Positions 1-64,000 of a DNA stretch of 64,000 nt are shown one piece after another. The notes beneath the pieces were generated by a model. That model saw only the letters and a program-made list of their open reading frames with translations, was not told where the DNA came from and did not search any database. The stretch's first letter is position 1, and every line of letters starts with the position of its first letter. Both the position numbers and the translations under genes were made by a program. The DNA is taken from assembly GCA_035506275.1 (NCBI GenBank), contig DATJPT010000019.1:124001-188000 (forward strand), read 5' to 3'. The DNA is from Bacteroidota bacterium (GTDB lineage: Bacteria > Bacteroidota > Ignavibacteria > UBA10030 > UBA8401).

Positions 1-1620
1 GAAAGGACGACGCATTCTTACTCCCTGGGCGTCAAGCGGTGCATCGAGAAGGCCCCCGTTGTTATCATTTTCTTGATCTGTCTTTATGCAGGAACGGCGA
101 TCCTCTTCAAGAACAAGCCGACCGGATTTATCCCGACGGAAGACGAAGGCCGCCTGTACATCACGTTTGAATTGCCCGAAGCGTCGTCCACCACGAGAAG
201 CCTTGACGTGCTGAACAGCATGATGGGCATTCTTCAGTCGACGCCGGGCATTGCGCATTTTGCTGCGTTGGGCGGTCTGAACGTGGTCACCTTCGCGACC
301 AAATCGAACAGCGGCACGGTGTTCGCTCAGTTGAAGCCGTGGGATGAGAGGACGGATAAATCGCTGCAGCTCAGCGCCCTGATCGCCACTCTGCAGCAGA
401 AGCTTTCGTCGATCAAGAGCGCCAACGTCGTTGTGATCTCGCCGCCGGCTATTCCAGGACTGGGGGCGACCGGCGGGTTCACGTTCGAGCTCGAGCAGCA
501 CGAGAGTACGGACAACATCAAGCAATTCGAGAATGTCGTGCAGACATTCGTCGCCGAGGCGAACAAGCGCCCGGAACTCAGCCGCGTGTTTTCGTTCTTT
601 ACGGCCCGTACGCCCGGCTTCCAATTGGATGTGGACAGGGATCAATGCAAAAAACTCGGCATTTCGATCGCCGACGTGTATTCCACGATCCAGACATACC
701 TCGGCAGCCGTTATGTGAACGACTTTTCAATCTACGGACGCAATTTTCACGTCGTGGCACAGGCAGACACGATCTACCGCGCGGACATTCAGAACTTGTC
801 GAAATACTATGTGAAGAATTCCGAGGGGAATATGATCCCGCTGAGCACGCTGACGACCTACAAGCTCACCGAAAGCGCCCCCATGATCTCTCACTATAAT
901 CTCTTCCGCACGGCGGAGATCAATGGCTCGGCGGCTCCGGGGTACAGCAGCGGCGAGGCGATCGAAGCGCTACGGGAAGTTGCGGCCAAAGTTCTCCCAT
1001 CCGATTACGGCTATGAATTTTCCGGATTGTCGCGGGAAGAGATCAACGCCGGAAGCAGCACGATAACGATCTTTGCGACGTCGATGCTGTTCGTCTTTCT
1101 TTTCCTGACTGCGCTGTACGAAAGCTGGTCGGTTCCGTTCGCCGTCATTCTGGCCGTTCCCATCGGAGCGTTTGGTGCGATCCTCACTCTCTTCTTGATT
1201 CCGCGATTGAGCAACAACGTGTACGCACAGATCGGCCTCGTCACCCTGATCGGTCTTGCCGCCAAAAATGCGATCCTGATCGTAGAATTTGCCAAAGAGC
1301 GCGTTGACAGGGGAATGCCGATGGTGGATGCAACGATCGAGGCCGTGAAGCTGCGTTTGCGTCCGATTCTCATGACCTCGCTGGCGTTCATCTTCGGCGT
1401 CTCGCCGCTGGCGTTTGCGGAAGGGGCCGGAGCTCAGGCGAGAGCGACGATAGGATGGACGGTCCTCGGCGGAATGCTTTCAGCCACGACGCTTGCTATT
1501 TTCATCGTGCCGGTGTTGTTCATTACGATCACCAAGATCGCTTACAGCAAGGAAAAGCTGGAAGAATTGCGTCTGAAAGGGTTGGAAGCGTCTGGAAAGA
1601 TACCGGGCGAAGACCTCTGA
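1..1620 (+). CDS. RND efflux transporter, inner-membrane permease, C-terminal part (5' truncated)
   Basis: The open frame enters from the left edge without a start and runs to TGA at 1618-1620, leaving 539 residues, about the C-terminal half of an AcrB/MexB-type (HAE1) proton-driven pump. Seen: one membrane helix (about 19-36), a large periplasmic porter region, then a block of hydrophobic helices with the family phrases YESWSVPFAVILAVPIGAFG, GLAAKNAILIVEFAKE and RPILMTSLAFIFGVSPL, followed by the last helix pair. These are characteristic of AcrB helices 10-12. Known of the family: it works as a trimer with a membrane-fusion protein and a TolC-like channel to export drugs or bile-like compounds. 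Its partners must lie to the left of the window. It converges with the next gene with only 23 bases between stops. Substrate cannot be predicted. Confidence 0.95.
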   Translation, partial: ERTTHSYSLGVKRCIEKAPVVIIFLICLYAGTAILFKNKPTGFIPTEDEGRLYITFELPEASSTTRSLDVLNSMMGILQSTPGIAHFAALGGLNVVTFATKSNSGTVFAQLKPWDERTDKSLQLSALIATLQQKLSSIKSANVVVISPPAIPGLGATGGFTFELEQHESTDNIKQFENVVQTFVAEANKRPELSRVFSFFTARTPGFQLDVDRDQCKKLGISIADVYSTIQTYLGSRYVNDFSIYGRNFHVVAQADTIYRADIQNLSKYYVKNSEGNMIPLSTLTTYKLTESAPMISHYNLFRTAEINGSAAPGYSSGEAIEALREVAAKVLPSDYGYEFSGLSREEINAGSSTITIFATSMLFVFLFLTALYESWSVPFAVILAVPIGAFGAILTLFLIPRLSNNVYAQIGLVTLIGLAAKNAILIVEFAKERVDRGMPMVDATIEAVKLRLRPILMTSLAFIFGVSPLAFAEGAGAQARATIGWTVLGGMLSATTLAIFIVPVLFITITKIAYSKEKLEELRLKGLEASGKIPGEDL

Positions 1621-1643
1621 CGATTCACGACGGAACGGCTCGC

Positions 1644-2537
1644 TTACTGATTCATCTTATTGAACGATTCTTCCGAAACGTCCTGCTGTTCGTCTCTCGA
1701 ATATCCGGGACAGAGGCTGATATCGTTGAGCAGCATTTTGCTGTGCTCGATGTCGATCTTATCGGTTCGTAACCTCAGAGGGAGCGTCGGTACCTTCCGC
1801 AAAAAATCTTTTCCCATCTCGATATCCGCGTCGTTCTTCGTATCAAGTCCCCGTGTGATCAACGCGACGCCGTATTCCTTGACGATCTCGATTCTTGTCG
1901 AGTCGAGTTCATACGCTCTCTTGCAGTAGTAGACGGCCTTGTCCAGGTCGCCGCTGATGCCGAAGATCCACCGAAGCATGAAGAACGTCGGGCAGAGGCG
2001 GTAGTACACCCCGAGGGCAACGCAGCTCGAGGCCTGGAGGTTCTCGCCGTTCGGCGTTGTATAGTCGGACTTGCGGTCCACCGAAATAAGCCAGTCGTTT
2101 TCGATCTGCTTGGCGGTGAAAAGTTCGGAGAGGACTCCCTTTGTGGTGGCCCTTCTTGCGTTCGCTAACCCCCGCATAAAATAGCATTCCCCTTTATCGG
2201 GAGCGCAGCGGATCCCCTCCTCCGCGATCCGCACCATCGTGTCGTAGATCTCGATCTTCTTGTCCTTCTCATCCGACTTTTTCACGTCGAGCTTCTCGCC
2301 GATCTCATAATAATCGAGGCACATCATCGCCCGGACCAAGAAATCATCCGGCTTGTACTTCAGCGCCGAATCGCATTCCTGGAGCGATTCCTCGAACTCA
2401 AACTTGCCGAGATGATAATCCGCTTTCTTGAAATGGACGTTGTATAAATGCTCGTCGGGCTGGGAAACGGCAGTCTCCGCGGTTACGAAGATCATACCGA
2501 CAATAAATACGAAACAGCTCGCCGTAAAATTCTTCAT
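1644..2537 (-). CDS. Secreted/periplasmic tetratricopeptide-like protein of unknown function
   Basis: A 297-residue protein beginning with a clear signal peptide (MKNFTASCFVFIVGMIFVTAETAVS, cleavage likely near residue 26). The mature part is helical with TPR-like repeats: the segment around residues 35-70 (KADYHLGKFEFEESLQECDSAL) and the one around residues 195-215 (LDKAVYYCKRAYELDS) have the typical A/G/Y/F/A spacing. Tyr- and Cys-rich stretches in the middle are not recognisable. It stands between convergent pump and co-directional M1 peptidase genes on the minus strand, 80 bases downstream of the latter, so the two may be co-transcribed. No enzymatic motif is visible; a role in protein-protein contacts at the envelope is only a guess. 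Confidence 0.75.
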   Translation of the reverse strand: MKNFTASCFVFIVGMIFVTAETAVSQPDEHLYNVHFKKADYHLGKFEFEESLQECDSALKYKPDDFLVRAMMCLDYYEIGEKLDVKKSDEKDKKIEIYDTMVRIAEEGIRCAPDKGECYFMRGLANARRATTKGVLSELFTAKQIENDWLISVDRKSDYTTPNGENLQASSCVALGVYYRLCPTFFMLRWIFGISGDLDKAVYYCKRAYELDSTRIEIVKEYGVALITRGLDTKNDADIEMGKDFLRKVPTLPLRLRTDKIDIEHSKMLLNDISLCPGYSRDEQQDVSEESFNKMNQ

Positions 2538-2617
2538 CCTCTCCTCAAGGCAATGGTGTTTGAAAACGGCAAAGTGATTGCTGAATATAAATCAGCCGAT
2601 CCTTCTCTGCAAGAGAA

Positions 2618-4618
2618 TTATTTCAGCAGGATCATTTTTTTCTGGAGACGAACATCGCCGGCGGTCAATCGATAAAAATAGACCCCGCTGGCGAAATTCT
2701 GGCCGGTCCATGGATATTGATATGTCCCCGGGATCTGCTGTTCGCTCACGAGCGTCGCTATTTCCCTTCCAAGAACATCATAGATCTTGAGCGTGACGTA
2801 CCCCGCATGGGCGAGCTGGTATTTGATGGTGGTGCCGGCGTTGAACGGGTTGGGATAATTCTGTTCCAGCAGGTAGCTGGCAGGGGCGAAATCGGACGCG
2901 GGATACGCCAACTTGACGATCCATCCGTCAGGATCAAGGACCACTGAGGACGGCCTCACGGGGAACGGCAGCGTGAATGTTTGATTCTGGACGTTGTTGA
3001 AGAGGCTGACAACGGTATCTTTCCCCGGGGAAGAAATGCGGATATCGACCGGCATCGTGAAGATGGCAGGGTTTGTCCGCACCGGGGCTTGTGCCAGGGT
3101 GATCGTCAGGAAGGAAGAATCGTTCGAAGAATTCCAGTCCCATGAATATTGATAGATCGGATAGCGCTCCCCGTAAATCCATTCCTGGAAAAAGTAGCTC
3201 AGGTTCTTCCCCGAAACTTTTTCACACGCAGCTTCAAGATCCTGTGTTGTGGCGTTTGAGTATTGAAGCGAAGGCTGGTTTGCGTACGCGCGAATGGAAG
3301 CAAAGAATACACTGTCTCCCAGCACATGCCGGAGCATATGCAGCACGCACGCCCCCTTTCCGTAGATGAGGTCGTAGTTAAAAAGAGATTGCGCGGATGA
3401 GGTGTCCGGGTTGCCGACTTCACCTTCCGCGGACATCGCAGAGCTGATCTGAAGATTGATGTAGTCCGTGTACGACTGGACTCCGTACGTTTTTTCCAGA
3501 TAAAGCGCCGTGCAATAGACGGCGAAGCCTTCGTGCAGCCAAAGGTCGGACCAGGTCTTCGCTGTGATCTTGTCTCCGAACCACTGATGGGCAAGTTCGT
3601 GCACGACGATCTTCTCATCGAACGTTCCGATGGAGGTCATCGTCTGGTGTTCCATGCCGCCTCTCGCAAATTGGGCTTGGCCGTATTTTTCCTTGATGAA
3701 CGGGTATGTACCGAAAAGGTTTGAATAAATTCCCAGTGCGCCGACCGCATGGGGGAGAACCGCCGCAGCTGCGGCGTAGTCCTCGGGAAGCACATAGTTG
3801 CGCACTTCCATCGAGTCTGTTGCCGAGTAGCGGAACCATTCGGAAAATTGAGTATAGTTCGTAAGGGCCACCGAGATCAGGTATGAAGCTATCGGATAAT
3901 GGGTCTTCCAATGGTACGTCGTCTTTCCGTTATTCTGATTTACGGTCGAGAGCAGAATTCCTTGGGACGCAGCCTTGAATGACGAATCGCACGTGATGAC
4001 GATGTCCGCTGAATCTGCTTTATCGCTTTGTGTGTTTTTACACGGCCACCAATCCTGCGCTCCGTACGGTTCGCTCAGGGAGTAGACCCACGGCACTCCG
4101 GAATGTGAATCGAACTCAAAGCTCCCGAAACCGGTAGGGACGGGGACCCCCTCGTAAAAGATCTCAGCGGAGATCAGATCCCCCGATTGATATGTGTGGT
4201 CCAAGGTGATGTCGAACGAACTGACGGATTGCGCGAAGGAGCACGGCTGACCGTTGACGTGAACCGAATCGATCCGCATGGTGTTCATCAGATCGAGGGT
4301 GAGAGTCTGCGTATTGCCTTGCCGGCAGACGCCGGCGATCGTAACGTCTCCTTTCAAATACGACGGACTTGTTGCAATGTCAAGGTTCAGGCCGTAGTAT
4401 GATACGTCGAACCAATTGCTTGCTGCGGACGACAGAAGCCGCTGTTGAAAGGAAGATTCCTCGAAGGCGAAATTGGTCTTTGACTCTTGCTCGGGATGCT
4501 GCAACGATGAAAATTGGCCGATCGACGTCTGGTGAAAAATGCCCATTATCAGAAGGAGGGTTTTAGCCCATTTCCACCATAGACCGCTTGATCTTCTTTT
4601 GTCCGGCATCTTTTTCAT
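2618..4618 (-). CDS. Secreted M1-family zinc metallopeptidase with type IX secretion C-terminal sorting domain
   Basis: ATG at 4618 (666 residues) is preferred to an upstream TTG at 4636 because it starts a normal signal peptide after a basic stretch (hydrophobic KTLLLIMGIF). The catalytic domain has the M1 zinc signature HELAHQW near residue 340 with the third ligand in LHEGFA about 23 residues later, and an exopeptidase-like GGMEHQ loop about 20 residues before it (the usual form is GAMEN). The last 80 residues form a T9SS type A sorting domain: NYPNPFNAGTTIKYQL, a beta-sandwich with LKIYDVLGREIATLV, and a final basic KKMILLK. In this family the domain is removed on export through the type IX system. 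Inference: a surface or secreted aminopeptidase for peptide scavenging. Confidence 0.93.
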   Translation of the reverse strand: MKKMPDKRRSSGLWWKWAKTLLLIMGIFHQTSIGQFSSLQHPEQESKTNFAFEESSFQQRLLSSAASNWFDVSYYGLNLDIATSPSYLKGDVTIAGVCRQGNTQTLTLDLMNTMRIDSVHVNGQPCSFAQSVSSFDITLDHTYQSGDLISAEIFYEGVPVPTGFGSFEFDSHSGVPWVYSLSEPYGAQDWWPCKNTQSDKADSADIVITCDSSFKAASQGILLSTVNQNNGKTTYHWKTHYPIASYLISVALTNYTQFSEWFRYSATDSMEVRNYVLPEDYAAAAAVLPHAVGALGIYSNLFGTYPFIKEKYGQAQFARGGMEHQTMTSIGTFDEKIVVHELAHQWFGDKITAKTWSDLWLHEGFAVYCTALYLEKTYGVQSYTDYINLQISSAMSAEGEVGNPDTSSAQSLFNYDLIYGKGACVLHMLRHVLGDSVFFASIRAYANQPSLQYSNATTQDLEAACEKVSGKNLSYFFQEWIYGERYPIYQYSWDWNSSNDSSFLTITLAQAPVRTNPAIFTMPVDIRISSPGKDTVVSLFNNVQNQTFTLPFPVRPSSVVLDPDGWIVKLAYPASDFAPASYLLEQNYPNPFNAGTTIKYQLAHAGYVTLKIYDVLGREIATLVSEQQIPGTYQYPWTGQNFASGVYFYRLTAGDVRLQKKMILLK

Positions 4619-4757
4619 CAGAAGAAATGTAAGCAAAGAATCTGATATGCAAAAGCTGTCCCCCTCTTTTTGCCTGTAAAGCCCGCGTCTGACACGAGGG
4701 ATTCAGCCCTGAATTTTTTTCGGCCTCCTGATTAATTATTTTGTATATTGTGGGGGA

Positions 4758-6344
4758 GTGATCATTTCGTTTATTGAGGAAAAGGCTTCATTGTTCAAAA
4801 CACTGGTAACCAGATTAAGGTCCCTTTTATTCAGGGAAAACAGCTCCGCCGCTGACCACCCGCCGCAGCCTCCAACCACGCATCCAGCGCCATCCGTACA
4901 AACCAGCGTTTCAGATGCTGACCGCAGGAGATCATCTCGCGGCCAACCGGAAGGCTCCGGTTCTCGTCACAATCGAAGAACGAAGGGGACCGACGGGCAT
5001 CATGCCGGCAGGACCCATCGGGGAACGCAACAGCTTCCGTCAAGCGGTCCGGCGGAGGTCTGGGACAGCTCTGTCTTCACGGTTGCACCTATGGAAGGGA
5101 AAAAACGATTCCATGATTTTCAGCTTCCGAACGAAGTTCTCCACGCCATCTATGATCTGAAATTTCAATACTGTACTCCGGTGCAGGCGGAAGTGCTCTC
5201 TAAATCGCTTGCTGGAGAAGACGTTACCGCTCAGGCGCAAACAGGTACCGGAAAAACTGCCGCTTTCTTAATCACCATTTTTTCCCACGTACTCAACCAT
5301 CCGATCGAAGGGAAAAGACCGCTCGGGACACCGCGGGCGCTCATCCTCGCTCCGACCAGGGAGCTCGTGATGCAGATCCATAAAGATGCCCGGGATCTTG
5401 GAACGTATGTGGCATGCAGGACGCTCCCGCTGTTCGGCGGGATCGATTACGTAAAGCAGCAAAAGCAGCTGCACGAAGCGCCGTGCGATGTGCTCATCTG
5501 CACGCCGGGGCGCTTGATCGACTTCAAGAAAAAGAAGCTCGTCGACCTGAGCAAGGTTGAAATTCTGGTTCTCGACGAGGCCGACCGGATGCTCGATATG
5601 GGTTTTATTCCGGCCGTGAGGTCGATCGTCCTGAGCACTCCGCCGAAGGCCGAACGCCAGACGATGTTTTTTTCCGCCACGATCTCTTCGGACGTGAAAC
5701 GGCTGGCTGAATCGTGGACCCGGCAGGCGTTTCAGGTGACGGTGATGCCGGAAGAGGTCGCAGTGACGAGCGTCGAGCAGATCACGTATATCACCACGCG
5801 CGAGGAAAAGCCCACCCTCCTGTTTAACCTGATCATGCAAAAAAATCTTGAGCGGGTGCTGATTTTTGCGAACCGGCGTGATGAGGCGCGGCGCCTGAAG
5901 GACCAGCTGGAGGCGTACGGCATCAGCTGCGCGCTTCTTTCGGGGGATGTCGACCAGAAGCAGAGGATCAGCCGGCTGGAGAGATTTCGCGAAGGGAATA
6001 TCCGCGTTCTTGTTGCCACCGACGTCGCATCGCGCGGCATCCATGTCGAAGCAATTTCGCACGTCATCAATTACAATCTCCCGCTCGACGTCGAAGAATA
6101 TGTTCACCGCATCGGACGGACAGGACGCGCGGGAGCGACGGGTACGTCGATCAACTTTGCGGACGAAGAGGACTCGCATGAGCTGCCGAAATTGGAAGAG
6201 TTCCTCGGCAAGAAGATCGAATGTGTATTCCCGGAAGAACATCTTCTGGTGCCGATCCCCGAAAAATATCCGCGGCACAGTCCTATCCATCGCGAACGGA
6301 AGGAATCTCATCAGCACCGACCCCGACCCCGCCGAAGGCGATAA
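4758..6344 (+). CDS. ATP-dependent DEAD-box RNA helicase, RhlB/RhlE type
   Basis: 528 residues from a GTG at 4758. Motifs in order: Q-motif region (FHDFQLPNEVLHAIYDL...CTPVQAEVL), motif I AQTGTGKTAAF, Ia PTRELVMQ, II DEADRML, III SAT in MFFSATIS, V ATDVASRGIHV, VI HRIGRTGRAG. All catalytic motifs are intact. The text MEGKKRFHDF at ATG 5091 closely matches the point where pseudomonad RhlB core domains begin, so the first 111 residues (low complexity, Pro/Ser/Arg/His rich) are either a disordered N-terminal extension or untranslated; the GTG has only a G-rich run directly against it. The Arg-rich tail (RPRPRRRR) is a likely RNA-binding extension. Role: RNA unwinding in decay or ribosome assembly. 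It is 30 bases from the downstream peptidase gene. Confidence 0.93.
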   Translation: MIISFIEEKASLFKTLVTRLRSLLFRENSSAADHPPQPPTTHPAPSVQTSVSDADRRRSSRGQPEGSGSRHNRRTKGTDGHHAGRTHRGTQQLPSSGPAEVWDSSVFTVAPMEGKKRFHDFQLPNEVLHAIYDLKFQYCTPVQAEVLSKSLAGEDVTAQAQTGTGKTAAFLITIFSHVLNHPIEGKRPLGTPRALILAPTRELVMQIHKDARDLGTYVACRTLPLFGGIDYVKQQKQLHEAPCDVLICTPGRLIDFKKKKLVDLSKVEILVLDEADRMLDMGFIPAVRSIVLSTPPKAERQTMFFSATISSDVKRLAESWTRQAFQVTVMPEEVAVTSVEQITYITTREEKPTLLFNLIMQKNLERVLIFANRRDEARRLKDQLEAYGISCALLSGDVDQKQRISRLERFREGNIRVLVATDVASRGIHVEAISHVINYNLPLDVEEYVHRIGRTGRAGATGTSINFADEEDSHELPKLEEFLGKKIECVFPEEHLLVPIPEKYPRHSPIHRERKESHQHRPRPRRRR

Positions 6345-6374
6345 TCATTCACGGATCATATAGGAGCGAAGGCC

Positions 6375-7994
6375 ATGAAACGTCTTATTTGTACTCTTGT
6401 TGTGTGTGCAGCATTGATCGGCAGCGCCTCGGCGCAGGAGAGAGTCGATACGGCGATGATCGCCAAGATCAAGAGCGAGGGAATGAATAACTCGAAGATC
6501 ATGGAAACGCTGAGCTACCTCTCGGATGTCTACGGCCCGAGGCTTACTGCTTCCCCAGAGTTCAAGGAAGCCGCGGACTGGGCCAAGAAGAAGCTTGAGG
6601 AGATGGGACTGCAAAACGTCTCGTTTGAAACGTGGAAATTCGGCAAAGGCTGGTCGATGAAGTATTTTTCCGCTGAGATGATCGAGCCGCGTGTTCTGCC
6701 GCTCATTGCATATCCGAAGGCATGGTCACCTTCCACCAGGGGAACGGTGAAAGGATATCCGATCTATCTTGATGCAAAAGCGGACGACGACCTGCAGCAG
6801 TACAAAGGGAAGCTCAAAGGAGCGATCGTCTTTACCAGCGATCCCCGCGAATTGAAGGCACATTTTTCGGCGGATGCCGAGCGGCTGAGCGACGAAGATC
6901 TGCTGAAACTGGCGAATGCCGATCTCCCCCGGGGACGCGGCCGCGCCGGAAGGAGAGATACGACCATGTTTCGCGTCCTCCGAGAACGTGCTGCCGCTGC
7001 TCGAAAAAGACTCGAGTTCTGCCAGCAGGAAGGGGCAGCCATCGTTGTCGAGAATTCGGCCGGGGATGACGGCACACTGTTCGTCCAGGGAGCAACCGTT
7101 CCCCAGCCCCCGAACCTGCCGCCGGACAAAAGGGTGAATGCGTACGACGACGATGCTCCGAAAATCCCCGTCGAGATCGTTGTGGCAGCAGAACACTATA
7201 ACCGGATCATCAGGATGATGCAAAAAGGAAGCCGCGTAAAACTGGAAATCAATCTCGAAGCGGAATTCTACGACGACCAGCCGGGGATGAATATTGTCGG
7301 CGAGATCCCGGGGACGGACCTGAAAGATGAAGTGGTCATGATCGGCGGACATTTTGATTCGTGGCACGGAGGAACAGGCGCCACCGACAATGGCACCGGT
7401 TCCGCGGTCTGTATCGAGGCAATGCGAATTTTGAAAGCGCTCGACGCAAAGCCGCGGCGGACGATCCGCATGGCGTTATGGGGAGGTGAAGAAGAAGGAT
7501 TGATCGGCTCGAGAGAATATGTCAAGAGGCACTTCGGCGAGCGGGATACGGCCCAGGGGGGCACGTACGGCCAGATCAAGAAGAAGCCCGACTATGAGAA
7601 GCTTTATGTCTATTTCAACAACGACAACGGCACCGGCAAGGTGCGCGGAGTGTACATGCAGGGGAACGAAGCGGTGCGGCCGATCTTCAGGGCATGGCTT
7701 GGACCGTTCGCGGATATGGATGCCTCGACGCTGACGCTCGAGAACACCGGCGGGACCGACCATCTCTCGTTCGATGCCATCGGTCTGCCCGGATTCCAAT
7801 TCATCCAGGACAACATCGACTATGAAACGCGGACGCATCATTCCAACATGGACCTCTTCGACCGCGTGCAGGAAAACGACGTGAAGCAGGCGGCGGTGAT
7901 CATGGCGGCGTTTGCGTACGACGCGGCGATGCGCGACGGAGCATTTCCGCACAAACCGCTGATGCCGCTCACCGGAACGAGAGCGCCGTTTTAA
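6375..7994 (+). CDS. Secreted M28-family aminopeptidase/carboxypeptidase Q-like metallopeptidase
   Basis: 539 residues with an N-terminal signal peptide (RLICTLVVCAALIGSASA, cleavage near residue 20). A PA-type insertion domain occupies about residues 100-270. The catalytic M28 part carries the di-zinc ligands in order: GGHFDSWHGGTGATDNGTG (His and Asp), WGGEEEGLIGSREY (the catalytic Glu and the Glu ligand), NNDNGTG (Asp ligand) and ETRTHHSNMDLFD (final His). No essential residue looks missing. The start follows a weak AGGAG-like site (6361-6365). Known of the family: release of amino acids from peptides outside the cytoplasm. With the M1 enzyme nearby it suggests a proteinaceous diet, which is inference. 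Confidence 0.93.
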   Translation: MKRLICTLVVCAALIGSASAQERVDTAMIAKIKSEGMNNSKIMETLSYLSDVYGPRLTASPEFKEAADWAKKKLEEMGLQNVSFETWKFGKGWSMKYFSAEMIEPRVLPLIAYPKAWSPSTRGTVKGYPIYLDAKADDDLQQYKGKLKGAIVFTSDPRELKAHFSADAERLSDEDLLKLANADLPRGRGRAGRRDTTMFRVLRERAAAARKRLEFCQQEGAAIVVENSAGDDGTLFVQGATVPQPPNLPPDKRVNAYDDDAPKIPVEIVVAAEHYNRIIRMMQKGSRVKLEINLEAEFYDDQPGMNIVGEIPGTDLKDEVVMIGGHFDSWHGGTGATDNGTGSAVCIEAMRILKALDAKPRRTIRMALWGGEEEGLIGSREYVKRHFGERDTAQGGTYGQIKKKPDYEKLYVYFNNDNGTGKVRGVYMQGNEAVRPIFRAWLGPFADMDASTLTLENTGGTDHLSFDAIGLPGFQFIQDNIDYETRTHHSNMDLFDRVQENDVKQAAVIMAAFAYDAAMRDGAFPHKPLMPLTGTRAPF

Positions 7995-8000
7995 GCCCAA

Positions 8001-8125
8001 AGGAAAAATCAAAAATAAAAATGTGAAATGGAAAAACTAAAGGATGCCGGTATGGAAAAGGATCCATTTTAATCTTTGCATTGTATTTTTGCTTTTTCCA
8101 CCTTGCATTTTATTATTGTTCCTTG
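8001..8125. repeat. A/T-rich imperfect inverted repeat between the M28 peptidase and sirtuin genes
   Basis: The left arm (about 8001-8045) is purine-rich with repeated AAAAATNAAAATG-like words; the right arm (about 8070-8125) is the pyrimidine-rich near-complement with repeated TTTTGCATT-like words. The two could fold on one another with many mismatches. Composition is sharply unlike the flanking coding DNA. A shorter similar tract (TTTCCATTTTACATTGCATT) occurs at about 20577-20596 before the SurA-like gene. It may act as a weak terminator or be a degenerate dispersed repeat. Confidence 0.35.
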
Positions 8126-8141
8126 CTGTATCATTTTCTCG

Positions 8142-8891
8142 ATGAAAACCGTCGTTGTCTTTAGTGGTGCGGGGCTGTCAGCTGAAAGCGGCATTCCGAC
8201 TTTTCGCGATTCCGGCGGATTGTGGGATCAGCATCGCATCGAGGATGTTGCTTCTCCGGAAGGATGGGAACGCAACAAGCATCTCGTCCTCAACTTCTAC
8301 GAGCAGCGTTTTCTTCGGGGAATGGAGTGCAAGCCGAATCCGGCCCATGAAGCGATCGCCCGTCTCGCCTCCCGGTACGATGTCGTGAACATCACGCAGA
8401 ACATCGACACGCTCCTTGAACGCGCCGGCTCGAAGAACGTCTGGCACCTCCACGGGAGGATCGACCATCAGAAGTGCGAACGGCATTATTCCATCCCCGC
8501 ATATTCCGACTCGTCGTACTCATGCGATTACCGGGCGCAAATTTCATCCCCGACCAAGCTGGGAGACACATGTCCAAAATGCGGAAGCCAGCTCCGTCCG
8601 GACGTGGTCTGGTTTGGCGAGGCGGTCGATATGAGGCAGGATTATCTTGAAACACTGACGCGCAAGGCAGAGATCTTTATCGGTGTCGGTACCTCGGCTC
8701 AGGTTTATCCGGCGGCCGGCCTGCTTCCGCTCTTCAGGCGGACCAGGGAACGGTTTTTTATCGACCCCCATCCGGCGTATGACATGCTGGACGGTTTCGT
8801 AATTCTCAAGGGGACTGCCAGCGGGCAGTTGCCGGGGCTGGCAGAAGAGCTGCTGTCCGCGGCATCCGCGGCAGATCAGGACCCTTCTTGA
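8142..8891 (+). CDS. cobB: NAD-dependent protein deacylase, sirtuin (CobB class)
   Basis: The ATG at 8142 gives 249 residues starting MKTVVVFSGAG, the normal sirtuin N-terminus; the open frame upstream lies in the A/T-rich repeat and is not used. Seen: GAGLSAESGIPTFR (NAD loop), QNID (87 region), HLHG with the catalytic His104, a zinc knuckle with Cys112, Cys128, Cys144 and Cys147, and the late GVGTSAQVYPAAGL nucleotide-binding segment. Tyr53 and Arg56 in NFYEQR match the Y-x-x-R pair that marks class III sirtuins with desuccinylase/demalonylase activity. Length is typical. Predicted role: removal of acetyl or acidic acyl groups from lysines in metabolic enzymes. No convincing ribosome binding site is present before the start. 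Confidence 0.93.
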   Translation: MKTVVVFSGAGLSAESGIPTFRDSGGLWDQHRIEDVASPEGWERNKHLVLNFYEQRFLRGMECKPNPAHEAIARLASRYDVVNITQNIDTLLERAGSKNVWHLHGRIDHQKCERHYSIPAYSDSSYSCDYRAQISSPTKLGDTCPKCGSQLRPDVVWFGEAVDMRQDYLETLTRKAEIFIGVGTSAQVYPAAGLLPLFRRTRERFFIDPHPAYDMLDGFVILKGTASGQLPGLAEELLSAASAADQDPS

Positions 8892-8967
8892 TATCCGTTT
8901 TCTTGTCTTGACTTTCAAATGTTTTCCCTTAACTTTCAGCTTAAGGAGACGGAAAAAACTGATCGAG

Positions 8968-9046
8968 CATTGTTAGAGATTGACAAAGCGGTTGGTGCAC
9001 ACACAAAGTTCCCGGACGAGGGAACGTCAATTCCTCTCTAACAATG
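8968..9046 (+). ncRNA. Candidate structured RNA (long stem plus internal hairpin) upstream of the PorV-like gene
   Basis: Bases 8968-8979 are a perfect 12-bp complement of 9035-9046; directly inside, 8980-8984 pairs with 9026-9030 (5 bp), with only a four-base bulge (9031-9034) on one side. An inner hairpin is formed by 9008-9013 and 9020-9025 (GTTCCC/GGGAAC, 6-base loop). The 23 unpaired bases 8985-9007 could hold a binding pocket. A rho-independent terminator follows at 9049. Nothing codes in the 212 bases between sirtuin and the PorV-like gene. It could be a small RNA or a leader that controls the downstream gene. I do not recognise it as a known riboswitch class. Confidence 0.55.
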
Positions 9047-9048
9047 GT

Positions 9049-9087
9049 AACCGAATTTCATCCGCGAGAGGAGATTCGGTTTTTTTA
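9049..9087 (+). terminator. Rho-independent terminator directly before the PorV-like gene
   Basis: Stem of eight base pairs (9049-9056 with 9074-9081, AACCGAAT/ATTCGGTT) followed by an uninterrupted T run to 9087. It ends only 16 bases before the ATG at 9104, so it either ends the preceding RNA element or acts as a leader attenuator. Confidence 0.75.
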
Positions 9088-9103
9088 TTTCTGAAGTGAC
9101 CCT

Positions 9104-10198
9104 ATGAAACTCACGTCAAGAATATCAACGGCAGTGGTCGCGTGTTTCATTTGCACGGTTTCCGTCCGCGCCGGGGATACGTATATAGCCAAATATGCCG
9201 GTGAATTCATGGCGATCGGCGTCGGCGGACGCGCGCTCGGCCTCGGCGGAGCGTACGTCGCCCTTGCCAACGACGTGACCGCAGGCTTTTGGAATCCGGC
9301 GGGACTCGCCCGCATCAACTACCCGGAATTTGAGCTGATGCACGACGAACAGTTCGGCAGTCTTGAGAACTTTGATTACGGCGCAGTCGCATTCCCGTTC
9401 GGGGCGAACGATACGACCGGCACCGTCGCCGACCAGGACGGCACACTCCGTCCGGTCATCAACTATAACGCCTCGTCGTTCGGCATCAGTGTGATGCGGC
9501 TCGGCATCGACGGCATTCCCGACACCCGCTCGTTGGACACGAACGGCGATGGAGTATTCAACGACCTCGACGGGCGTCCGGATTATTCACAGATAACTTT
9601 TTTCAATTCCGCCGACTGGGCGGTCTACTTTTCGTATGCCCGCCAATATTCGGAACGTCTTTTTTACGGAGCGAACCTCAAATTGATCCGCCGCGATATC
9701 GGAGACTACCATGCAACGGGGATCGGGTTCGACCTCGGAGGAATTTACCAGCCGACCGACAATCTCTCTTTCGGCGCGAATGTTCAGGATATCACCACCA
9801 CGCTCATTGCCTGGAATACCGGAACGAACGAGCTGGTCTCGCCGACGCTGAAGATCGGCGGAGCCTATCTGTTCGAAATTTTCGGCGGCCGGCTCGGTCC
9901 GTCGATCGATACCGATGTCCGTTTTGAGGGGAGAAAATTTTCGTCGACCGCATACCTGGGACCGGTCAGCTTCGACCCTCACGGCGGAGTGGAATTCGAC
10001 TACAAAAAAACCGTCGCCCTGCGCGTCGGCTACGACGATACGAAGAACCTCACGCTCGGCGCGGGGGTCCATCTTCGCAAGCTCGACATCGATTACGCCT
10101 TCGCGAAGTTCAACGGGGAGGATCAGCTGGGGAATTCACACCGCATCTCGCTTCGCTTGATCATCCAGGAAGATAAATACAGACGGGGAGCCGAGTGA
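9104..10198 (+). CDS. PorV/PorQ-family outer membrane beta-barrel protein
   Basis: 364 residues with a signal peptide (cleavage probably after SVRA, residue 23). The opening of the mature protein, with GEFMAIGVGGRALGLGGAYVALANDVTAGFWNPAGLA, is the hallmark of the PorV/PorQ (UPF0164, FadL-like) family; I cite only its short core GGAYVALANDVTAGFWNPAG. The rest alternates beta strands rich in aromatic and Gly residues and ends in a strand of hydrophobic/basic alternation. In Bacteroidota PorV shuttles sorting-domain proteins to the type IX attachment complex; many Ignavibacteria carry several paralogues of unknown job. It is preceded by a folded RNA and terminator and overlaps the next gene by four bases. 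Which paralogue this is cannot be decided here. Confidence 0.85.
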   Translation: MKLTSRISTAVVACFICTVSVRAGDTYIAKYAGEFMAIGVGGRALGLGGAYVALANDVTAGFWNPAGLARINYPEFELMHDEQFGSLENFDYGAVAFPFGANDTTGTVADQDGTLRPVINYNASSFGISVMRLGIDGIPDTRSLDTNGDGVFNDLDGRPDYSQITFFNSADWAVYFSYARQYSERLFYGANLKLIRRDIGDYHATGIGFDLGGIYQPTDNLSFGANVQDITTTLIAWNTGTNELVSPTLKIGGAYLFEIFGGRLGPSIDTDVRFEGRKFSSTAYLGPVSFDPHGGVEFDYKKTVALRVGYDDTKNLTLGAGVHLRKLDIDYAFAKFNGEDQLGNSHRISLRLIIQEDKYRRGAE

Positions 10199-10800
10199 TC
10201 CTGCCGGAATTGTCGGCGGCGATCGCTTCTGCCCGATGGTTTTTTTGTTTCAGCGCCGGCGTTTGCGCCGTCGTCCTCTCGTCCTGTTCTTCTCCGCGCG
10301 TTGCCGCGGTCCAGCGCCCCCCTGCGCATAGCCCTTCCCATAGAGAGAGAATCACTGCGCCCCCCGGCTGGACTGTCGTTCCTGATGGAGGAAAATCGCC
10401 GGTTGCGGAGATGTATCTCATAAAAAACGACGGTGACGCGGCAATGGTGCTGGAGGAATTAAAAGCTTCTGCTTCAGCGAGATCCTCTTTGTCGGATGAA
10501 GATGTATGCGTGCTCGGCAATATTTCGATGCAGAATAAGCTTGGAGCAGGGGACAGCGACCGGAGAATCCTCCGTCTCCCTTCCCCCGCCGGCGACGGAA
10601 AAGACTGCTGCGTTTATGTCTATTCCGAAAGCTCGCTGCTGCGCCGCGTCGTCGTCTTTCGCATGAAAACGAGGATCTTCGAGCTTGAGCTGCGCCAAAA
10701 CAGCGAGTCCCGTCCGCTCTCGTCCGTCGTCGACGCTCAAACGTTCTTTGTCAACTCGCTATTGAAGGGGGGAGAGCGAACATTATTTCCCGGAAATTGA
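10195..10800 (+). CDS. Small predicted lipoprotein of unknown function
   Basis: 201 residues from GTG 10195, sharing GTGA with the stop of the PorV-like gene, so translation is probably coupled. The N-terminus has a hydrophobic stretch ending VVLSSC, a good lipobox with the modified cysteine near residue 31. The mature part has no motif I recognise; it contains a PPGWTVVPDGG phrase and a beta-rich domain to the end, reminiscent of proteins that resemble PsbP/DUF-type envelope lipoproteins, but this is weak. Coupling to the barrel protein suggests an outer-membrane-associated partner. Function unknown. Confidence 0.7.
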   Translation: MILPELSAAIASARWFFCFSAGVCAVVLSSCSSPRVAAVQRPPAHSPSHRERITAPPGWTVVPDGGKSPVAEMYLIKNDGDAAMVLEELKASASARSSLSDEDVCVLGNISMQNKLGAGDSDRRILRLPSPAGDGKDCCVYVYSESSLLRRVVVFRMKTRIFELELRQNSESRPLSSVVDAQTFFVNSLLKGGERTLFPGN

Positions 10801-10818
10801 TTCAGCGCGCGGGAAACG

Positions 10819-13008
10819 CTACTTCGTTTTGAGGATGAAGACGCCGTTCCACTCTTCCGGCGGCGGGTTTTCGAGATACATGCGCGAACGCTCGATGTAT
10901 AACGACGAGGGCGAGTCGTCCGGGTCAATGGCGAGCGCTTCGTTGAACTTGTTGATCGCTTCAGCAAACTGTTTGTTTCTGTATAACGCCAGGCCCGCAA
11001 GATATTTTTCAACGGCAGCAAGCTTTTTGTCGGGGACGCCGTTCCCTTTCCTTCCGAGCAATTCGAAGACTTTGATCGGCAGGGTCTTCCCTTTCACGAC
11101 AAGGAGATCGAGTTCCCGAAATGCGAAATACTCCTTCACGAGTTCCTGCGTCCGTTCGCTTGCCATGATGTACGTTCCGTACTGCTTGTTGGCTCCTTCA
11201 AGGCGCGACCCCAGGTTGACGCTGTCGCCGATGACGGTGTAGTCAAATTTCCCGATCCCCCCCATATTGCCGACGACCATTTCGCCGGTGTTCAATCCGA
11301 TGCGGACATGGACGTTCGGTTTGCCTTCCGCTCTCCACTTTTCCCTGATCTCCACCAGCTTCTCCTGCATTTCGACGGCGGCGTTGCAGGCATGAAGCGC
11401 GTTGTTGTCGAGCTCGACGGGGGCTCCCCAGAACGCCATCACTGCGTCGCCTTCGTACTTGTCAAGCGTGCCGTCGTTCTTGAACACGATCTCCGTCATC
11501 GCGCTCAGATACTCGTTCAGGACCAGGACAAGCTCTTCCGGCGGCAATTTTTCCGAAAAGGTCGTGAAGCCGGCGATGTCGCTGAAGAGAACGGAGAGTT
11601 CCTTCCGTTCGCCGCCGAGCTTCAATTTTTCCGGATGCGCGATCAGCTCGTTGACCACATGAGGGTTCAGATACTGGCTGAACATTCCCTTGATCATCAC
11701 CTTCTGCTTTCGTTCCGTCAGGTATTGATAGACCGCGCTGCCGACGTAATTGGCGAATACGGCCGCGATCGGCGGGACGACCGGGATCAGCAGATTGTGG
11801 GCGGAGAACGCATAATCGGCCAGCGAGATAATGGCATACACTTCAAGGCCGATGAACAGGAGCGCGATCGTCTCGTAGACGAATTCGACCGACGATTTGA
11901 TGAGCTTCAGCGCGGAGACCACGAGGAAACTGAGGAGGGAACAGACGAGCGTGTAGACCAGCTCAACCCATAGTTCGGGGCGGACGATGAAATTTTGATG
12001 GATCAACGTCTGGAGCGCGTTGGCGTGGAGCTCGACGCCGTACATCAGGTTGTTGTCGGGGTTGTCGCGGGGAGCGATCGATACGGGAAAAATGTCCTTC
12101 GATTCGGGAAAAGCGGGGCCGATCAAGACGATCTTGTTCCTGAACGCACCGGTCTGCATCAGTCCGATATCCGGGTCGTCGAACGTATTGATCTGAGTAT
12201 GAAGCTTCGCCTCTTCATTGGTCGTAAATGTCTCGTCGTCGAGGATATCGGCAATGTCGAAGTGCTTGAAAGTTTTTCCCGCAAGGCCGTGATAATTTAT
12301 AAGGATCGAAACGTCGTCGTATTTCGGGATGCGCCGGTCTCCGAGGACGAAATATTTCTTCTCCTCGCTGCACACCGTCGTAGAGGGGAGATGAAGGTAC
12401 TTGTTCATCAGTGCGAACGCGAACGTCGGAAGGAGGGTCTCTTCGCCCGGGTCTTCCGCAAGGACCTTGTACCGCCGGTACAGTCCATCCTCATCGTTCG
12501 GCACGTACACGACGCCGACCGAACTGTCCGCCGAATAGAAGATGTTGTGGTAATTTTCGTTCTTCCGCTTGATCGACACGTTCTCGGCTCTGATCTCTGT
12601 CTTTCCCGCAAGAACGACGTTTCGGTATTTCTTGATCGCCTCAAAAAGCTCCGTGTCATGCTGCGGGCCGTGCCCGTCGGGATCCTCGAACGTCATGTCT
12701 ATTCCGATCGCCAATGCCCCCGCTCTGTTGAGGTTGCGGATCGCCCGCGCGTAATAACTCCGCGGAAAGGGGAAATGATCCGGCACTGTCTGGTCAGATT
12801 TATCGGAGATGGTAACGATGACGACGTCGAGGGAGTCCTCGGAATAGGGGAGGGGACCGCGTTTGGCGAATGATTTATCGATGAAGGAGAGCTTCAGCCG
12901 GTCGAAGAAATGGAATTCAAAGACCGCATCCTGCACGAACACGATGACAAGCAGGGCGATGCCGAGACTGAGCGAAATACGGATGAGCCATGGCGTCAAA
13001 CGTTTCAA
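10819..13008 (-). CDS. Membrane adenylate/guanylate cyclase with CHASE2 sensor domain and C-terminal TPR
   Basis: 729 residues. An N-terminal helix (about 10-27) is followed by an extracytoplasmic CHASE2 domain (about 35-330: FPFPRSYYARAIRNL, GALAIGIDMTFEDPDG), three membrane helices (about 345-420), a class III nucleotide cyclase domain (about 465-640) and a short TPR-like tail (about 670-715). The metal-binding aspartates are visible in LFSDIAGFTTFSE and KYEGDAVMAFWGAP, and GEMVVGNMGG follows, so the cyclase should be active. Product (cAMP or cGMP) cannot be fixed by eye. It is the last gene of a minus-strand group, 21 bases after the large barrel gene, downstream of a FecR-domain gene. CHASE2 cyclases often neighbour FecR proteins, which supports a joint envelope-sensing role. 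Confidence 0.92.
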   Translation of the reverse strand: MKRLTPWLIRISLSLGIALLVIVFVQDAVFEFHFFDRLKLSFIDKSFAKRGPLPYSEDSLDVVIVTISDKSDQTVPDHFPFPRSYYARAIRNLNRAGALAIGIDMTFEDPDGHGPQHDTELFEAIKKYRNVVLAGKTEIRAENVSIKRKNENYHNIFYSADSSVGVVYVPNDEDGLYRRYKVLAEDPGEETLLPTFAFALMNKYLHLPSTTVCSEEKKYFVLGDRRIPKYDDVSILINYHGLAGKTFKHFDIADILDDETFTTNEEAKLHTQINTFDDPDIGLMQTGAFRNKIVLIGPAFPESKDIFPVSIAPRDNPDNNLMYGVELHANALQTLIHQNFIVRPELWVELVYTLVCSLLSFLVVSALKLIKSSVEFVYETIALLFIGLEVYAIISLADYAFSAHNLLIPVVPPIAAVFANYVGSAVYQYLTERKQKVMIKGMFSQYLNPHVVNELIAHPEKLKLGGERKELSVLFSDIAGFTTFSEKLPPEELVLVLNEYLSAMTEIVFKNDGTLDKYEGDAVMAFWGAPVELDNNALHACNAAVEMQEKLVEIREKWRAEGKPNVHVRIGLNTGEMVVGNMGGIGKFDYTVIGDSVNLGSRLEGANKQYGTYIMASERTQELVKEYFAFRELDLLVVKGKTLPIKVFELLGRKGNGVPDKKLAAVEKYLAGLALYRNKQFAEAINKFNEALAIDPDDSPSSLYIERSRMYLENPPPEEWNGVFILKTK

Positions 13009-13029
13009 TGTCGGCCCGGCAGCAGGATG

Positions 13030-15429
13030 TTAGAAGTTGATGCGGTAGATCAGGCTGACGTAGGAATCGTTCTTCACGCCTGAGTTGATGATGTACTGAT
13101 AGTCGAAGGCCGCGTTCTGGTTCCTGGCGATCGCGTAGAGAAGGCCGAGTTCGAGAACGGTCCGCTTGAAATCTCCGAATGTCGGGGCGACCGTTCCGGA
13201 GAGCTTAAGCACGTCCTCGTAAATCTTGTACCGGCCGTTGAGCGTAATGGTCGAGTAGTTCAGCGACGAAGACGAAACGACCTGCCGGACGTTGCCGCCG
13301 GTCGAATCGAGGGTCACGAGCGGGATCGTGTTCAAGCTGACCGTGTAGCCGACCGATGACTCGAGAGGGAATGTATGAACGGTGTTGATGAGAACGAAGC
13401 CGTTGAAGCCTTTGACGTTCTGCTTGTTCGCCGTGTTGTCCATCTTGTTGGAGAAATCCAGGCTCAGCGTCGCATTGTGCCTTCCCCAGTACGAGAAATC
13501 GTACGACGACTGCGCGAAGAAATGATTCGTGATATCGTTGATGGCGCGGGCTGCAACGAGCGAATCGGGGTCGAACGGATCGACCGGGTTCGCGTTGTTG
13601 TTGTTGCCGTAGCCGACCGTGAAGTTGGGCATGTTCGACGTCGGATAGTAGGAGACCGATGCGTTGAACGTCGCGTAGGTGGTCGTCAATGCAACCTCTC
13701 CCTTCGACGTCAGGATCGTGTCCTGTCCGCCGGTGTTGTTCTGCAGCCGTTCGTAGCTTCCGGTCAGGAAGACGCTGTTGCCGACAAGGCGCACTCTGTC
13801 GAAAACGTTGAACCCTTTGACGTCCTTTCTCAGCGCGGACGTTCCTTCGGAAGTATAATCCGCGCCGTGATAGATGTATGTTCCCTTGAGGTAGTTTCCG
13901 AAATAATTGAGGGCGAGTCCCGTTTCATACACCAGCGCCGAGAGTCCCGGCGGCAGCGGCTGGAGGTTCCCGTTGAGCGTGATAACCTTTGAGAGGTATT
14001 TTGTGCCGTACTTCTTCAGGAGATTCTTGGTGTCGCTGCTCAGCTGTGACGTATCGATGCTCGCGTCGGTGAATTCAGGGGCCGAAATATCGACGTTGTT
14101 AAGGCTGTACGACGCCTGCCCGGTCAACTCGAAATGGTGGTTGTCAAACGCGACAAGAAGATCGCTTCCCGCAACGACATTCTCCTCCGGTTTCACCAGC
14201 GTATCGGCGCTGCCGTACTGGTCCTTTGACTTCAAGTACGTGAAGCCGAGCTGAAAATTCTCTCCGTTGCCGAAGCTCGGGCGGACTGCGGTCAGGTTCC
14301 GCTGAAGCGTCGGGGTGGTAATCTGCTGGCTTGAATCGATATCGACCCTCCGGACGACCTGGCCCGACGCATAGTCAAGGTTGAACAAGCCGAGAAGCAG
14401 GTCCGCCGAGACGCCGCGGATGCGTTTGCCGTCGACGATCGTCGTCGGAAATTTTGGATACACGTCGCCGATCCCTAACTGCGCGTATTTTGCGTCGATG
14501 CCGAGCGAATACCGGTTCTGCGGCTGCTGCGTTGGGTTCTCCTCCGAGGTCAAATAGATATTGCCCGTTGTCTTGAGAATGCCGTACGAAGCGTTCGCGT
14601 TGGCATTCAGGCGCCTGTAAGGAGTGACCGTTCCTTTAATATCCTCGTTGCGTCCTTCTGCCTGTGCGTTTCCCGAATACAGAATCTGCTCTCCGGCTGC
14701 TGCGGCTTCGCCCGCCGAAATGAGGCTGAACGTCCGTTCGATCGTATGGTACGGCGCCCCTGTGGTGTCGAACACATCCACGCGGATCGTATGGACCCCC
14801 GTGGAAAGGTTCTTCGGGAGGGCATCGGCGGAAACGATCGTCAGGTCGCCGGCTATCACCGCCATCGGAGTGAGGTCGACGTTGTCGACAAAGACTTTTG
14901 TCCGCTTCCTGTCGACCTCATTGGGAGCGTACACAAAGGAGACCGAGATGTAGACATCCTCCGGCTGAAGCCGCTCCGATTTTTCCGGGCTTAAAAATAA
15001 TATTTCCTGATCCTTCTGCGACCTGATCGCGATCGGAATACGCGTCGGCGTTGCCTGGGGATTTTGATACGGATAAGTTTCGGATGCGCCCGTTGTCGTC
15101 TGAGCCAGGACGTAGGCTTCCATGAACGGCGGCAAAACATCGTCTTCGGGGATCGTCACGACGGCAGAATCGCTCGTGATCACCATCTCGAGGATCCGAA
15201 ATTCCGTTTGCCCGAATTGACGGTAGTACAGGACAACCCGGTTGAGCTCGGTAGACTTTGCCAGTTCCACCGACACGCGAAGGGGGGCCCCCTCCTGCGC
15301 CAGGCCATGATGGATCGCGCGAATGTAGGTATTGATCTGGGAATATGCGGAGCATGAAGCGAAGAATATCGCGGCGGCGAAGAGGCGCATGAAAAATTTT
15401 CGGGACGTTTTCCTCAGGAGAAAGTCCAT
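13030..15429 (-). CDS. Large outer-membrane beta-barrel-like protein linked to FecR and CHASE2 cyclase genes
   Basis: 799 residues; the start may be ATG 15429 or ATG 15390 (MRLFAAAIFFASCSAYS, a shorter signal peptide). After the signal peptide comes a beta-sandwich region (about 35-250) with Ig-like repeats (LRVSVELAKS..., VYISVSFVYAPNEVDRKRTKVFVDN...), then from about 260 to the end alternating amphipathic strands rich in Tyr, Asn and Gly, with a last strand ending in Phe (SLIYRINF), as expected for a Bam-assembled barrel. I do not recognise a named family. It sits 113 bases from fecR-like gene upstream, separated by a hairpin terminator, and 21 bases before the CHASE2 cyclase, so it may be co-transcribed with the cyclase. 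Confidence 0.75.
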   Translation of the reverse strand: MDFLLRKTSRKFFMRLFAAAIFFASCSAYSQINTYIRAIHHGLAQEGAPLRVSVELAKSTELNRVVLYYRQFGQTEFRILEMVITSDSAVVTIPEDDVLPPFMEAYVLAQTTTGASETYPYQNPQATPTRIPIAIRSQKDQEILFLSPEKSERLQPEDVYISVSFVYAPNEVDRKRTKVFVDNVDLTPMAVIAGDLTIVSADALPKNLSTGVHTIRVDVFDTTGAPYHTIERTFSLISAGEAAAAGEQILYSGNAQAEGRNEDIKGTVTPYRRLNANANASYGILKTTGNIYLTSEENPTQQPQNRYSLGIDAKYAQLGIGDVYPKFPTTIVDGKRIRGVSADLLLGLFNLDYASGQVVRRVDIDSSQQITTPTLQRNLTAVRPSFGNGENFQLGFTYLKSKDQYGSADTLVKPEENVVAGSDLLVAFDNHHFELTGQASYSLNNVDISAPEFTDASIDTSQLSSDTKNLLKKYGTKYLSKVITLNGNLQPLPPGLSALVYETGLALNYFGNYLKGTYIYHGADYTSEGTSALRKDVKGFNVFDRVRLVGNSVFLTGSYERLQNNTGGQDTILTSKGEVALTTTYATFNASVSYYPTSNMPNFTVGYGNNNNANPVDPFDPDSLVAARAINDITNHFFAQSSYDFSYWGRHNATLSLDFSNKMDNTANKQNVKGFNGFVLINTVHTFPLESSVGYTVSLNTIPLVTLDSTGGNVRQVVSSSSLNYSTITLNGRYKIYEDVLKLSGTVAPTFGDFKRTVLELGLLYAIARNQNAAFDYQYIINSGVKNDSYVSLIYRINF

Positions 15430-15469
15430 GGCAGACCGGGGAAAGGTGGACGATTAATGGCATCGAATA

Positions 15470-15520
15470 AAAAACCGCCTGCAATCTAAAGAATGACGCC
15501 GAAAATTGCAAGCGGTTTTT
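15470..15520 (-). terminator. Hairpin terminator/attenuator between the FecR-like and barrel genes
   Basis: Bases 15470-15485 pair with 15505-15520 (15 pairs, one C-A mismatch at 15479/15511), loop of 19. On the minus strand the stem is followed by TTTTTTATT. It lies inside a run of co-directional genes and would reduce or separate transcription of the barrel and cyclase genes. Confidence 0.6.
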
Positions 15521-15542
15521 CGCAAGTTGAAAGGGAATCCGA

Positions 15543-16619
15543 TCAATAATCGATGATCATCGTCTTCGCATTTCCATTTGGGTCTGTGAACGGCAGCCGA
15601 ATTTCGTTCGTCCCCGTGGACTGAACCGGGATCACGATCGGGTTCGATTGCGGGTCATTCGGCGGATAGGTCAGGTTGACCCCCGTCTTTGTCCTGAAGA
15701 TGACATAGATCTGCATCGATGGAGAAGCGACATCGGCTCCCGGAACAGCGAAGCTGACCTTGCTTCCGGTCAATGATGCCGGCAATTCCTTGTACGCTGA
15801 GCTCCCCGAACTCTTATACGCCAGCGCGAAGTACGAGACGACGGATTTCAGCGTGTCCACTGGGACGGACGTTTGAACGAGCTCGACCGTTACACTGAAG
15901 TCCTGTCCCGCAGTGACGACCGGAGCTCCGATGGCAAACCCGACCGAGAACCCGCCGGTCGAAGAGGTTCCGTTAGCCGACGTTCCGCCTCCGCCTCCGC
16001 TTCCTAGTGCTCCCTGCAGTTTCTGCAGTTCCTCAGGCGAGGTTTTCTTTATTTCAATTTTCCCGTTGGCATACGAGTACGCCGTTTGTCCGGGCGTGAC
16101 GTTGACCGACTGGTTTGACCTGTTGTTCGTGAAAAGGACGATACCGGCCCCGAGAATCAGCTCGTCCGTGCTGTCAGACCCTGTGATCAGCATCCCTTGC
16201 GTGCCTCGGATCGACGCTACCGATGTCGGCGTCGAAAATTCGAATTTTTCGTTTTCCCTCTTCTTGACGTCAAACGTCAATTCGCCCCTGTCGAGGTTGA
16301 CATCTTTGGAAAATTCTTTATTGGCGGTCAATTCGGCGTGGATGGTGATCTGGGAATTTTCCTGAAGCCGCAGGATCGAATTTTCGATGAACTTGATGAC
16401 CACAAAGGAATTCGCGCCGGTCCTGACCTGGTCTCCCGATAGGAGGGGAGTTGCGGGAGCGGCTTTCGTCCAGGTCTTTCCCTCTTTTAAGAACTCGACG
16501 GTTCCGACCGGCTTGTAAATCAGAGCGACCGGCTTATCAGGATCGAACGCCGGAGCCGCGACCGCCGAGCCGATCGACGAAACAACGGCTGCCAGCAAAA
16601 GGATGAACAATGTTCTCAT
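15543..16619 (-). CDS. Secreted FecR-domain protein with Ig-like C-terminal domain
   Basis: 358 residues. A signal peptide (MRTLFILLLAAVVSSIGSAVAA) leads to a FecR domain at about residues 35-165 (GTVEFLKEG, LLSGDQVRTGANSFVVIKF, SILRLQENSQI, FSTPTSVASIRGTQG), a Gly/Ser-rich linker at about 200-220, and a beta domain (about 225-345) that resembles the sandwich at the front of the adjacent barrel protein, with the shared phrases YPPNDPQSNPIVIPV here and YPYQNPQATPTRIPI there. There is no anti-sigma segment, so it is not a classical FecR regulator. FecR-only secreted proteins are frequent neighbours of CHASE2 cyclases; here the two are separated only by the barrel gene. Confidence 0.85.
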   Translation of the reverse strand: MRTLFILLLAAVVSSIGSAVAAPAFDPDKPVALIYKPVGTVEFLKEGKTWTKAAPATPLLSGDQVRTGANSFVVIKFIENSILRLQENSQITIHAELTANKEFSKDVNLDRGELTFDVKKRENEKFEFSTPTSVASIRGTQGMLITGSDSTDELILGAGIVLFTNNRSNQSVNVTPGQTAYSYANGKIEIKKTSPEELQKLQGALGSGGGGGTSANGTSSTGGFSVGFAIGAPVVTAGQDFSVTVELVQTSVPVDTLKSVVSYFALAYKSSGSSAYKELPASLTGSKVSFAVPGADVASPSMQIYVIFRTKTGVNLTYPPNDPQSNPIVIPVQSTGTNEIRLPFTDPNGNAKTMIIDY

Positions 16620-16650
16620 GGAATATTCTCCGAAAGTCAGTGCTCTTTGA

Positions 16651-17826
16651 TTACTCGAAATGGATTGATTTGATATTGTTCTTATTCTGAGTAAGGATCA
16701 GTTGAAGCTCTTGCGGCGACAACGAAATTCCATTCAGCGTCATGTGCGAGCTGTCAAGGACAAGCTTCTGGTCCTGGACCAGGCTCATAATATCCTGGAA
16801 TGTGCCGCCGCTCAAAGTCATTTGCAGCAGGTTCAAGACCAACGCTCCTTGCGGATCGGCAATGCGGAACAGCCTGAGCGTTCTGAGAGGATCGATCTTG
16901 TAGCCGAATGCAGTCCTGATACCGTCCAGCTCGATCACGTACGATTTTCCGCGCTCAAGCGGACGTGGTCCTTTTAAGATCGTGACACCCGGTCCGGCGA
17001 CCGGCGCTTGAGGGTACGTCAAAATCGTAAGGTTGCCGGAGAGCTGCCGGTCGATCTGAACCTGGAAGTACGGGTCGGCCGCCGAAATCGCGTCTTCAAG
17101 CGACTGCTGTTCTGCCCGCTTCTCGTAGATCGTGATCATCACGCCATGTGTATCATACGCCCATTGAAATTGGGGGAACGGGGACGGGTATTCAACTCCG
17201 TTATCCGACGGCTGGAGGAGCGTGGCATTTGTCGGGTTCGTCACCGTGACCGTGAACGCAGGATTGTTGCTTAGGTCGAGAATTCCGTTCGTCACCTTCC
17301 CTTTCCCCGCAACACTGTCAACGGTGAAAACGATTCTTACACTATAGACGCCGGAGGGGACCTTTCCGCCGTTGGTGGGATCCTGGATAATGTTCTTCAA
17401 CCGTTCCTTCAGCGCCTCATTGACGTTGGAATTGATGTCAATGTCCGACGTGTTGTTTTGTTGTGCGTCGGTGCTCGTGAACACCCTTCCGGTGGTCGGC
17501 ACGGAAAACGGTCTCGTCGTGTTGGCTACGACGATTTGTTTTGCAGGCGGCCCATCCTGATCGAGCGTCACATATCCTTCGATATGCATATCCACCCAAA
17601 CGACGGCTCCCGTGAGATTAACGATCCTCAACGAAAAACTCGTCGGCGAAATATTCTTGATCTGTTCGGTGAGCGGATCGACCAGCGCGGTCGCGTTCAC
17701 GATGTCCGCCTGAGTAACGGTCGGTATGACCGAAATGTATTGGTTGGATTGAGCAGACGCCCGCTGGAACATTCCGAATCCAGCAGCGGTCAATGCAAGA
17801 AACAGGGTAACGCTCTTTGTTCTCAT
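16651..17826 (-). CDS. Secreted protein of unknown function, first gene of the FecR/barrel/cyclase group
   Basis: The ATG at 17826 is chosen because GGGAG lies seven bases upstream; an upstream ATG at 17865 adds 13 residues before the basic start of the signal peptide. The protein has 391 residues: signal peptide MRTKSVTLFLALTAAGFGMF..RASA, then beta-rich domains. Residues about 25-190 look like a fibronectin/bacterial Ig-type fold; about 195-320 (PSPFPQFQWAYDTHGVMITIYEKR, SYVIELDGIRTAFG) resembles the carbohydrate-fold 'WQ' modules found in FecR-linked proteins; the C-terminus is helical. I cannot assign a family. It is 31 bases before the FecR-like gene, so the two are likely one unit. Confidence 0.75.
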   Translation of the reverse strand: MRTKSVTLFLALTAAGFGMFQRASAQSNQYISVIPTVTQADIVNATALVDPLTEQIKNISPTSFSLRIVNLTGAVVWVDMHIEGYVTLDQDGPPAKQIVVANTTRPFSVPTTGRVFTSTDAQQNNTSDIDINSNVNEALKERLKNIIQDPTNGGKVPSGVYSVRIVFTVDSVAGKGKVTNGILDLSNNPAFTVTVTNPTNATLLQPSDNGVEYPSPFPQFQWAYDTHGVMITIYEKRAEQQSLEDAISAADPYFQVQIDRQLSGNLTILTYPQAPVAGPGVTILKGPRPLERGKSYVIELDGIRTAFGYKIDPLRTLRLFRIADPQGALVLNLLQMTLSGGTFQDIMSLVQDQKLVLDSSHMTLNGISLSPQELQLILTQNKNNIKSIHFE

Positions 17827-17926
17827 ACCACTCTCCCGGAAAATTGAAGGCACTCTTGATGACATGGAGTTAAGATACAGGATTAATCGTACACTTCGCT
17901 GTGTTGAAAGTCACCGAACGGAACGG

Positions 17927-19243
17927 TCAAAATCCCGCAATATCGTTGTAAATCACGAAAACCATGAATGTCAGGAGGAGGAGGACGCCCGCCTGCTGGA
18001 CCGTCTGCTGAACTTTATGAGGAATCGGCTTGCCGAAAATGGCCTCATAGACCAGCATCGCAAGATGTCCGCCGTCCAGCGCCGGGAACGGAAGGATATT
18101 CATCACGGCGAGGCTGATGCTCAGGAGCGCCATAAACCCGAGAAAGCTCATCACGCCGACCTCTGCTGTTCGCGTCGCCATCTGCGCGATCTTGACCGGG
18201 CCGGCGACCGACTTTGAGAACGACGCTTTGCCGACGACGATATGCCAGAGGGAATTGACGAATAGCTTTGTCGCCCCGTAGACATCGTTCAATCCTCTTG
18301 GGAGAGCTTGAATGATGCTGTACCGCTCATGCAGGACCGGACCGACGTAACGGCTCTCGATGCTGATGCCGATCATTCCTTCCGTCGTCGGTGTGATCGC
18401 CGTCCGGACGATCCCTCCGTTCCTTCTGAATTCGAATTCGATCTTCTTGCCGGCGTTAGCTTTGATGATCCGTGTAACCTGGAACTGGTTGATCACTTGT
18501 TGATGGTCGATCGAGATGATGACGTCTTCCGGCTTGACTCCCGCAGATTCCGCCGGTTTATTCCTGAGAACATCTCCGACCACTGCTTCCGTGGAAGAGG
18601 GGAGGAACCCGAACGCTGCGTCCGAAATATCCGGAACAAGCGAATGCGGAACGTCGATGGTTGCCGCTTTGCCGGCTCGTTCGACGTCGACGGTCAGGTC
18701 TTCTCCCGCGAAATCGACGTACATCGCTGATTGGATCGCGTCCCAATGGGTGATCTTCTCTCCGTTGACCGCAAGGATCTTGTCCCCTTCCTTGAAGCCT
18801 GCTTTCTCGGCGGCGCTGTTCGGAATGACATATCCGACCTCGGTCGTCTGCCGGAAATTTCCGCCGTTGACGAAATTGATTCCCCAGAAGATCGCGATCG
18901 CAAGGAAGATGTTCATGATCACCCCGGCGGAGATGACGATCATGCGCTGCCAGATCGGCTTGGAGCGGAATTCCCACGGCTGCGGTTCGTGGTTGACGAA
19001 ATCGGTGTCGAAGCTTTCATCGATCATCCCGGCGATCTTCACGTATCCGCCGACGGGAATCCAAGAGACACAGTAGTCGGTCTCGCCGAATGTCTTGCCG
19101 AACGCCCTCGGCGGAAATCCGATCGAGAATCGGTCCACGCGCATCCTGCATGCTTTCGCGGCGAGGAAATGGCCGAACTCGTGGATGAACACAAGGACGC
19201 CGATCGTGATCAGGAAATAAAAAATGGTTGTAAGGAATTCCAT
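17927..19243 (-). CDS. rseP: Site-2 intramembrane zinc protease RseP
   Basis: 438 residues from ATG 19243 (an upstream TTG at 19252 is less likely). Helix 1 carries the zinc motif HEFGH near residue 21; two PDZ domains occupy about 115-195 and 200-280 (ending of the first: GDKILAVNGEKITHWD; of the second: VKPEDVIISIDHQQV); the late helix has NILPFPALDGGHL with the third zinc ligand Asp. This is the complete RseP architecture. Known of the family: cleavage of anti-sigma factors and leftover signal peptides within the membrane. It follows dxr by 54 bases, the same dxr-rseP order seen in many bacteria, though uppS/cdsA and bamA are not present here. Confidence 0.95.
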   Translation of the reverse strand: MEFLTTIFYFLITIGVLVFIHEFGHFLAAKACRMRVDRFSIGFPPRAFGKTFGETDYCVSWIPVGGYVKIAGMIDESFDTDFVNHEPQPWEFRSKPIWQRMIVISAGVIMNIFLAIAIFWGINFVNGGNFRQTTEVGYVIPNSAAEKAGFKEGDKILAVNGEKITHWDAIQSAMYVDFAGEDLTVDVERAGKAATIDVPHSLVPDISDAAFGFLPSSTEAVVGDVLRNKPAESAGVKPEDVIISIDHQQVINQFQVTRIIKANAGKKIEFEFRRNGGIVRTAITPTTEGMIGISIESRYVGPVLHERYSIIQALPRGLNDVYGATKLFVNSLWHIVVGKASFSKSVAGPVKIAQMATRTAEVGVMSFLGFMALLSISLAVMNILPFPALDGGHLAMLVYEAIFGKPIPHKVQQTVQQAGVLLLLTFMVFVIYNDIAGF

Positions 19244-19297
19244 CGTTAGCAAACCTTGTGTTTTTTATTCACGACTATAGTCTGTGGACCCTTTGGA

Positions 19298-20461
19298 TCA
19301 GGTGCAGATGCTCTCGGCATATCTCCGGGCGGATCCGTCGGCTGCCGCGATGTCGTCCAGGTCCGGACGTTTCATCACGGGATGCCGTTCCATGGTCCGG
19401 CAGATCGTTTCCGGTATCTGAAGGAATGAGATCCTCCCTTCCAGAAAACGCTTCACGGCGACCTCGTTTGCGGCGTTCAAGGCCGCGGGCATCGTCCCCC
19501 CTTCGCTCAGAGCGTCATAAGCGAGTTCCAGGCATTGGAAACGCCCCGGGTCAGGGGGAAAGAACGTCATCTCTTTCAGTTTCGGAAAATCGACCCGGTC
19601 GAAATTTGACTGCGCACGCTCGGGATACGTCAACGCATATTGGATCGGGAGTTTCATGTCCGGTACGCCAAGCTGCGCTTTCACCGATCCGTCGATGAAC
19701 TCCACCATTGAATGGATGATCGACTGCGGGTGAATGACGACATCGATCATGCCGGGCGAGACGCCGAAGAGCCATCGTGCTTCGATCACCTCAAGCCCTT
19801 TGTTCATCAAGGTAGCGGAGTCGATCGTCACCTTGTTCCCCATCTTCCAGTTCGGATGGTTGAGCGCCTGCTCGACCGTCGCCTTTTTAAGAATATCTTT
19901 CGGCGTATTGAGAAATGGTCCCCCCGAAGCGGTGAGGATGATCTTCCCTACGGACGATCCCGCTTCGCCGACAAGGCATTGAAAGATCGCCGAATGTTCG
20001 CTGTCGATCGGTATCAACGTCGCGCCGGTCTCTTTGACCAACTCCATGATGATCTCGCCGGCAACGACGAGGGTCTCCTTGTTTGCCAGCGCGATCTTTT
20101 TTTTTGCTCTGATCGCGGCGACCGTCGGCTTCAATCCCGCAAAACCGACCAGTGAGCTGATGACGATGTCGACATCGTCCCGTTGCACGACATCGAGCAA
20201 TCCTTCTTCCCCGGCCAGAACCTCCGTCGTGCCGTCGAACCGCTTCCTGCAATCCTCGGCCGCGTGCCGGTCCAGGACAACGACCCCCTTCGGCTTGAGG
20301 CGCCGGACTTGGTCGCTCAGTCCTTCAACATTGGAGTTGACTGTGAGATACGAAACCTTAAACCGGTCTGGAAATTTGGCGATGACTTCTATACTATTCT
20401 TGCCTATGGAGCCTGTGGAGCCAAGGATAGCGATGTTTTTTTGCCGGGAGTGCAATGACAA
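19298..20461 (-). CDS. dxr: 1-deoxy-D-xylulose 5-phosphate reductoisomerase
   Basis: 387 residues, the usual length. Motifs: AILGSTGSIGKNS (NADPH binding), LANKETLVVAGEI, PIDSEHSAIFQCL (metal/substrate site), LTASGGPF, HPNWKMGNKVTIDSATLMNK and GLEVIEARWLFG. This enzyme makes 2-C-methyl-D-erythritol 4-phosphate, the first committed step of the non-mevalonate isoprenoid pathway. The frame has no ATG near its beginning: the start is TTG at 20461 or TTG at 20455, and only the next codons (KNIAILG) are certain. It heads a minus-strand run with rseP. Confidence 0.95.
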   Translation of the reverse strand: MSLHSRQKNIAILGSTGSIGKNSIEVIAKFPDRFKVSYLTVNSNVEGLSDQVRRLKPKGVVVLDRHAAEDCRKRFDGTTEVLAGEEGLLDVVQRDDVDIVISSLVGFAGLKPTVAAIRAKKKIALANKETLVVAGEIIMELVKETGATLIPIDSEHSAIFQCLVGEAGSSVGKIILTASGGPFLNTPKDILKKATVEQALNHPNWKMGNKVTIDSATLMNKGLEVIEARWLFGVSPGMIDVVIHPQSIIHSMVEFIDGSVKAQLGVPDMKLPIQYALTYPERAQSNFDRVDFPKLKEMTFFPPDPGRFQCLELAYDALSEGGTMPAALNAANEVAVKRFLEGRISFLQIPETICRTMERHPVMKRPDLDDIAAADGSARRYAESICT

Positions 20462-20671
20462 AGCCGTTTTGTTCTTTCAAAAAGGTAAGTAAATGTTGAG
20501 AGTAAGTCAAGGTAACGGCCTCGGGACGGATTTTGCTTGACGTACGGCACGGCACACGGCGGACGCGGGAGCGGCTTTCCATTTTACATTGCATTTCAAG
20601 GCAGTTTCAATTATATTCTTTACTCAAATGAATTGACCACCAATAGCGTGCAGTAAGGAGTTCGTCAGGCT

Positions 20672-22762
20672 ATGCCAATAATGACCAAAATGCGCGACAG
20701 TATGCCGGTCGTTCTTTTCGCGCTTCTGATATTATTCGTTGTGATGATCGTGTTTGAGTGGGGAATGGATTATCTGGGCATCAGGTCCGGCCGTCGTGAC
20801 ACCGTCGGCGTCATCGACGGGAAGAAAATTACGTACCAGGAATTTTCTGATTTGGTGAAACGTGCTGCGGAGAATCAGAAAAGGCAATCGTCGCAGGATC
20901 CGGACGACGAAACGATGAAGCAAATCCGCGACCAGATCTGGAGCAGCCTGGTGGCGTCGACGCTCGTCGATAAAGAAACGCAGCGCACGGGCATCACCGT
21001 ATCCGACCAGGAGCTTGTCGATTGGGTGAAGGGAGACAACCCGCCTCCGTTCTTGATGCAGCAATTCGAGGATTCCACGGGAAAGTTCAACCGGGCCGCC
21101 TATGACCAGACGATCAACGACCCCAAGAACAAGGATATCATGATCCAGGTAGAGACCGGCTTGCGCCAGCAGCGTCTCTCCGAAAAGATGCAAAGCCTCG
21201 TGTTTGCCGCCGTGCGCGTGACTCCGGAAGAAGTGGCAGAGCGGTACGAGAATCAGAACATGAAACTTGAGGCGCAGTACGCTTACTATGACCCGAACAG
21301 ATTTTTCTCCGACAGCGCGGCATCGGTGACGGACGCGGACCTGCACAAATACTACAATGAAAACCAGGATGAATTCAACGCGAAGGCGACCCGCAGGCTG
21401 AAGTATGTTCTGTTCAGCGACCTGCCGTCCTCGAAAGATTCGCAGGATGTCCTCGTCGAAGCGAACAATATCATCCAGCAGACAAAAGCGGGGATCGACT
21501 TCTTCGACCTCCAGAAATCGTACGCAGAAAACCCTGCCCCCCCAGCGTTTTTCAAGCACGGACAGCTTTCACCCGAAAAAGAGGATGCGGTTTTTTCAGC
21601 GCACGTCGGCGACGTGATCGGCCCCGTAAAGGATTATACCGGCTACCATGTCATGAAAGTTCTTGAGGAAAAGAACGGAACCGATGTCTATGTGCGTGCG
21701 CGGCACATTCTCCTGAGCACCAGCGGCGGAGAGGAAGCGGCGATGAAGCTGGCAAACGAGCTTGTGGCTCGGGCGCGCAACGGGGAGGATTTTGCAGCGC
21801 TTGCCAAGCAATATTCGACTGAGCCCGGGGCTGCGACGACCGGCGGCGAGCTCGGCTGGTTCGGCAAAGGGAGAATGGTAAAGCCATTTGAGGATGCGGC
21901 GTTAAAAGGAAGACCGGGGCAGATCATCGGGCCGGTGAAAACACAATTCGGGATCCATGTCATTAAGATCGAGGGACGCGACAGCCGCGAAGTCAAAATC
22001 GCCGATATCGCGCTTCCGATCAAGACCAGTTCGCAGACGAAAGACGATCTTTTTCAAAAGGCGCAGGATTTTGCTTACATTGCGAAGGACGGAAAATTTG
22101 AGAAGGATGCAGAGGGATTCGGCCTACAGGTGCGCGAGACGACTCCGTTCCAAAAAGGAGGAGTCATTCCCGGTCTCGGTCTGAACGAGTCGATATCGAA
22201 GTTCGCGTTCGAGAAGGACCCAGGGGATATCAGCGAAGCCTTTCAGGTGAACGGCGGCGTGGCGGTATTCACGATCTCTGAAGTTAAAAAAGAGGGCGTT
22301 CGTCCGTTCGACGACGTGAAGATCTCGCTGCAGCCGCGCGTGACGCGGAAAAAGAAAATGGACATGCTTAAGGAGCTTGTGGGCAAGCAGCGCGCCTCGC
22401 TTAACGAATCTGCCGACCTTGCGACACTTTCCGCAGCCGACCCCCGCGTCAACGTTCAGTCGACGGGAGTATTCTCCCCCGGGGGCATGATCCCGACCAT
22501 CGGCCGCGATGAGGCATTTCTCGGCACCGCCGTGGCGATTCCTGTACAGAGGATTTCCCAGCCGGTCGAAGGGGAACGTGGCTATTATCTCATAAAAGTT
22601 CTGAGCCGCACGCCTTTTGATACCGCTGCGTTCAATGCGCAAAAGAATATCCTTGCCGCGCAGATGCTGCAGGAAAAAAAGCAGCGCATCGTGAACTCGT
22701 GGCTTGAAAAGCTGAAGGAGAAAGCCGATATCCAGGATATGCGCGACACGTTTTACCGCTGA
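20672..22762 (+). CDS. SurA/PpiD-like periplasmic peptidyl-prolyl isomerase chaperone
   Basis: 696 residues. A single N-terminal membrane anchor (about 12-33, MPVVLFALLILFVVMIVFEW) is followed by a SurA-type helical domain (about 45-220). A parvulin-like region at about 230-330 lacks a convincing active site, and a canonical parvulin domain lies at about 335-435 (ARHILLSTSGGEEAAM, FAALAKQYSTEPGAATTGGELGWFGKG, FGIHVIKIEGRD); a third degenerate copy may cover about 440-560. The architecture fits PpiD in being tethered but SurA in having tandem domains. Role: folding of outer membrane and secreted proteins. AAGGAG lies 11 bases before the ATG. A strong terminator follows the stop. Confidence 0.9.
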   Translation: MPIMTKMRDSMPVVLFALLILFVVMIVFEWGMDYLGIRSGRRDTVGVIDGKKITYQEFSDLVKRAAENQKRQSSQDPDDETMKQIRDQIWSSLVASTLVDKETQRTGITVSDQELVDWVKGDNPPPFLMQQFEDSTGKFNRAAYDQTINDPKNKDIMIQVETGLRQQRLSEKMQSLVFAAVRVTPEEVAERYENQNMKLEAQYAYYDPNRFFSDSAASVTDADLHKYYNENQDEFNAKATRRLKYVLFSDLPSSKDSQDVLVEANNIIQQTKAGIDFFDLQKSYAENPAPPAFFKHGQLSPEKEDAVFSAHVGDVIGPVKDYTGYHVMKVLEEKNGTDVYVRARHILLSTSGGEEAAMKLANELVARARNGEDFAALAKQYSTEPGAATTGGELGWFGKGRMVKPFEDAALKGRPGQIIGPVKTQFGIHVIKIEGRDSREVKIADIALPIKTSSQTKDDLFQKAQDFAYIAKDGKFEKDAEGFGLQVRETTPFQKGGVIPGLGLNESISKFAFEKDPGDISEAFQVNGGVAVFTISEVKKEGVRPFDDVKISLQPRVTRKKKMDMLKELVGKQRASLNESADLATLSAADPRVNVQSTGVFSPGGMIPTIGRDEAFLGTAVAIPVQRISQPVEGERGYYLIKVLSRTPFDTAAFNAQKNILAAQMLQEKKQRIVNSWLEKLKEKADIQDMRDTFYR

Positions 22763-22768
22763 CCTTGG

Positions 22769-22807
22769 AGCGAAGCCGCGCCTTGTGGCGCGGCTTCGCT
22801 TTGTTTT
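22769..22807 (+). terminator. Strong rho-independent terminator after the SurA/PpiD-like gene
   Basis: A perfect 14-bp GC-rich stem (22769-22782 with 22787-22800), a TTGT loop and a following TTGTTTT tract, six bases past the stop codon. Confidence 0.9.
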
Positions 22808-22978
22808 CCCTCCTTTCGCATTCTGATCTTTGCCGAAAATTTACCGGAGCACGTCTGCTTTCAATTGACTTCATTCGAGCTTCGTTTTCCACGCGATGAG
22901 TTTTTGATTTTTCCGCGTAAATGCTTAGATTGATACTGTAGGGTCTTCGGAAGCTTAACCGATGTTCGGCACAACCAA

Positions 22979-24868
22979 TTGAATCACGACGATACAAAAC
23001 CTGAGGAGACGGAAAGAGGTCCGTTCAATGCCGGTTCCACGTTCAGCGGTGTCCGCTCGCGCCTTCAATTCGGGAGCGTCAGGCTGCTTGTCCTCTACAA
23101 CAAGATAGTTCCCTCCGAAAATCAACGTCTCTTTGTCCTGACCATTATCATCGGCATCGTCTGCGGTTTCGCCGCGGTAGCCTTCCATCTTTCGATCAAA
23201 CTGCTTGAAGGATATCTGATCGATCGAGCGCTGGCGGCGCCGTTTCCTTCAGCGGCCTTCTGGATTATTATTACGCCAGCTGCCGGTGCATTGGTCTGCG
23301 GTATTTTCTTATATGCAGTAGCGCCGGGCGCACGGGGAAGCGGTATTCCTCAGGTGAAGGTTGCCTACATGCTGAATGAAGATCGCATACCATTCCGCGA
23401 CGTCTTTGGGAAATTTTTCATCGGTGCGTTGCAGATCGGGGCTGGTTCGTCCCTGGGAAGGGAAGGGCCGACGGTCCAGATCTGCGCCGGCATCGCCAGC
23501 CAGCTCGGGCGCGGAGCGGCGTTATCGCGGCAAAACCTCCGCCGGCTGCTTCCGGTCGGAGCCGCCGCCGGCATTGCCGCGGCGTTCAACGCCCCGATCG
23601 CCGCGGTCACGTTTACCATAGAAGAAATTATCGGCACGCTGGATCAGACCGTGCTCTCCGGCGTCATCGTAGCGGCAGCTCTCGCTGCGGTCATTGAACG
23701 GAACGTTCTCGGCGAGCATCCGGTCCTTGAAGTTCTGCAGGTCTACGGGCTGCACCATGCGTCGTCGCTTCTTCTTTATGCGCTCCTTGGCGTTCTTGCG
23801 AGCGGAGCTTCGATCCTCTTCACCGACTCGCTGCTCAGTCTCAGGCGGTGGTTTCAGCAAAATACGTGGCTTCCGGCCTGGAGCCAGCCGGCGGTCGGCG
23901 GAGCGGTGACAGGATTGCTTGCCGTCGCAGCGTTGCTGTGGTTGCATTCGGGGGGAATAAACGGATCAGGATATGCGACCCTCTCGTTCGCTCTTGCGGG
24001 AAAACTGACCGTGAAAGCGCTCCTCCTCCTCGGCACGATGAAGATCCTCGCAACAGTCTTTTCCTACGGCAGTGGCGGTTCGGGAGGCATCTTCGCTCCG
24101 GCGCTGTTCATCGGAAGCATGGCCGGCGGCCTGATGGGTTATTTGGATGTGAGCCTCTTCCATCATGCGCCGGAGGAGATCGGAGCATTCGCGCTCGTCG
24201 GAATGGGGGCCGTCTTCGCAGGAATTATCAGGGCTCCGATCACATCGGTTCTCATCATCATAGAAATGACGGGGGGGTATTCGCTCATCCTGCCGTTGAT
24301 GATCGCCAATATGATCACGTATGCTCTTGTCCGTCACTGGCGCCCGGACTCTGTCTACGACGCCCTCCTGGCTCAGGATGGAATCCATCTTCCGCATGGA
24401 GGAGGTTCGGCGGTCAATGGGCTTGACAGGTTGAAAGTGGGCGCCGCGATGAGCGCAAAAAATATTCTTTCGCTGAGAGCCGGAATGACCGTCGAAGAAG
24501 CGTTTGAGCTCGTTGCGATTTACAATTTTTCCGCTTACCCCGTGCTGGACAGCGCCGGAAAGTATCTCGGCCTGGTGAGCGAATCGTCGCTCCGCCAAAT
24601 GCTTGCCGAGGGGAACGGGGGGCAGGAACTGCGCGCCGTCGTTGATGCCCATGCCGACCTCCACAACGATGACACTCTTGCACGGGCGGTTATTCTCATG
24701 CATAAATTCGACCGCAGGCAGCTCGGCGTTGTTGAGCACACCGGAACAGGCTTGCTTGTCGGCATGATCACGATGGGGGATATTATTCAGGCTCAGGCCC
24801 GCGCTGCGTTGGAAGCGGACCGCTCGTCCTCTCAAATAGCAGGCGCTTCGGATGGGAAGAAAATTTAA
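22979..24868 (+). CDS. ClC-family chloride channel/antiporter with C-terminal CBS domain pair
   Basis: 629 residues. ClC signature motifs are all present: GSGIP (120-124), GREGP (160-164, with the gating Glu162) and GSGGSGGIFAPALF (about 365-378). About ten hydrophobic helices span 50-460, and two CBS domains follow (about 480-600: MSAKNILSLRAGMTVEEAF..., FSAYPVLDSAGKYLGLVSES, HDDTLARAVILMHKFDRRQLGVV). The start is uncertain: no ATG exists before the first helix, and TTG 22979 is the best choice, with no clear ribosome binding site. The family moves chloride or fluoride, sometimes coupled to protons; CBS domains bind adenine nucleotides. It overlaps the next gene by 17 bases. Confidence 0.9.
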   Translation: MNHDDTKPEETERGPFNAGSTFSGVRSRLQFGSVRLLVLYNKIVPSENQRLFVLTIIIGIVCGFAAVAFHLSIKLLEGYLIDRALAAPFPSAAFWIIITPAAGALVCGIFLYAVAPGARGSGIPQVKVAYMLNEDRIPFRDVFGKFFIGALQIGAGSSLGREGPTVQICAGIASQLGRGAALSRQNLRRLLPVGAAAGIAAAFNAPIAAVTFTIEEIIGTLDQTVLSGVIVAAALAAVIERNVLGEHPVLEVLQVYGLHHASSLLLYALLGVLASGASILFTDSLLSLRRWFQQNTWLPAWSQPAVGGAVTGLLAVAALLWLHSGGINGSGYATLSFALAGKLTVKALLLLGTMKILATVFSYGSGGSGGIFAPALFIGSMAGGLMGYLDVSLFHHAPEEIGAFALVGMGAVFAGIIRAPITSVLIIIEMTGGYSLILPLMIANMITYALVRHWRPDSVYDALLAQDGIHLPHGGGSAVNGLDRLKVGAAMSAKNILSLRAGMTVEEAFELVAIYNFSAYPVLDSAGKYLGLVSESSLRQMLAEGNGGQELRAVVDAHADLHNDDTLARAVILMHKFDRRQLGVVEHTGTGLLVGMITMGDIIQAQARAALEADRSSSQIAGASDGKKI

Positions 24869-25625
24869 ACGATTTCTTTTTGCAAGCTATGCGGCGGCCT
24901 TTTTATTGTTCTTCGGCCTGCAGTATTGCATGAAATCAGCGCTTGCCGATGTTGCCGGTTACACCGCAGCGTTGTCGCATGACCATGAAGTCATGATGTC
25001 GATGCAGGATATCCTCATGTCGCTTCAGCAAGCCGAATCAAATCGGCGCGGATACATCCTCACCAAGAACCAGGATTTTATCCGGGACTATAATTCAGCG
25101 GTGAAGTCTGTGCAGGAATCGTTCACATACCTGAGGCAATTGAACGCGTACGGAGGATACCGGGACGACTTTCTCGATTCGCTCGGCACTTCGATCGACA
25201 ACAGGATCAACCTTATCAGGTCCTCCATCGAGCTGGCGATGACGAACACATCGTCGGATTCCGCTCAGATCCTGCTGACGGGCGAAGGGAAGACCTTGAT
25301 GGAATCGATCCGCGCGACGATCCTTGAGCTCGTGAAAGAGAGGCGCAATTCCCGCGACGACAGCTACCGTGCTCTTGGGAATGTGAATGGGGAAATTACC
25401 GTTCTCTACGACACCGCCCTCGCGGCCATCATTGTGTTCACAATCGGCTTGACCGCCGCGACCTACTATTATTTCAAGAAGCTCAACAGCATTGAAGAAG
25501 GGCTGCGATGGGAGTTGTTCCAGGCCCGTCAGCAGGTTCAGCATGCCACCTCACGTTATCAGGATTTGAGAACCGAGATGAAAGACAAACTCAAGCCGGA
25601 TGACGGAGGAGAGCAAGAGAACTGA
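24852..25625 (+). CDS. Membrane-anchored CHASE3-domain protein without an output domain
   Basis: 257 residues, beginning inside the end of the ClC gene (17-base overlap, different frame). Layout: helix 1 (about 9-30), an extracytoplasmic helical domain (about 35-190) with the CHASE3 core MSLQQAESNRRGYILTKNQ and regular heptads, helix 2 (about 193-213), then a cytoplasmic coiled-coil-like tail (WELFQARQQVQHATSRYQDL) that simply stops. CHASE3 domains are normally fused to kinases, cyclases or methyl-accepting domains; none is attached here, and the next gene is a shikimate kinase. The overlap with the ClC gene suggests the two proteins are made together. Whether the tail touches the channel is a guess. 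Confidence 0.75.
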   Translation: MGRKFKRFLFASYAAAFLLFFGLQYCMKSALADVAGYTAALSHDHEVMMSMQDILMSLQQAESNRRGYILTKNQDFIRDYNSAVKSVQESFTYLRQLNAYGGYRDDFLDSLGTSIDNRINLIRSSIELAMTNTSSDSAQILLTGEGKTLMESIRATILELVKERRNSRDDSYRALGNVNGEITVLYDTALAAIIVFTIGLTAATYYYFKKLNSIEEGLRWELFQARQQVQHATSRYQDLRTEMKDKLKPDDGGEQEN

Positions 25626-25742
25626 TAACCCGCCATTCTCTCCCCAAAAATTCCTTCCCCGTTAATTTTTTTTTGCGTATTTTGTCGTTGTGAATTCATG
25701 GTTGAGATCTCCCAACGGAGCATTTCGGGACGCGGCATTGTT

Positions 25743-26300
25743 ATGGAAGAAAACAACAAACGGCTGATTATTTTCCTGACAGGATTTATGGGAAGCGGGA
25801 AAAGCACGATCGGTCCGATCCTGGCGAATACGATCGGATACAATTTCGTCGACCTCGACCTGTATATCGAACAGAAGAAGAAGCGGAAGATCGGCGACAT
25901 CTTCAAAGAAGAAGGGGAGCAGGCATTCAGGGAAATGGAGCGGTCGTTCCTGCGGGAAGTTGCCGGAACGCCGCGCACCGTCGTTTCGCTGGGAGGCGGG
26001 ACGATTACGGACCAGGAATCGCTTGATCTTGTCAAGGATTCCGGGGTTCTCGTATATCTCAAAGCCGATCCGCAATACATCTATAAGCGGCTCCGGACAA
26101 AAAGCGATCGTCCCATGCTCCGCACCCCCGAAGGGGAGCTGATGGATGCCGAGCAGCTTCAGGTCCGCATTGAAGAACTGTTAACGAAAAGGAAGGATTA
26201 TTACGAACAGGCCCATGTCGTCATTCATACCGACGACAAAAAGATCGGCAATACGATAGACGAGCTCGTAAAAATACTGCGGCATTATATTGATGACTAA
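25743..26300 (+). CDS. aroK: Shikimate kinase
   Basis: 185 residues from ATG 25743 (an upstream ATG at 25698 adds 15 residues unlike the family). Walker A GFMGSGKST, the shikimate-binding DLD in FVDLDLYIE, the RxxE segment FREMERSFLREV, GGG in SLGGGT, and the lid RTKSDRPML are all visible. The enzyme phosphorylates shikimate at the 3-hydroxyl using ATP, step five of the chorismate pathway. The stop overlaps the aroB start by eight bases, so the pair is a coupled operon. Confidence 0.95.
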   Translation: MEENNKRLIIFLTGFMGSGKSTIGPILANTIGYNFVDLDLYIEQKKKRKIGDIFKEEGEQAFREMERSFLREVAGTPRTVVSLGGGTITDQESLDLVKDSGVLVYLKADPQYIYKRLRTKSDRPMLRTPEGELMDAEQLQVRIEELLTKRKDYYEQAHVVIHTDDKKIGNTIDELVKILRHYIDD

Positions 26301-27414
26301 CCCTCGTGTCAGAACGATACGCGTTCCCCTTGGCAATCGAAGCTATCCGATCTATATCGGTCCGCATGTCATTTCGTCCGTCGGGTCCCTGTTTAAACGA
26401 CATCGCATGCCGAAGACGGCCGTCATTATTACCGACTCGCGCGTTGCAAAGCTCTATTTACGGCAGGTCGAGAGGGGCCTTACCTCATCGGGCTTCAGCG
26501 TTCGTTCTGTAGTGATTCCTCCCGGAGAGGCACAAAAAAGTTTACAACGAGCGGACGCGATTTATTCCAAGCTGCTTCGGTGGAAGGTTGAGCGCCAGTC
26601 GTCTGTCGTCGCGTTGGGGGGAGGGGTCGTCGGCGATCTCGCCGGTTTTGTCGCGTCGACGTATCAACGGGGCGTGCAACTCGTTCAGATGCCCACAACG
26701 CTTCTTGCCCAGGTCGATTCCTCCGTCGGAGGGAAGGTCGGAATCAACCACCCGCTCGGTAAAAATATGGTAGGCTCGTTCTATCAGCCGGCGTTTGTTG
26801 CCGCGGATATTTCCACGCTCGATACGCTTCCGACGCGAGAGATCGTCTGCGGCCTTGGCGAAGTGGTTAAATACGGCATGATCATGGATGAGAAATTCTT
26901 CTCATATGCCGTCAAGAATATTGACGCAGCGCTATCAAAAAATGAGCACGTCCTTGAGCATCTCGTCGCGGAATGCTGCCGCATGAAAGCGTATGTTGTC
27001 TCGCATGATGAACGGGAGAGGAACCTTCGTGCGATCCTGAATTTCGGCCACACGATCGGGCATGCGTTGGAGCATGCCGGAGGGTATCGGCTGCTCAAAC
27101 ACGGCGAGGCGGTTCTATTGGGGATGGTTGCCGAAACTTTTGCCGCACTTCAGCTTGGATGTATCACCCGCTCCGAGGCCGGGAAGATTGAAAGCGCTAT
27201 CCTCTCCATTCCCCTGCCGCAGAAAGCGCGCATGAAATTCTCGGCGCCGTCACTCCTTGCTACAATGCGCGTCGACAAAAAGGTCTCCGATGGAAAAATT
27301 AGACTGGTGTTGCCGGAAAAGGTCGGGAAGGTAACGCTTCCCGTCGCCGTCGGCGAGAAAACGATCCTCGCTTCCCTTTCTTATCTCAGCGGATTCCTCA
27401 CTTCCCTTGAGTGA
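26293..27414 (+). CDS. aroB: 3-dehydroquinate synthase
   Basis: 373 residues from ATG 26293, overlapping the aroK stop by eight bases. Seen: the NAD-binding GGGVVGDLAGFVASTYQRG, the PTTLLAQVDSSVGGKVGIN loop, GLGEVVKYGMI, and the zinc-binding histidines in LNFGHTIGHALEH and in HGEAV. All match the canonical enzyme, which converts DAHP to 3-dehydroquinate, the second step of the chorismate pathway. The stop is followed by 54 bases to the convergent decarboxylase-like gene, without an obvious terminator. Confidence 0.96.
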   Translation: MTNPRVRTIRVPLGNRSYPIYIGPHVISSVGSLFKRHRMPKTAVIITDSRVAKLYLRQVERGLTSSGFSVRSVVIPPGEAQKSLQRADAIYSKLLRWKVERQSSVVALGGGVVGDLAGFVASTYQRGVQLVQMPTTLLAQVDSSVGGKVGINHPLGKNMVGSFYQPAFVAADISTLDTLPTREIVCGLGEVVKYGMIMDEKFFSYAVKNIDAALSKNEHVLEHLVAECCRMKAYVVSHDERERNLRAILNFGHTIGHALEHAGGYRLLKHGEAVLLGMVAETFAALQLGCITRSEAGKIESAILSIPLPQKARMKFSAPSLLATMRVDKKVSDGKIRLVLPEKVGKVTLPVAVGEKTILASLSYLSGFLTSLE

Positions 27415-27468
27415 TTGCGGAGATGGCTCAGATTTGAACGCAGATCGAAGATGAAAAGCTGTGTTCTG

Positions 27469-28842
27469 TTACTCCATCCCCTTTGCAGTTAACTCCTCTA
27501 ATTCCTTAACAAGCTGCGGCACAAACCCAAGATGCTCGGGCTTCATCAATGCGCTGCGCAAGACCGTCATCGTCTGTGTGTCGGCGCTGATGTGCGGATG
27601 GAGTTTTTTTGCCAGGCCGGAGCTGACATGGAGCAGAGCCAGATAGAGCGGATTTGATGGATGATGCATTGCATCCGAAAATATTTTTTCTGAAAGCTGA
27701 GAGATGCGGGAGGCGGCCGGCGATTCAGGATTGGGGAAATACGTGACGATATCCAGCTCCGGCTTCACAAATTCATTGAGCCGTTTGCTCGAGGCAATTT
27801 GTCTCGAAAATTCAAGAGCGCTTTTTCTCGTTTTGGTCAAAATGGCCCCCAGTCCGCTGTCGGGTAAAAGGGGAATGCATCGGAGCGTGAACCAAAGAGC
27901 CGCTGCCGCAGCCCCGGGGCGGGAACATTCGAGGCTGATCTCCCCGAGGTGTAAAGCATCCGACGTAAAATATGTGTACGGCGAATCATGTTTGTAGAAC
28001 CTTCCGACCGACGGATCGCTGAATAAGATGCATCCGCAGCCGTACGGCTGCAGTCCGTGCTTGTGCGGGTCGACGACGATACTGTCGCATTCGAAAAGAT
28101 GCAGGTACGGAGCCGCATTGACGAGCGGTGATTTTTGCCGAGCCAGGAGCATAAAGAACCCCCCATAGGCGGCGTCGGCATGGATGCGCACGTGATACCG
28201 GCGGCAGAGGGGGATTATTTGATCGAGAGGGTCGAGTGCACCGAGGGACGTTGTACCGATCGTAGCGACCACAGTTCCAACCTTCCCGGTTTTTAACTCT
28301 CGTTCGAGCTCGTCGCAATCGATCCTGCCATAGGCATCGCTGGGGATCTCAATGGCATCTGCTTTGATGACCTCGCACATTCGTTTGTGAGTGTAGTGAG
28401 CCGAAGAAGAAAAGGCGATCGACTTGCTTGGATGGAGCGAACGCGACACCCAGAGAGCTTCAAGATTTGCGATGGTACCGCTGCTCGTGAGATGTCCAAG
28501 ATGAGTTTTATATCCAAACATTTTTGCAAGGTCCGCAACAACCTCGATTTCCATTTTGGCCGTCGCCGGTCCCCCGTCGAGAGCGTGGTTGTTTGGATTG
28601 TTTCTCATCGCCATTTGATACGCTGCTGCGGCGATCGGATGAGGCGGCTTCAGCATTTGTCCGGCATAGCGAGGATGAAAGAAAGGGTAATTGTCCTTCA
28701 TCCTTTCTGAAAATTCGCCGGCGACTTTCTCCAACGTTGCCGGATCAACCTGCAGAGTCTCATCCTGCGTAAATTCTTCCCATGCTGATTCCCACTTGTC
28801 TTCATAAGCTGATAAGCGGTCAGACAGAGTTGGATTTTTCAT
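27469..28842 (-). CDS. PLP-dependent group II decarboxylase-like enzyme (aromatic/aspartate/tyrosine decarboxylase family)
   Basis: ATG 28842 gives 457 residues (an upstream GTG at 28857 is in frame). Family motifs: GHLTSSGTIANLEALW (phosphate-binding loop), HADAAYGG (Asp contacting the pyridine nitrogen), and DPHKHGLQPYGCG in which the Lys should form the Schiff base. The length and order fit fold-type I enzymes such as aspartate 1-decarboxylase, tyrosine decarboxylase or glutamate decarboxylase; the substrate cannot be chosen. It is transcribed alone and diverges from the glycosyltransferase gene across a 209-base spacer. Possible roles include beta-alanine or amine synthesis. Confidence 0.88.
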   Translation of the reverse strand: MKNPTLSDRLSAYEDKWESAWEEFTQDETLQVDPATLEKVAGEFSERMKDNYPFFHPRYAGQMLKPPHPIAAAAYQMAMRNNPNNHALDGGPATAKMEIEVVADLAKMFGYKTHLGHLTSSGTIANLEALWVSRSLHPSKSIAFSSSAHYTHKRMCEVIKADAIEIPSDAYGRIDCDELERELKTGKVGTVVATIGTTSLGALDPLDQIIPLCRRYHVRIHADAAYGGFFMLLARQKSPLVNAAPYLHLFECDSIVVDPHKHGLQPYGCGCILFSDPSVGRFYKHDSPYTYFTSDALHLGEISLECSRPGAAAAALWFTLRCIPLLPDSGLGAILTKTRKSALEFSRQIASSKRLNEFVKPELDIVTYFPNPESPAASRISQLSEKIFSDAMHHPSNPLYLALLHVSSGLAKKLHPHISADTQTMTVLRSALMKPEHLGFVPQLVKELEELTAKGME

Positions 28843-29051
28843 AGACTTTGTAAACACTATTTTTTTATTGGCAATATAGTCCGAGAAGAGTCGCTATGCA
28901 AGTCAGCAACTGAGATTGGAACTTGGGAAGTTTATTTCATCCATTACTTCAGATCAAGCCTTAATTTACCATTATTTAATAGGGGCATAACACTCTGATA
29001 ACGGCAACTTCCTATTATGCGGCACGTAAAACGGAGCTGAGGGAGGTGCCT

Positions 29052-30194
29052 ATGAAAATCGCCTATTTCAATGCCAACTTGAAAGTCGGACAGGACGGAG
29101 TGACCCGTTGCGTCTATAAAATGCTCGATGGAGCCTTAGCCCGCGACCATCAGGCAATCGGTATCACCGCAACGCTTCCTGTCGGTCAAACGCCCGTTCC
29201 GGTGTACGGCGTCCCTTCGGTCGTCCTGCCGCTCCAAAAAAATTATCGTATCGCGCTCCCCGGCTATCAGCCCTTTGCAAAGTACTTGCAGGATTTCCAG
29301 CCGGACATCATTCACATTAACAGCCCGTGTACGCTCGGCTTCGCCGCGGTGAAATATGCCAGGCATTTCGGCATTCCTGTCGTCGCAACCTATCATACGC
29401 ATTTCCCGACATATCCGCGGTACTACAACCTTACGAGCCTTGAGGATCTGACGTGGCGCTTGCTCCGACGGTTATACAATACCGTCGACCGGACACTTGT
29501 GCCGACCACTCCGATCCTCGAAGAACTTCGCGACCACGGCGTTAAACGGCTCCAGTACCTGCCGAACGGAGTCGACACGGCGACTTTCAATCCGATGTAC
29601 CGCTCAGACGAGTGGAGACGAAGATTTGGCGGCGGTGAAAAACCGATCGTCCTGTTTGTCAGCAGGCTCGTGTGGGAAAAAGACCTGCGCGTTCTTTCCG
29701 ATACTTTTCGTGAACTTCAATCGAAGCGTTCTGATTTTGAATTGGTCATCGTCGGCGACGGCCATGCCCGCCAGGAATTGGAAACGATGATGCCGGGAGC
29801 TCATTTTCTGGGCTACCAATCGGGGAGAATCCTGTCAGAAAGTTTTGCTTCGGCCGATATGTTTGTCTTTCCGTCGACGACGGAGACCTTCGGCCTTGTC
29901 ACACTGGAAGCGATGGCGTCCGGACTCGCTCCTGTTGCGGCAAAAGTCGGAGGTGCGGTAGAGATCATTCAGGAAGGGAGCTCGGGATTGTTTGCCGAGC
30001 CATTGAGCAGCTCCGACCTGACGAGAAAAGTCGAATGGCTTCTCGACAACCCCAATCACAGAAAGGTCATTGCAGACCATGCACTCGCTCGTGCACAAGA
30101 GTATCGGTGGGAACGAATTCTCGACCAGCTTTTTGAGAGTTACTCAGAGGTTATCGAGGAATTCCGTCTCCGACGTTTCCCGCGCGCAGCCTGA
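29052..30194 (+). CDS. GT4-family glycosyltransferase
   Basis: 380 residues from ATG 29052, seven bases after a good GGGAGG site; the upstream GTG at 29046 is inside that site's spacing. GT-B features: an N-terminal GVTRC-containing start (LKVGQDGVTRCVYKML), ATYHTHFPTYPRYY, PNGVDT, VSRLVWEKDLRVL, and the E-x7-E motif in ETFGLVTLEAMASG. It looks closest to the GDP-mannose-dependent alpha-mannosyltransferase/sulfolipid-type group, but the donor is not certain. The next genes, a phosphoesterase and a HAD phosphatase, follow at short distance on the same strand, so a glycolipid or glycoside synthesis role is plausible. Confidence 0.92.
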   Translation: MKIAYFNANLKVGQDGVTRCVYKMLDGALARDHQAIGITATLPVGQTPVPVYGVPSVVLPLQKNYRIALPGYQPFAKYLQDFQPDIIHINSPCTLGFAAVKYARHFGIPVVATYHTHFPTYPRYYNLTSLEDLTWRLLRRLYNTVDRTLVPTTPILEELRDHGVKRLQYLPNGVDTATFNPMYRSDEWRRRFGGGEKPIVLFVSRLVWEKDLRVLSDTFRELQSKRSDFELVIVGDGHARQELETMMPGAHFLGYQSGRILSESFASADMFVFPSTTETFGLVTLEAMASGLAPVAAKVGGAVEIIQEGSSGLFAEPLSSSDLTRKVEWLLDNPNHRKVIADHALARAQEYRWERILDQLFESYSEVIEEFRLRRFPRAA

Positions 30195-30234
30195 GTCACG
30201 CTTCACCGGCCAAACGATACACGACGAAGGTTCG

Positions 30235-31206
30235 TTGGCAACAACAAGCCCCGCCGGACCCTCATTTACCATCGCTCATATCTCCGACCCTCATCTCAGC
30301 AGACAGTTCTATCGGGAACACATCAAGTCTTTCAAAATTCTTCTGCGGACAATTCTTGACCAGGGGTGCGACCATCTGGTGATCACCGGAGACATCGTCA
30401 GCACCGGCGATCCAAACGATTACTATCTGGCCCGGACGATCCTCACGACATTTGGTTTGATGGACAGCAAGAAGCTCACGATCGTCCCCGGCAATCACGA
30501 CGTCTTCGGCGGTCCGCATCGCGCAGTCGACGTCCTCAGTTTCCCGCGCCATATCCGTACGATCGATTACCGCCGACGCCTTGCACTTTTTGAGGAGGCG
30601 TTCGCGGAGACCTTCGTCGGAGTGAAAAAACTGAACGGCGACAACTTGTTTCCCTTCATCAAAGAGGTCGGGCCGTATTCGATCATCGGATTGAATTCTA
30701 TTCTTCCCTGGTCATTATGGGATAATCCGCTCGGCTCAAATGGAATGCTGAGCGACGAGCAGGTGACGGCGTTGGCGCAATTGCCGCCAGACGATGCTTT
30801 TCGGGGTACGATGCCTCTCGTAGCAATTCATCATCATTTCAACGATCTGAACGATGCCTCGACAGACAGCAGTCTCTGGCGTAAGATCGAATCGAAAACG
30901 ATGCGGATGAAACGGCGCCGCAAAACGCTCAAACTTTTTGCATCGCTCGGCGTGCAGGCGGTGCTCCACGGCCACGTCCATCGGAATGAATTGTATGAGC
31001 AGTATGGAGTGAAGCTGGCGAACGGCGCCGGTGCCGTTTGCGATGATCCTGTGAGCATGCTGAAGTATAATCGTCTGACGTTTGAAGGGGGAAAAACCCT
31101 CGTGGAGATCAACACGCTGCCGATCGCGTTTCAAACTCCATCGACGGCATTGTCCTTTCATCATTTTCGGTCCGCAGAGCCGCTTCCCAGCGCTGCCCAT
31201 GTCTAA
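30235..31206 (+). CDS. Calcineurin-like metallophosphoesterase
   Basis: The open frame extends back into the glycosyltransferase gene, but the best start outside it is TTG 30235, preceded by GAAGG (30226-30230), giving 323 residues (MATTSPAGPSFTIAHISDPHL). The full metal-binding set is visible: SDPH (D-x-H), TGDIV (GD), PGNHD, AIHHH, and HGHVHRNE (GHxH). Such enzymes are di-metal phosphodiesterases or phosphatases; this one resembles the cAMP phosphodiesterase/Icc-like branch in layout. It is cytoplasmic by lack of a signal peptide. It lies between the glycosyltransferase and the HAD phosphatase, six bases before the latter. Confidence 0.9.
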   Translation: MATTSPAGPSFTIAHISDPHLSRQFYREHIKSFKILLRTILDQGCDHLVITGDIVSTGDPNDYYLARTILTTFGLMDSKKLTIVPGNHDVFGGPHRAVDVLSFPRHIRTIDYRRRLALFEEAFAETFVGVKKLNGDNLFPFIKEVGPYSIIGLNSILPWSLWDNPLGSNGMLSDEQVTALAQLPPDDAFRGTMPLVAIHHHFNDLNDASTDSSLWRKIESKTMRMKRRRKTLKLFASLGVQAVLHGHVHRNELYEQYGVKLANGAGAVCDDPVSMLKYNRLTFEGGKTLVEINTLPIAFQTPSTALSFHHFRSAEPLPSAAHV

Positions 31207-31211
31207 ATTCT

Positions 31212-32057
31212 ATGCTCCCCGTACATCTCAAATATCAGCTCGAGCTGCTGGAAAACCGCGCGAATAAGCTTGCAGAGGGGCGGACAAAGACCGCCCTCTT
31301 CGACCTCGATAACACCCTTCTTGTCGGCGATATCGGCGAAGCGGTATTTGTCCAGCTGCTGGCGGACGGGCATCCATTGAAATGCACGTGGGAAGAATAT
31401 CAGTCGTTTCTCCGCCGCGATATCTCGGCGGCGTACCGCCTGGTTGTCGAATCGATGGCCGGATTGACGGTCCATGAAGTCGAAGAGGTCACGATGAAGG
31501 TTCTTAAAAGCCCCGGCTCGATCGTCAAATACGGAAAGGCGCAGATACCCGCTCCAAAGCCCCATCCCGGTATGAAAAAGCTCCTTGCGCAGCTTCGTAA
31601 GCTCAGATACACTATCTACGTTATTTCCGCCAGCAACCGTATTTCGGTGCGTGTCGCTGCCGAGGAATTTTTCGGGATTCCCCCCGAATGTTCATTTGGA
31701 ATCGAGGCAAAAATTGTCGGCGGCCGCCTTTCAGCGACTCTCATCAAACCGTATCCGATCGGTGCTGGGAAGAAGGATGTCTATCATAAGCACATTGGCA
31801 TGTCGGCGCCCCTTGTAACCGCGACCGACTCCATCAACGACATGGAAATGCTTTCGTTGACCGACCCGGCCGGCCTTTCACTGTGGGTGGGAAAAAATCG
31901 TTCTGAGTTCAAAGCGATGAAGGAACAGCTCGGACAGCCGCAGCGTTTCTGCTTTGTTCAACGCCCCCGAAATTATAGTTTGATGAAGAGGGTGCGGACT
32001 TTGGGGGAACAGCGCACCAGCGATGTCGTTTCATCGACGGTCTTTGCAGAAATGTGA
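31212..32057 (+). CDS. HAD-superfamily hydrolase, subfamily IB (SerB-like phosphatase)
   Basis: 281 residues. HAD motif I FDLDNTLL, motif II in VISASN, a motif III lysine near GAGKKDVY, and motif IV TATDSINDMEML are present, along with a helical cap segment (about 60-115). This fits the HAD-IB group that includes phosphoserine phosphatase and lipid-phosphate phosphatases. Substrate unknown; co-location with a glycosyltransferase and a phosphoesterase favours a sugar- or lipid-phosphate. Its last 85 bases overlap the end of the opposite-strand glycosidase-like gene (31973-32057). Confidence 0.88.
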   Translation: MLPVHLKYQLELLENRANKLAEGRTKTALFDLDNTLLVGDIGEAVFVQLLADGHPLKCTWEEYQSFLRRDISAAYRLVVESMAGLTVHEVEEVTMKVLKSPGSIVKYGKAQIPAPKPHPGMKKLLAQLRKLRYTIYVISASNRISVRVAAEEFFGIPPECSFGIEAKIVGGRLSATLIKPYPIGAGKKDVYHKHIGMSAPLVTATDSINDMEMLSLTDPAGLSLWVGKNRSEFKAMKEQLGQPQRFCFVQRPRNYSLMKRVRTLGEQRTSDVVSSTVFAEM

Positions 32058-34348
32058 TCGGGGGAGGACGCCGCGACGTTCTTGACCGCGAACGGCAGAT
32101 GGATCTCGATCGCCGCCGGCAGCGGGTCGCCGCCGAAATTCCCTTCAAAGTGGATCACAGCGCTCCCCTCATCGTTGAACAACAGCGAACAGGAAATGAC
32201 GCCGAACGATGTCGGGACGTTTTTCATCCTGATATTCTTCCCTTTTTGGATCAGCCTGTTCGCGTTCCCCTTGAACAAAGAGATCACTCCGTTTTCTTCC
32301 TTCACCATGCAGCTTCGCAGGAAAAGCACTATTTCCGCCGCCGCCCATCCATGATGGCCATCCCCCATCACGCCCCCTCCGGTTCTCGGATGGATCGCTT
32401 CGGGGAGCGAATAGGGGGGGACGGCTTGTTTGAAAACAGTGTCGGCAACCTCCCATGCTTTCGCCACATCTCCTAAAATGAAAAAAGAGTGCGCAATCTG
32501 AAGGGTGAGGTAGGCGTTGTATCCGGAGTGGATGATCGGGTGAAAAAAGCCCTTGTCATCCACATACTCCGCCTCGAGTCTTCGCAAGGTATTCGTCAGG
32601 TGGTGCAGCCTGCCGTCGAATATTTCCAGAGGATACATGCTCGAGATCGAACCGACGGCGCTTTCGTCGAAGCTGCGGTCCGGCGTCGCCGGAATTATTT
32701 TTTCGCCGACGCGCCGCTCCACGTGCAGCAGCGACTGCATGATGCTCTCTTCAAATGCCCGAACTTCTTCGTCAAAGATCTGTTCATCCGATCTCATTCC
32801 CAGCGTCGCGGCTATTTTCACGAACGCTTTAAGCCCGCCGAGCGACCAGAAAGTATCCCAGTAATATTGATCGACGGTTCCAAGATGTTCCGCGCTGAGG
32901 CTTGCGGGTATCAATCCGTTTCCGGCCTGCTTCCGTTTTCGCACGATCCACTGTGCGGCTCGTTTAAGGTAAGGATACCAGTTCTTCAGCCAGAGATGCT
33001 GCCGGTTGAGGAGGAAGTGCTGGTGAACGGTCCAAAGCACTGCGCCGTTCGAGTCCCATTCGCCGTCGGGACCGCGGAAGAAACCGTCGGACGTCAGCCG
33101 TTCCGGAAATGCATCGATCACTTGCCGGGATCGTTTGTAAAAACCGAGAACGTCGAGAGCGCGGATCATCGGTGTCGCATCTCTGTACCAGAAATGGTGA
33201 TAGAGAAACGGTCCCGGCGATATGAAATCGGCGTCGCTGAGTTCTACGAGCGCAAGCCTGCTCGCCTCGAACATCGCCTGAAGCTTTTTGTCCGCAAATT
33301 CAAACTGCGCTCCCGTAGAAAGCTCTTTTTCCCATTTCGTCTGCTGATCAGCTTTCCGCTTCTCGAACGAGACGCGCCAGGTCTGTTTTGTCCCCCGCCG
33401 ACGGATCGCCACCTCATCTTCCAGCGCAGCGCTGTAATGGACCGATCGTTCCTCTCCGGGGGCAAGATCAAACGTGAATGCCGCAACCGCATGTGCCAGT
33501 CCGCGGTCGCAATGGGACGATGCCGTCGATCCCTCGGCAAGCATCGCTATCGTTCGCTGCTCGAGGTGACGGGCAAGGTCGCCGTTCTGCAGCGACGAGC
33601 AGAAAATTCTATCGGGCGTTTCAGCAAACACGATCCCGGCAGATTTATTGACATGGGCAATGCGGGGATGCTTGAATTCGATAGAAGAGATCAATGCAAC
33701 TCCTTCCGGATTGAACGGACGGATCGCAATGCACAGCGCTCCCGATTTTCTTTTCCCGCTGCTGTTCGTCACCGAAGATTTCGCAAAGAGCACGTCGAAG
33801 CCATGGTTTGTGGGGGCGGCAAAATGTTCGAGCGTCAAACCGATGCCGTTCACGGAAAATCGAGTGGTGATGCACGGAAACATCGTCTCGGTCGTCTGCT
33901 CTCCGCCGCCGGTCCTGGAAGGGAAAAAGACCTTATCCTCTACCACCAGCCAAGTGTCGATCGACCATTCGCGGGGAAGTGGGGTGGCTAGACCTGTCGG
34001 GTCGACGATCGCTTCATGAAATCCATTCAGGGTGCCGACCATCGTCCAGTTGCGGTGGGTGATGTTGACCAAGAGGGGGTTTTGCGCCCTGGGGATATAG
34101 CTTTCGCTTTTCGGGTCCAGTTGTTTATGCACCCAGAAAGGGTAGAGCCAATCGCTCCTCATCTGCAACACGGCGAAATTCAGGAGTCCCCTGACGATCA
34201 CCGGCGTGCTCAGCAAAAAGAGTTCTTTTGGAAAGCCTTTTCCTTCGACGTCGCTGAATTTTCCAGCTAGCTGAAATTGTTTGATGGAACTTTCCGGCAG
34301 CTGAAGCCGCCGGAGCGCCTGTTCCAATATATAAGAATTAAGATTCAT
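31973..34348 (-). CDS. Six-hairpin (alpha/alpha) glycosidase-like protein
   Basis: 791 residues, no signal peptide. An N-terminal beta-sandwich region (about 50-320) is followed by a helical domain (about 350-690) with the character of the (alpha/alpha)6 barrel of glycogen-debranching and rhamnosidase-type enzymes: YHHFWYRDATPMIRALDVLG, GEWDSNGAVLWTVHQHF, VDQYYWDTFWSLGGLKA, DGHHGWAAAEIVLFL. RDAT and WDSNG are in the usual places of the acidic catalytic and substrate residues. A C-terminal beta domain ends the protein. Likely a cytoplasmic glycan-processing enzyme, specificity unknown. It starts from a 241-base divergent spacer and overlaps the HAD gene tail-to-tail by 85 bases. Confidence 0.8.
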   Translation of the reverse strand: MNLNSYILEQALRRLQLPESSIKQFQLAGKFSDVEGKGFPKELFLLSTPVIVRGLLNFAVLQMRSDWLYPFWVHKQLDPKSESYIPRAQNPLLVNITHRNWTMVGTLNGFHEAIVDPTGLATPLPREWSIDTWLVVEDKVFFPSRTGGGEQTTETMFPCITTRFSVNGIGLTLEHFAAPTNHGFDVLFAKSSVTNSSGKRKSGALCIAIRPFNPEGVALISSIEFKHPRIAHVNKSAGIVFAETPDRIFCSSLQNGDLARHLEQRTIAMLAEGSTASSHCDRGLAHAVAAFTFDLAPGEERSVHYSAALEDEVAIRRRGTKQTWRVSFEKRKADQQTKWEKELSTGAQFEFADKKLQAMFEASRLALVELSDADFISPGPFLYHHFWYRDATPMIRALDVLGFYKRSRQVIDAFPERLTSDGFFRGPDGEWDSNGAVLWTVHQHFLLNRQHLWLKNWYPYLKRAAQWIVRKRKQAGNGLIPASLSAEHLGTVDQYYWDTFWSLGGLKAFVKIAATLGMRSDEQIFDEEVRAFEESIMQSLLHVERRVGEKIIPATPDRSFDESAVGSISSMYPLEIFDGRLHHLTNTLRRLEAEYVDDKGFFHPIIHSGYNAYLTLQIAHSFFILGDVAKAWEVADTVFKQAVPPYSLPEAIHPRTGGGVMGDGHHGWAAAEIVLFLRSCMVKEENGVISLFKGNANRLIQKGKNIRMKNVPTSFGVISCSLLFNDEGSAVIHFEGNFGGDPLPAAIEIHLPFAVKNVAASSPDHISAKTVDETTSLVRCSPKVRTLFIKL

Positions 34349-34589
34349 CAGGTCGGACTAAGATATCGGGCGTTAATCGTGCATTTGAATATAGATTCAG
34401 TTTGGCCGTGATTCAAGCGAGGATTGAGGTAATTGAATGATTCTGAAAGATTTAACAATTCCTTAAAGTAAGTCTAATATCAAGCTAACTGTCCATTTGT
34501 ATTTTTCAGGCGAGAAACAGGTTGTATTAGGGCATCTTACTTTGGGAGAAGCCATGATACTTCGAAAAAAACAAATAGAGGAGCCTTTT

Positions 34590-34742
34590 ATGTTTTGGTT
34601 GGTCCGTGAGATTTTCGCAACGTCGGAGGGGATCGAAGAGGAATTGAAACCGATCAGTGACCGCGAATTTTATACATGGATGGGGGTGCTTTCCGCTGTA
34701 ATGCTCATCTACGGCGCCGTCTTCCGCTTCTTTGCCGCATAA
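34590..34742 (+). CDS. Small single-helix membrane protein, 50 residues
   Basis: The start at ATG 34590 is set by a strong GAGGAG site seven bases upstream; the open frame itself goes back to TTG 34497 with no such site. The product begins MFWLVREIFATSEGIEEELK and ends with one hydrophobic helix (MGVLSAVMLIYGAVFRFFAA). The acidic segment before the helix and the aromatic residues near both ends suggest an inner membrane protein with a cytoplasmic N-terminus. No family recognised. It stands alone between the divergent glycosidase-like gene and a 352-base spacer. Confidence 0.6.
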   Translation: MFWLVREIFATSEGIEEELKPISDREFYTWMGVLSAVMLIYGAVFRFFAA

Positions 34743-35094
34743 AAAACCTGCAGTCTATTAAACTTTATTCTCCTCCACCGTGTCCCATAAATACGCTGCG
34801 GTGCCTGCTTGTTATGGAGCGGCAGAACCGCGGTCAGTGATTTTTGAAATTTTTCCCGCGGAGTGTTTGTTCAGTTAAATACAGGAGCCGGTATCCCTTT
34901 GTAGTTAAGATGTGTCCGGATCGGAAGGAGTGGTTGGCTGAAGGGACGGACGAAAGCCAATCGTATGTAACGTACGGTTGGCTTTTTTATTACACCCGAC
35001 CCGCAGGGTTATCGTCACATTGATTGCTGCCTTCTGGATTCCGTCTCATGTTTTCTCCCTTGATTATCTTTCCACCAACCCCTACTTTTCATGA
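34743..35094. other. 352-base spacer with a candidate small RNA and terminator
   Basis: No coding frame is supportable. The centre (about 34880-34988) can fold: TCCCTT at 34893-34898 with AAGGGA at 34941-34946, GTCCG/CGGAC flanking about 34915-34952, and a final terminator at 34953-34988. The rest shows no motif I can name. Confidence 0.45.
34953..34988 (+). terminator. Rho-independent terminator in the spacer before the YdeI-like gene
   Basis: Thirteen-pair stem (34953-34965 with 34973-34985, one U-G pair) and a T run at 34983-34988. It is 200 bases past the stop of the 50-residue protein, so the transcript it ends may be a separate small RNA or a long 3' tail. Confidence 0.75.
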
Positions 35095-35670
35095 ATGGAT
35101 GTCGGAAAGACTTTATACGCGCCGGACAGGAAGCGCTGGCGGTCATGGTTGTCGAAAAATCACAAGACCGCCCAAGATATTTGGCTGATCTATTTCAAAA
35201 AAGAGAGCGGAAAAAAGCGGATACCGTATAACGACGCTGTCGAAGAGGCGTTGTGTTACGGATGGATCGACAGCATTGTAAAACCGCGCGATGCTGAAAG
35301 CTGGGTGCAGCGGTTTACTCCGCGAAGAAAGGGAAGCCCCCTTTCCGAATTGAACAAAGAACGCGTTCGCCGGCTCATCAAAGCGAAAAAGATGACGCGT
35401 TACGGTTTGGAGAGCATCCGTCATCACATGGAAAGGAAGCTCTCGGGCAAAACAGCATTAAAAGAATTTACTCTTCCCAAAGACATTCTTCGCGTGCTTA
35501 AGTCCGACCCAGTTGTGTGGAGGAATTTCCAGGGATTTTCGGTGTCGTACAAGCGTATACGCATCGGCTGGATTGACGGAGTCAGGCGAAGGCCCGATGT
35601 ATTTCAACAGCGCCTCCGTTATTTCATCAAGATGACCGCTCAGAATAAAAAATTTGGGATGGTCCGGTAG
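35095..35670 (+). CDS. YdeI/OmpD-associated family protein
   Basis: 191 residues. Family features: LYAPDRKRWRSWLSKNHKTA, ALCYGWIDSIVKPRD (the conserved C-Y-G-W-I-D core), RFTPRRKGSPLSELNKERV, and a C-terminal IGWIDGVRRRPDVFQQRL repeat near 160-180. Proteins of this family are common in soil and sediment bacteria and are annotated as bacteriocin-protection or OmpD-associated, without established biochemistry. No signal peptide. A single gene between long spacers; no ribosome binding site stands out. Function remains unknown. Confidence 0.85.
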   Translation: MDVGKTLYAPDRKRWRSWLSKNHKTAQDIWLIYFKKESGKKRIPYNDAVEEALCYGWIDSIVKPRDAESWVQRFTPRRKGSPLSELNKERVRRLIKAKKMTRYGLESIRHHMERKLSGKTALKEFTLPKDILRVLKSDPVVWRNFQGFSVSYKRIRIGWIDGVRRRPDVFQQRLRYFIKMTAQNKKFGMVR

Positions 35671-35980
35671 TAATTTTTTCTCCTCTGTACTGCCTGACGT
35701 CGCATGCAGCGGCGAGCGTTTGGGCGTTGGCTGAATGGGCAGCCGGGGAGTGTAATAGGAATTGCACCTGAGGATCCGATGAACAGACGATAGCAACAAT
35801 GGTATTTCGTCCATCCGGATTGATGGGTTGAGGCCAGGTCTCGCGGCGAGAGCGTGGCCCTGTGATTTTGCTCACCTGGCGAAAAGGATCGGGATTAAAC
35901 TCGGCTGCAAAAGAATGTGTCTATCAGTCAGCTTGTTCCAATAGCAGATCATCGTTCTTCTCACAGTAAGGGAACAGTCC
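35671..35980. other. 310-base spacer before the YXWGXW gene
   Basis: No supportable gene. One compact hairpin is visible at 35832-35859 (GGCCA/TGGCC outer, TCTCG/CGAGA inner, CGG loop), and the wider pair GCCAGGT (35833-35839)/ACCTGGC (35874-35880) competes with it. Their role, if any, is unknown. An AAGGGA site about seven bases before 35981 serves the next gene. Confidence 0.4.
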
Positions 35981-36313
35981 ATGAAAACATTTTTGAAAGC
36001 CGCAATTCTGGCGGGAGCGCTTGCCATCGCAGTCCCTGTTTTCGCACAGCTTCATGTCGGAGTAGGAATCAACATCGGTCCTCCAGCTCCACCGGCGGAG
36101 AGAGTCATTGTAAGGCCCTCGGGAGAGGTCGTATGGGTCCCCGGTTACTATCGCTGGGCGCCGCGCCGTCACCATTATGTGTGGGTTGCCGGCCGATGGA
36201 TGCATCCCCCCCGTCCGCACTCTGTGTGGGTTGCGGGGCATTGGGAGCGTCGGAACAATGAATGGGTCTTTTTTGAAGGGCGCTGGGAGCGGGAACACCC
36301 TCGCGTACGGTAA
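35981..36313 (+). CDS. YXWGXW repeat-containing secreted protein
   Basis: 110 residues: signal peptide (MKTFLKAAILAGALAIAVPVFA, cleaved after residue 22), a short Pro-rich linker, then tandem tryptophan repeats of the W-V-P-G-Y-Y-R-W / W-V-A-G-R-W / W-V-A-G-H-W type characteristic of the YXWGXW family. These occur in many Gram-negative bacteria as small envelope proteins with no known function. An AAGGGA ribosome binding site precedes the ATG by seven bases. Confidence 0.85.
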   Translation: MKTFLKAAILAGALAIAVPVFAQLHVGVGINIGPPAPPAERVIVRPSGEVVWVPGYYRWAPRRHHYVWVAGRWMHPPRPHSVWVAGHWERRNNEWVFFEGRWEREHPRVR

Positions 36314-36834
36314 CATTTCACAGTCTCTTCGACCATGCTCGATCATCTCCATATCGGGGAATGTCGTGATTTGACCAGGGAGTTTTTGAATGTGTACTGT
36401 TGAATCCTGGTGATAATTGTGGCTCTGTCCTGTTGAATCCCGTGATTCTTTGTCGGGAGTTATGATCCATAACTCTGCACCGCCGCGCCTGCACGTGCTG
36501 TTGTTTGAAGAATCGACGTGTTGTTCTCTTGCATCGACCTGCAATCCTTCAAAGGGATGCTTCGAAGGAGCGCTCGCTTCGTCGCGCAAAAGCGGCGCTC
36601 CCTTCAGAATGAAAGAGACGGTAGTCTGAAGTTTGACCCCCTCGACTTTTTGGGCTCTTTGATGCCCGATCAACGTAGCCCGCCCCCCCGATATTGCAAT
36701 AGTTTTGTTTATATCGTATTTTACAGATGTTTAGTCCACATCGCCGGAGTTATTGCCGTAATTCGGCGGTCGATGTGCTGCCAGTCGAAAATCTTCACTT
36801 CACATTTTTAATCTCATCTATTGGAAAGGATCGT
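36314..36834. other. 521-base spacer without a supportable gene
   Basis: Open frames here are short and of shadow composition. One imperfect hairpin lies at 36565-36606 (ten pairs, one bulge) without a T run. The last 110 bases are A/T-rich and probably hold the promoter of the cytochrome gene; AGGA precedes its ATG by six bases. I see nothing else. Confidence 0.4.
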
Positions 36835-37581
36835 ATGAAAAGATTTCTTTTCGCATGCATTCTATTATTGTCCGCAGTCCCCCTTTTTGCTCAACGTTGG
36901 GAATGGCCTGACACGGCTAAGCATCTTACCGTTCTTCCGAAGAGCACGTCCGCAAGAGATTTGCAGAGAACGATGTTCGGTTTTACCGCCGGCCTCGGCG
37001 TTCGCTGCACCTTCTGCCATGTAGGGGAAGAGGGAAAAGATTTCAGCCAGTATGACTTTGTCTCCGACGCGAAGCCGGAAAAGAACGAAGCCCGCACGAT
37101 GATCCGCATGATGAACAACATCAACGATGTGTATCTCGCCGAGCTGCACGTTGAGAGCAATTCGCCGCTTCGCGTTTCATGCATGACGTGTCATCGGGGG
37201 AGCAACAAGCCGATCCTCTTGGAGGATAAACTCAAGCGGACGTTCGACCGCTTCGGCATCGACTCGACCATCAAGCAGTACCATACCCTGCGGGACCAGT
37301 ATTACGGAGGTTTCACCTATAATTTTAAGGAAGGAACGCTGGTGCGTCTGGCGGAACTTATTTCGGACGATACGGCAAAAACCACCGCCGCCATTCAGGT
37401 GTTAAAGCTGAATATCGAACTGTATCCTGCATTTCCTTTTTCATACGTCCGCCTTGCAGGTCTCTACGAAGGAGAAGGGAAGTCTCAGGAAGCGATCGAG
37501 AACTATAAACAGGCACTCAAGCTTGACCCAAACAACTGGATGGCAAAGGGAAGGCTCGAGAGGCTTCAAAACAAAAAGTAA
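36835..37581 (+). CDS. Secreted dihaem c-type cytochrome fused to C-terminal TPRs
   Basis: 248 residues from ATG 36835. Signal peptide to about residue 20, then two haem-binding motifs, CTFCH (58-62) and CMTCH (116-120). The surrounding text (FTAGLGVRCTFCHVGEEG, RMMNNIND) matches the DUF that resembles the photosynthetic reaction-centre cytochrome c subunit, widespread in non-photosynthetic Acidobacteria and Bacteroidota. The last 65 residues hold two TPR-like repeats (AIQVLKLNIELYPAFPFSYV, AIENYKQALKLDPNNW). Role: periplasmic electron transfer, partner unknown. The next gene, a cupin, starts 42 bases downstream. Confidence 0.88.
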   Translation: MKRFLFACILLLSAVPLFAQRWEWPDTAKHLTVLPKSTSARDLQRTMFGFTAGLGVRCTFCHVGEEGKDFSQYDFVSDAKPEKNEARTMIRMMNNINDVYLAELHVESNSPLRVSCMTCHRGSNKPILLEDKLKRTFDRFGIDSTIKQYHTLRDQYYGGFTYNFKEGTLVRLAELISDDTAKTTAAIQVLKLNIELYPAFPFSYVRLAGLYEGEGKSQEAIENYKQALKLDPNNWMAKGRLERLQNKK

Positions 37582-37622
37582 CAACGTCCATTATATCAGT
37601 TCCACCTTTGAAAGAATCTCAG

Positions 37623-37964
37623 ATGGAAGCTGTGAATCTCAAAACTGCCGAGCATTATAAGTGGGGGGAAGGATGCGATGGCTGGCATTTGGCAAAGATG
37701 CCGGGCTTGAGCGTTATTCAGGAAAAGGTACCGGGCGGCAGAAGTGAAGTCCGTCACTTCCATAATGTATCGGAGCAATTTTTTTATGTCCTCTCCGGTG
37801 AAGCGACGATCGAGACGGGAGAGAAGCGAGTGACGCTGCATGCCGGAGAAGGGCTGTCTGTTCCTTCCCGGACCCCTCACCAGTTCAGGAACGAATCGAC
37901 CCGCGACTTCGACTTTTTGGTGGTGTCGGCGCCGCCGAGCCACGGAGACCGGGTGACGGTGTAG
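37623..37964 (+). CDS. Small cupin-fold protein
   Basis: 113 residues from ATG 37623. A single cupin barrel: motif 1 is visible in VRHFHNVSEQFFYVLSGEA (His, His and Glu ligand positions) and motif 2 in LSVPSRTPHQFRNES (His ligand). It resembles the small mannose-6-phosphate-isomerase-like or quercetinase-like cupins of unknown substrate. Its stop TAG shares a base with a GTG that begins the broken SRPBCC gene, which points to an originally coupled pair. Confidence 0.85.
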   Translation: MEAVNLKTAEHYKWGEGCDGWHLAKMPGLSVIQEKVPGGRSEVRHFHNVSEQFFYVLSGEATIETGEKRVTLHAGEGLSVPSRTPHQFRNESTRDFDFLVVSAPPSHGDRVTV

Positions 37965-38327
37965 TGGCAACTCCCCGCTTTCAGGACGAAGAATCGATCA
38001 CGATCGCGTTCAAACATTCCGCCGTAACTCATCCTCCGGTGGCGAAATGACGTACCGGGGATCAGCCAGGCAAGCGGACCAACAAAAGTCGGGACCACAT
38101 TTGTCGAGGAGGTTCACTTGTTCCGTACAAAACAGCTGCTGATGAAAGTGACCGAATATCAGCCGAACGAGAGGTTGGTCATCGAAGCGCAAAGCGGAAT
38201 GCCGATGCCGCCGACGCAGACGTTTTTCTTTGTGTCGGAAGGAAATGCAAAAAGGATCGATCTTTCCGACGTCATGAAGACGTCTGGTTTTCTCACGATG
38301 ATGGAATTTATACTTCCGGCCAATTGA
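37964..38327 (+). pseudogene. Frame-disrupted SRPBCC-family (polyketide cyclase-like) gene
   Basis: From GTG 37964 the frame reads MATPRFQDEESITIAFKHS then AVTHPPVAK and stops at 38048. A second frame, open from about 38052, reads VPGISQASGPTKVGTTFVEE and continues through VTEYQPNERLVIEAQSG to TGA at 38327. Joined, these are the two halves of a START/SRPBCC protein; about a dozen residues between PPV and the conserved W-x-PG-turn appear to be missing, so an internal deletion of a length not divisible by three explains the shift. A functional product from TTG 38118 alone (69 residues) is unlikely. An assembly error is the alternative. Confidence 0.6.
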
Positions 38328-38410
38328 TGAAGGTCTGGGCAAGGTATTTTTTCAATCTTGACGCACTGTTGGGTAAATAACCATCACGGGATATTGATTG
38401 AGGGAAGAGT

Positions 38411-38752
38411 ATGGCAGTGATGTAAGAGCAAATCAAGAAGGAACTTTCTGCTGGAAAACCTTACGTTGCCGCGATCCTTACAAAAGGGAAAAAGTTCATT
38501 ACGGATAAGGACGGAGCCGAGGGAATGCGCGTTAGGCATTTCGAGCACCTGTGCCAGCTCCGTGCCGAAGGGAAAGCTTCCGTGGTCTTCGGAACGCGAG
38601 AGAACTGCGAGATCCGGACCATCGAATTATTTCTATCGTCCGACAAAGCCAAAGTCGAGCGCCTTGTGAAAAGCGACCCCGCCGTTGAAGCCGGACATTT
38701 CGCCTTTGAGCTTCATGCGATGACGGGATTGCCGGGAGATACGGTCAAGTAG
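38411..38752 (+). pseudogene. YciI-like gene interrupted by an early stop codon
   Basis: The frame starts at ATG 38411 (M-A-V-M), meets TAA at 38423-38425, and then stays open through EQIKKELSAGKPYVAAILTK, RVRHFEHLCQLRAEGKA and VKSDPAVEAGHFAFELHAM to TAG at 38750-38752. The C-terminal pattern (HFEHL...L..EGK, DPAV.AG...FE.H) is that of YciI-type ferredoxin-fold proteins. No ATG, GTG or TTG occurs between the stop and ATG 38525, which would skip the first beta strand. Either a nonsense mutation, a sequencing error, or a shortened 75-residue product. Confidence 0.5.
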
Positions 38753-38816
38753 AAGATCAGTGTGAGCTCGCAGGATCCTCGATTGTTCAAGCCCTAAGTT
38801 CTATAGTGTGTTCAGA

Positions 38817-40046
38817 ATGAATGACCCGATCCCTTCATCCTCTTCCCGCCCTGCGGCGACAGCGTTCATTTTTGTCACCGTTGTGCTCGACGTTCTCGCG
38901 CTCGGCATTATCATTCCCGTTCTGCCGAAACTCGTCGAGATCTTTCTTGGCGGGGACACGGCGCGTGCAGCGGAAATGTTCGGGCTCTTCGGCACCGTCT
39001 GGGCGCTGATGCAATTTATTTTTTCACCCGTGCTCGGCGCGCTGTCCGATCAATACGGGCGGCGCCGGGTGATCCTTATTTCATGTTTTGGGCTCGGCAT
39101 CGACTATATCTTCATGGCCTCCGCTCCGACGCTGTGGCTGTTGTTTATCGGGCGGATCATATCGGGCATCACCGGGGCGAGTTTTACCGCGGCCGGCGCT
39201 TACATTGCCGACGTTACGCCTCCGGAAAAGCGCGCCGCCGGATTTGGAATGATCGGCGCTGCATGGGGGCTCGGGTTCGTTTTGGGCCCGGCTCTTGGCG
39301 GCATCCTTGGCGGTATCGACACCCGGCTGCCGTTCTGGGTCGCGGCCGGGCTGACATTGCTGAACGCGATGTATGGATTGTTCATCCTTCCGGAATCGTT
39401 GAGCGTCGAGCACCGGGAGAAATTTTCCTGGAAGCGCGCCAATCCCCTCGGCTCGCTGCAGCTCCTCCGCTCTCACCCGGAGCTGTTCCGACTTGCCACC
39501 GTCAACGGGTTCTTTTATCTCGCCCATCAAGTGCTGCCGAGCGTCTTCGTCCTCTATGCAGGTTTTCGGTACGGATGGAATGAGGAACTCGTTGGCATCA
39601 CGCTGGCGATCGTTGGAGTGTGCGGCATGCTCGTGCAGGGAGGAGTCGTGAAGCGCGTCGTCGCAGACTTCGGTGAGAGGCGTGCCCTTCTTGCCGGGTT
39701 GTTGTTCGGGATGTGCGGTTTCGCGATCTACGGTCTAGCCTCGTCCGGAATTATCTTCTGGCTCGGCATACCGGTATTTTCAATGATGGGATTGTACGGG
39801 CCGTCTTCGCAGGGACTCATGACGAGGCATGTTCAGCCGTCGCAACAGGGGCAACTCCAGGGAGCGAATAACAGCATTATGGGAGTGACCGGTGTGATCG
39901 GTCCCGGAATTTTTACATTCACCTTTGCAAGCTTCATTGGAACGCACAGCGAATTGCATCTCCCCGGCGCTCCATTCTTGGTTGCGGTATTGATGTTGAT
40001 GACGGCCTTTGTCATCGCTTGGAAAGTACAGGGAGAGACAGCCTAA
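38817..40046 (+). CDS. MFS transporter, TetA-like drug:proton antiporter family
   Basis: 409 residues from ATG 38817. Twelve hydrophobic helices; motif A between helices 2 and 3 reads GALSDQYGRRRV, and the antiporter motif C region reads GAAWGLGFVLGPALGG at about 140-155. The overall text (ALGIIIPVLPKL..., ITGASFTAAGAYIADVTPPEKRA) is that of the TetA/TCR group of tetracycline exporters. True substrate is uncertain, since many family members in environmental bacteria export other compounds. A terminator follows 41 bases after the stop. Confidence 0.9.
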   Translation: MNDPIPSSSSRPAATAFIFVTVVLDVLALGIIIPVLPKLVEIFLGGDTARAAEMFGLFGTVWALMQFIFSPVLGALSDQYGRRRVILISCFGLGIDYIFMASAPTLWLLFIGRIISGITGASFTAAGAYIADVTPPEKRAAGFGMIGAAWGLGFVLGPALGGILGGIDTRLPFWVAAGLTLLNAMYGLFILPESLSVEHREKFSWKRANPLGSLQLLRSHPELFRLATVNGFFYLAHQVLPSVFVLYAGFRYGWNEELVGITLAIVGVCGMLVQGGVVKRVVADFGERRALLAGLLFGMCGFAIYGLASSGIIFWLGIPVFSMMGLYGPSSQGLMTRHVQPSQQGQLQGANNSIMGVTGVIGPGIFTFTFASFIGTHSELHLPGAPFLVAVLMLMTAFVIAWKVQGETA

Positions 40047-40086
40047 TCATTGGGTAAAGATGCAGAATGTCATACTCAAAAAAAGG

Positions 40087-40118
40087 AGCCGACCGTATCG
40101 CAGCGTGATCGGCTTTTT
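40087..40118 (+). terminator. Rho-independent terminator after the MFS gene
   Basis: AGCCGA (40087-40092) pairs with TCGGCT (40109-40114), followed by TTTTT. It lies within a spurious open frame that I leave out. Confidence 0.75.
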
Positions 40119-40291
40119 GATTTAGGGGAGAAGGGTCTGCATTTTTATTGTGGGCGGATACGAAGGAAGGTCAATACCGCTCCGATGCTTTCCATCGATG
40201 CCTTGATCAAGGTGACGGGAGCCAGAGGCTGTCCGCTTGACTCTCCTCATTGGAACCCCTACTTTTCGATCGGTGAATTTACTTATTAATC

Positions 40292-40858
40292 ATGACACGC
40301 TATCAAATTACCACTCTTTGTTTCTGGCTTGTGTCGGAAGTCTTTTGGGGGTTACATTCCGGAGGGAATAAGGAAACCGTTCACCAAAAGCGATCGTTTG
40401 TCCGGACATTCGCGTTAGCCGCAATCTACATTGCGTTTGCATTGATATATATTCCTTATCTTTCTTTTGGTTTGCTTGCCATTCGCATAGTGCCGCAGAA
40501 CGATCTATTTGGGGGCGTTGGAATAGTGTTGTGCGCAGCGGGGATTTCCTTTTCCATCTGGTCTCGAAAGACACTGGGAAAGAATTGGAGCGGCCCGGCA
40601 GCCATCAAGAAAGATCATGAACTGATCAGAAACGGACCGTACAATATTGTCCGCAATCCGATCTATCTCGGATCGTTGGTTTCACTGACAGGATCGGCAA
40701 TGACGACCGGAGAACTAAGGGGATTGTTGGGTGTCGTTCTCGTCCTTTTTTCTTTATTGAAGAAAATAGACGAGGAAGAGTTGCTCTTGCAGGAGCATTT
40801 CGCCGAGTTTCCTGAATATTCGTTGCGAGTCAAAAGGTTGATACCGTTTCTCTATTAG
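40292..40858 (+). CDS. Isoprenylcysteine carboxyl methyltransferase/phospholipid methyltransferase-like membrane protein
   Basis: 188 residues with about four hydrophobic helices and the ICMT/PEMT signature near the end: GPYNIVRNPIYLGSL (the R-x-P-x-Y-x-G SAM-site pattern) and EEELLLQEHFAEFPEYSLRV (E-E-x-x-L...F..Y..Y). Eukaryotic members methylate prenylated proteins; bacterial ones usually have unknown substrates or act on lipids. The gene and the following modA look lower in GC than the neighbourhood, by eye. It is 18 bases before modA. Confidence 0.85.
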   Translation: MTRYQITTLCFWLVSEVFWGLHSGGNKETVHQKRSFVRTFALAAIYIAFALIYIPYLSFGLLAIRIVPQNDLFGGVGIVLCAAGISFSIWSRKTLGKNWSGPAAIKKDHELIRNGPYNIVRNPIYLGSLVSLTGSAMTTGELRGLLGVVLVLFSLLKKIDEEELLLQEHFAEFPEYSLRVKRLIPFLY

Positions 40859-40876
40859 TTGGTCGGACGCAGAAGC

Positions 40877-41680
40877 ATGATTCAAAAGTTTTTTTCGCCC
40901 CTCTTCATCGCACTGCTGGTCGTTTCGATTCAGCATAAAGTTGTTGCTCAGGATGCGAGAGGCAACGGGATAACAATCTTTGCTGCGGCGTCTCTCAATG
41001 AGGTGTTTGCGGCGATGGCCGAAAAATACAGATCTGAAAATCCGGGAGAGGAAATAACGTTCAATTTTGCTGGGTCGCAACAGCTGGTCCAGCAGATCGC
41101 AGAAGGAGCGGCAGTTGACATCTTTGCCTCCGCAAACATGAGACAGATGAATGACGCGCTGAACACTGGAAGGGTCGATTCAGCGTCTGTCAGAGTTTTT
41201 GCGCATAATACGCTTGTCGTCGTTTTTCCAAAAGAGAATGAGGCGGGAATTCATACATTGTCCGATTTGGGCAGGCCCCATCTCAAAATTATTCTCGCGG
41301 ATAAAACTGTTCCGGCGGGTGAATACTCGGTTGAGGTTCTCGAAAAATGCATTAAACGGCCCGGTTTTGATTCTACATTCAAGCAGAACGTCCTTCAAAA
41401 CGTCGTTTCTTACGAGGAAAATGTAAAAGCCGTTTTGAGCAAGATTGTTCTTGGCGAAGGTGATGCGGGAATTGTCTATACCTCCGACGTGAGCCGTGAT
41501 GCACGGGAAAAAGTCGGCACAATCGAGATACCGGAACCGTTGAACGTCGTTGCTGAGTATCCGATATGCCTCATGCGGACTGCACCGTCCCGGGAGCGCT
41601 CTCGGAGATTTGTGCAATTTATTCTGTCCGATGAGGGACAAAGCATCTTAACTCGATTCGGTTTTCTCAGAGTCAAATGA
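40877..41680 (+). CDS. modA: Molybdate ABC transporter substrate-binding protein
   Basis: 267 residues from ATG 40877. Signal peptide to about residue 25 (FFSPLFIALLVVS..VVAQ), then ITIFAAASLNEVF, FNFAGSQQLVQQIAEGAAVDIFASAN, FAHNTLVVV, and DAGIVYTSDV: the ModA pattern with the Ser residues that ligate molybdate or tungstate. The permease gene follows 30 bases later, but no ATPase gene is present. Codon use and base composition look slightly more A/T-rich than adjacent genes. Confidence 0.93.
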   Translation: MIQKFFSPLFIALLVVSIQHKVVAQDARGNGITIFAAASLNEVFAAMAEKYRSENPGEEITFNFAGSQQLVQQIAEGAAVDIFASANMRQMNDALNTGRVDSASVRVFAHNTLVVVFPKENEAGIHTLSDLGRPHLKIILADKTVPAGEYSVEVLEKCIKRPGFDSTFKQNVLQNVVSYEENVKAVLSKIVLGEGDAGIVYTSDVSRDAREKVGTIEIPEPLNVVAEYPICLMRTAPSRERSRRFVQFILSDEGQSILTRFGFLRVK

Positions 41681-41710
41681 TCTTATGCTCAACCGGAATG
41701 TTCCTCCTTT

Positions 41711-42529
41711 ATGAAGCCATCTTCTCTCCCCCATAAAATATCTCCCGGCAAGGATCGCCTTCGATGGCAGATTGCGGCAGCGAGCGCCCCGCTTCTCCTC
41801 TTTCTTTTGCTCCCTTTGGTTGGAATTATTTTCAGGGTCTCGGCATCGGAGATGGTGGATGCGCTGCGGGAACAGCAGGTCGTTCAGGCGATTCGGCTGA
41901 GCATGTCGACGACGATTGTAACAGTATTGCTGACGCTGCTTCTCGGCACACCGGTCGCCTATCTGCTCGCTCGAAGGAAATTTGCGGGACGAACTCTGCT
42001 TGATGCCCTGATCGATATGCCGATCGTTCTCCCCCCGTCGGTGGCGGGGGTCGCGCTGCTGATCGCTTTCGGCCGCCGCAGTTTAATAAGCGGGCTCTTT
42101 GGCGGATTGGAAATTCCTTTCACCGAAGCCGCAGTCGTGCTGGCTCAGTTGTTCGTTGCTTCGCCGCTGTATATTAAATCGGCCGCGGCGGGTTTTGCTA
42201 GCGTGAACCGCGAGCTTGAGCAAGCTGCCGCCGTCGACGGAGCTTCGCGCCCTCAAATTTTCGGAACGATCGTTGTCCCACTTTCTTTGCCGGCGATCGC
42301 CGGCGGCATCGTGATGACATGGGCGCGCGCGCTCGGGGAATTTGGCGCAACGATAATTTTCGCGGGAAATTTCCCCGGACGGACGCAGACGATGCCTTTG
42401 GCGATCTATATGGGATTCGAGATCGATCTCCACATCGCCCTTGTTCTAGCGATACTGCTGCTTGCAATTTCTTTTCTCGTACTAGCCATTGTGAAAGGGA
42501 TCCTCGGTCAGCGTCTCAGCGGTTTTTGA
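41711..42529 (+). CDS. modB: Molybdate ABC transporter permease
   Basis: 272 residues, five to six helices. ModB features: LSMSTTIVTVLLTLLLGTPVAYLLARRKF, DMPIVLPPSVAGVALLIAFG, the EAA coupling loop ELEQAAAVDGASRPQIFGTIVVPLS (cited in part: EQAAAVDGASRPQIF), and ARALGEFGATIIFAGN near the end. The EAA loop normally docks to ModC, which is absent here. The stop TGA is followed directly by an ATG that opens only 17 codons. Confidence 0.93.
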   Translation: MKPSSLPHKISPGKDRLRWQIAAASAPLLLFLLLPLVGIIFRVSASEMVDALREQQVVQAIRLSMSTTIVTVLLTLLLGTPVAYLLARRKFAGRTLLDALIDMPIVLPPSVAGVALLIAFGRRSLISGLFGGLEIPFTEAAVVLAQLFVASPLYIKSAAAGFASVNRELEQAAAVDGASRPQIFGTIVVPLSLPAIAGGIVMTWARALGEFGATIIFAGNFPGRTQTMPLAIYMGFEIDLHIALVLAILLLAISFLVLAIVKGILGQRLSGF

Positions 42530-42583
42530 ATGCAGCGACTCGAAGGCACGGAGGTGCAAATTTTGGGAAAGGGCTCTTTTTGA
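42530..42583 (+). other. 17-codon open frame abutting the modB stop (possible relic of modC)
   Basis: TGAATG junction at 42527-42532 gives MQRLEGTEVQILGKGSF and then TGA. The coupling geometry is what one expects for the next gene of a mod operon, and modC is missing, so this could be a remnant, but 17 residues do not show a Walker motif or any ModC identity. It may also be chance. Confidence 0.2.
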
Positions 42584-42704
42584 TCGGGATCCGTCGTTCC
42601 GCTTTTATTTGAGTATATCATGCGGCTGCATAGATGGACCGTATAACTTTTGACGGCAAATGACGTAATAAAGGTAAAGAAAGCAAAACCGGTAGAGTAT
42701 CATC

Positions 42705-43805
42705 ATGAGCGCTGAAACAAATCAATCGGAACCGCGGTTACGGGACACACTTCGTGAGGATTTCAGCCGCGGAGGGCATTGGAATACTTTCCGCAAGGAA
42801 TTTCGCGGCTTAAAAGAGTTCTATATCGATGAGGAGAAGAAAAAGCGCCTCAACGAAATGCCGCAGCTCAAGCGGTGGCTGTATCTCAATTGGTGGCTTC
42901 TCAAGAGCATGCTCATGCGGCTTACGCCGTTCCGCCGGCTCGTTCTTGTAGTCGGGATCGTTCTGCTTGTGTGGAGTCCGGTCATCATCATCTCCAACAA
43001 GCATGTTGAGATCTCGGATTTTCGTCTCATCGGCGGTGCATTCATCCTGTTGATCCTCATGCTTGAGCTGAAGGATAAACTCCTTGCACGCGACGAGCTC
43101 GGCGCCGGGAAGAAAGTACAGCAGGCGTTGATGCCGGAACTCAGTCCGGCAGTTCCCGGTTGGCGGCTGTGGATCTACTCAAGGCCGGCAAACGAAGTCG
43201 GGGGCGACCTAATAGACTTTCTCAGCCACGGCGAAAACAGGTACGGCGTCGCTCTGGCCGACGTCTCGGGGAAAGGACTGCAGGCGGCGCTTATCATGGC
43301 CAAACTTCAGGCCATTCTGGAAGCGCTCGCCCCGGATTATGATTCGATAGGAAAACTCATCACGAAGTTAAACGCCATTGTGCACCGTGACGGACTTCCG
43401 AACAGCTTTGCCTCGTTGGTCTATGCGGAAATTTCTTCGAACTCGGGAGCGGTGCGGTTTGTCAACGCGGGACATCTGCCGCCGATTGTGCTCACGGCAG
43501 CCGGTTTGCAGGAAATGTCGAAGGGCGAACCCGCCCTCGGCCTGATGGATTCGACCAATTACACAGAGCGGCAAGCTGATCTGCAGCCGGGCGATGTTTT
43601 CCTCGTCTATTCCGACGGGCTCACCGAAGCAAGCAGCGAGTGGGGGGAATTCTTCGGGACAGAACGGTTAATGAGACGACTTCCGGCATTGAGAGATCGC
43701 TCCGCCGAAGAGATCGGCAGAACGCTGCTCGGCGAAGTGGATTATTTTGTGAAGGATGCGCCCCCCAACGACGACATTTCATTGGTCATTCTCAAGCGTG
43801 TCTGA
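42705..43805 (+). CDS. Membrane-linked SpoIIE/RsbU-type serine phosphatase (PP2C)
   Basis: 366 residues. A basic N-terminal region (1-75), two helices (about 83-101 and 107-125), then a PPM/SpoIIE phosphatase domain (about 135-365) that opens with GAGKKVQQALMPELSPAVPG. Metal-binding aspartates appear in NEVGGDLIDFL, ALADVSGKG, SDGLTEAS and PPNDDISL. Such enzymes dephosphorylate anti-anti-sigma factors in partner-switching pathways; no STAS protein or kinase partner is adjacent. The stop is 11 bases from the convergent kdpE stop with no terminator between. Confidence 0.9.
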   Translation: MSAETNQSEPRLRDTLREDFSRGGHWNTFRKEFRGLKEFYIDEEKKKRLNEMPQLKRWLYLNWWLLKSMLMRLTPFRRLVLVVGIVLLVWSPVIIISNKHVEISDFRLIGGAFILLILMLELKDKLLARDELGAGKKVQQALMPELSPAVPGWRLWIYSRPANEVGGDLIDFLSHGENRYGVALADVSGKGLQAALIMAKLQAILEALAPDYDSIGKLITKLNAIVHRDGLPNSFASLVYAEISSNSGAVRFVNAGHLPPIVLTAAGLQEMSKGEPALGLMDSTNYTERQADLQPGDVFLVYSDGLTEASSEWGEFFGTERLMRRLPALRDRSAEEIGRTLLGEVDYFVKDAPPNDDISLVILKRV

Positions 43806-43816
43806 CAGCAGACCGC

Positions 43817-44509
43817 CTACCCTTCCTCGGTCCTAAGCCTGTATCCGATGCCCGACTCAGTCAGAATCATCTTCGGCTTTGAAGGATCGTCTTCAATTTT
43901 TTTTCGAAGCTGACCGACGTAGATTCGGGTGTACTGCGTCTCGTCGACATACGAGGGCCCCCAGACCTGTTCGAGGATGAAACGATGGGTCAATACCTTC
44001 CCTGCGTTCTTCACGAAAAGGGCGAGGAGCGAATATTCCGTTGCCGTCAGCTTGAGGACGTCGCTCCCTTTTCTCACCACGCGTGCCGAGAGGTTCACGC
44101 TCAGCGTGTCGAGGCTGAATACTTCTTCCTCGGGAAGCGCCGTGCGATGGCGGAGAGCGGTCCGGACGCGCGCGAGCAGCTCGCCCGTGCGGAACGGCTT
44201 CACCAGATAATCGTCCGCCCCCGCCGTCAAGCACCCGACGATGTCGGACTCCGCATTGCGGACGGAGAGGATGATGATCGGTATCGTCGCCCATTCCCGG
44301 ATGGATTTAAGTACGCTCAACCCTTCGATGTCGGGGAGTCCCAAATCGAGAATGATGAGCTCCGGGCGTTCCGTTCCGGCCATCCTCATTCCTTCATTCC
44401 CCGTCAGGGCAAACTTGAGAGCGTAGTTCTGCGGTTCGAGCGTCAGCTCAATAAGGCGGCGGATTTGAATCTCGTCGTCGATGACGAGGACAACAGGTTT
44501 TGTGCTCAC
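43817..44509 (-). CDS. kdpE: KdpE response regulator of the potassium-responsive two-component system
   Basis: 230 residues: receiver domain (1-120) with the acidic pair DDE (11-13), phospho-acceptor Asp55 in LDLGLPD and Lys in LVKPF; winged-helix OmpR-type domain (about 130-228) with LTATEYSLLALFVKNAG and the C-terminal RTEEG. ATG overlaps the kdpD stop by four bases. In E. coli KdpE binds T-rich sites before kdpFABC; here it ends the operon it should control. Confidence 0.95.
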   Translation of the reverse strand: MSTKPVVLVIDDEIQIRRLIELTLEPQNYALKFALTGNEGMRMAGTERPELIILDLGLPDIEGLSVLKSIREWATIPIIILSVRNAESDIVGCLTAGADDYLVKPFRTGELLARVRTALRHRTALPEEEVFSLDTLSVNLSARVVRKGSDVLKLTATEYSLLALFVKNAGKVLTHRFILEQVWGPSYVDETQYTRIYVGQLRKKIEDDPSKPKMILTESGIGYRLRTEEG

Positions 44510-47178
44510 GGCTGTGGAGATGATCCGATGTTCGTGGGAATTCGTAGTGTGAACTCTGCTCCCCCGGAGGGACGGTTTCTCGCGGTCAGCGTCCCTTTAT
44601 GCGCTTCGGCGAAGCCTTTTGCAATGGTCAGGCCGAGGCCCGAGCCGCCGCTTTTCATCCCCTCAGCCCGATAGAATTTTTCGAACACTTTGGGGAGGTC
44701 GTCCTTCGCCAATCCGGATCCGTTGTCCGCAACGACAAAGATGCATTCTTTTTCGACGACCTTGGCTTCGATCGTGATGGAGCTGCCTTCCTGCGTGTGC
44801 ACGGCGGCGTTGTGGACCAGGTTCGTCAGCGCTTGTTCGATCAAGCCGAAGTCCAGTCTGACAAGAGGCATTTCAGCCTGTACTTCGATAATGACAGTGT
44901 GGCGGGAAAGCTCCCTGTCCAGCCCTTTGACCGCCGCGTTGATGAGATCGTGAATGTCGCACCAATCCATTTTCGGCTGGATCATCCCGGACTCAAGCCG
45001 CGACATGTCGAGAAGGTTGGCCACCAGCCGGTTGAGACGCTCGGCAGCGATATGGATTTCTTTCGTATGTTCGTTCGTCGACGTGTGATCCTGCGCGGCA
45101 GAATTCTTCATCAAGTTTTCCGAGGCTCCCATGATCGCGGCGATCGGCGTGCGCAGTTCGTGCGAGATCGAATTGAAGAGGATCTTATACAACCTTTCTG
45201 ATTCGGCGACAACGATCGATTTCTTGTTGACGTCGTTCAATAGTTCCCGCTCCATGGCCGACGCAATTTGAGCGATGAAATTGTCGAGCGATGTCTCCTG
45301 GTCGGTCGTGAGTTTCTCGTCCTTTGGCAGCCGGACACCGATGACGCCGAGCGGATACCGCGGGCCGGAAATCGGGAAATACGTTGCCTCGGCGGACGGA
45401 AGCGTGTCGGTGTATTTTCCGGCTTTTTTCTCATTCCAATATGTCCACGAAGCGACGCCGAATTCCTTCGCGTCGACGGCAAACGAGCTGGCTTCGTGAG
45501 GACGGCTTGAGATCTCTCCGTCCGCTTCACCCAAAATGATGACGACGTCGGCGTTAAAATATTTCTTGATGTTTGAAACCGCCGCCCGGATCACCTCTTC
45601 CTGCGAATGTGCCGATGAGAGGTCGTTGGTCAGGGAAAAAAGCGCGGCGGTCCGCTCTTCCCGCTGACGAACGGCCTGCCCTCTGGCCCGCACACGGGCA
45701 GTAAGGACTCCCGTCACCAGGGCCACGATAAAATAGACGCCGAGCATCATGACGTCTTCGAGCCGGCTTATGGAGAACGTAAAGATCGGCGGGATAAAGA
45801 AAAAATCCCATACGATCGCCCCCGTCGTTGCGGCGACAAGCACCGGTCCAGGGCCCATCTGCAGCGGAAGGAACGAGACCGTCAGCAGGACGATCATCGA
45901 GACCGTCCTGTAACCGATGAGCTGAGAAAACGGGAAGCAGGCAAGCGCAACCACGACCACAATGAGGGGTGCAAGAAGATATTGGGTGGGAGTCGACTGA
46001 ATTTTCGGGATGAAGGTCTTTCTTTTTTCCTGGGAGGACGTGTCCTCTTGACCGACAATGTAGACGTCGACGTTGTGGCTTTTTTCGACGAGGTCTTCGA
46101 TCAATCGCTGCGAGCGGGAGAACATGCTTCGCTTCGATTTTCCCACAAGAATTTGAGTTGCATTCTGTTCCCGTGCGACCCGGATGAGCGCGCTTGCAAC
46201 ATCGTCGTCCGATGTAGTGATGATCTCCGCTCCGAGCTTCCGCGCAAGGACGATATTTTTGGACAATTGCTCCTTGTCGCTCTCGAGCAACGGCGCCGAA
46301 GTCTCCACGCAGACCGCGACCCACGTTCCGTTCATGGTGTAGGCCAGACGGCGGGCCCAACGGAGGACCGATACCGAATGTGGGCTGGCGCTGATACCGA
46401 CGATCAACCGCTGCCCTGATTTCCACGGGCCGGTGATCCGCTCGGTACGCATGTAGTCGCGAAGCTGGTGGTCGACGCGCTCCGCCGTCAGCCGGAGGGA
46501 CATCTCGCGCAGCGCGGTCAGGTTCCCCTTGCGGAAAAAATTCTGGATCGCCTGCTGGGACCGCTCGGGAGTGTAGACCTTTCCTTCTTCCAGCCGTTTC
46601 AATAACTCATCAGGGGGAAGGTCGATTACTTCGACATCGTCGGCCCGCTCGAAGATCGAATCGGGAACAGTCTCCCGAACAAGCGAACCGGTAATTTGTG
46701 CGACGGCATCGGCGCGGCTCTCTAGATGCTGGACGTTCAACGTCGTGTAAACGTCAATCCCGTTGTCGAGAAGTTCCTGGACATCCTGGTACCGTTTCAG
46801 ATGGCGGCTCCCCGGCGCATTGGTGTGTGCGAGCTCGTCGACGAGGACCAGTTTCGGTTTCCGTGCAAGGATCGCGTCAAGGTCCATCTCTTCGATAACG
46901 GAGCCGTGGTATTCGATTTTTTTCCGCGGAACAGCGGGGAGATTGGCAACAAGGGCTTCGGTTTCCGCACGCTTGTGAGTTTCGACAATGCCGATGACAA
47001 CGTCGACTCCATTTGCGAGGGCGGCATGTGCGGTTGCAAGCATGTCGTATGTTTTCCCCACCCCGGCGCACATCCCGAAGAAAATTTTCAGTTTCGCCTT
47101 TGAGGCTTTTTCCTCTTCTTTCCGCAGCACGTTAAGGAGTGCATCGGGGTCCGGGCGGGATTGATCGATCGGGGGCAT
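44506..47178 (-). CDS. kdpD: KdpD sensor histidine kinase
   Basis: 890 residues, complete architecture: N-terminal KdpD domain with Walker A GMCAGVGKT (35-43) and VLVDELAHTN (Walker B-like); a universal-stress-type domain (about 250-370, LIVGISASPHS); four closely spaced helices (about 395-490); a GAF-like segment (about 510-640); HisKA with SHELRTP near 670; HATPase with DNGSGL and GGSGLGLTIA. It senses potassium limitation or turgor and phosphorylates KdpE. It lies 116 bases after kdpB, with a 13-bp hairpin between, and is coupled to kdpE by an ATGA overlap. Confidence 0.96.
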   Translation of the reverse strand: MPPIDQSRPDPDALLNVLRKEEEKASKAKLKIFFGMCAGVGKTYDMLATAHAALANGVDVVIGIVETHKRAETEALVANLPAVPRKKIEYHGSVIEEMDLDAILARKPKLVLVDELAHTNAPGSRHLKRYQDVQELLDNGIDVYTTLNVQHLESRADAVAQITGSLVRETVPDSIFERADDVEVIDLPPDELLKRLEEGKVYTPERSQQAIQNFFRKGNLTALREMSLRLTAERVDHQLRDYMRTERITGPWKSGQRLIVGISASPHSVSVLRWARRLAYTMNGTWVAVCVETSAPLLESDKEQLSKNIVLARKLGAEIITTSDDDVASALIRVAREQNATQILVGKSKRSMFSRSQRLIEDLVEKSHNVDVYIVGQEDTSSQEKRKTFIPKIQSTPTQYLLAPLIVVVVALACFPFSQLIGYRTVSMIVLLTVSFLPLQMGPGPVLVAATTGAIVWDFFFIPPIFTFSISRLEDVMMLGVYFIVALVTGVLTARVRARGQAVRQREERTAALFSLTNDLSSAHSQEEVIRAAVSNIKKYFNADVVIILGEADGEISSRPHEASSFAVDAKEFGVASWTYWNEKKAGKYTDTLPSAEATYFPISGPRYPLGVIGVRLPKDEKLTTDQETSLDNFIAQIASAMERELLNDVNKKSIVVAESERLYKILFNSISHELRTPIAAIMGASENLMKNSAAQDHTSTNEHTKEIHIAAERLNRLVANLLDMSRLESGMIQPKMDWCDIHDLINAAVKGLDRELSRHTVIIEVQAEMPLVRLDFGLIEQALTNLVHNAAVHTQEGSSITIEAKVVEKECIFVVADNGSGLAKDDLPKVFEKFYRAEGMKSGGSGLGLTIAKGFAEAHKGTLTARNRPSGGAEFTLRIPTNIGSSPQP

Positions 47179-47214
47179 ACCGTAATATATTGAATCTTTT
47201 TCAGAGTTTCACAG

Positions 47215-47257
47215 CACAAATCCCGCCAGACGAGTCTCCGAACGGGCGGGATTTGTG
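47215..47257. repeat. Perfect 13-bp inverted repeat (hairpin) between kdpB and kdpD
   Basis: 47215-47227 and 47245-47257 are perfect complements (CACAAATCCCGCC/GGCGGGATTTGTG), loop of 17. There is no T run on the minus strand after it, so it is a poor intrinsic terminator; it may stabilise the 3' end of a processed kdpB transcript and set the amount of kdpDE mRNA. Confidence 0.7.
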
Positions 47258-47294
47258 TGTGTACGTAAGGTGAACCGTTTTGGTATTGCGGTAA

Positions 47295-49394
47295 TTACGT
47301 CAGCCTCAAGGCGACGAGAATCATATCCACCAGCTTGATCCCGAAAAACGGGACGATAATGCCGCCGACGCCGTAGATGAACAAATGTCTTCGCAGAAGC
47401 TGGACAGCGCTGACGGGGCGGTATTTCACTCCTTTTAAGGCGAGTGGAATAAGGGTGATGATAATGAGTGCATTGAAAATGACTGCGGAGAGGATCGCGC
47501 TTTCCGGCGTTGCGAGCCGCATAATATTCAGCGCATTAAGCGCAGGGTACGTCGTTGCGAACGCGGCAGGAATGATGGCGAAGTATTTTGCGACGTCGTT
47601 CGCGATGCTGAACGTCGTCAGCGTTCCGCGCGTCATCAATAATTGTTTGCCGATCTCGACGATTTCCAGCAGCTTGGTCGGATTGCTGTCGAGGTCGATC
47701 ATGTTCGCCGCTTCTCGTGCAGACTGCGTGCCGGTGTTCATCGCAACCGCGACATCTGCCTGAGCGAGCGCCGGCGCATCGTTCGTGCCGTCTCCCGTCA
47801 TCGCGACGAGGCGTCCCCCTTTTTGATAATCGCGGATGAGCTTCAACTTATCTTCCGGTTTTGCTTCCGCAAGGAAGTCGTCAACTCCGGCCTCCGCGGC
47901 AATGGCAGTTGCGGTCAACTGGTTGTCTCCGGTGATCATCACCGTCTTGATTCCCATTTTCCGCAGATGCGCGAAACGCTCCTTGATTCCTCCTTTAACA
48001 ATGTCTTTCAGATGGATCACGCCCAGCACCTCTTTGTTTTCTGCGACAACAAGAGGAGTCGCGCCGGCACGGCTGATATCCTGGACCAATTGCTGCACGG
48101 CGGAGGGAAAGACGCCTCCCGCTTCCTCGATGTAGGATTTCATCGCTTCCGCCGCCCCTTTGCGGATTATTCTTCTTCCGTTCTTTCCTTCCGGCTGGAT
48201 GTCCGCACCGCTCATGCGCGTTTGCGCGCTGAAGGGGACAAAGTGCGCCGAGATTTCATTGACGTTCCGTTCGCGGAGAGCGTACTTTTCTTTTGCGAGG
48301 ACGACGACCGATCGCCCTTCCGGGGTTTCATCCGCGAGTGAAGCAAGCTGGGCGGCATCGGCAAGACGTTCCTTGGAAATGCCGGGAGCCGGAGTGAATT
48401 CCGTTGCCATGCGATTTCCGAGCGTGACAGTACCGGTCTTGTCAAGCAGGAGCACGTCGACGTCCCCCGCAGCTTCGATTGCGCGCCCCGAGGTGGCGAT
48501 CACGTTGTGTCGGATCATTCTGTCCATCCCCGCGATTCCGATTGCGGAAAGGAGCCCGCCGATGGTCGTCGGGATCAAACAAACAAGGAGAGCGACGAGA
48601 ACGGTGACGGTGACCGGCGTTCCCTGGCCTGCGGCTTGCACGCTGAAAAGCGAAAAGGGGAGAAGCGTCACGCAGACCATGAGGAAAATAATCGTGAAGG
48701 CTGCGAGCAGAATATTCAGAGCGATCTCATTCGGAGTTTTCTGCCTTTTTGCTCCTTCTATTAATTTGATCATCCGGTCGAGAAAACCTCCGCCGATTTC
48801 TGTCGTTGCGCGGACGATGAGCCAATCGGACAGGACCCTGGTTCCCCCCGTCACCGCGCTTCTATCACCTCCCGATTCGCGGATCACCGGCGCGCTTTCT
48901 CCCGTGATTGCGCTTTCGTCAACCGATGCGATGCCTTCGATCACCTCGCCGTCGACGGCAATGGTCTCGCCGGTTTCAACGAGGAATACATCCCCCCTCT
49001 GCAGAAGAGTCGAGTTCACGATATCGAAGCCGGATCCCCGTTTGGGACTTTTCAGCCGCTTCGCCTTCGTTTCCTGACGTGCACGCCGAAGTGCTTCCGC
49101 TTGGGCTTTTCCCCGTCCTTCGGCGAGAGCCTCCGAAAAATTGGCGAAGAGCACAGTGAACCAGAGCCAGAGGGAGACGCTGCCGATATACCATGCGGGA
49201 GCCTCACCTTGGCCGAATACTGCCTGAATCCACAAAGCGGTGGTCAGGACGCTTCCAACCTCGACCACGAACATGACCGGGTTGCGAAGCATGGCGCTCG
49301 GATTCAGCTTCACCAACGAATCTATGATCGCCCTGCGGTACATTTCGCCGGTCAGACCAAGAGGTTTTTTCGTCTGGAGCGAGCTCGTCGTCAT
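47295..49394 (-). CDS. kdpB: Potassium-transporting P-type ATPase, ATP-hydrolysing subunit B
   Basis: 699 residues from ATG 49394, chosen for GAAGG a few bases upstream (the frame opens earlier at 49424). P-type ATPase motifs: TGES in AITGESAPV, phosphorylation site [20 protein letters not shown], and [18 protein letters not shown]. Seven helices in the usual places. It couples ATP hydrolysis to potassium import through KdpA. Thirty-one bases separate it from kdpA. Confidence 0.96.
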
Positions 49395-49425
49395 TTTGCC
49401 TTCTTCTTTCGCAGCAATATACATA

Positions 49426-51168
49426 TCAGTGCACCATCATAAAATGTTCGACAATAGGACCAAGAGCAAGAGCCGGCAGGAAGTTCAACGCACCCACGAT
49501 CAGCACGACGGCGACCAGCCAGAAGATGAACAGCGGTGTGTGGGTCGGGAGCGTTCCTTCGCTTACCGGAACAAATTTTTTGCGCACGAGTGAGCCGCCA
49601 AGGGCGAGGGTCGGAACCGCCAGCCAAAATCGCCCGATGATCATCGCTATCCCGCCGGTGATATTGTAAAAAGGCGTGTTTGCGTTTATTCCTGCGAACG
49701 CGCTTCCGTTGTTATTCGCCTGCGATGTAAACACGTACAACACCTCGCTGAAGCCGTGCGGCCCGGGATTAGCTATCGAGCTCGTCCCGGCCGACGTTAC
49801 GACAGCGATGGCGGTGAAGACAAGGACGGTGATCGGCATGATGAGGATGAGAAGCGACGCCATTTTCATTTCATACGTCTCTATTTTATGTCCCAGATAT
49901 TCCGGGGTTCGCCCGACGAGAAGACCGGCAACGAAGACAGCGACGATCACGAAGACGAGCATTCCATACAATCCTGAACCGACACCGCCGAAAACGACCT
50001 CGCCAAAATGGAGCATCACCAGGGTGACGAATCCTCCCAGCGGCGTGAAGGAATCGTGCATTGAATTCACTGAACCGTTGGACGCCGACGTTGTTGCAGT
50101 GGCCCAGACGACTGAATTCGCGATGCCGAACCGAACCTCTTTTCCCTCCATGTTGCCTCCCGGCTGGATGCTGCTCGACGTTTGATCGACCCCCAGAGAG
50201 GCGAATGCCGGATTCCCTTTCTCTTCCGACCATCCGGCAAGAGCGAGAAATGCAATAAAGATGATCATCATCGCCGCATAGATTGACCACCCTTGCTTCG
50301 TATCCTTCACCATGTGGCCGTAGGTGTAGCAGAGTGCGGCTGCAATAAGAAGAATCGCGAGCATCTCGAGGAAATCGGAAAGAGGTGTCGGGTTCTCGAA
50401 CGGATGGGCCGAATTAACGTTGAAGAAGCCCCCTCCGTTTGTGCCGAGTTGTTTGATGGCGATCTGAGACGCCGCCGGGCCCATTGCCACAATTTGCTCT
50501 GTGACCTTAGCTCCTGCCGTGTCCGCCGTCGGCTGCAAAAGAGGGACGGAGACGTACGGGGAAAGGTTTTGCACCGATCCCTGCGAAACAAGGACAAGCG
50601 CAAAGACAATGGAGAGCGGAAGAAGAATGTACAAAGTGGTTCGGGTCATATCCACCCAAAAGTTGCCGAGCGTCTTTGCCGAATGCCTGGCAAGCCCGCG
50701 GATGAACAAGGCAAGGATCGCCATGCCTGTTGCCGCGGAGACAAAATTCTGGACCGTCAACGCGAGCATTTGCGTCAAGTAGCTCATCGTTGTTTCACCG
50801 CCGTACCCCTGCCAGTTCGTGTTGGTTGCGAAACTGACCGCGGTGTTGAAGGATGAATCCGGCGAAACGGCGGTCATACTCTGCGGATTCAACGGCAGGT
50901 ACTGCTGGATCCGCTGCAGCAGATATACGATCAAAAGACCGGCAAAATTGAAGAGCAGCATCGCGATCGCGTTCTCTTTCCAGTCAAATTCTTCGTCCGG
51001 ATTGATGTTTGCCAGCCGATAGATCAAGCGCTCGAGCGGGCCGATGACAGGGTCGAGAAAGGTCCGCTCTCTCTGGTACACTTTGGCCATGAATAGCCCG
51101 AGCGGTTTCACTGCAAGGGTGAGGGCCGCCAGATAAAAAGCTATCTGCAAAATTCCATTAAGTGTCAT
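49426..51168 (-). CDS. kdpA: Potassium-transporting ATPase, ion-channel-like subunit A
   Basis: 580 residues, about ten helices. Diagnostic KdpA text: [20 protein letters not shown] (selectivity-filter repeat), [19 protein letters not shown] in part, and [16 protein letters not shown]. The start ATG overlaps the kdpF stop as ATGA, so the two are translationally coupled. It binds and passes potassium with micromolar affinity in the Kdp complex. Confidence 0.96.
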
Positions 51169-51257
51169 TCAAATGTCTCCGGTTTTAATAGCACGATGAA
51201 GAGGTAGATCAGAAGGCCGACGGAAATCAGCCCGGAAACGATATAGAGCCAGTTCAT
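51165..51257 (-). CDS. kdpF: KdpF, 30-residue stabilising subunit of the Kdp ATPase
   Basis: Read on the minus strand as MNWLYIVSGLISVGLLIYLF followed by [10 protein letters not shown]: one membrane helix and the conserved short tail L-K-P-E-x-F that identifies KdpF. The stop overlaps kdpA by four bases and the start overlaps the stop of the next small gene (ATGA again). Too short for routine gene finding. Confidence 0.92.
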   Translation of the reverse strand: MNWLYIVSGLISVGLLIYLFIVLLKPETFE

Positions 51258-51364
51258 GTGTTCTCTCCCGATTTAAATTCGCCGAGATTTTCACAAAGCT
51301 TCATTAATCCCCAGGTCAGCAGGAACGATGCCGCGACAATGCCGAGATAAATAAGATCTTCCAC
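51254..51364 (-). CDS. Small one-helix membrane protein encoded between kdpC and kdpF, 36 residues
   Basis: GTG start at 51364 with an excellent AGGAG site seven bases upstream; the product reads MEDLIYLGIVAASFLLTWGL then MKLCENLGEFKSGENT. It has one helix (about 4-22) and a short soluble tail, like KdpF in size but without its K-P-E motif. Its stop overlaps the kdpF start (51254-51257), and it starts two bases downstream of the kdpC stop, so it is embedded in the operon and surely translated with it. I cannot name it; a Kdp accessory subunit is the natural inference. Confidence 0.8.
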   Translation of the reverse strand: MEDLIYLGIVAASFLLTWGLMKLCENLGEFKSGENT

Positions 51365-51365
51365 T

Positions 51366-51959
51366 TTATTTCTCCTTTGGCGAAGATTGAATTTCATCAA
51401 GTGCGAGATTGAGTTTTAAGACGTTTACACGCGGTTCTCCCAGAAAACCGAGCTGTCTTCCTTCCGTGGCCTGACCGACGAGGGACCGAACCTGCTCTGC
51501 GCTCAGTCCGCGAACACGTGCCACGCGGGGAGCCTGATACAACGCGGCCGCAACGCTGATATGCGGGTCGAGTCCGCTTGCTGAAGCCGTTACAAGGTCG
51601 ACGGGGATCGGCTGCGTGTTGAGTGAATCGACGGCTTTAAGATCCTGGACCCTTTTTTTGACGGCGTCAATAAGGGCGGGATTCAACGGCCCGTAATTTG
51701 ACCCTGAAGATGATCCGGCATTGTACGCGTACGGGCTCGTAGCCGAAAGCCGGCTCCAGAAATATTGCGGAGCGCTGAACGGTTGCCCGATGAGCTCGGA
51801 GCCGGTGATTTTTCCATCCTTCTTCATAAAGCTTCCGTTCGCTTTATCCGGAAAGATCATCTGGGCGATCCCCGTCACGACGAGCGGATACGCGATGCCG
51901 GTCAGGATGGTAAAGAGAACAAGAAGCACAAGTGTCGGTCGAAGCTGCTTTTTAAGCAT
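51366..51959 (-). CDS. kdpC: Potassium-transporting ATPase subunit C
   Basis: 197 residues from ATG 51959, with AGGA seven bases upstream. N-terminal helix (about 8-30: [20 protein letters not shown]) and a periplasmic domain with the KdpC phrases [40 protein letters not shown] and ARVRGLS. It acts as a catalytic chaperone for ATP binding to KdpB. Its position is unusual: canonical operons run kdpF-A-B-C, whereas here kdpC comes first and kdpB is followed directly by kdpD. Confidence 0.95.
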
Positions 51960-52185
51960 TATTATTCCTGTCATTGTTTCCTGAGAATTTCATTTGCATG
52001 TGTCCGATCTGGGCCGCAAAATGTCCAAGCCGGGCATGAGTGATTTCCTTCTCCGGATCATAATCAGGGGAAGGATGTTCATTGGTTTCCGTTGCATGAC
52101 TTGACTTCTCCCCCTCTTTCCAGGAGAAGTAGGTATGCGCGAGATACGTAAGCACGAGAGCCATGGCGAAGATGATTCCTGACAT
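51952..52185 (-). CDS. Small membrane protein at the head of the kdp operon, 77 residues
   Basis: ATG 52185 opens [20 protein letters not shown], one helix, followed by a charged soluble tail rich in His, Glu and Lys ([33 protein letters not shown]). The stop overlaps the kdpC start by eight bases, which argues for coupling and against chance. No ribosome binding site is apparent, in keeping with a leader-proximal gene in this group. No family recognised; the His-rich tail is notable. Either an accessory Kdp protein or a small regulator. Confidence 0.65.
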
Positions 52186-52254
52186 AGATGGTTCGATTGA
52201 AAATTAATTTCGGTATCAATATAGACTCTCGCCCGCCGCGGGACAATGATGAGG

Positions 52255-52294
52255 ATGTAAAAAGCGGACGGAAAAGCATAAAGAAAATGTAAAG
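52255..52294 (-). promoter_or_regulatory. Candidate KdpE operator: two direct copies of an ATGTAAARAG-like word
   Basis: On the plus strand ATGTAAAAAG (52255) and ATGTAAAG (52287) are 32 bases apart, three helical turns, 70-110 bases before the first gene of the kdp operon; on the operon strand they read CTTTTTACAT and CTTTACAT, T-rich like known KdpE sites. The spacing and position are what is seen; binding is inferred. Confidence 0.35.
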
Positions 52295-52405
52295 AACAGT
52301 CTTGGCGACCAGAAGATGCCTCCTCTTCTGCGGTGTTTGAACATCGGTAAATAATTCCCTACCTTAGATCATGCACCAGGGACCATATCACGAGAAGCAA
52401 CTTCA

Positions 52406-53179
52406 ATGTTAAAAATTGCGACCGAAGCCGCGCTTGAAGCGGGGAAATTCTTGAAATACAACGTCGGTAAGGTCAAGCACATCGAGCGGAAGCAGGGGCA
52501 GCAGACAAACCTTGTTACGGAAATTGACAAGCAGGCGGAAGCTCTCATCATCAAAAAGATCAAGCAGCACTTTCCGACTCACGATATTCTTGCGGAAGAA
52601 AGTGGCAGTCATAACGTGCAGTCCGAATACCGGTGGGTGATCGACCCGCTCGACGGCACGACAAACTTCACACACTCGCTTCCGATCTTTTGCGTTTCGA
52701 TCGGTGTTGAAGTGAAGGGTGAAGTTGTCGCAGGAGCCATTTACAACCCTTCGGCGGACGAGTTGTTCACCGCAGAAAAGGGGGGCGGGGCCTTCCTGAA
52801 TGGGAAGAAAATTCACGTTTCGTCAAACGATTCGCTGATCAACAGCCTGCTCGTTACGGGATTCCCTTACAATGTTAAGGACAACCCGGGGCATGTCGTC
52901 GAGCATTTTGTGAATCTGCTGATGGAAGGACAGGGAGTCCGGCGGCTCGGTTCGGCGGCGCTCGACCTAGCGTATGTCGCTGCCGGGAGGCTTGACGGAT
53001 ATTGGGAAGTGTTCCTTAACCCTTGGGACAAGGCAGCCGGGTTGCTGCTGGTGCAGGAAGCGGGAGGCGTCGTTACCGATTTCAAGAACAACCCGGGGAA
53101 TATTTACGAGCCGACGACGCTTGCGACGAACGGACGGATCCACGAACAAATGCTCGCCGTGTTGAAAAAAGCTCTGTAG
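52406..53179 (+). CDS. suhB: Inositol monophosphatase-family phosphatase (SuhB-like)
   Basis: 257 residues. The lithium-sensitive phosphatase motifs are intact: EES in ILAEESG, the metal-binding DPLDGTTNFTHSLPIF, and WDKAAGLLLVQEAGG near the C-terminus with the third Asp. Substrate may be inositol-1-phosphate, another sugar phosphate or an adenosine phosphate; SuhB homologues also bind transcription complexes in enterobacteria. It diverges from the kdp operon and is nine bases before a sensor-kinase gene. Confidence 0.92.
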   Translation: MLKIATEAALEAGKFLKYNVGKVKHIERKQGQQTNLVTEIDKQAEALIIKKIKQHFPTHDILAEESGSHNVQSEYRWVIDPLDGTTNFTHSLPIFCVSIGVEVKGEVVAGAIYNPSADELFTAEKGGGAFLNGKKIHVSSNDSLINSLLVTGFPYNVKDNPGHVVEHFVNLLMEGQGVRRLGSAALDLAYVAAGRLDGYWEVFLNPWDKAAGLLLVQEAGGVVTDFKNNPGNIYEPTTLATNGRIHEQMLAVLKKAL

Positions 53180-53188
53180 CGTTAGCGC

Positions 53189-54304
53189 ATGGCACAACCT
53201 CACGCGAAAATTCTCATCGTCGACGACGAACCCGATCTGCTGGAGATCACGGCAGCATATCTGGAGATGGAAGGATACGTTCCTCTCTCGGCGCTGAACG
53301 GTCCCGCAGCGCTGGAAATTCTTAATTCCACCGTACCCGACCTTATCATTTCCGATATCACGATGCCGGGGATGAGCGGATTTGATCTGTTCGGGAAGGT
53401 CCGTTCCGACCCCCGCCTGCAGAACACGCCGTTCATTTTTCTCTCCGGTCATACCGACCTCCAGCACATCATGGCCGGCAAGGAACTCGGCAGTGACGAT
53501 TACCTGATGAAGCCGTACGAACCCGAGATGTTGATCTCCACGATCAAAGGGAAGCTGAAACGAAGCCAGCAGTTGAGCGATTCGATTTCGCATCAGATGG
53601 ATGAGCTGAAGAATCAATTGTTCCATCTCATCTCGCACGAAATGCGCACGCCGCTGACGTCGATTCTCGGGGCGGCCGATATTCTCTCCGCCGATAAGGA
53701 GAAATTGTCCCCCGAGGATTTCACTGAATTTTTACAGATGCTGAAGGTCGGGACACTGAGGCTTAACAGGATGGTGGAGGACTTCTTGCTTGTCGTACGG
53801 ATCGAATCCGGAGAAGCGGCGAAGGATATCGAGTTCCGGAACGCGACCATTTCACCCTTCGAGATCGTGAACCGATTTGCCTCGGTGAGCGAGGACATAA
53901 AGAAGAACAAAGGGATCACGCTCAAGATCGAGGTTCCGGACGAATCTCAGGCTCTCTTTATTCATCCGCCGCATTTCGAGGACATCGTTGCCCGCTTGTT
54001 CGACAATGCCTGCAAGTTCGCTCCCCCCGGCGCCGTTGTCACGATCGCCTCGCGGGACGAGAAGGATCAATACGTGATTACCATCGCGGACAACGGGAAC
54101 GGCATTCCGCGGGAAAAGCAGGATCGTCTGTTCGAAAAATTCTATCAGGTGGATCGGGAAGCGCAGGAGCAGCAAGGGGCAGGGTTGGGGCTCTACATCG
54201 CGAAGCGACTGGCGGAGCTCAATAAGTGCAGATTATGGTGTGAGAGCGATCGGGGGATGGGGGCTGTGTTTAATCTATCCATTCCCAAGAAAATCTCCCT
54301 CTGA
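53189..54304 (+). CDS. Receiver domain-histidine kinase fusion protein (soluble)
   Basis: 371 residues, no membrane helix. Receiver at 5-125 with VDDEPD, phospho-acceptor Asp56 in ISDITMPG and Lys in LMKPYEPE; a coiled-coil link (125-140); HisKA with phospho-His150 in LISHEMRTPL; HATPase with NACKFAPP, ADNGNGIP and GAGLGLYIAKRL. In this reversed order the kinase is probably controlled by phosphorylation of its own receiver. No cognate regulator or sensor gene is adjacent, so its partners are elsewhere. Confidence 0.93.
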   Translation: MAQPHAKILIVDDEPDLLEITAAYLEMEGYVPLSALNGPAALEILNSTVPDLIISDITMPGMSGFDLFGKVRSDPRLQNTPFIFLSGHTDLQHIMAGKELGSDDYLMKPYEPEMLISTIKGKLKRSQQLSDSISHQMDELKNQLFHLISHEMRTPLTSILGAADILSADKEKLSPEDFTEFLQMLKVGTLRLNRMVEDFLLVVRIESGEAAKDIEFRNATISPFEIVNRFASVSEDIKKNKGITLKIEVPDESQALFIHPPHFEDIVARLFDNACKFAPPGAVVTIASRDEKDQYVITIADNGNGIPREKQDRLFEKFYQVDREAQEQQGAGLGLYIAKRLAELNKCRLWCESDRGMGAVFNLSIPKKISL

Positions 54305-54344
54305 GAAGCGACAACGGTCGCCGGTTCAGCTCGCCGCGCAACGT

Positions 54345-55607
54345 CTAGAATTCTTCCCCCTTTTCTCTGGAAATATCCGCCCCAAGAGCTTGCAGTTTTT
54401 TTTCGATTGCTTCATAGCCCCGGTCGAGGTGGTAGATGCGCAGGACCTCCGTTTCTCCCTGGGCACGCAAGCCGGCAAGGATGAGGGCCGCCGAAGCGCG
54501 CAAATCCGTCGACATCACTTTCGCACCGGTCAGTTTTTTGACGCCGCGGATCACAGCGGTATTTTCGTTGAGAGAAATGTCGGCGCCGAGGCGGACCAAT
54601 TCCGGCACGTGGTTGAACCGGTCGAAGTAAATGGTATCGGTGACGGTCGAGGAACCTTTGGCCACCGACATCAATGCGATCCATTGCGCCTGCATGTCCG
54701 TCGGGAAACCGGGGAAAATCGCGGTCGTCACGTCGACCGGCTTGATCTCCTTCGGCGCCTGAATTTCGATAGAGGTTTCGCCCGTCTTTATTTTTGCGCC
54801 TGCGTCTTCGAGCCTGGCGGTCACCGCAGACACGTGTTCCGGATCGCACCCTTCGATGGTGATTTTTCCTCCGCACACGGCACAGGCCGCGAGAAAGGTT
54901 CCGGTCTCGATCCGATCCGGGATTGTCTTGACGTCGGCCGGATGAAGCGCATCGCTTCCTTCGATCTCGAGCCTGTTCGTCCCGATGCCGTCGATCGTCG
55001 CCCCCATTGCCGAAAGCATTTCAGCAAGGTTGGTGATCTCGGGCTCTACCGCGGCATTTTCAATCAACGTTGTCCCTTTGGCGAGGACGGCGGCCATCAA
55101 AAGGTTTCCCGTCGCGCCGACGCTAGAGATCTTCGACGAAATGCGCGTTCCTTTGAGGCGCCGGGCCTTCGCGATGATGTATCCCCGCTCCAATTCTATC
55201 GACGCCCCTAATTTTTTTAATCCTTCGATGTGCAGATCCACCGGCCGCGGCCCCCATGCGCACCCTCCCGGGAGCGAAACTTTCGCATGTCCGTAGCGCG
55301 CGACTAACGGTCCGAGGACATAGATCGACGCGCGCATTTTCTTGACGTGTTCGTACGGGGCTTCAAACTTGTTGACGCGAAACGTATTGACGAGGAGGGA
55401 GGTTCCCCTGCGTTCGAACGCGACCCCCATCGTTTGGAGCAGGCGGGACATCGTGACGACGTCGCGCAGGTCGGGCGTGTTGTGCAATTCGTATTTCCCG
55501 CTGGCGAGCAGGGTTGCGGGCATCAGCGCGAGCGAAGCGTTCTTGGCGCCGCTGATGCGGACCGTTCCGCGCAGCGGCTTTCCCCCACGAATCATGAATT
55601 TATCCAC
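54345..55607 (-). CDS. murA: UDP-N-acetylglucosamine 1-carboxyvinyltransferase
   Basis: 420 residues. KNASLALMPATLL at the start, the active-site loop LPGGCAWGPRPVDLH with Cys116 (so fosfomycin-sensitive in principle), GFPTDMQAQW and RGYE near the end. It transfers enolpyruvate to UDP-GlcNAc, the first committed step of peptidoglycan synthesis. It is the last gene of a minus-strand group, 29 bases after the YfhO-family gene. Confidence 0.96.
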   Translation of the reverse strand: MDKFMIRGGKPLRGTVRISGAKNASLALMPATLLASGKYELHNTPDLRDVVTMSRLLQTMGVAFERRGTSLLVNTFRVNKFEAPYEHVKKMRASIYVLGPLVARYGHAKVSLPGGCAWGPRPVDLHIEGLKKLGASIELERGYIIAKARRLKGTRISSKISSVGATGNLLMAAVLAKGTTLIENAAVEPEITNLAEMLSAMGATIDGIGTNRLEIEGSDALHPADVKTIPDRIETGTFLAACAVCGGKITIEGCDPEHVSAVTARLEDAGAKIKTGETSIEIQAPKEIKPVDVTTAIFPGFPTDMQAQWIALMSVAKGSSTVTDTIYFDRFNHVPELVRLGADISLNENTAVIRGVKKLTGAKVMSTDLRASAALILAGLRAQGETEVLRIYHLDRGYEAIEKKLQALGADISREKGEEF

Positions 55608-55636
55608 AACGATCCTATACTAAAAGGTCTGAGAGT

Positions 55637-58183
55637 TCATTTTTTGACCTCGGGGGGCCCGGGAATATTTCTTTTCTTCCACCAAACAAACCCTACCGCG
55701 AGCATGCCGCACCATGCGAGGATATTGGTCACGAGACTGATCGTCCTTCCGAGAAAGTACTGATCAGGATGGAAGATAAATTCCACATGGTGTTTTCCTT
55801 TTGGAACGACGATCGAGCGAAATGCATAATCCGTTTTGTAGATTTCGGTCTGTGCGCCGTCAATGAACGCCCTCCACCCTTTAGGATAATAGATCTCGCT
55901 GACAAAGAGGAGGTTCTTCCCCGATGCTTGGACGTTGAATGAGATGCTGTGGATGCTAAAGCTGTCCACGGCGACCTTTGCCGACGTATCGGGGGGCTCG
56001 ATGGAAATCCCCGGGTTCTTCTCGAAGAACGCAACATGGTGAGGGTCGAACGACATATCGCGCATACGATAAAGAATACCGAGTCCAGAGTCGACCGCGA
56101 TCGAGTCGACGAACCACGCCCGCTGGCTTCCCGGAGGATAGGCGAGAACTTTCTTCTGCTGCCCCTGGAAAATAACCGGAAGGCCGGGAATATTCTCCTT
56201 CGGGTCTGCAATAATGTACTTGGTGTTCATCAATTCCCACACGGTCGGATTCCCGATCGTTGCGACATCGACGATATCCTGGTAGATGCGGATCTTGGCC
56301 CCGTGATACCCGCCGATGCTCTGCAGTTTATAGTACGCAAGTGTGTTGGACGGCTGCTCAAGATTTTCAGTGTTCAATACGCGATACAGCGATTTATCCT
56401 GTTGTATTGCGCGTACATAATCGGGCGTGGAGAACTCGGCCGTTTGGGTCGTCGCATCGTGAAGCTGCATCGGTTTGCTGTCGATTCGCCATAGATCGAA
56501 CACTGCCAGCACGATGACCGCAGTCCCGAACGCTGTCGATCGAATGAACCGCTTCCTGTAGGCGTAGGCGAGTCCGAATACGGCCAGGAGGAGGAAGGTT
56601 GCGATCAAATAATCGGACATCACGGAATCAAAAAGGAAATCGAAGATCATCGGGCGGACTTGCGCAAGGACGTTCTCCGATTGGCGGCCGATGAGTTCGT
56701 TCAGCAGTTTGGACAAGCCGTCGGTTCCGACGAAGCTCTGGTACAGATCCTCGAAGATCCCCCTTCCGACAAATCCGAGAATGAACAACACTCCCGCGCC
56801 GCCGATAATGTATTTGTATTTCTTTTCCTCCTCGGGCGTGAATTTTTCTTTCCCCTTGTCGATGATCGACTGCAGTCCGAATCCGGCAAAGATCGGAAGG
56901 ATAAGCTGAAGAAGAATCAAGATCATCGAGGGGATGCGGAATTTGTTGAATTCCGGAAAGTAGTAGTACATCAGGTCGTAGACGGGAGAAAAATTCCGGC
57001 CAAACGAAACGAACAGTGAAAGGGCGGAAACGATGAGCATTGCCTGCACGAACCGGTCGCGGCGGTGGTAATAAACGCCGATGACGGCAAAAATCATGAT
57101 GACGATCCCCATATACTGAGGGGCGTCGGTCCACGCCATCTGCCCCCAATATGTGTTGAGATGCTGCTCTTGATTTCCAGTCAGGGGTCCTTTGTATGGC
57201 TGCCCCCCGAAACCGTACAATGAGGGGATGAAAAATGTCAGGGTTTCGCCGGGACTGAACGACCAGTTTGTCGCGTAGTCGTAATCAAGTCCCCCTTCCG
57301 CCGTCTTTGATTGCGCAGGGCCGCGTGTTTGAAGGATCGGGTTTGTTCCGCGGATCGAATACGGATTGTATTCCAATGTCGAAAGATAGATGTCCGCCGA
57401 CATTGCAAACGACAGCGCGGCCGCTGCCGCGAAGACGATCCCGCTTCGAAGAACGCTGAACCACTGTTCCTTTTTGATGATGCGCACGATGAGCAGATAA
57501 AGATAATAGATGGCGATCATCAGGTAGGTGTAGAAAAAGAACTGAATATGCGAGGCGAGCTGTTGGACATGGATGGCGATGATCAGAACAATGCCGTGCC
57601 ACCACTTGAAGTCGTCGATCATTTCTTCGATGATCATCAGCACGATGGGGAGAAGGCAGATCGAGGCAACCTTCGTATTGTGTCCGACCATGATCAGGAT
57701 GATGACATACGTCGAAAAGATCGTCGCGAGCGATGTAAAGAGGGCTGCCAGCGGCGATTTTTTCTTGTGGATCATGAAAAAATAGGTCGACACGCCGAAG
57801 ATAAAATAGTAAAACAACACCGTGGTTCCCGCCTCGTTGCGGAGCACGAACGTGAAAACGTTATGCGCCCATTCCACGAACATCGACGTAAGGTCGTAGA
57901 GACGGCTCGGCGCGGCGAGAAGGCTCGCCAACGAAGGCATCCCGCAGAAAATGTACGGCACCCACAGCGGATAGACGCCGCTCTTCCTGGCATCCTCTAA
58001 GAACGGATTGAAACTCTGGGAGGAGAGGTTATCGCTTGCAAAAAATACTTTTCCCGAAAAAACCACATCGTGGAAAAAAACGACAAGCGCCAGCAGGATG
58101 ACGCCAATCGAAGCGTAGTGTTGGAATTCCTTCGGAATAAGCGGCTGTGATTCCGCTCGGGGTTGATTCTTTTGCTTTGCCAT
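55637..58183 (-). CDS. YfhO-family polytopic membrane protein (putative GT-C glycosyltransferase)
   Basis: 848 residues, about 12-13 helices from residue 25 to 560, then a periplasmic C-terminal domain (about 570-815) and a last helix followed by a Lys/Arg tail. Phrases typical of the family: FSGKVFFASDNLSSQSFNPF (first loop acidic residue), PSLYGFGGQPYKGPLT, and YPKGWRAFIDG near 770. YfhO in Bacillus is implicated in lipoteichoic acid glycosylation; here it sits between a GT4 glycosyltransferase and murA, so a cell-surface glycan role is likely. Confidence 0.85.
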   Translation of the reverse strand: MAKQKNQPRAESQPLIPKEFQHYASIGVILLALVVFFHDVVFSGKVFFASDNLSSQSFNPFLEDARKSGVYPLWVPYIFCGMPSLASLLAAPSRLYDLTSMFVEWAHNVFTFVLRNEAGTTVLFYYFIFGVSTYFFMIHKKKSPLAALFTSLATIFSTYVIILIMVGHNTKVASICLLPIVLMIIEEMIDDFKWWHGIVLIIAIHVQQLASHIQFFFYTYLMIAIYYLYLLIVRIIKKEQWFSVLRSGIVFAAAAALSFAMSADIYLSTLEYNPYSIRGTNPILQTRGPAQSKTAEGGLDYDYATNWSFSPGETLTFFIPSLYGFGGQPYKGPLTGNQEQHLNTYWGQMAWTDAPQYMGIVIMIFAVIGVYYHRRDRFVQAMLIVSALSLFVSFGRNFSPVYDLMYYYFPEFNKFRIPSMILILLQLILPIFAGFGLQSIIDKGKEKFTPEEEKKYKYIIGGAGVLFILGFVGRGIFEDLYQSFVGTDGLSKLLNELIGRQSENVLAQVRPMIFDFLFDSVMSDYLIATFLLLAVFGLAYAYRKRFIRSTAFGTAVIVLAVFDLWRIDSKPMQLHDATTQTAEFSTPDYVRAIQQDKSLYRVLNTENLEQPSNTLAYYKLQSIGGYHGAKIRIYQDIVDVATIGNPTVWELMNTKYIIADPKENIPGLPVIFQGQQKKVLAYPPGSQRAWFVDSIAVDSGLGILYRMRDMSFDPHHVAFFEKNPGISIEPPDTSAKVAVDSFSIHSISFNVQASGKNLLFVSEIYYPKGWRAFIDGAQTEIYKTDYAFRSIVVPKGKHHVEFIFHPDQYFLGRTISLVTNILAWCGMLAVGFVWWKKRNIPGPPEVKK

Positions 58184-58209
58184 GTGATGACGGAAGTTGG
58201 TGGAGTGAT

Positions 58210-59532
58210 CTACGCAGCCGGTTGTCCAAGCGATTCGTCGAGCAGCCGGGCTAAGCGTCCGGTAATTTCTTTTCTCTCGTATTGTCCGATCGTCGTGAGG
58301 TCCGGAGAAAAACCGGGTCTATTATAGAGATAATCGCCGTAATATTCAAGAATGATCCGTTCGATCGCCGGAACATCGTCGTTACGCGCGGTGCGTCCTG
58401 CGTTCGTGCTGCGCAGCAGCTCAGACACCGCCCCATCATGGGCGATGCCGATGATCGGCCGGCGGGCTCCGATGTACTCAAACACCTTTCCCGGAACGAT
58501 CTCTTCTCCCCCCGCGTATTCGTCGACGATCAGCAGGAGCGCATCCGACGTCATCAGATGTGCAATGCTCTCCGCATGGGGAAGATAGGGGAGAACTTCG
58601 ACGCAGCCGTCAATGGAGGGGTGGTGGAACATTTCCAGCACCTCGGCGCCGAACCTGCCGATGAACTTCAGCCGGATCTTCGCCGGATCGATCTTTTTCC
58701 CGGCGATGAGGTTTGCCACGGCTTGTAAAAATGTTCTCGGATTGCGGACGCCGTACATCGATCCGGTGTAGGTGATTGTGAATGTTTCATTGGGCCGGTA
58801 AGGGGCCGGCGGAAAATCGGCGCCGTCAAATCCGTTCGGCAGATGAGCAACCTTGTCAACCGGAATGTCAGGATATTTTCTGTGCAGGTCGAGGAGAATG
58901 CCGCGCCATGCGACTTCGACGCGAGACGCCTCCTGAAAGCAGCTCCGTTCGAGGCGCTCGTCGATTTTTTTTGGAAGGGACCATCTGTCGGGGGTCGAAA
59001 GAAATCCTGTCCACGGATCGCGGAATCCGGCCACCCATGGAATCCCTGTGGCACGGTGGACGTTGCGTCCGATCACGGCACACGTGTACGGCGGAGACGA
59101 AGAATAGATGGCATCGATCCTTTCACTCCTGATGATTTTCTTCGCCGCTCCGACCGCGGTTAGCAGCCAGCCGACGCGGGCATCGGGAATAAAAAAGGTC
59201 GAGCGGACGAACTCTGCAATCGCTTCGGAAAGTTTCTTTTGCTCCCCCTTTTTCGGAATGTTGTTGACATCGACTGCCGTCCCCGGTTTTTTGCCAGTGA
59301 TCCGGCGGTAGAGGCTGTACGGTTCGACAATTGAGGTTTTGAAAATCTTCAGCGAAGGCGGAATTTCTTTAAGGAGTGATTCGTCCCGAGCCGGATAATC
59401 TCCATCACGCACGGTCAGAACGATCGGTTCCCATCCGAATTGCGGGAGGTATTTTACGAATTTCAGCACACGTTGCACCCCCGGTCCCCCCGACGGTGGA
59501 AAATAGTAAGTTATGATAAGGACTTTTTTCAC
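58210..59532 (-). CDS. GT4-family glycosyltransferase next to the YfhO gene
   Basis: GTG 59532 gives 440 residues that begin MKKVLIITYYFPPSGGPGVQ, the typical GT4 N-terminal nucleotide-fold strand; the open frame upstream from TTG 59562 adds ten unlikely residues. Other GT-B features: GFRDPWTGF, AHLPNGFDGADF, TYTGSMYGVRNP, and VPGKVFEYIGARRPI in place of the E-x7-E segment. Sugar donor unknown. It is the first gene of the glycosyltransferase-yfhO-murA run, 26 bases before yfhO. Confidence 0.9.
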   Translation of the reverse strand: MKKVLIITYYFPPSGGPGVQRVLKFVKYLPQFGWEPIVLTVRDGDYPARDESLLKEIPPSLKIFKTSIVEPYSLYRRITGKKPGTAVDVNNIPKKGEQKKLSEAIAEFVRSTFFIPDARVGWLLTAVGAAKKIIRSERIDAIYSSSPPYTCAVIGRNVHRATGIPWVAGFRDPWTGFLSTPDRWSLPKKIDERLERSCFQEASRVEVAWRGILLDLHRKYPDIPVDKVAHLPNGFDGADFPPAPYRPNETFTITYTGSMYGVRNPRTFLQAVANLIAGKKIDPAKIRLKFIGRFGAEVLEMFHHPSIDGCVEVLPYLPHAESIAHLMTSDALLLIVDEYAGGEEIVPGKVFEYIGARRPIIGIAHDGAVSELLRSTNAGRTARNDDVPAIERIILEYYGDYLYNRPGFSPDLTTIGQYERKEITGRLARLLDESLGQPAA

Positions 59533-59747
59533 TCTTGATGAGCGGTCGTTCGGTATCCTCAAAACATAAACGGCTGTAATGCCCGTGCACCACAGCCGTC
59601 AAAAGCAATGCATTTCATGAAAAAAATACGAAGAATATGGCCGAAAGGCAACTTAACGGAAGTCCATTCAGTTCAATACCTTAGGCCGGCTTTTGATCGG
59701 GCAATTCTCGTCAAACGCAGGCTGATCTGCAGACCTTCTTTTTTCTC

Positions 59748-59776
59748 TTGACAAAAAGGTCTGTATAGCTTAATTT
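59748..59776 (+). promoter_or_regulatory. Promoter of the Rrf2-type regulator gene
   Basis: TTGACA at 59748-59753, 17 bases, then TAATTT at 59771-59776. The -35 box lies in the loop of an inverted repeat (AGACCTT 59731-59737, AAGGTCT 59756-59762), which may be a second operator. Confidence 0.6.
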
Positions 59777-59777
59777 A

Positions 59778-59791
59778 AGACTAAATAGTCT
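59778..59791 (+). promoter_or_regulatory. Perfect palindrome at the start of transcription, likely Rrf2 operator
   Basis: AGACTAAATAGTCT, with five-base arms, directly after the -10 box and nine bases before the ATG. Placement over the initiation site suits autorepression by the regulator that follows. Confidence 0.55.
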
Positions 59792-59799
59792 GAAATTAG

Positions 59800-60240
59800 A
59801 TGAGCCTCATTTTTAGCAAACAATGCGAATACGCCCTTCGAGCAGTTCTGTACATTGCTCTGAAACCGGAAGGGGAGATGACGTCGATCAAAGCGATGGC
59901 AAAGAAGCTCGGTATTCCCTACCATTTTTTGGGGAAGATCCTCCAGGACCTGTCGCGGAAAGGATTGCTCCGGTCGCTGAAAGGGCCGACGGGAGGATTT
60001 ACACTCGGAATGCCGGCGAAAGATATCACCCTTTTTCATATCGTAGAAGCGATCGACGGCGTTCAATTTACATCGCAATGCGTCATGGGTTTTCCTGAAT
60101 GCTCGGGAAGGAATCCGTGCGCGGTTCACGAGCATTGGGCGGGCCTCAGAGACGGCATCCATGAAATGCTGGTGAACAAACAGATCGCAGAGATGGCAAA
60201 AGATATGAAGAAGCCGATGTACGCGAAGATCAGGAATTGA
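59800..60240 (+). CDS. Rrf2-family transcriptional regulator with three conserved cysteines
   Basis: 146 residues: winged-helix domain (1-75: FSKQCEYALRAVLYIAL, IPYHFLGKILQDLSRKGLL, GPTGGFTL wing) and a dimerisation helix. Cys94, Cys101 and Cys107 with His110 match the iron-sulphur ligand set of IscR in number and order (spacing C-x6-C-x5-C-x2-H), so it probably carries a [2Fe-2S] cluster and senses iron-sulphur status, NO or redox. It is preceded by its own promoter and palindrome and is 70 bases before a polyferredoxin gene. Confidence 0.9.
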   Translation: MSLIFSKQCEYALRAVLYIALKPEGEMTSIKAMAKKLGIPYHFLGKILQDLSRKGLLRSLKGPTGGFTLGMPAKDITLFHIVEAIDGVQFTSQCVMGFPECSGRNPCAVHEHWAGLRDGIHEMLVNKQIAEMAKDMKKPMYAKIRN

Positions 60241-60310
60241 CATTGATGTAACCTGATGTAAGACTTTGTCATCTGCAATTATTGAAAATCACGATCGTGA
60301 CGGAGGAAGT

Positions 60311-61453
60311 ATGAGGGATGGGTCTGATTCGATTCTAACGGAGCAGGACGAACAGAGAACGTCGGCACCGAGAATTAAAAGGATTGCCCCGGAAATGCGG
60401 CGGCGCAGAATAGTATTTCCGAACGGAATTGTCTGGTATAAGAGAGTTCTTCGGAGGCTCAAAGACGATTCGCAATTTCTCCGCTCGTCGGTGCAGCTTG
60501 CATTTGCGCTGCTCTGCCTCTGGATCGGAATTGAATTTTATCTCTTCATGAAGTGGGGGTTGTCGGGGGGAAGCGAAACGTATGTTTCCAGGCCGTCGGG
60601 GGTCGAGGGTTTCCTGCCGATCAGCGCGCTGATCAGCCTTAAGTACTGGTTGGACACATCCATCGTGAATACAATCCATCCGTCCGCCCTCTTCATACTT
60701 CTGGCAATTGTCAGCGTCAGCATTGTCATGAAGAAATCATTCTGCAGCTGGCTCTGTCCCGTTGGCACGCTGAGCGAATCGCTCTGGCTTCTCGGCGAGA
60801 AGCTCTTCGGGAAGAATATTTCTCTGCCGCGATGGATCGACTATCCGCTGCGTTCACTGAAATACCTGCTTCTACTGTTTTTCCTTTGGGCGGTTTCGGG
60901 AATGGATGTTCCCGCGCTCAACTCCTTCATCAACAGCCCCTATAACCGGATGGCCGATGTGAAGATGTATTTGTTCTTTGCTCATCTCTCGACCTTTGCG
61001 CTATGGACAATGATCACGTTCATGGTCTTGTCCGTCGTCGTCAAGAATTTTTGGTGCAGGTTCCTCTGCCCGTATGGGGCGCTGCTCGGGATTCTAAGCT
61101 GGCTCAGTCCGCTGAAGATCACTCGCGAAGCCTCGTCCTGTGTCGACTGCGAATTGTGCACGAAGGTTTGCCCTTCCAATATTCTCGTCCACAAGGCGGG
61201 AAGGGTCTGGAGCGACGAATGCACGAGCTGCATGCGGTGTGTCGAAGTATGTCCCGTGAAGGAGACGCTTCTTCTGCGGACGAGTATCACGAAGAAAACC
61301 CCCGCTGCCTGGGTCTACGGAATTCTTGTCGCCGGGATCTTTGTTGCCGTGACCGGCCTCGCTATCCTGAGCGATCATTGGACAAACACAATTTCGTCGC
61401 AGGAATATTTGCACCGGTTTCAAGAGATCGAATCGCCGCTGTATCAACACTAA
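60311..61453 (+). CDS. NapH/CcoG-like membrane polyferredoxin (two 4Fe-4S clusters)
   Basis: 380 residues from ATG 60311, preceded by a near-ideal GGAGGA site; the open frame starts earlier at 60266. Five to six helices (about 62-84, 105-130, 140-158, 190-210, 230-255, 345-365). Two CxxxxCP motifs on loops (SFCSWLCPVG, FWCRFLCPYGALL) are typical of NapH, and a bicluster ferredoxin domain (about 280-325) has CVDCELCTKVCP and CTSCMRCVEVCP. Family role: electron transfer from quinol or cytoplasm to periplasmic reductases, or maturation. The neighbouring Rrf2 gene and YwiC gene suggest nitrogen-oxide or redox stress. Confidence 0.9.
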   Translation: MRDGSDSILTEQDEQRTSAPRIKRIAPEMRRRRIVFPNGIVWYKRVLRRLKDDSQFLRSSVQLAFALLCLWIGIEFYLFMKWGLSGGSETYVSRPSGVEGFLPISALISLKYWLDTSIVNTIHPSALFILLAIVSVSIVMKKSFCSWLCPVGTLSESLWLLGEKLFGKNISLPRWIDYPLRSLKYLLLLFFLWAVSGMDVPALNSFINSPYNRMADVKMYLFFAHLSTFALWTMITFMVLSVVVKNFWCRFLCPYGALLGILSWLSPLKITREASSCVDCELCTKVCPSNILVHKAGRVWSDECTSCMRCVEVCPVKETLLLRTSITKKTPAAWVYGILVAGIFVAVTGLAILSDHWTNTISSQEYLHRFQEIESPLYQH

Positions 61454-61462
61454 GCAAGAGGC

Positions 61463-61681
61463 ATGATGAGTCCGGCAATAAACGCACCGCAGCCGCGATC
61501 CGAAGAATGGGTAAAGTTCTGCTATGCGCTGGCGGCCGATTATGACGCGATGGCCATCGTTGAGACGAGGTCTATTCATAGGATACCGTTTTTCAAGCGT
61601 GGCGCGCAGGCTCGCCGCAACAAGGAAATGGAGAAGCTAAAGGATAGGAGATGTTCCGCAGCAAAATTCCTACGCTGGTGA
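61463..61681 (+). CDS. Small protein between the polyferredoxin and YwiC-like genes
   Basis: 72 residues from ATG 61463, with AAGAGG about four bases upstream. Reads MMSPAINAPQPRSEEWVKFC, then YALAADYDAMAIVETRSIHR and a basic tail that overlaps the YwiC start by 31 bases in another frame. No membrane helix or known motif. The ribosome binding site, tight spacing (nine bases after the previous stop) and overlap support a real gene in this operon. Confidence 0.5.
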   Translation: MMSPAINAPQPRSEEWVKFCYALAADYDAMAIVETRSIHRIPFFKRGAQARRNKEMEKLKDRRCSAAKFLRW

Positions 61682-62469
61682 TAACCAAAGAGCACGGCTC
61701 TTGGGCCGTGCTCCTGGTGCCGATGCTCGTCAGCATTTGCGTTGTGCGCCGATGGTCGGTCGATGTTTGTTTCGCCGTGTTGGCCGCGCTCGGCGTCTTT
61801 TTGAGCTATGTCCCCGCACAACTCTTGCTCCGGCACCATTCCGGCCACGCTCAGAAGGATGAAAAACTGCACCAGGCGAGATTCTGGATCGCAGTCTATA
61901 TAATGACAACCGGAGTGTTCACCGCCCCGCTGCTGCTGAAAGGGGACGATCTTCTCCTCGCAATTGGGGCGGCGGGAACAATATTGTTTCTGGGCAATTT
62001 CTTTCTCGTGAAACAGTACTCGAGAACGATCGCAACGGATTTGATCGCAGTGGCGGGGCTTACGCTGAGCGGGCCGAGTGTCTATTATGTTCTGACAGGG
62101 ACTATCGACAAAACAGCGCTTTCATTGTACGGGTTGAATTTGCTTTTCTTTGGCAGCAGCGTCTTTTACGTGCATATGAAGATTCATGCTTCGGCATCAA
62201 AAAGGCCGGAGATGACGTGGGGTGAGAAATTATCCCTGGGGAAGGCAAATCTCGCATATCATGCGTCGGTCATAGCGGTTGCGGCGGCTTTTGTTGTTCT
62301 GCACTTTACCCCCGCGGTCGCCTTGGCGGCGTTTCTTCCGATGCTTGTGCATGCTGTTTATGGAACTCTGAATCTTACGGCAAAAGTCAATTTTAAGAGG
62401 ATCGGCCTGCTTCTCCTCGGACAATCAATCCTCTTCGCTCTTCTGGTGTCGTTTTCATTTCGGAAGTAA
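61651..62469 (+). CDS. YwiC-like integral membrane protein
   Basis: 272 residues with about eight helices. The start ITKEHGSWAVLLVPMLV, with E-H-G-S-W-x-x-L-x-x-P, is the defining motif of the YwiC-like family, followed by a His-rich loop LLRHHSGHAQKDEKLH and YVHMKIHASASKRPE near 165-185. ywiC lies beside nitrate-respiration genes in Bacillus; the fold resembles UbiA prenyltransferases, though the Asp-rich motifs of those enzymes are not seen. Expected to work with the polyferredoxin encoded just upstream. Confidence 0.85.
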   Translation: MFRSKIPTLVITKEHGSWAVLLVPMLVSICVVRRWSVDVCFAVLAALGVFLSYVPAQLLLRHHSGHAQKDEKLHQARFWIAVYIMTTGVFTAPLLLKGDDLLLAIGAAGTILFLGNFFLVKQYSRTIATDLIAVAGLTLSGPSVYYVLTGTIDKTALSLYGLNLLFFGSSVFYVHMKIHASASKRPEMTWGEKLSLGKANLAYHASVIAVAAAFVVLHFTPAVALAAFLPMLVHAVYGTLNLTAKVNFKRIGLLLLGQSILFALLVSFSFRK

Positions 62470-62521
62470 GCCGGGGCCCCCGCTTCTGCGCAGCGGCGCC
62501 AAATATTTTGGCACGCCGTTG

Positions 62522-64000
62522 TTACGTACTTAATACGTCCCATCCCCGTTTATTAATTCTCCGGTAAATAGTAGCGCCCAAAATCATTCCTGCGGCGAGG
62601 AGCGTGATGCCCAGCGGGACGCTGCCAAGAATGATTTTTCCCGTGCCAAAAAGAAACGCGTAGATCATGACGACACCGCTTATCCAGTTCAGGAAATTGA
62701 AAACGCCGTCGTGCTGCGGAACGATGTCCGCGGCTTCGGCGGCGATTGGTTTCCACAGTGTCGCGTTGGGACGGACGCGGCGGTAAAAGGCCAGCAGCGT
62801 TTCCCTTGGTTCCGGCTGAGTAAGCATGGTGACGGCAAGCCAGACGGCCGTCGTTGCCGTAACGGTGAGAAGAAGGAGGTAGGCAAATTCTTTCGGCTGG
62901 TCTTCGTTGAGATGAAAACCGAATTGAAGGATCATCGAGGAGACAAAGGCCGCCGCCATCGCCGAGATCTCGCTCCACGCATTGATGCGCCACCAGAACC
63001 ACCGAAGGATATAGACCAGCCCCGTTCCCGCTCCGACCGCCATCAGAAACCTCCATGCGCCGCCGATCGAGTCCATATAGAATGTGACGACGGCTGAGAG
63101 GATCATCAACATCATCGTGATCCCCTGGGATACGGTGACGTAGTGTTTCTCGTTCTTATTCGGTTTCCAAAAACGGCGGTACACGTCGTTGACAAGGTAG
63201 CTCGCTCCCCAATTCAGCTGCGTGCCGATAGTGGACATGTACGCTGCGGCGAATGCGGCGAGCATCAGCCCCCGCAGGTATGCCGGCAGGTCGGAGATGA
63301 GAATGCGGATGTATCCCGATTCCGGGTCGGCCTGGAACGCCGCATCGTGCTGGTAGCGCACGACCGCGACAAGTCCGACAAGGATCCACGGCCACGGACG
63401 AATCGCATAATGAGCGATGTTGAACCAGAGCGTGGCCAGAAGAGAATGTTTCTCGTTTTTTGCTGAAAAGATTCTCTGCGCAACATATCCGCCCCCACCG
63501 GGTTCGGCGCCGGGATACCAGGATGCCCACCAGTTCACGGCAATGAATACGAAAAATGTGATCAGCGGCATCCATGCGGAGTTCAGGTCAGGAATGAACG
63601 ACAGGATCGATCCTTGGGCACCGCGGGTCTGGTCGATCTTCTGAAGTTCCCCGACCATCGAATCCATTCCCCCCGTTGCATTGATCGCAAAGACGGCAAG
63701 CAAAATAACCATGCTCATCTTCAGCACAAATTGGAAAAGGTCTGTCCATAGAACGCCCCACAGCCCGGAGAGCGTGGAAATTGACGCCGTGATGAACATG
63801 ATCGCGATCGCGATGACGAGGGCTTCGATTTTGGTAACGCCGAGGACCAGCATCATGATCTTGACGATGGCCAGGTTCACCCATCCGAGAATGATGAGGT
63901 TGATCGGAAGTCCGAGATACACCGCCCGGAACCACCGGAGAAAGGTGGCCGGCTTTCCCGAATAACGGATCTCGGCAAATTCAACGTCGGTCAGCACGCC
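62522..64000 (-). CDS. Sodium:solute symporter family transporter (5' end outside the window)
   Basis: About 492 residues of the C-terminal part are present; the frame stays open to the right edge, and the first codons here (VLTDVEFAEIRYSGKPATFL) fall within the family's N-terminal helices 2-3, so the true start is outside. About eleven helices remain. Family text: WWASWYPGAEPGGGGYVAQR and GASYLVNDVYRRFW at the sodium-site helices. Such SSS proteins import sugars, amino acids or sialic acid with sodium; this one resembles the sugar/Na+ branch common in Ignavibacteria and Bacteroidota. It converges with the YwiC-like gene with 52 bases between. Confidence 0.92.
   Translation of the reverse strand, partial: GVLTDVEFAEIRYSGKPATFLRWFRAVYLGLPINLIILGWVNLAIVKIMMLVLGVTKIEALVIAIAIMFITASISTLSGLWGVLWTDLFQFVLKMSMVILLAVFAINATGGMDSMVGELQKIDQTRGAQGSILSFIPDLNSAWMPLITFFVFIAVNWWASWYPGAEPGGGGYVAQRIFSAKNEKHSLLATLWFNIAHYAIRPWPWILVGLVAVVRYQHDAAFQADPESGYIRILISDLPAYLRGLMLAAFAAAYMSTIGTQLNWGASYLVNDVYRRFWKPNKNEKHYVTVSQGITMMLMILSAVVTFYMDSIGGAWRFLMAVGAGTGLVYILRWFWWRINAWSEISAMAAAFVSSMILQFGFHLNEDQPKEFAYLLLLTVTATTAVWLAVTMLTQPEPRETLLAFYRRVRPNATLWKPIAAEAADIVPQHDGVFNFLNWISGVVMIYAFLFGTGKIILGSVPLGITLLAAGMILGATIYRRINKRGWDVLST

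Follow-up and report, generated by a model that had tools for sequence, protein, structure and literature searches.

KdpFABC is a textbook hybrid of a P-type ATPase and a channel. The structural and mechanistic studies considered here, cryo-EM included, were conducted with the E. coli complex, in which the small subunit KdpF has been described as a lipid-like stabilizer. Other short single-span helices that stabilize or tune a larger membrane complex are CydX, AcrZ, TorE/NapE, and MgrB. A 1997 study of C. acetobutylicum reportedly described orfZ and orfY, two small hydrophobic peptides encoded before kdpA, and we know of no work in which they were followed up or generalized. The operon of this bacterium is written kdpZYABCXDE (PMC5401905). 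For M. smegmatis and C. crescentus, two reports give kdp mRNAs (mapped or inferred) with about 100–120 nt before kdpF that are regarded as untranslated (PMC5401905, PMC8552747); these stretches match in size the gene described below, hereafter called ORF X.

ORF X is located in a window of 64,000 nucleotides of a Bacteroidota genome, the whole stretch of DNA analyzed here, in which the kdp operon (44506–51974) has the order kdpC-X-kdpF-kdpA-kdpB-kdpD. This arrangement, with kdpC first as opposed to the usual kdpFABC, is common to relatives in the same taxonomic order. The features are as follows.

Positions 51366–51974, minus strand: kdpC, 202 aa (PF02669, 9e-77).
Positions 51372–51377, minus strand: Shine-Dalgarno sequence AAGGAG of ORF X, 7 nt before the GTG, within the 3′ end of kdpC.
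Positions 51254–51364, minus strand: ORF X, GTG start, 36 aa, a predicted single-span membrane protein, member of a kdp-linked family.
Positions 51254–51257, minus strand: the sequence ATGA, in which the stop codon of ORF X (TGA) overlaps the start codon of kdpF (ATG).
Positions 51165–51257, minus strand: kdpF, 30 aa, ending in LLKPETFE (PF09604, 6e-09; TIGR02115, 1.5e-10).
Positions 49426–51168, minus strand: kdpA, 580 aa (PF03814, 2e-243).
Positions 47295–49424, minus strand: kdpB, 709 aa (TIGR01497, 1058.6 bits).
Positions 44506–47178, minus strand: kdpD, 890 aa (PF02702, 2.6e-97).

Divergent from the operon, at 53189–54304, a response-regulator plus histidine-kinase protein is encoded, which adjoins an inositol-monophosphatase gene and is a possible regulator. 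The window's own genome also contains a second, truncated KdpA C-terminal piece (G000:C20:5376-5564, locus L135; profile positions 486–548, in a 154-aa open frame).

An earlier note, written from the letters of this DNA, had drawn attention to a 36-residue membrane ORF between kdpC and kdpF with an excellent ribosome-binding site, starting just past kdpC and overlapping kdpF by four bases, and our analysis bears out the gene, its slot, its signals, and its single predicted helix. The kdpC stop codon ends at 51366, leaving a single base (51365) before ORF X, and the ATGA overlap at the other end suggests translational coupling of ORF X to kdpF. The product (translation of 51364–51254, minus strand) is VEDLIYLGIVAASFLLTWGLMKLCENLGEFKSGENT, 36 aa, for which AlphaFold2 gives one helix at residues 2–33 of the 35 supplied, with a mean pLDDT of 89. 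The window protein matches no Pfam or NCBIfam family and has no significant PDB match, and comparison of ORF X and a 40-member alignment of the family with Pfam, NCBIfam, PHROGs, and PDB sequences returned just scattered weak matches to single members. The family models of CydX, AcrZ, TorE/NapE, and MgrB, which act on other partners, are likewise not matched.

The earlier note had named a lack of conservation in relatives with the same operon order as the observation that would speak against its proposal; the opposite is found, since most bacterial kdp operons keep both the sequence of ORF X and its place. Matches were detected in 20 of 60 related genomes, the strong ones in kdpC-X-kdpF-kdpA loci. 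ORF X occupies this same slot in the window and in 13 relatives from the same order (31–77% identity to the window protein; in one of the 14 loci, L014, the contig starts just before ORF X, so that kdpC is absent there), and in all seven genomes of the window's phylum with E below 1e-4, ORF X stands directly before kdpA. A scan of species genomes for KdpA yielded 80 loci from Bacteroidota, Chloroflexota, Nitrospirota, Acidobacteriota, Planctomycetota, Pseudomonadota, Magnetococcales, and FCPU426, and nearly all of them contain, just 5′ of kdpF, a hydrophobic ORF of 26–36 aa that aligns almost gap-free with ORF X. An alignment of 71 members, which span several phyla and line up with hardly any gap, has the consensus M-x0/1-D-[LI]-[IL]-[YF]-L-x5-F-F-x2-[TSC]-x2-[LYF]-x2-[AG]-C-[ED]-[RK]-L, in which D (66/71), FF, [TSC], and C-[ED]-[RK]-L are near-invariant and L27 is found in 61/71. 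The window protein shows D3, F14 (the first F being S), T17, and C24-E25-N26-L27, differing at two motif positions with no gaps, ends in L-C-E-N-L followed by a polar tail, and belongs to the family also by its location beside kdpF in a kdp operon. The pattern proposed at first sight, a helix followed by K-L-C-E, holds in that a motif after the helix is conserved, but K-L-C-E is the local form of [AG]-C-[ED]-[RK]-L, and the pattern extends to an acidic residue before the helix.

The family reaches well beyond these genomes. ORF X is present in plasmid-borne operons of Rhizobium, Caballeronia, Acetobacter, Methylocystis, Deinococcus, Subdoligranulum, Bacillus badius, and Nonomuraea, and is annotated in none of the eight, some of the records carrying no annotation at all; a tblastn search of plasmids with the window's ORF X alone, a short query, gave no match. 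By eye or by weak score it is recognized in Listeria innocua, Niallia, Streptomyces, Rhodococcus, and Arthrobacter (annotated in the last as a 65-aa “hypothetical protein”). Actinomycetota, Bacillota, and Deinococcota also have it, mostly unannotated. ORF X precedes kdpF in the clostridial Subdoligranulum (L146) and also in Deinococcus (L144, L281), although the rest is rearranged there to kdpB-X-kdpF-kdpA-kdpC, while in two Pseudomonadota loci (L222, L240) it lies between kdpF and kdpA, still within the operon. Bacteroidia have at the equivalent place a protein of 26–28 aa ending in F-F-[ED]-K-I, which is a probable relative of ORF X, being linked by its position and by a 50% profile match to the main family over 24 in-register columns. 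E. coli, Lactiplantibacillus, and Halobacterium have no ORF X. Over at least eight phyla, most of the sampled bacteria have this unnamed family in their kdp operon, from which it is missing in E. coli. As a separate observation, Rhizobium beringeri plasmid pRlX3 (L137, 2914–3069) has a 51-aa ORF between kdpA and kdpB labeled “phosphoenolpyruvate carboxylase”; the label is very likely wrong, and the ORF may be a further small kdp gene.

In an HMM survey of 153 kdpA loci, ORF X was found in 138 and KdpF in 150, and ORF X never occurred without KdpF. The survey model was seeded from the kdp slot, a bias most of which is answered by loci held out of model building (59/74 positive) and by whole-genome scans with the ORF X profile (E ≤ 0.01), made regardless of kdp. 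In Pseudomonadota, Acidobacteriota, and Chloroflexota together, 78 of the 83 places matched by the profile lie on the same strand as a KdpA match and 116–524 nt upstream of it. For Pseudomonadota, 38 of 200 genomes are matched at 39 places, 38 of which precede a KdpA match by 122–380 nt in the same orientation, and the sole exception (G492) has ORF X at a contig end, followed by kdpF. The corresponding figures are 20/23 for Acidobacteriota and 20/21 for Chloroflexota; the four exceptions are weak (E > 0.001), three being in genomes with no KdpA match and one in a genome (G660) with kdpA on another contig. The association of ORF X with kdpA at the genome level has p values of 5e-20 (Pseudomonadota), 4e-12 (Acidobacteriota), and 2e-11 (Chloroflexota) by Fisher tests, in which shared ancestry is ignored. 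The family is Kdp-specific. Among the 32 Pseudomonadota genomes that have kdpA and no match to the ORF X profile, about half contain a diverged ORF X by eye, and the two with the order kdpF-X-kdpA (L222, L240) belong to this set; loci of enteric type and Pseudomonas type (typed by KdpF sequence) and those of Methylomonas show no recognizable ORF X. Three loci, L148 (Trichormus), L150 (an Acinetobacter plasmid), and L260, have kdpA with neither KdpF nor ORF X detectable upstream, and in two Bacteroidota contigs (G096:C26, G213:C12) more than one kdpA copy is found close together, just one copy having ORF X by profile.

Given a very short frame with a non-ATG start in the window, ORF X might be taken for a chance ORF or an annotation artefact. 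This reading is refuted by the conservation and the held slot together with three further results, and its probability is negligible: when these regions were read on the reverse strand, nothing matched ORF X or KdpF above 10 bits; a Shine-Dalgarno core precedes 66% of the ORF X genes versus 8% of random positions; and pN/pS over 158 moderately diverged pairs is 0.32 for ORF X, compared with 0.24 for KdpF and 0.17 for KdpA. ORF X is under purifying selection. The same value bears on the idea that ORF X serves as a leader peptide or an upstream ORF, of which the translation, and not the product, controls the expression of kdpF and kdpA. The location directly upstream, the strong ribosome-binding site, the 4-nt overlap, and the M. 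smegmatis and C. crescentus mRNAs speak for such a role. For a leader, however, no amino-acid selection beyond regulatory codons is expected, whereas the amino-acid sequence of ORF X is kept between phyla under a hydrophobic-helix constraint; moreover, L222 and L240 have the two genes in the opposite order, and the exact 4-nt overlap found in 48 of 130 loci gives way to an X–kdpF spacing of up to 189–221 nt in some others. We regard a leader role as very improbable. The net charge of the family averages −0.88 on the N-terminal side of the helix and +0.79 on the C-terminal side, so that an N-out/C-in orientation is predicted. ORF X is best read as a genuine, translated single-span inner-membrane protein.

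ORF X resembles KdpF (PF09604/TIGR02115) in having 27–36 aa, one transmembrane helix, a likely N-out/C-in topology, and a place in the kdp operon, and both are probably coupled translationally to the next kdp gene. That likeness, noted earlier together with the missing tail motif, invites the reading that ORF X is a second, diverged KdpF copy: size, helix number, and adjacency all agree, and one of 40 members weakly matches a KdpF model (E 0.017). Nevertheless, the two families are distinct at the profile level. The hhalign probability of their alignment is 8% and 1%, all 30 KdpF rows match PF09604 whereas none of the 40 ORF X members do, and the Bacteroidia proteins are likewise unlike KdpF. 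The KdpF tail motif A-L-[LI]-x-P-E-x-F is not present in the window protein, the family ending in C-[ED]-[RK]-L instead of KPExF and having an acidic residue before the helix; ORF X differs also in its place before kdpF or, at two loci, between kdpF and kdpA, and in its absence from E. coli. A diverged KdpF copy is thus scarcely credible, and identity of ORF X with KdpF itself was rejected on the low profile probability, the other motif and slot, and the true kdpF adjoining it. The helices of ORF X and KdpF may still have a remote common origin.

Our preferred reading, to which we assign a probability of roughly 0.7, is that ORF X encodes a fifth, KdpF-like, single-span accessory subunit of KdpFABC that would bind the pump physically. 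The subunit would be made in step with KdpF and KdpA through translational coupling, and its helix would insert N-out/C-in, with the acidic residue outside and the basic tail inside. It may pack on the membrane core of KdpA, KdpB, and KdpC at a site other than that of KdpF, its conserved [C][ED][RK]L end lying at the cytoplasmic face, and could stabilize the assembly or tune how the pump is coupled or inhibited. Lipid or altered subunit surfaces might replace it in lineages without ORF X, such as E. coli; several of these have a full kdpFABC, so that ORF X is not essential to pumping everywhere. Covariation between ORF X and KdpA across 121 loci (effective number 55) gave top scores no better than permutations, as was also the case for KdpF, which shows the test to lack power here.

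The same protein could instead be a regulatory membrane peptide that, like MgrB on PhoQ, binds KdpD (as sensor or as serine kinase) or adjusts the inhibition of KdpB. Small single-span proteins often regulate kinases or pumps, ORF X is encoded together with kdpD in the window and at many loci, and its loss in several lineages fits a tuning role. Yet its presence is independent of KdpD, which occurs without ORF X in L101 and L125, and Deinococcus has ORF X despite a separate USP-type ASK gene after the pump and a split control system; the constant pairing with kdpF and the likely translational coupling also fit a fixed stoichiometry with the pump. Its independence of KdpD and its pairing with kdpF throughout favor the subunit, and a regulator appears unlikely to us. 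The earlier proposal of “an undescribed subunit or regulator of the pump” therefore stands as regards a Kdp-specific protein distinct from KdpF, between whose two roles sequence cannot choose, but “undescribed” may not be strictly true in view of orfZ and orfY. These two C. acetobutylicum genes have the layout expected for ORF X and kdpF, a likeness by description, and OrfZ (“kdpZ”) is probably an earlier sighting of ORF X. Apart from this mention of kdpZ, full-text literature searches returned no name or description of ORF X, and the searched passages of kdp papers on Caulobacter, Deinococcus, and Streptomyces mention no gene like it.

In a KdpA tree of 153 rows, of FastTree quality and with some long branches, ORF X occurs on both sides of the midpoint root, its absences require at least seven changes, and E. 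coli and Methylomonas branch from within lineages that have ORF X; even without Bacteroidia, ORF X remains represented on the root's other side by Bacillota and Deinococcota. ORF X is likely ancestral by this distribution, with repeated loss (E. coli, a Pseudomonas-like lineage, Methylomonas). We considered whether its loss goes together with that of Pro from the tail of KdpF and dropped the idea, which agrees with the E. coli, Pseudomonas-like, and Lactiplantibacillus loci and not with others. On balance, we lean toward the view that most bacterial Kdp pumps are five-subunit and that the E. coli KdpFABC is a reduced form, from which an ancestral second small transmembrane subunit has been secondarily lost.

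Most bacteria thus probably have an extra small pump part that has been overlooked. Of the annotated records checked, most do not list ORF X, and one profile could correct annotation pipelines. If most Kdp pumps do contain an extra conserved helix, current models of how the pump assembles, seals its ion path, and is inhibited would rest on an atypical member, and a second helix would offer a comparison for the role of KdpF, usually called lipid-like.
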